Assembly (NCBI GenBank): GCA_028694545.1 | Contig: JAQVKV010000024.1 | Location: forward strand, 1-11,420 | Direction of reading: 5' to 3' | Length of the DNA stretch: 11,420 bases | DNA from: Zavarzinia sp. | GTDB lineage: Bacteria > Pseudomonadota > Alphaproteobacteria > Zavarziniales > Zavarziniaceae | Shown here: positions 1 through 11,420 of the stretch, piece by piece | How the letters are laid out: each line of letters begins with the position of its first letter | Position numbering within the stretch: the stretch's first letter is position 1 | Notes under the pieces: generated by a model | Databases searched by the model: none | What the model was told of the DNA's origin: nothing | What the model saw: only the letters and a program-made list of their open reading frames with translations | Translations under genes and position numbers: made by a program

Positions 1-53
1 GGCCGAACGAGATCGCGCAGTCGAAGCTCGTCGCCGCCCCGTTGTGGAGCTGA
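1..53 (+). CDS. C-terminal end of an ABC transporter substrate-binding protein (partial)
   Basis: An open frame enters from the left edge and ends at TGA 51-53, giving a tail of 16 residues (PNEIAQSKLVAAPLWS). The stop lies 6 bases before the ATG of the livG-like gene, on the same strand. In operons of this transporter class the periplasmic binding-protein gene commonly precedes or accompanies the livGFHM genes, and a tail of this kind would suit the end of such a protein. The identity rests almost wholly on position, because 16 residues are too few to recognise a family. A GGAG at 46-49, inside this tail, is the likely ribosome binding site of the next gene. Confidence 0.4.
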   Translation, partial: PNEIAQSKLVAAPLWS

Positions 54-59
54 GCCGCG

Positions 60-788
60 ATGGCCGGATCGGACGTTACGCCGATCTTTTCCTGTGACAA
101 CCTCTCGCTCGACCTGGGCGGGCGAGAGGTCCTCAGGAACATCGGCTTTGAACTGCGGCCGGGCGAGGTGCTGGGCATCATCGGCCCCAACGGGGCGGGG
201 AAGACCAGTCTCCTCGAAATCCTGTCGGGCCGCTACCAGCCGAAGACGGGCCGTGTAACCTACAAGGGTCGGGACATCACGTCGCTGAAGCTGTTCGAGC
301 GCGCGCGCCTCGGCATCGGCCGGACCTATCAGACTCCACTCGTCTGCGAGGATCTGACCGTCGGCGAGACCTTCAAGGCGGCGCGCCAGGCATTCCGGCC
401 CTATCTGACGCGCTTCGACGCCGAATATGGCGCCAATCTCGTCCATTTCACCACGCCCTACGACCGGGCCAACAGCCAGTTGAAGACGTTCGAGCGGCGC
501 AAGCTCCTGATGGCCAATCTCCTTATGCGCCGGCCGAGCATTCTCCTGATGGACGAACCGGCGGCGGGCCTGATCAACGCGGAGATCGACGAGATCGACC
601 AGATCCTGCGCATGTTGTCGAAGGAGATGAACGTCGCCGTGCTCATCGTCGAGCACCGCATCGAACTCCTCGATTCCATCGCCGACCGTGTGATCGTGAT
701 GGATGCGGGTGAGGTCATCGCCGAAGGCGAACTGGCCGATGTCATCAAGAGCCCCGCCGTCCGTGCCGCCTATTTCGAGGCGCATTGA
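60..788 (+). CDS. livG: Branched-chain amino acid/amide type ABC transporter ATP-binding protein (LivG-like)
   Basis: This is one of two nucleotide-binding subunits that drive import through the LivHM-type permease pair at the inner membrane. The 242-residue protein has a Walker A (GPNGAGKT, residues 42-49), a Q-loop glutamine in RTYQTP (about residue 91), a Walker B with catalytic Glu (ILLMDEP, 161-167) and an H-loop His in IVEHR (about 199). Its length is usual for LivG. The ABC signature is odd: where LivG proteins normally carry an LSxGxQR-type loop, this one reads LKTFERRKLL (141-150), without the glycines. The ATP site that uses this loop may be weakened, while the LivF partner keeps LSGGE. 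The start at 60 follows the upstream stop by 6 bases. The neighbouring transporter subunits make the assignment firm at family level. The substrate is inferred from the downstream amidohydrolase genes, not from this protein. Confidence 0.9.
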   Translation: MAGSDVTPIFSCDNLSLDLGGREVLRNIGFELRPGEVLGIIGPNGAGKTSLLEILSGRYQPKTGRVTYKGRDITSLKLFERARLGIGRTYQTPLVCEDLTVGETFKAARQAFRPYLTRFDAEYGANLVHFTTPYDRANSQLKTFERRKLLMANLLMRRPSILLMDEPAAGLINAEIDEIDQILRMLSKEMNVAVLIVEHRIELLDSIADRVIVMDAGEVIAEGELADVIKSPAVRAAYFEAH

Positions 789-807
789 GAAAGCGCAGGG
801 GAACGGG

Positions 808-1509
808 ATGACAGAAGTTCTGAAAATCGAGGGGCTGTCCGCGGGCTATGGTCCGCTCCGGGTCATTCACGACCTGGACCTCGTGATCCGGCCGGGCGAA
901 AGGCTCGGCATCGTCGGCCTGAACGGCCATGGGAAGACCACGCTGATCTATGCGATCGCCGGGCTCACCGGCTGGCAGCGCGGCTCGATCCTCCTGAACG
1001 GTGTCCAGATCGGCCGCACGCGCAGCCAGGGCCCCGGGCGTTACACCCACCAGATCGTGCGCAAGGGCCTCGCGATCATGCCCCAGGGAGACGAAATCTT
1101 CACCGGCCTCACGGTCGAGGAGCATCTCGATTCCGGCGCCTTCACGCGTGAAGCGTGGCGTGATCGCAAGCAGCGCAAGGAGAAGGTGCTCGATCTCTTT
1201 CCGCCGCTGGCCAAGCTGATGAAGACGGCGGTCGGCCGCCTGTCAGGTGGCGAGCGGCGCATGGTCTCGATCGGGCGCGGGCTGATGACCGACGCCAAGC
1301 TCTACCTCGTCGACGAGCCGTCGCTCGGCCTTGCCCCCAAGATCGGGCAGAGCGTGATGGAAGCACTGTTCGCGATCGATCTCAAGGACAGCGCCATGTT
1401 CATCGCCGAACAGAATGTCGCCCTGCTGGAAGGCCGGGTGGACCGGGTGATCGGCATGCACGCCGGTAAACTGAAGGGCGAGGCTTCGACCACGCTCGGC
1501 ATCGGCTGA
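808..1509 (+). CDS. livF: Branched-chain amino acid/amide type ABC transporter ATP-binding protein (LivF-like)
   Basis: This is the second ATPase subunit of the importer, 233 residues from the chosen start. It has a Walker A (GLNGHGKTT, 37-45), a Q-loop in MPQGDEIF (about 93), a canonical signature LSGGERR (145-151), a Walker B (LYLVDEP, 165-171) and the IAEQN segment near 199-203. LivF proteins typically carry EQN here where other ABC ATPases have the H-loop His. The start at 808 is preferred over upstream in-frame starts, which would lie inside livG. It follows AGGGGA at 797-802 with 5-base spacing, and the protein then begins with the family's usual N-terminus. It lies 19 bases after livG and 14 bases before livH. 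It should form a heterodimer with the LivG-like protein, whose signature loop is degenerate, so the two ATP sites may be unequal. Confidence 0.93.
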   Translation: MTEVLKIEGLSAGYGPLRVIHDLDLVIRPGERLGIVGLNGHGKTTLIYAIAGLTGWQRGSILLNGVQIGRTRSQGPGRYTHQIVRKGLAIMPQGDEIFTGLTVEEHLDSGAFTREAWRDRKQRKEKVLDLFPPLAKLMKTAVGRLSGGERRMVSIGRGLMTDAKLYLVDEPSLGLAPKIGQSVMEALFAIDLKDSAMFIAEQNVALLEGRVDRVIGMHAGKLKGEASTTLGIG

Positions 1510-1523
1510 ACGGGACAGGTTCC

Positions 1524-2405
1524 ATGGAAATCGCCCAAATCCTTACCAACGCGGTCGTCGTCGCCTCGATCTACGGGCTGATCGCGGTCGCCGTGTCCAT
1601 CACCTGGTCGAGCCTGGGGCTGGTCAATCTTGGCTACGGCTTCGTCTTTTCCTTCGCCGGTTTCTGGGCCTGGGTCGTTGCCCAGAATGTCTCCGAATGG
1701 CCCCCGATCGTCGCGGCGGCGGGGCTGGTCGGCGGTGCGGTCGGCGGCATTCTCATATGCCTCGTCGTGTTCATACCCCTGCACGACAAGCCCAATTTCA
1801 CCACGCGCGGCATGATCGGCACCCTGGCGATCAGCCTGATCGGCTCGCAGGCCCTGCTCATGCAGTTCGGGCCCCGCGCCAAGTCCCTGCCGGAGCTCTT
1901 CGGATACTGGCAGGTGGACATCGCGGGCATGGCGCTCACCTCGGACAAGATCGGCATCGTCGTCTGCTCGATTGTCATGCTCGGCTTCGTCGTCTTCTGG
2001 ATGAAGGGCAGCCGGCGCGGCCTCGAGATCCGGGCGATGATGATGAATCCGCATGCGGCATCGATCGTCGGCATCGGCATCCGTTCGACCGGGATCTATG
2101 TGATGGCGCTGACCGGGGCCATGGCGGGGCTCGCTTCCGTGCTCCTGTCCCAGACCTACTACATCGCGCCCTTCAGCGGCCTGACGCCGCTCATCAAGGG
2201 GGTCAGCATCGCACTCTGCGGTGGTCTTGGCTCGGTCCAGGGCGCGGTGATCGCCGCGATGATCCTGGGCCTGACCGAAGCCGTGACATCCCGCTTCCTC
2301 GGCGGGCAATACGTCCTGATCACCCAGTTCCTCGTCATCATCCTGATCCTGATCGTGCGTCCGCGCGGCATCTCGGGACTTCTGGACAAGGCTCGTGAAC
2401 AATGA
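1524..2405 (+). CDS. livH: Branched-chain amino acid/amide type ABC transporter permease (LivH-like)
   Basis: This is an inner-membrane permease subunit of 293 residues, the normal length for LivH. Hydrophobic segments run through the protein, for example about 6-28, 35-55, 62-85, 96-112, 142-160, 190-210, 220-250 and 262-278. Two family landmarks are visible. One is the cytoplasmic loop RRGLEIRAMMMNPHAA (about 164-179), the region that contacts the ATPases. The other is the glycine-rich GGLGSVQGAVIAAMILG stretch (about 233-249). The C-terminus, RPRGISGLLDKAREQ, is typical. Its stop overlaps the start of the next permease gene as ATGA (2402-2405), which implies translational coupling. It pairs with the LivM-like protein to form the translocation channel. 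Confidence 0.93.
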   Translation: MEIAQILTNAVVVASIYGLIAVAVSITWSSLGLVNLGYGFVFSFAGFWAWVVAQNVSEWPPIVAAAGLVGGAVGGILICLVVFIPLHDKPNFTTRGMIGTLAISLIGSQALLMQFGPRAKSLPELFGYWQVDIAGMALTSDKIGIVVCSIVMLGFVVFWMKGSRRGLEIRAMMMNPHAASIVGIGIRSTGIYVMALTGAMAGLASVLLSQTYYIAPFSGLTPLIKGVSIALCGGLGSVQGAVIAAMILGLTEAVTSRFLGGQYVLITQFLVIILILIVRPRGISGLLDKAREQ

Positions 2406-4066
2406 CCGATACGCAGCCCGCGAAACTCCGGCCGATCACCTGGCACAACCCGCTCGAGCCCTGGGGCCAGGACCAGGGCAATCCGGAGCTGACCTCGGTC
2501 GCGTCGCCCGATGCCAGTGATACCTGGCGCGCCAACACGAAATACAAGGCAAAGACCTACAAGGTCGGGCGCCTGAAGCATTATGTCATCTGGCGGAACA
2601 ACGGCCAGCGCCTGTGGGACCGCTGGCGCTGGTGGCCGACGCGGCGCAACGTCCTCAACATCAGGGGGCTCTACAACCGCAAGACCCTGAAGGCCGAGAA
2701 GAAGATCCTGGACCGGCGTCCGATCTATTGGGCGATCTGCTTCGCGCTCCTCGTCATCGGCCCGGCGGTCTTCCCGGCTTCCATGTACAACACGCTGTTG
2801 TCGGCCGGCACGATCTTCGGCATCTTCGCCGCGATCAACGTCTGCTGGACCCTGATCCTCGGCACCGCCAGCATTTTCACCCTGGCGAGTTACGCTGTCG
2901 TCGGGGTGGCGGCTTTCGTCACTACCTATCTCTCCATACAATGGGGCCTGCCCTGGTATGTGCTGCCGGTAGGTGGGGCCTTCATCGGGCTTGCGGTCGG
3001 CATCGTGATCGCCATTCCGGCGCTGCGCCTGGACGGCTTCTATTACGCGTTGCTCACCCTTGGCCTCAACGAGCTTTGCCGGGTGTTCTTCACCACGTCC
3101 AAGGTCTTCGGTTCGGCCTCAGGCGGGCTTTACGGCGCGGACAGCTTCATTCCCGACAGTTGGTCGCCGAACGCGCAATCCCTGCTGTCCTATTATTCCG
3201 CCTTCCTGCTGCTGGTCGCCGTGCTCTTCCTCTTCCGTTTCATCAACGGCAAGCAGTTGGGCCGGGTCCTGCGCATGGCGCCGGAAAAGCGTGAAGCCTT
3301 CGCCGAAGCCTGCGGCGTCGATTATCGCCGGGCCCGTATCATCATCTTCGTCGTGACCTCGGCGGCGCTTGGCTTCATTGGCGGCTTCTATGCGACCCTC
3401 TATCGCGGCACGGCCTTCTCGATCTTCAGCTTCGATACGGTACTGCTTGGCCTTGCCATGGTTACCATCGGCGGCATCGGCAAGGCGGAGGGCGCGATCC
3501 TCGGCACCCTGGTAGTCACCTTCCTCGACAAGGTGCTGATCGACCTCGGTCCGACGCGCCTGTTCCTGATCGGGCTGATCATGCTTGGCGTCGTGCTGTT
3601 CACCAACAACGGCTATTTCGGCATCAAGAAGCAGTTCAACGCCTGGCGTGACAAGAAGCGTGGCGAATGGCGCTCCATGCGCTCGGAAAAGGGCGGTGAA
3701 GCCCTGCCCGAGGAGGCGACGGAGCGTGACAACAAGGACGAGGTCTATTTCCTGCGCTTCGACAAGATGCAGCGGGATTACCTGAAGACCCTGATCTGCC
3801 CGGAAATCATCGAGGAACACCGTCAGCAGCCGCTTGGCCAGCACAGCGCCACCCTGGAACGGCTGCTCATGTACTTCCGGCGCGCGCCGATGGACGACAA
3901 ATACGCCCTGCAGCGCAACGCCGAAACCGGGCGCTACAAGATCATCGCCTTTTCCGGTCACCGCGGTGTCTCGCCCCGCGTGGTGGAGGACCGCGAATAC
4001 GACACGATCGGCGATGGCTACCACGCCATCTTCGTCCGCCGCGTCCACGACCTGATGGAATCGTGA
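2402..4066 (+). CDS. livM: LivM-like ABC permease fused to a C-terminal DmfA1 (dimethylformamidase small subunit) domain
   Basis: This 554-residue protein is well above the usual LivM length of about 320-430. It falls into three parts. Residues 1-105 are a polar, basic, Trp-rich N-terminal extension with no signal peptide. Residues 107-403 are the LivM permease core, with hydrophobic segments near 109-127, 131-153, 158-177, 184-206, 260-281, 311-330, 341-379 and 386-401 and the family motif IGGIGKAEGAILG (356-368). After a highly charged linker (about 410-447), residues 454-552 match DmfA1, the small subunit of N,N-dimethylformamidase. By hand alignment about 37 of 99 positions equal the free DmfA1 encoded 37 bases downstream. 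Shared landmarks are YLK, PE-IEEHR, QH, LM, YAL and a closing H-IF-R---DLM. The frame is continuous, and no Shine-Dalgarno-like sequence precedes internal Met codons at 3677 or 3767, so a hidden separate gene is unlikely. Placing the C-terminus in the cytoplasm would let the domain bind the catalytic large subunit DmfA2; this is inference. The start overlaps the livH stop. Confidence 0.88.
   Translation: MTDTQPAKLRPITWHNPLEPWGQDQGNPELTSVASPDASDTWRANTKYKAKTYKVGRLKHYVIWRNNGQRLWDRWRWWPTRRNVLNIRGLYNRKTLKAEKKILDRRPIYWAICFALLVIGPAVFPASMYNTLLSAGTIFGIFAAINVCWTLILGTASIFTLASYAVVGVAAFVTTYLSIQWGLPWYVLPVGGAFIGLAVGIVIAIPALRLDGFYYALLTLGLNELCRVFFTTSKVFGSASGGLYGADSFIPDSWSPNAQSLLSYYSAFLLLVAVLFLFRFINGKQLGRVLRMAPEKREAFAEACGVDYRRARIIIFVVTSAALGFIGGFYATLYRGTAFSIFSFDTVLLGLAMVTIGGIGKAEGAILGTLVVTFLDKVLIDLGPTRLFLIGLIMLGVVLFTNNGYFGIKKQFNAWRDKKRGEWRSMRSEKGGEALPEEATERDNKDEVYFLRFDKMQRDYLKTLICPEIIEEHRQQPLGQHSATLERLLMYFRRAPMDDKYALQRNAETGRYKIIAFSGHRGVSPRVVEDREYDTIGDGYHAIFVRRVHDLMES
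3761..4057 (+). other. DmfA1-like domain inside the LivM-like permease (paralogue of the free dmfA1)
   Basis: This segment encodes residues 454-552 of the permease. It aligns with residues 21-118 of the separate DmfA1 (bases 4164-4457) with about two single-residue gaps and about 37% identity by my count. Conserved blocks include PE-IEEHR near the start, QH, LM and YAL in the middle, and H-IF-R---DLM at the end. It begins just after an acidic/basic linker and has no ribosome binding site of its own. The two copies lie next to each other in the same orientation, as expected if dmfA1 was duplicated in tandem and the upstream copy became joined to livM. The degree of divergence says the event is old. 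Confidence 0.8.
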
Positions 4067-4088
4067 TGCCGCGCAACCGTCATCGTCC

Positions 4089-4093
4089 GGAGG
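4089..4093 (+). promoter_or_regulatory. Ribosome binding site of dmfA1
   Basis: GGAGG lies 10 bases before the ATG at 4104, in the 37-base gap between livM and dmfA1. It is one of the strongest Shine-Dalgarno matches in the left operon, so dmfA1 has its own initiation signal and does not depend on read-through from livM. No convincing promoter is visible in the gap. Confidence 0.7.
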
Positions 4094-4103
4094 CCCGCCG
4101 CTC

Positions 4104-4475
4104 ATGACAGAGCCACTCGACCCCAATCCGGTCAACGGCGAACTCGCCGTCCGGGAATATTTCGACAGCAAGACGCGACGTTATCTGAAGCGTGTCATCA
4201 CGCCCGAGCTGATCGAGGAGCACCGCTGCGGCCCGCATGCCCAGCACAGGAGCGAACCGCTCGGCCGGTTGATGTTCTATCTGAAGAACCTGCCGATCGA
4301 CCAGCAATACGCCCTGAGGCTCATGCCGAACGGCGCATATCGCATCACCAGCATCCCGAAGCCGGGAGAACCCCCGGTCGAGGTGGACGGGACCGATTAC
4401 CCCGATCCGAGCGCCGGCCTTCACGGGATTTTCCTGCGCAAGATCAACGATTTGATGGGTAGGCAAGATGGCTGA
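4104..4475 (+). CDS. dmfA1: N,N-dimethylformamidase-type small subunit
   Basis: The 123-residue protein is close to the roughly 132 residues I recall for the small (light) subunit of bacterial N,N-dimethylformamidases. In those enzymes small and large chains assemble in the cytoplasm, and the large chain holds the iron centre that hydrolyses the amide. The protein is charged, with no signal peptide or membrane segment. Recognisable stretches are YLKRVITPELIEEHR (27-41), LPIDQQYALRL (63-73) and LHGIFLRKINDLM (106-118). Its last codons overlap the large-subunit gene by 8 bases (4468-4475), as expected for two obligate partners made in equal amounts. A related domain is fused to the permease encoded immediately upstream. 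The natural substrate may be another N-methylated amide, since many homologues of this family are annotated by similarity only. Confidence 0.88.
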   Translation: MTEPLDPNPVNGELAVREYFDSKTRRYLKRVITPELIEEHRCGPHAQHRSEPLGRLMFYLKNLPIDQQYALRLMPNGAYRITSIPKPGEPPVEVDGTDYPDPSAGLHGIFLRKINDLMGRQDG

Positions 4476-6792
4476 ACAGAAGATCTTCGGATATACCGAC
4501 AGGCTGTCGGTCAAACAGGGCGACAGGCTGAACATCTACGTCAATTGCGACGGTTCGGATTTCGCCGATGCCCAGCTTGTCCGCCTGATCCATGGCGACA
4601 ACAATACCGAGGCGGGCCCCGGTTACATCGAGCGGGAAATTCCGCACCCGGCCAACGGAAACTGGCCGGTGAAGAAGCAGTTCACCCAGCTCGGCAATTA
4701 CCTGACGGTCGAGGATCCGGACCAGCACCTGAAGCTGGACGGGACGTTGTCTATGGGGGCCTTCATCTGGCCGTCGATGCCGAAGCGGGGCGCGCGCCAG
4801 ACCATCATGGGCCGCTGGGACACGCTGACCAACGAGGGCTTCGCGCTCGGCATCAACCCGGACGGCTACCTGGAATTCTGGGTCGGCGACGGCAAGGAGG
4901 TGGATTACATCACCTCGGAAATGCCGCTGATCAAGCATGTCTGGTACCTGGTCGGCGTCAGCTTCGATGCCATGACCCGGACGGTCACGCTCTATCAGGA
5001 AGGGGTTCTGAATCGTTACAATTCCCTGATCGGGACAACGACCCCCTATGACTTCGCGTCCCATGTCCGTACCCGCTTCCGCTTTTCGCAGCACAATCGG
5101 GCGGATGTGCCATTCCTGATCGCCGGCGCGCGCGACCATCACGAGCTGCGTGGCAATTTCGTCGGCGATCTCTATGCCGGCAAGATCGACCGCCCCTTCA
5201 TCTCGGAACGGATCCTGACCCGCGAGGAAATGGATACGGTCAAGGCCGGGCACAAGCCGCCGGCGGATGGCCTGATGGCCTATTGGGATACGGCCGCCGG
5301 CTATACGGATGACGGCATCGGCCATGACGTGGTCGAGACCGGCCCCTATCGCCTGAAGACCCGAGGGGTGAACCATCCGGTGCGCGGCATGACCGGCTGG
5401 AACTGGAACGGCAAGAACGACTGTTTCCGTCTCGCTCCCCATGAGTTCGGCGGCATCGAGTTCCATCCGGACGCCGTCACCGACTGCGGCTGGGCGGTGA
5501 CGAAGACGATCGAGATCCCGTCCGACCTGAAGGCCGGACCCTATGCCATCCGCCTGCGGGTCGGGCCCGGGTGCGGGATCGCCGAGGAGTATGTCGTCTT
5601 CTTCGTCCGCCAGGCGAAGCCGACCGCGAAATTGTGCTTCCTGGTCCCGACGGCAAGCTATCTCGCCTATGGCAATGAAACCCTCGCCTTCGATGCCCAG
5701 ATCGTGCAGCCCATGACCGGCCAGCCGCCGATCATCTCGGATGTCGAGATCGAGACCTACGAGCACCGTGAATACGGGCTCTCGACTTATAACCACTTCG
5801 AGGATGGCGCGGGCGTCTGCTTCAGCTCGTGGAAGCGGCCGATCATCAACATGCGGCCGAAATTCCGCAATTCCTGGATGGGCGCTCCGTGGCAGTTCCC
5901 GGCCGATCTTTCGGTCACCGCCTGGATCGAGCATTGCGGCTACGACTGCGACTTCATCACGGACGACGACCTGCACCGGGAAGGGCTGGCGGCGCTGAAG
6001 CCCTATAATTGCGTGATCTCCGGCACCCACCCCGAATATGTCTCGGAGCGGATGCTCGACGCGCAGGAGGATTATGTCGCCCAGGGCGGCCGGCTCATCT
6101 ATACGGGCGGCAATGGTTACTATTGGTGCGTCAATTTCGATCCGGAAGAGGCCGCCGTCATGGAGGTCCGCAAGCTCGACAGCGGCATGCGCGCCTGGGC
6201 GGCCAAGCCGGGCGAGCATTACCTGCAGACCTGTGGCACCAAGAGCGGGCTGTGGCGAAACCGGGGGCGCGCGCCGCAGAAGCTGGTCGGCGTCGGCATG
6301 ATCTCGGAAGGTTTCGAGACCTGCACGCCGTTCCGCCGCATGCCGGATTCCTGGCACCGCACCGTGTCCTGGATCACGGAGGGCATCGAGGGCGAGCTGA
6401 TCGGCGACGAGGGCCTGGCCTATGGTGGGGCCGCCGGCATCGAGATCGATCGCTACGACCTTGCGCTGGGCACGCCGCCGCACACCAAGATCATCGCCTC
6501 GTCCGGCGGGCATACGGACAATTACGTGCTGGCGACGGAAGAGATCCTCTATGCCTATGCCGGCATGGTGGGCTCCCTCGATTATCGTATCCGCGCCGAC
6601 ATGATCTATTACACGAGCTGGAACGATGGCGCCGTGTTCAGCTCGGGCTCCATTGCCTTTGGCCAGGCCCTGCCGGCGAAGGGCTTCGAGGGCACGACCT
6701 CGAAGCTGCTGCGCAATGTGGTGGATGCCTTCCTGAAGGATGGTCCGTTGCCGGGCCGGCAGTGGACTCTTGAAGAGAAGCAGTGGCGCTGA
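4468..6792 (+). CDS. dmfA2: N,N-dimethylformamidase-type large (catalytic) subunit
   Basis: The 774-residue protein is close to the roughly 762 residues I recall for the large chain of dimethylformamidase, which hydrolyses DMF to dimethylamine and formate. Residues about 85-250 look like a LamG/concanavalin-like beta-sandwich (for example HVWYLVGVSFDAMTRTVTLY, 157-176). Residues about 265-765 form the catalytic DMFase region. From the published Paracoccus structure I recall a mononuclear iron bound by Tyr399, Tyr440 and Glu521, with His519 and Glu657 also in the active site. The matching residues here are Tyr398 (in TASYLAYGNE), Tyr441 (in TYNHFEDG), Glu523 and His521 (in GTHPEY) and Glu659 (in AGIEIDRYD). 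All are present, so the enzyme is probably active. There is no signal peptide, so it should be cytoplasmic. The ATG at 4468 overlaps the dmfA1 stop and follows AGG at 4461-4463. The substrate could be DMF, N-methylformamide or another small N-alkyl amide. Confidence 0.9.
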   Translation: MAEQKIFGYTDRLSVKQGDRLNIYVNCDGSDFADAQLVRLIHGDNNTEAGPGYIEREIPHPANGNWPVKKQFTQLGNYLTVEDPDQHLKLDGTLSMGAFIWPSMPKRGARQTIMGRWDTLTNEGFALGINPDGYLEFWVGDGKEVDYITSEMPLIKHVWYLVGVSFDAMTRTVTLYQEGVLNRYNSLIGTTTPYDFASHVRTRFRFSQHNRADVPFLIAGARDHHELRGNFVGDLYAGKIDRPFISERILTREEMDTVKAGHKPPADGLMAYWDTAAGYTDDGIGHDVVETGPYRLKTRGVNHPVRGMTGWNWNGKNDCFRLAPHEFGGIEFHPDAVTDCGWAVTKTIEIPSDLKAGPYAIRLRVGPGCGIAEEYVVFFVRQAKPTAKLCFLVPTASYLAYGNETLAFDAQIVQPMTGQPPIISDVEIETYEHREYGLSTYNHFEDGAGVCFSSWKRPIINMRPKFRNSWMGAPWQFPADLSVTAWIEHCGYDCDFITDDDLHREGLAALKPYNCVISGTHPEYVSERMLDAQEDYVAQGGRLIYTGGNGYYWCVNFDPEEAAVMEVRKLDSGMRAWAAKPGEHYLQTCGTKSGLWRNRGRAPQKLVGVGMISEGFETCTPFRRMPDSWHRTVSWITEGIEGELIGDEGLAYGGAAGIEIDRYDLALGTPPHTKIIASSGGHTDNYVLATEEILYAYAGMVGSLDYRIRADMIYYTSWNDGAVFSSGSIAFGQALPAKGFEGTTSKLLRNVVDAFLKDGPLPGRQWTLEEKQWR

Positions 6793-6800
6793 CGCATCCC

Positions 6801-6830
6801 CGGCCGGCGCAGGGCATCCCGCGCCGGCCG
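6801..6830 (+). terminator. Hairpin downstream of dmfA2, possible operon terminator
   Basis: CGGCCGGCGC (6801-6810) and GCGCCGGCCG (6821-6830) are perfect inverted arms of 10 bp. The 10-base loop, AGGGCATCCC, can extend the stem by three further G-C pairs. The hairpin begins 8 bases after the dmfA2 stop. No T-run follows (the next bases are TGACGTCTTG), so intrinsic termination may be weak. It could instead protect the 3' end of the mRNA or reduce read-through into the regulator gene. Confidence 0.5.
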
Positions 6831-6862
6831 TGACGTCTTGCACTGCTGGCCCGGGCCTTGCG

Positions 6863-6888
6863 CTTCATGGTAGACAGGAGCCATGAAG
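6863..6888 (+). promoter_or_regulatory. Palindrome over the start codon of the XRE-cupin gene (operator or mRNA hairpin)
   Basis: CTTCATGG (6863-6870) and CCATGAAG (6881-6888) are perfect 8-bp inverted arms separated by 10 bases. The spacer holds the AGGAG ribosome binding site (6876-6880), and the right arm contains the ATG at 6883. As DNA it is a plausible dimer site for the encoded helix-turn-helix regulator, giving autoregulation. As RNA it would hide the start codon in a stem and present the Shine-Dalgarno in the loop. The AGGAG-to-ATG spacing is only 2 bases, which also suggests weak translation. Confidence 0.4.
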
Positions 6889-7608
6889 ACACCCGGGAAA
6901 GATACCGGTCCGCGCAGGATCAGGCTGGCCAAGGCCGAGAAGGCGGTGGCCGCGACGTCCCGCGCCAAGGGCGCGACCGCCAAGATCCCCGCCGAACGGC
7001 CGGCGGCCATGATTTCCATCGATTCGGAAGCCATTCCCCTCGAACGCCAGCTTGGCGCCGTCATCCGGCGGCTGCGGGTCAAGAGTGGCCTGACCCTGGC
7101 GGAACTGTCCGAGGGGGCGGGGATCAGCAGCGGCATGTTGAGCCGGATCGAAACCGGCAATGTCATGGCCAGCCTCGACACCTTGCGCCGGCTGTCGCGT
7201 GCGGTCGGGGTCGACCTGTCCACCCTGTTCCGGGAGACGGAGCGGGGAGAGGGCCACGCCCAGCTGATCAAGGCCACGGATCAGATGGAAGTGGTGCGCA
7301 GCGGCACCCGCCACGGCCACACCTATCGCCTGCTGTCCTACGACCGGGGCCCCAAGAAGAAATTCGAACCTTTCCTGATCGAAATGGACCGGGAAAGCGA
7401 GATCTATCCCCGGTTCCAGCATCCGGGCACGGAATTCATCTACATGATGGAAGGGCGGATGGATTACCGCTTCGGCGACCGCACCTATCTGCTCGAGCCG
7501 GGGGATGCTTTCACCTTCTCCGGCGAGGTAGAGCACGGGCTGGAAAAGCTACACGTGGAGCGGACGGTCTTCCTCTCCATCATCATCTATGACGAGGATG
7601 CGGGCTGA
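6883..7608 (+). CDS. XRE-family transcriptional regulator with C-terminal cupin domain
   Basis: This 241-residue protein has three parts. Residues 1-45 are a basic, Ala/Lys-rich tail. Residues about 57-112 are an XRE helix-turn-helix, with recognition helix region ISSGMLSRIETG (81-92). Residues about 150-236 are a small cupin barrel, with HPGTEFIYMMEG (180-191) and EPGDAFTFSGEVEHGL (205-220). Candidate metal or ligand residues are His180, Glu184 and His218; one His of the classical HxH pair is Phe178. Such regulators usually bind a small effector in the cupin domain and control neighbouring genes. The gene stands between the amide-degradation operon and the convergent mgs/gma set, so either could be its target. 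ATG 6883 is the first in-frame start after a stop at 6871. A later Met at 7009 lacks a ribosome binding site. A perfect palindrome overlaps the start. Confidence 0.88.
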   Translation: MKTPGKDTGPRRIRLAKAEKAVAATSRAKGATAKIPAERPAAMISIDSEAIPLERQLGAVIRRLRVKSGLTLAELSEGAGISSGMLSRIETGNVMASLDTLRRLSRAVGVDLSTLFRETERGEGHAQLIKATDQMEVVRSGTRHGHTYRLLSYDRGPKKKFEPFLIEMDRESEIYPRFQHPGTEFIYMMEGRMDYRFGDRTYLLEPGDAFTFSGEVEHGLEKLHVERTVFLSIIIYDEDAG

Positions 7609-7630
7609 TCCCGCATCCTCGTCGCTTTTC
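7591..7630 (+). terminator. Terminator-like hairpin at the convergent junction, stop codon in its loop
   Basis: GACGAGGATGCGGG (7591-7604) and CCCGCATCCTCGTC (7610-7623) form a perfect 14-bp stem with the 5-base loop CTGAT. GCTTTTC follows on the + strand. The TGA stop of the regulator gene (7606-7608) sits in the loop, so the left arm is coding sequence. The short T-run supports termination of the rightward transcript. On the - strand, reading out of the mgsC-like gene, the stem is present but no T-run follows it, so it may act only as a 3' stabiliser there. Confidence 0.7.
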
Positions 7631-7632
7631 GT

Positions 7633-8970
7633 TCAGATCGCGCCCGGTATCCAGCGGGTGCCCGCCAGGGGTACCTGGGCCATGGCCGCCGCCTCGATAG
7701 TGAGGGCGGAGAGATCTTCCGGTTCCAGATTGTGCAGGGCGCTCTTGCCGCAGGCCCGCGCCAGGGTCTGGGCTTCGAGGGTCAGCACCTTCAGGTAATT
7801 GGCCAGACGGCGACCGGCGGCGATCGGGTCCAGGCGGCTGGACAGGGCCGGGTCCTGGGTGGTGATACCCGCCGGGTCCAGGCCTTCGTGCCAATCGTCA
7901 TAGGCGCCTGCCGTGGTGCCGAGGGCCTGATAGTCGGCCTCGAGCGCGGGGTCGTTGTCGCCAAGGGCGATCAGGGCCGCCGTGCCGATCGAGACCGCGT
8001 CGGCGCCCAGCGCCATGCATTTGGCCACGTCGGCGCCATTGCGGATGCCGCCGGAGACGATCAACTGCACCTTGCGGTGCATGCCGAGGTCCTGCAGCGC
8101 CTGGACCGCCGGGCGGATGGCGGCCAGGGTCGGAATGCCCACATGCTCGATGAATACTTCCTGGGTCGCCGCCGTGCCGCCCTGCATGCCGTCGATCACG
8201 ATCACGTCCGCGCCCGACTTCACCGCCAGCGCCGTGTCGTAATAGGGGCGCGAGGCGCCGATCTTCAGGTAGATCGGCTTTTCCCAATTGGTCAGTTCGC
8301 GCAATTCCTCGATCTTGATCTCGAGATCGTCGCAACCGGTCCAATCCGGGTGACGGCAGGCGGAACGCTGGTCGATCCCCTCCGGCAGGTCGCGCATCCG
8401 GGCGACGCGGGCGGAAATCTTCTGGCCCAGCAGCATGCCGCCGCCGCCCGGCTTCGCCCCCTGGCCGACCACGATCTCGATCGCGTCCGCCCGGCGCAGG
8501 TCGTGCAGGTTCATGCCATAGCGCGACGGCAGATACTGATAGACCAGCTTGTCCGAATGGCCTCGCTCTTCCGGCGTCATGCCGCCGTCGCCGGTGGTGG
8601 TCGAGGTGCCGGCGAGGGTGGCGCCCCGGCCCAGCGCTTCCTTGGCCTGGCCGGAGAGGGAGCCGAAGCTCATGCCGGCGATGGTGACCGGAATGTCCAG
8701 CTCGATCGGCTTCTTCGCGAAGCGGGTGCCGAGCGTGACATTGGTGGAGCATTTCTCACGGTAGCCTTCCAGGGGGTATCGGCTCATGGAGGCGCCGAGG
8801 AAGGTGAGGTCGTCGAAATTGGGCAGGCGCCGCTTGGCGCCGCCGCCACGGATGTCGTAGATGCCGGTTGCCGCCGCGCGGCGGATCTCGGAAATGGCGT
8901 AATCGTCGAAGGTCGCGGACTTGCGCGGGGTGGTGCGCATCCAGCCGTCGTGACGGGGGGCGTTGCTCAT
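7633..8970 (-). CDS. mgsC: FMN-binding glutamate-synthase-like protein, probable N-methylglutamate synthase subunit C
   Basis: The 445-residue protein matches the FMN-binding (beta/alpha)8 barrel of glutamate synthase. Landmarks are GMSFGSLS (99-106), TTTGDGG (124-130), GQGAKPGGGGMLLGQKI (169-185), DGMQGGTAATQ (260-270) and GGIRNGADVAKCMALGADAV (307-326). In N-methylglutamate synthase this subunit should catalyse formation of N-methylglutamate from glutamate carbon and methylamine, together with the amidotransferase and GXGXG subunits. In classical glutamate synthase the barrel is followed by a cysteine motif for a 3Fe-4S cluster, before PxGIxTQ. Here that place reads YDDWHEGLDPAGITTQ (357-372) with no cysteines, so the cluster is probably absent. 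Its ATG overlaps the last base of the mgsB-like gene. It is the last gene of this operon and converges on the regulator gene. GlxD of the glx system is the main alternative name. Confidence 0.82.
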   Translation of the reverse strand: MSNAPRHDGWMRTTPRKSATFDDYAISEIRRAAATGIYDIRGGGAKRRLPNFDDLTFLGASMSRYPLEGYREKCSTNVTLGTRFAKKPIELDIPVTIAGMSFGSLSGQAKEALGRGATLAGTSTTTGDGGMTPEERGHSDKLVYQYLPSRYGMNLHDLRRADAIEIVVGQGAKPGGGGMLLGQKISARVARMRDLPEGIDQRSACRHPDWTGCDDLEIKIEELRELTNWEKPIYLKIGASRPYYDTALAVKSGADVIVIDGMQGGTAATQEVFIEHVGIPTLAAIRPAVQALQDLGMHRKVQLIVSGGIRNGADVAKCMALGADAVSIGTAALIALGDNDPALEADYQALGTTAGAYDDWHEGLDPAGITTQDPALSSRLDPIAAGRRLANYLKVLTLEAQTLARACGKSALHNLEPEDLSALTIEAAAMAQVPLAGTRWIPGAI

Positions 8971-9659
8971 CAGTAGGCTCCCGCGTTGTCGATGTTGAAG
9001 TGATAGAGCTTGCGGGCCGAGCCGTAGCGCCGGAACGCTTCGACCGGCACGTCGGTGACGCCGGCTGCCGACAGCAGTTCGGCCAGTTCCTCCTTGTGCT
9101 CGTCGTTCATGGGTTTCTCTACACAGTCGGCGCCAAGGCTGGCGACCGCGCCGCGAACATAAAGCCGGGCCTCATAGATCGAATCGCCGAGGGCTTCGCC
9201 GGCATCGCCAAGGACGACGAGGCGTCCGGTCTGCGCCATGAAGGCGGAGAGATGGCCGACGTCGCCTTTCACCACGATGTCGATCCCCTTCATCGAAATG
9301 CCGCAGCGCGCCGCCGCATTGCCGTCGATGACGAGCAGGCCGCCCCGGCCGGAAGCACCGGCCGCCATGCTGGCGTCACCGGTGACATGGACCTTGCCGG
9401 CGCTCATGGTTTCGGCCACGCCCTGACCGACGCTGCCCTTCACCGTGATTTCGGCGCCATGGTTCATGCCGGCGCAGAAATAGCCGGTATTGCCGTCGAT
9501 CTCGATCGTCAGGGGCCGGTCGATGCCGACGGCGACCGAATGATGGCCGCGCACGTTGGCGATCTGCCAGGTGCCGCCGGCGGGCGCCGCGCTTTCGTTC
9601 TGCAGGCGGCTGTTCAGGTCGCGCGTGGTGGTTTTCTTCAGGTCGATGGTGGCGCTCAT
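8970..9659 (-). CDS. mgsB: GXGXG-motif protein, probable N-methylglutamate synthase subunit B
   Basis: The 229-residue protein corresponds to the C-terminal right-handed beta-helix of glutamate synthase, encoded separately. Repeating glycine turns are visible from about 55 to 170: GNTGYFCAGMNHG, GSVGQGVAETM, GDASMAAGASGRGG, GNAAARCG, GDVGHL and GDAGEALGDS. The domain has a structural role and helps align the FMN barrel and the amidotransferase. I chose the start at 9659 (MSATIDLKK) because it overlaps the upstream amidotransferase stop in an ATGA arrangement; an in-frame start 45 bases earlier would lie inside that gene. The 3' end overlaps the mgsC start by one base. Tight coupling of the three genes fits a fixed-ratio complex. 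In the glx naming it would be glxC. Confidence 0.82.
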   Translation of the reverse strand: MSATIDLKKTTTRDLNSRLQNESAAPAGGTWQIANVRGHHSVAVGIDRPLTIEIDGNTGYFCAGMNHGAEITVKGSVGQGVAETMSAGKVHVTGDASMAAGASGRGGLLVIDGNAAARCGISMKGIDIVVKGDVGHLSAFMAQTGRLVVLGDAGEALGDSIYEARLYVRGAVASLGADCVEKPMNDEHKEELAELLSAAGVTDVPVEAFRRYGSARKLYHFNIDNAGAY

Positions 9660-10555
9660 TGGCCGCGCTCCCAGAAATAGACGGTGGCGGGTTTCGGCTC
9701 CCACACCCTCGCGTTGTCGATGCCCGGCAGGTCGACGAGGGCGCGATATTCCGAGCCGAAGGCGACATATTGGTCGGTCTCGGCCATGACGGCGGGCTTG
9801 CAGGCGATCGGGTCGCGCAGCACGCCGAAGCCGCTTTCGGTGCCGACGACGAAGGTGAAGAAACCGTCGAGATCGTCGAGGCCGGATTGCAGGGCCTCGC
9901 CCAGGCTCTGGCCCTGACGCATGCGCCAGGTCAGGTAACCGGCCGCGACCTCGCTGTCGTTCTCGGTCGCGATCCTAACGCCTTCCCGACGCAATTCGCG
10001 GCGCAGGGAATTGTGATTGGAGAGCGAGCCATTATGGACGAGGCACTGATCCGCCCCGGTGGAGAAGGGATGCGCGCCGTCGGTGGTGACGGCGGATTCT
10101 GTCGCCATCCGGGTATGGGCGACGCCATGGCTGCCGCGCATCGTCTCGAGACCGAAAGCCTTGCCGACGGCGACCGGATTGCCGACCTCCTTGAAGATTT
10201 CCATCCGCTTGCCCTTGCCGATCACGCTGATCTCGGGGGCATGGACGGACAACCAGCTCTCCGCATGGGCGAGATCGCCCTCGGGTACGGAAACGATGGC
10301 GTGGGTGTGCCGGATGGCGAAACTCAGTTCCTTGCCGAGCGCCTCCGCCAGCTCGCCGGCGACGGCGGTGACATGGCCTTCGCTTTCACCGTGGAGGGAA
10401 AGCTTCACGGTGTCCGGCCGGCCTTCGCCGTAGATGGCGAAACCCGCGGAATCCGGGCCCCGGCTGCTCAGGGGACCCATCATGCCGGCCAGCAATTCGC
10501 CGAGCCTCGGTTCGAGCGCCGAGTCCTTCAGGAAAAGTCCTGCGATACCACACAT
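9656..10555 (-). CDS. mgsA: Class II glutamine amidotransferase, probable N-methylglutamate synthase subunit A
   Basis: The 299-residue protein begins MCGIAGLF, so Cys2 would become the N-terminal nucleophile after Met removal, as in all class II (Ntn) glutamine amidotransferases. Other landmarks are SRGPDSAG (31-38), GVAHTRMATES (144-154), CLVHNGSLSN (171-180) and ENDSEV (198-203). These are the usual glutamine-binding and oxyanion-hole regions. The start at 10555 is dictated by the nucleophile; an upstream in-frame start would bury Cys2 behind 19 residues and overlap the preceding gene. A GAGG (10564-10561) lies 5 bases before the ATG. The gene is 13 bases downstream of the gmaS-like gene and overlaps the mgsB-like gene by 4 bases. 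It is homologous to the N-terminal domain of glutamate synthase. GlxB is the alternative name. Confidence 0.83.
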   Translation of the reverse strand: MCGIAGLFLKDSALEPRLGELLAGMMGPLSSRGPDSAGFAIYGEGRPDTVKLSLHGESEGHVTAVAGELAEALGKELSFAIRHTHAIVSVPEGDLAHAESWLSVHAPEISVIGKGKRMEIFKEVGNPVAVGKAFGLETMRGSHGVAHTRMATESAVTTDGAHPFSTGADQCLVHNGSLSNHNSLRRELRREGVRIATENDSEVAAGYLTWRMRQGQSLGEALQSGLDDLDGFFTFVVGTESGFGVLRDPIACKPAVMAETDQYVAFGSEYRALVDLPGIDNARVWEPKPATVYFWERGQ

Positions 10556-10568
10556 GTTATCCTCGTTA

Positions 10569-11420
10569 TCAATAGAAGGACAGATAGCGGCTGGTTTCCC
10601 AGTCGGAGACATGGCGGTGGTAGTCCAGCCATTCCATCCGCTTCAGGGCGATGAACTCGGCCATGAACCCGGTGCCGAGCGCATCGGCGAACAGCGTGTC
10701 GGCCTCGAGCGCGTCGATCGCTTCCTTCAGGGACTGGGGCAGGATCGAGACGCCCTTGGCGGCGACCTCGGCCGGGGAGAGTTCGTAGAAATTGCAGTTC
10801 TGCGCGGTGCCCGGGTCGATCTTGTTATCGATGCCGTCGAGCCCGGCGGCGATGATGGCGGCGCTCGCCAGATAGGGGTTCATGGCGCCGTCGCCGGTGC
10901 GGATCTCCAGCCGGCCATAGGGCACGCGCACCATGGCGGTGCGGTTGTTGTCGCCATAGGCCATGAACACCGGGGCCCAGGTGGTACCCGACAGGTTGCG
11001 GCCGACGACGAGGCGCTTGTAGGAATTGACGGTCGGGGCCAGCAGGGCCGTCAGGGCCGGCGCATGCTTCATGATCCCGCCGAGGAAGTAATAGGCGAGG
11101 TCGGAAAGTTCGAGGCCGTTCGGATCGGCCTTGTCGTGGAACAGGTTGCGTCCGCTCGAATCGGCCAGGGAGCAATGGACATGCATGCCGCTGCCGGTCG
11201 TTTCCGATTTCGGCTTCGGCATGAAGGTGCAGATGGCGTCCAACTCGTGGGCGATCTCGGTCGCGGCCATCTTGAAAAGGGTGATCTGGTCCGCTGTCGT
11301 CATGGCGTCGGCGTAATGGAAGTTCACCTCGTACTGGCCGTTCGCGTCCTCATGGTCGATCTGATAGACGTCGATGCCGACCGCCTGCAGCGAATTGACC
11401 AGCCGTTCCAGGAAGGCACG
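10569..11420 (-). CDS. gmaS: Glutamine synthetase family ligase, probable gamma-glutamylmethylamide synthetase (N-terminus beyond the window)
   Basis: The C-terminal 283 residues are visible and the frame is open to the right edge; about 160 residues are missing if the protein has the usual length near 440. The visible part holds the glutamine synthetase active site: [12 protein letters not shown] (fragment residues 23-34), [11 protein letters not shown] with the metal-binding His, [20 protein letters not shown] and [16 protein letters not shown]. It ends [11 protein letters not shown], as expected for the GmaS/GlnT branch. GmaS uses ATP to join methylamine to glutamate, giving gamma-glutamylmethylamide, the entry step of the N-methylglutamate pathway. 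The immediate downstream mgsABC-like genes and nearby dimethylformamidase favour GmaS over GlnT (ammonia), but the two cannot be separated by motifs I can see. An internal GTG at 11327 is not the start, because the conserved domain continues upstream of it. Confidence 0.75.

Follow-up and report, generated by a model that had tools for sequence, protein, structure and literature searches.

The window analysed here is the entire 11,420-base contig, taken from an assembly of 668 contigs that is 74% complete. It encodes the parts of a Liv-type ABC importer followed by both subunits of a putative N,N-dimethylformamidase (DMFase), a regulator and four minus-strand genes. The features are listed below, with the regions of the fused permease given under that gene.

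60..788, plus strand: LivG-type ATPase of the importer (ABC_tran, E 1.5e-24; best NCBIfam match UrtD, below cut-off)
805..1509, plus strand: LivF-type ATPase (ABC_tran, E 1.9e-27; best NCBIfam match UrtE, below cut-off)
1524..2405, plus strand: LivH-type permease (BPD_transp_2, E 4e-26; its stop overlaps the next ATG)
2402..4066, plus strand: LivM-type permease with a DmfA1 tail, 554 aa (BLASTP, Pfam, phmmer, predicted fold)
2402..2716, plus strand: N-terminal extension of the permease, basic and Trp-rich, residues 1-105 (22 K/R vs 9 D/E)
2717..3601, plus strand: ten predicted membrane helices, residues 106-400
3602..3748, plus strand: conserved linker, residues 401-449, first part basic (9 K/R in the first 40 residues)
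3719..4063, plus strand: DmfA1 domain, residues 440-554 (range aligned to 6lvb_B/6lvv_B; BLASTP, phmmer)
4104..4475, plus strand: free DmfA1, DMFase small subunit (6lvb_B, E 8.8e-7)
4468..6792, plus strand: DmfA2, DMFase large subunit (6lvb_A, E 4.3e-166; active site intact)
6883..7608, plus strand: HTH-cupin regulator (HTH_31 and Cupin_2)
7633..8970, minus strand: glutamate-synthase-domain protein (Glu_synthase, E 1.6e-88)
8970..9704, minus strand: GXGXG-motif protein (PF01493)
9656..10612, minus strand: glutamine-amidotransferase-type protein (matches the amidotransferase part of the GlmS, AsnB and PurF models, below their cut-offs)
10569..11420, minus strand: type III glutamine synthetase, truncated where the contig stops (TIGR03105, E 1.1e-130; 436 bits for the visible part vs a cut-off of 469.6)

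The free DmfA1 start at 4104 is preceded by a GGAGG motif, and the HTH-cupin regulator probably controls the cluster. No binding protein was found among the genes identified in the window; a Peripla_BP_6 binding protein lies upstream of LivG in both related loci examined (L031 and L041).

A DMFase small subunit at the end of the permease

The fused permease is classed as a LivM-type ABC permease on the presence of BPD_transp_2 (PF02653; residues 138-397, E 3e-19) and of LivG, LivF and LivH upstream; it does not reach the NCBIfam cut-offs for LivM (51.4 bits vs 366) or UrtC (39.7 bits vs 296.2). The first-pass annotation had read its C-terminus as a DmfA1-like domain, with about 37 of 99 residues identical to the free DmfA1 by hand count. 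A BLASTP comparison of the last 140 permease residues with the free DmfA1 (4104-4475) gave a slightly higher value, 43 of 101 identities (43%, E 2e-23), and the four sequence blocks named in that annotation are present in the alignment. The frame, described there as unbroken, is a single open frame of 554 codons (2402-4066) whose ATG overlaps the LivH stop (ATGA).

When solved structures were searched with the tail alone, the only match up to E 10 was 6lvb_B, the small subunit of the Paracoccus DMFase (E 1e-8), and the free DmfA1, used as a separate query, finds the same chain. The predicted fold of the tail superposes on 6lvb_B at 2.4 A over 113 residues; because the small subunits in 6lvb_B and 6lvv_B have 119-125 resolved residues, the tail domain is whole. 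The precomputed Pfam accession PF26354 is assigned to all ten free DmfA1 proteins found and to all 120 listed tail proteins, and our own Pfam profile search gave no match for either the tail or the free DmfA1 of the window. The relation between the two domains that had been proposed therefore holds in profile and structure searches, and permease residues ~440-554 form a complete DMFase small subunit. The C-terminus of the fused permease is predicted to be cytoplasmic and not periplasmic, as the first-pass interpretation requires. At the other end of the protein, W14, W42, W72 and W78 of the N-terminal extension are each at least 90% conserved in an alignment of 82 rows.

Distribution of the fused permease

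In a protein search with the tail as the scored region of whole proteins of ~305-970 aa, 405 of 520 candidates scored at E 1e-3 or better. Among the 120 tail proteins listed from these 405 clusters, both Pfam accessions are assigned to 119, and 111 have lengths of 548-559 aa; where they are named, it is mostly as a plain branched-chain amino acid permease. Independently of the tail, 84,980 species genomes were scanned with two peptides of the permease core, which returned at least 80 loci. The tail, whole or partial, is in frame with the permease core in 76 of the 80 listed loci, so that a survey for further LivM-DmfA1 fusions, suggested in the first-pass annotation, proved positive. In the four exceptions, the contig ends first (L095 and L101), the tail is present but behind a frame break in a single-cell contig (L105), or the sequence stops at an apparent contig junction (L106, the sole tail-less locus with sequence reaching past the permease).

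The hosts of the listed loci are mostly Alphaproteobacteria, with Beta- and Gammaproteobacteria and one Desulfobacula MAG also represented. Carriers of the fused system include SAR11, Bradyrhizobium and several methylotrophs. When genomes of the window's class were sampled evenly, 35 of 385 had a DmfA1-family domain, which was seen as a permease tail in two, the window's own genome and one other (G007). As a separate observation, one genome (G320) has a DmfA1-DmfA2 pair that is close to the fused family, but its DmfA1 is free and the stretch examined contains no permease, which counts against the explanation favoured below.

Role of the tail and history of the free copies

DmfA2 is visible in 73 loci, and their gene orders were compared. 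In 16 of them a free DmfA1 lies between the fused permease and DmfA2, as in the window; in the other 57, the second type of locus, it is absent from that position, so that the tail is the last DmfA1 before DmfA2, encoded next upstream. In these 57 loci, a median of 36 bases separates the permease stop from the first DmfA2 codon in the alignment (at most 123 in 56 of them, 1,284 in L083). The DmfA1 profile detected no other DmfA1 in the examined stretch of 45 of the 57 loci, and 28 of those 45 genomes were then searched whole with the same profile, which a highly divergent free small subunit could escape. In 12 of the 28 genomes, DmfA1-family domains were found only in permease-length frames: exactly one in eleven genomes and two in G075, where the second, in a 549-codon frame, is called a permease tail by length alone. 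In the remaining 16 a further DmfA1-family copy occurs outside the fused permease, which counts against the tail as the sole small subunit there. The tail-only genomes comprise seven strains and five single-cell or metagenome assemblies, and genes may be missing from the latter five because of the type of assembly. Genes with DMFA2_C match the tails in number across the 12 genomes (one in eleven, two in G075), and none was found in 14 control genomes.

The large subunits beside these tails have intact active sites. Counterparts of Y399, Y440, H519, E521 and N547 are present in each of the 43 DmfA2 rows that come from loci lacking a free DmfA1 (two short rows of 45 were dropped). Set aside before the count were L027, L043, L058 and, in L051, the second copy, all with matches of at most 1,800 bases, together with a minus-strand copy in L085. 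In the DmfA2 of the window, all five residues are matched, by Y401, Y441, H521, E523 and N549. As described for the Paracoccus enzyme, the N-terminal helix of the small subunit wedges between two large subunits, and the large subunit without the small subunit is enzymatically inactive (PMC7686228). Because of this dependence, the tail is most likely a working small subunit that anchors the hydrolase to the importer. The dependence may not cover every relative of DmfA2, since in the entries of one relative, N-acetyl-(R)-beta-phenylalanine acylase (8huy and others, E 1e-102), no small-subunit chain could be recognised: searches with the tail and with the free DmfA1 match DMFase entries only.

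The interpretation that we favour, and hold with reasonable though not full confidence, is that the tail acts as an entire, functional DMFase small subunit and holds the DmfA2 hydrolase at the cytoplasmic mouth of a Liv-type importer. DmfA2 would bind the tail as it binds the free DmfA1 in Paracoccus, and the enzyme would hydrolyse the substrate on entry. The tail is the sole small-subunit candidate found in the tail-only genomes, and the enzyme there should consequently sit on the importer; uptake and breakdown would then probably be physically one machine. The tether at the channel exit that the first-pass annotation proposed has thus gained comparative support, with the tail as the only DmfA1 found in loci and in whole genomes beside an intact DmfA2. 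Substrate channelling and activity sensing, the two consequences suggested in that annotation, would be possible outcomes of such a tether. There is one LivM per importer, which gives one alpha subunit, and an alpha2-beta2 enzyme would therefore bridge two importers or take up a free alpha. In the window, the free DmfA1 probably fills the second alpha place or a soluble pool, and because it is present, the tail may be dispensable for active enzyme there.

A different division of labour is conceivable, in which the tail is a control domain whose DmfA1 fold senses free or occupied DmfA2 and gates the importer, catalysis being left to soluble enzyme. Such a tail would resemble the regulatory tails of MetNI and ModBC. 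It comes directly after the final membrane helix, on the side predicted to face the ATPases, and a free DmfA1 is available for catalysis in the window and in the 16 loci with its gene order. However, the 12 of 28 genomes described above have no free DmfA1 that was found for a soluble enzyme, and the classical conserved columns are better kept in tails than in free copies. When 15 columns conserved across 11 unfused DmfA1 proteins (each in at least 80% of them) are compared, tails retain 0.83 (59 tails of the second type) and 0.78 (17 of the window type), and free copies beside tails retain 0.65 (17) and 0.73 (10); these fractions are rough, with distant rows aligned and the partial tail of L079 excluded. 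A role in control alone is on this evidence rather unlikely.

A cytoplasmic small subunit could also be set free from the permease by proteolysis or by an internal start and act as an ordinary soluble subunit, the fusion merely setting its dose. The two parts are joined by a linker of ~40-50 residues. Only two ATGs lie downstream of the final membrane helix and before the midpoint of the first tail helix, and at one of them, M456, Met is present in 69 of 82 rows. M456 lies within that first helix, however, and the other candidate, M426, is not conserved (Met in 9 of 82 rows). Moreover, the linker is conserved like the membrane core and unlike a plain spacer, with a mean majority fraction of 0.80 vs 0.76 over the 82 rows, and we give release of the tail only a slim chance.

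Slightly slimmer still is the chance that the tail is a non-functional relic and that DmfA2 works alone or with the free DmfA1. The free DmfA1 of the window and the acylase solved without a recognisable small subunit would both suit a relic, but conservation speaks against it. In 17 window-type loci (the window and 16 others), mean identity is 76% for tails, 47% for free copies and 74% for DmfA2 (the short DmfA2 of L027 excluded), and tail identity exceeds free-copy identity in every one of the 136 pairs compared, though the pairs are not mutually independent. The maintenance of the tail in frame in 76 of 80 listed loci, with L106 looking like a contig junction, likewise argues against decay. 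Finally, a sequencing or assembly error, to which the 668 contigs and 74% completeness of the source assembly might point, is refuted as the cause of the join for practical purposes, since the same join is found in a congener (a 93% identical copy in the 23,081-base contig of G005), recurs in frame in those 76 loci from many assemblies, and is reflected in the 405 protein clusters with a tail and the two Pfam accessions of 119 of the 120 listed.

With the tail as a working small subunit remaining the preferred reading, the place of the free copies was considered. With unfused DmfA1 as the root, a tree places the remaining 60 rows, made up of 41 tails, 18 free copies and 1 lone DmfA1, in a single group (98/91); within it, window-type free copies share one clade with window-type tails (99/89), and tandem-type free copies sit with tails in an unresolved fork. 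In an unrooted tree of 106 DmfA1 rows, the tails do not fall on one side of a branch. The DmfA2 proteins of window-type loci form one clade (95; 97 in a thinned, rooted tree), which adjoins SAR11 tail-only loci. The free DmfA1 of the window looks like a faster-evolving duplicate of the tail, and the direction from tail to free copy is likely rather than proven because inner forks of the DmfA1 tree are weak and free-copy branches are long. The free DmfA1, which had served as the reference copy in the first-pass annotation, is thus suggested by the trees to be the derived one.

A further duplication is seen in ten loci of a tandem type, which encode a fused permease, DmfA2, a free DmfA1 and a second DmfA2. 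Their 20 DmfA2 proteins form one clade (99; 100), which indicates one duplication. In 10 of 10 loci the five active-site residues are all intact in one paralogue (96 and 91), and the active site of the other (98 and 95) is broken in 10 of 10, by Y399F/L with H519R in eight loci and by Y440C in two, the gene order being swapped between these two sets. The Y440A and H519A mutants of the Paracoccus enzyme are reported as inactive (PMC7686228). That the dead paralogue has been retained across such a range suggests that it serves docking or control within a mixed enzyme; because seven of the ten loci are close kin (Bradyrhizobium and a Xanthobacteraceae MAG), few independent events are represented. 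The dead paralogue also fits the idea that a single LivM per importer gives an alpha2-beta2 enzyme only one alpha. A bolder and tentative extension, which we regard as possible but doubtful, is an asymmetric membrane machine: the mixed enzyme would contain one permease-tail alpha and one free alpha, the free copies beside fused permeases would be escaped tails, and one lineage would have duplicated the large subunit and kept one copy as a dead partner, leaving half of the enzyme for docking or control and half for catalysis.

Substrate, related systems and significance

The enzyme of the window is DMFase-like, and DMF as its substrate is an assumption. The Paracoccus enzyme hydrolyses DMF, N-methylformamide, N-ethylformamide and formamide (PMC7686228), and in P. 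aminophilus no link was found between a second dmfA1-dmfA2 locus and DMF use (PMC4543880). For the window, a natural methylated amide seems likelier than DMF. The fate of its amine may be read from the minus-strand neighbours, whose domains fit N-methylglutamate synthase MgsABC with GmaS; we take the products of 7633..8970, 8970..9704 and 9656..10612 to be MgsC/GlxD-like, MgsB/GlxC-like and MgsA/GlxB-like, respectively, and the glutamine synthetase to be GmaS-like. The presence of these neighbours suggests transfer of the amine to glutamate, carried out by a glutamine-synthetase-like enzyme together with a glutamate-synthase-like set. A close copy of the latter (MgsC-like protein at least 70% identical) lies in the examined stretch of 10 of the 80 listed loci, SAR11 included. 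Some SAR11 loci have a second set, with an MgsC-like protein 51-52% identical, and the set in the window may therefore have a substrate other than methylamine.

The nearest known enzyme is the Paracoccus DMFase (DmfA1/DmfA2; 6lvb, 6lvv), which shares with the window its subunits, the large-subunit active-site residues and the small-subunit fold. It differs in being a soluble enzyme, studied in purified form, whose small subunit forms a chain of its own, and no transporter is mentioned in the accessible portion of its description (PMC7686228). Liv/Urt-type ABC importers, for branched-chain amino acids, urea and short amides, have the LivG-F-H-M set in common with the window, whose LivM adds the 105-residue basic N-terminal extension and the DmfA1 tail. 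An unfused counterpart exists in 4 of 10 loci with a distant, unfused DmfA1-DmfA2 pair (L127, L128, L134 and L051), where genes for a binding protein, LivH, LivM, LivG, LivF, DmfA1 and DmfA2 stand in one run; in these, however, LivM is a separate protein of ~367 aa, DmfA2 is 35-39% identical to that of the window, and the gene order is different. The other six showed no such importer set in the stretch examined. The four unfused runs lend Rosetta-stone support to the favoured reading. In one locus (L147), DmfA1 and DmfA2 are one polypeptide.

Transporter-enzyme fusions are known as a kind, for example LplT-Aas and SulP-carbonic anhydrase, in which a transporter is likewise covalently joined to an enzyme part. 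In contrast to these, the transporter here belongs to the ABC importers, and of the two subunits of the enzyme it carries the one that is not catalytic; the catalytic one would be recruited to the fusion without being part of it. It is unusual that this non-catalytic subunit is one that is indispensable to the Paracoccus enzyme (PMC7686228). No paper on a LivM-DmfA1 fusion was found in searches of an open-access collection; SAR11 rhodopsin clusters are described as including dimethylformamidase, and the fusion is not mentioned in the part of that paper available (PMC10308929). The domain pair is already in databases and the architecture is visible to machines, and the plain permease names of the listed proteins hide their role.

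Should the favoured reading hold, an enzyme subunit built into the permease would by construction make a single complex of an ABC importer and the cytoplasmic hydrolase acting on its cargo. Substrate channelling where a transporter releases its cargo could then be studied in a natural setting, with the tail-only, tail-plus-free, tandem and unfused sets as built-in controls. With SAR11, Bradyrhizobium and methylotrophs among its hosts, the system may be relevant to how small methylated amides are turned over in the sea and in soil.

Tandem DmfA2 genes and other subunit arrangements

Two genes for DmfA2, the large subunit of N,N-dimethylformamidase, lie in tandem at ten related loci, and the pairs trace to a single duplication:

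~11650-16860, tandem DmfA2 genes (L061, L067, L070, L073, L075, L076, L078, L080, L094 and L104)

The active site is broken in exactly one DmfA2 copy at every tandem locus (10/10); the residues that break it differ between loci, and the gene order is swapped in two of the ten.

Three further loci carry the small subunit, DmfA1, or a gene like it in other contexts:

L147, 3250-5826, DmfA1-DmfA2 fusion, a single polypeptide with an open frame of 859 codons
L128, 9806-10240, minus strand, lone DmfA1-like gene
L151, 5100-7784, free DmfA1 and DmfA2

The lone gene groups with the permease tails, and is located upstream of a binding-protein gene, without its own DmfA2 nearby. Both members of the L151 pair are near the fused family, and a search for a Liv permease in the fetched stretch around them returned no match; the pair could be escaped or ancestral.

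Among the related loci, the copies in L029 (titled Oceanobacillus sp.) and L099 (titled a Klebsiella pneumoniae MAG) closely resemble proteobacterial ones; these titles are unlikely, and the records are probably contaminated or wrongly binned.

N-terminal extension of the fused permease

The fused permease begins with a conserved extension:

Window 2402-2716, basic, Trp-rich N-terminal extension (permease residues 1-105)

A Pfam search of these residues from the window gave no match, and the first 44 and 64 residues are unmatched in the deep-branching L097 and L098, respectively. It is possible that the extension forms a second docking surface.

Gene neighbourhood and regulator

In the SAR11 locus L041, the genes form one run:

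L041, 6225-18334, all genes on one strand: binding protein, LivGFH, fused LivM, DmfA2, amidotransferase, GXGXG, glutamate-synthase domain and type III glutamine synthetase

A second glutamate-synthase-like gene set is present upstream in L042, L047, L055 and L086, with the MgsC-like (glutamate-synthase-domain) protein 51-52% identical.

The window also encodes a regulator:

Window 6883-7608, HTH-cupin regulator

Because copies 51-59% identical occur in some related loci (L050, L073 and L085), this regulator probably belongs to the cluster itself.
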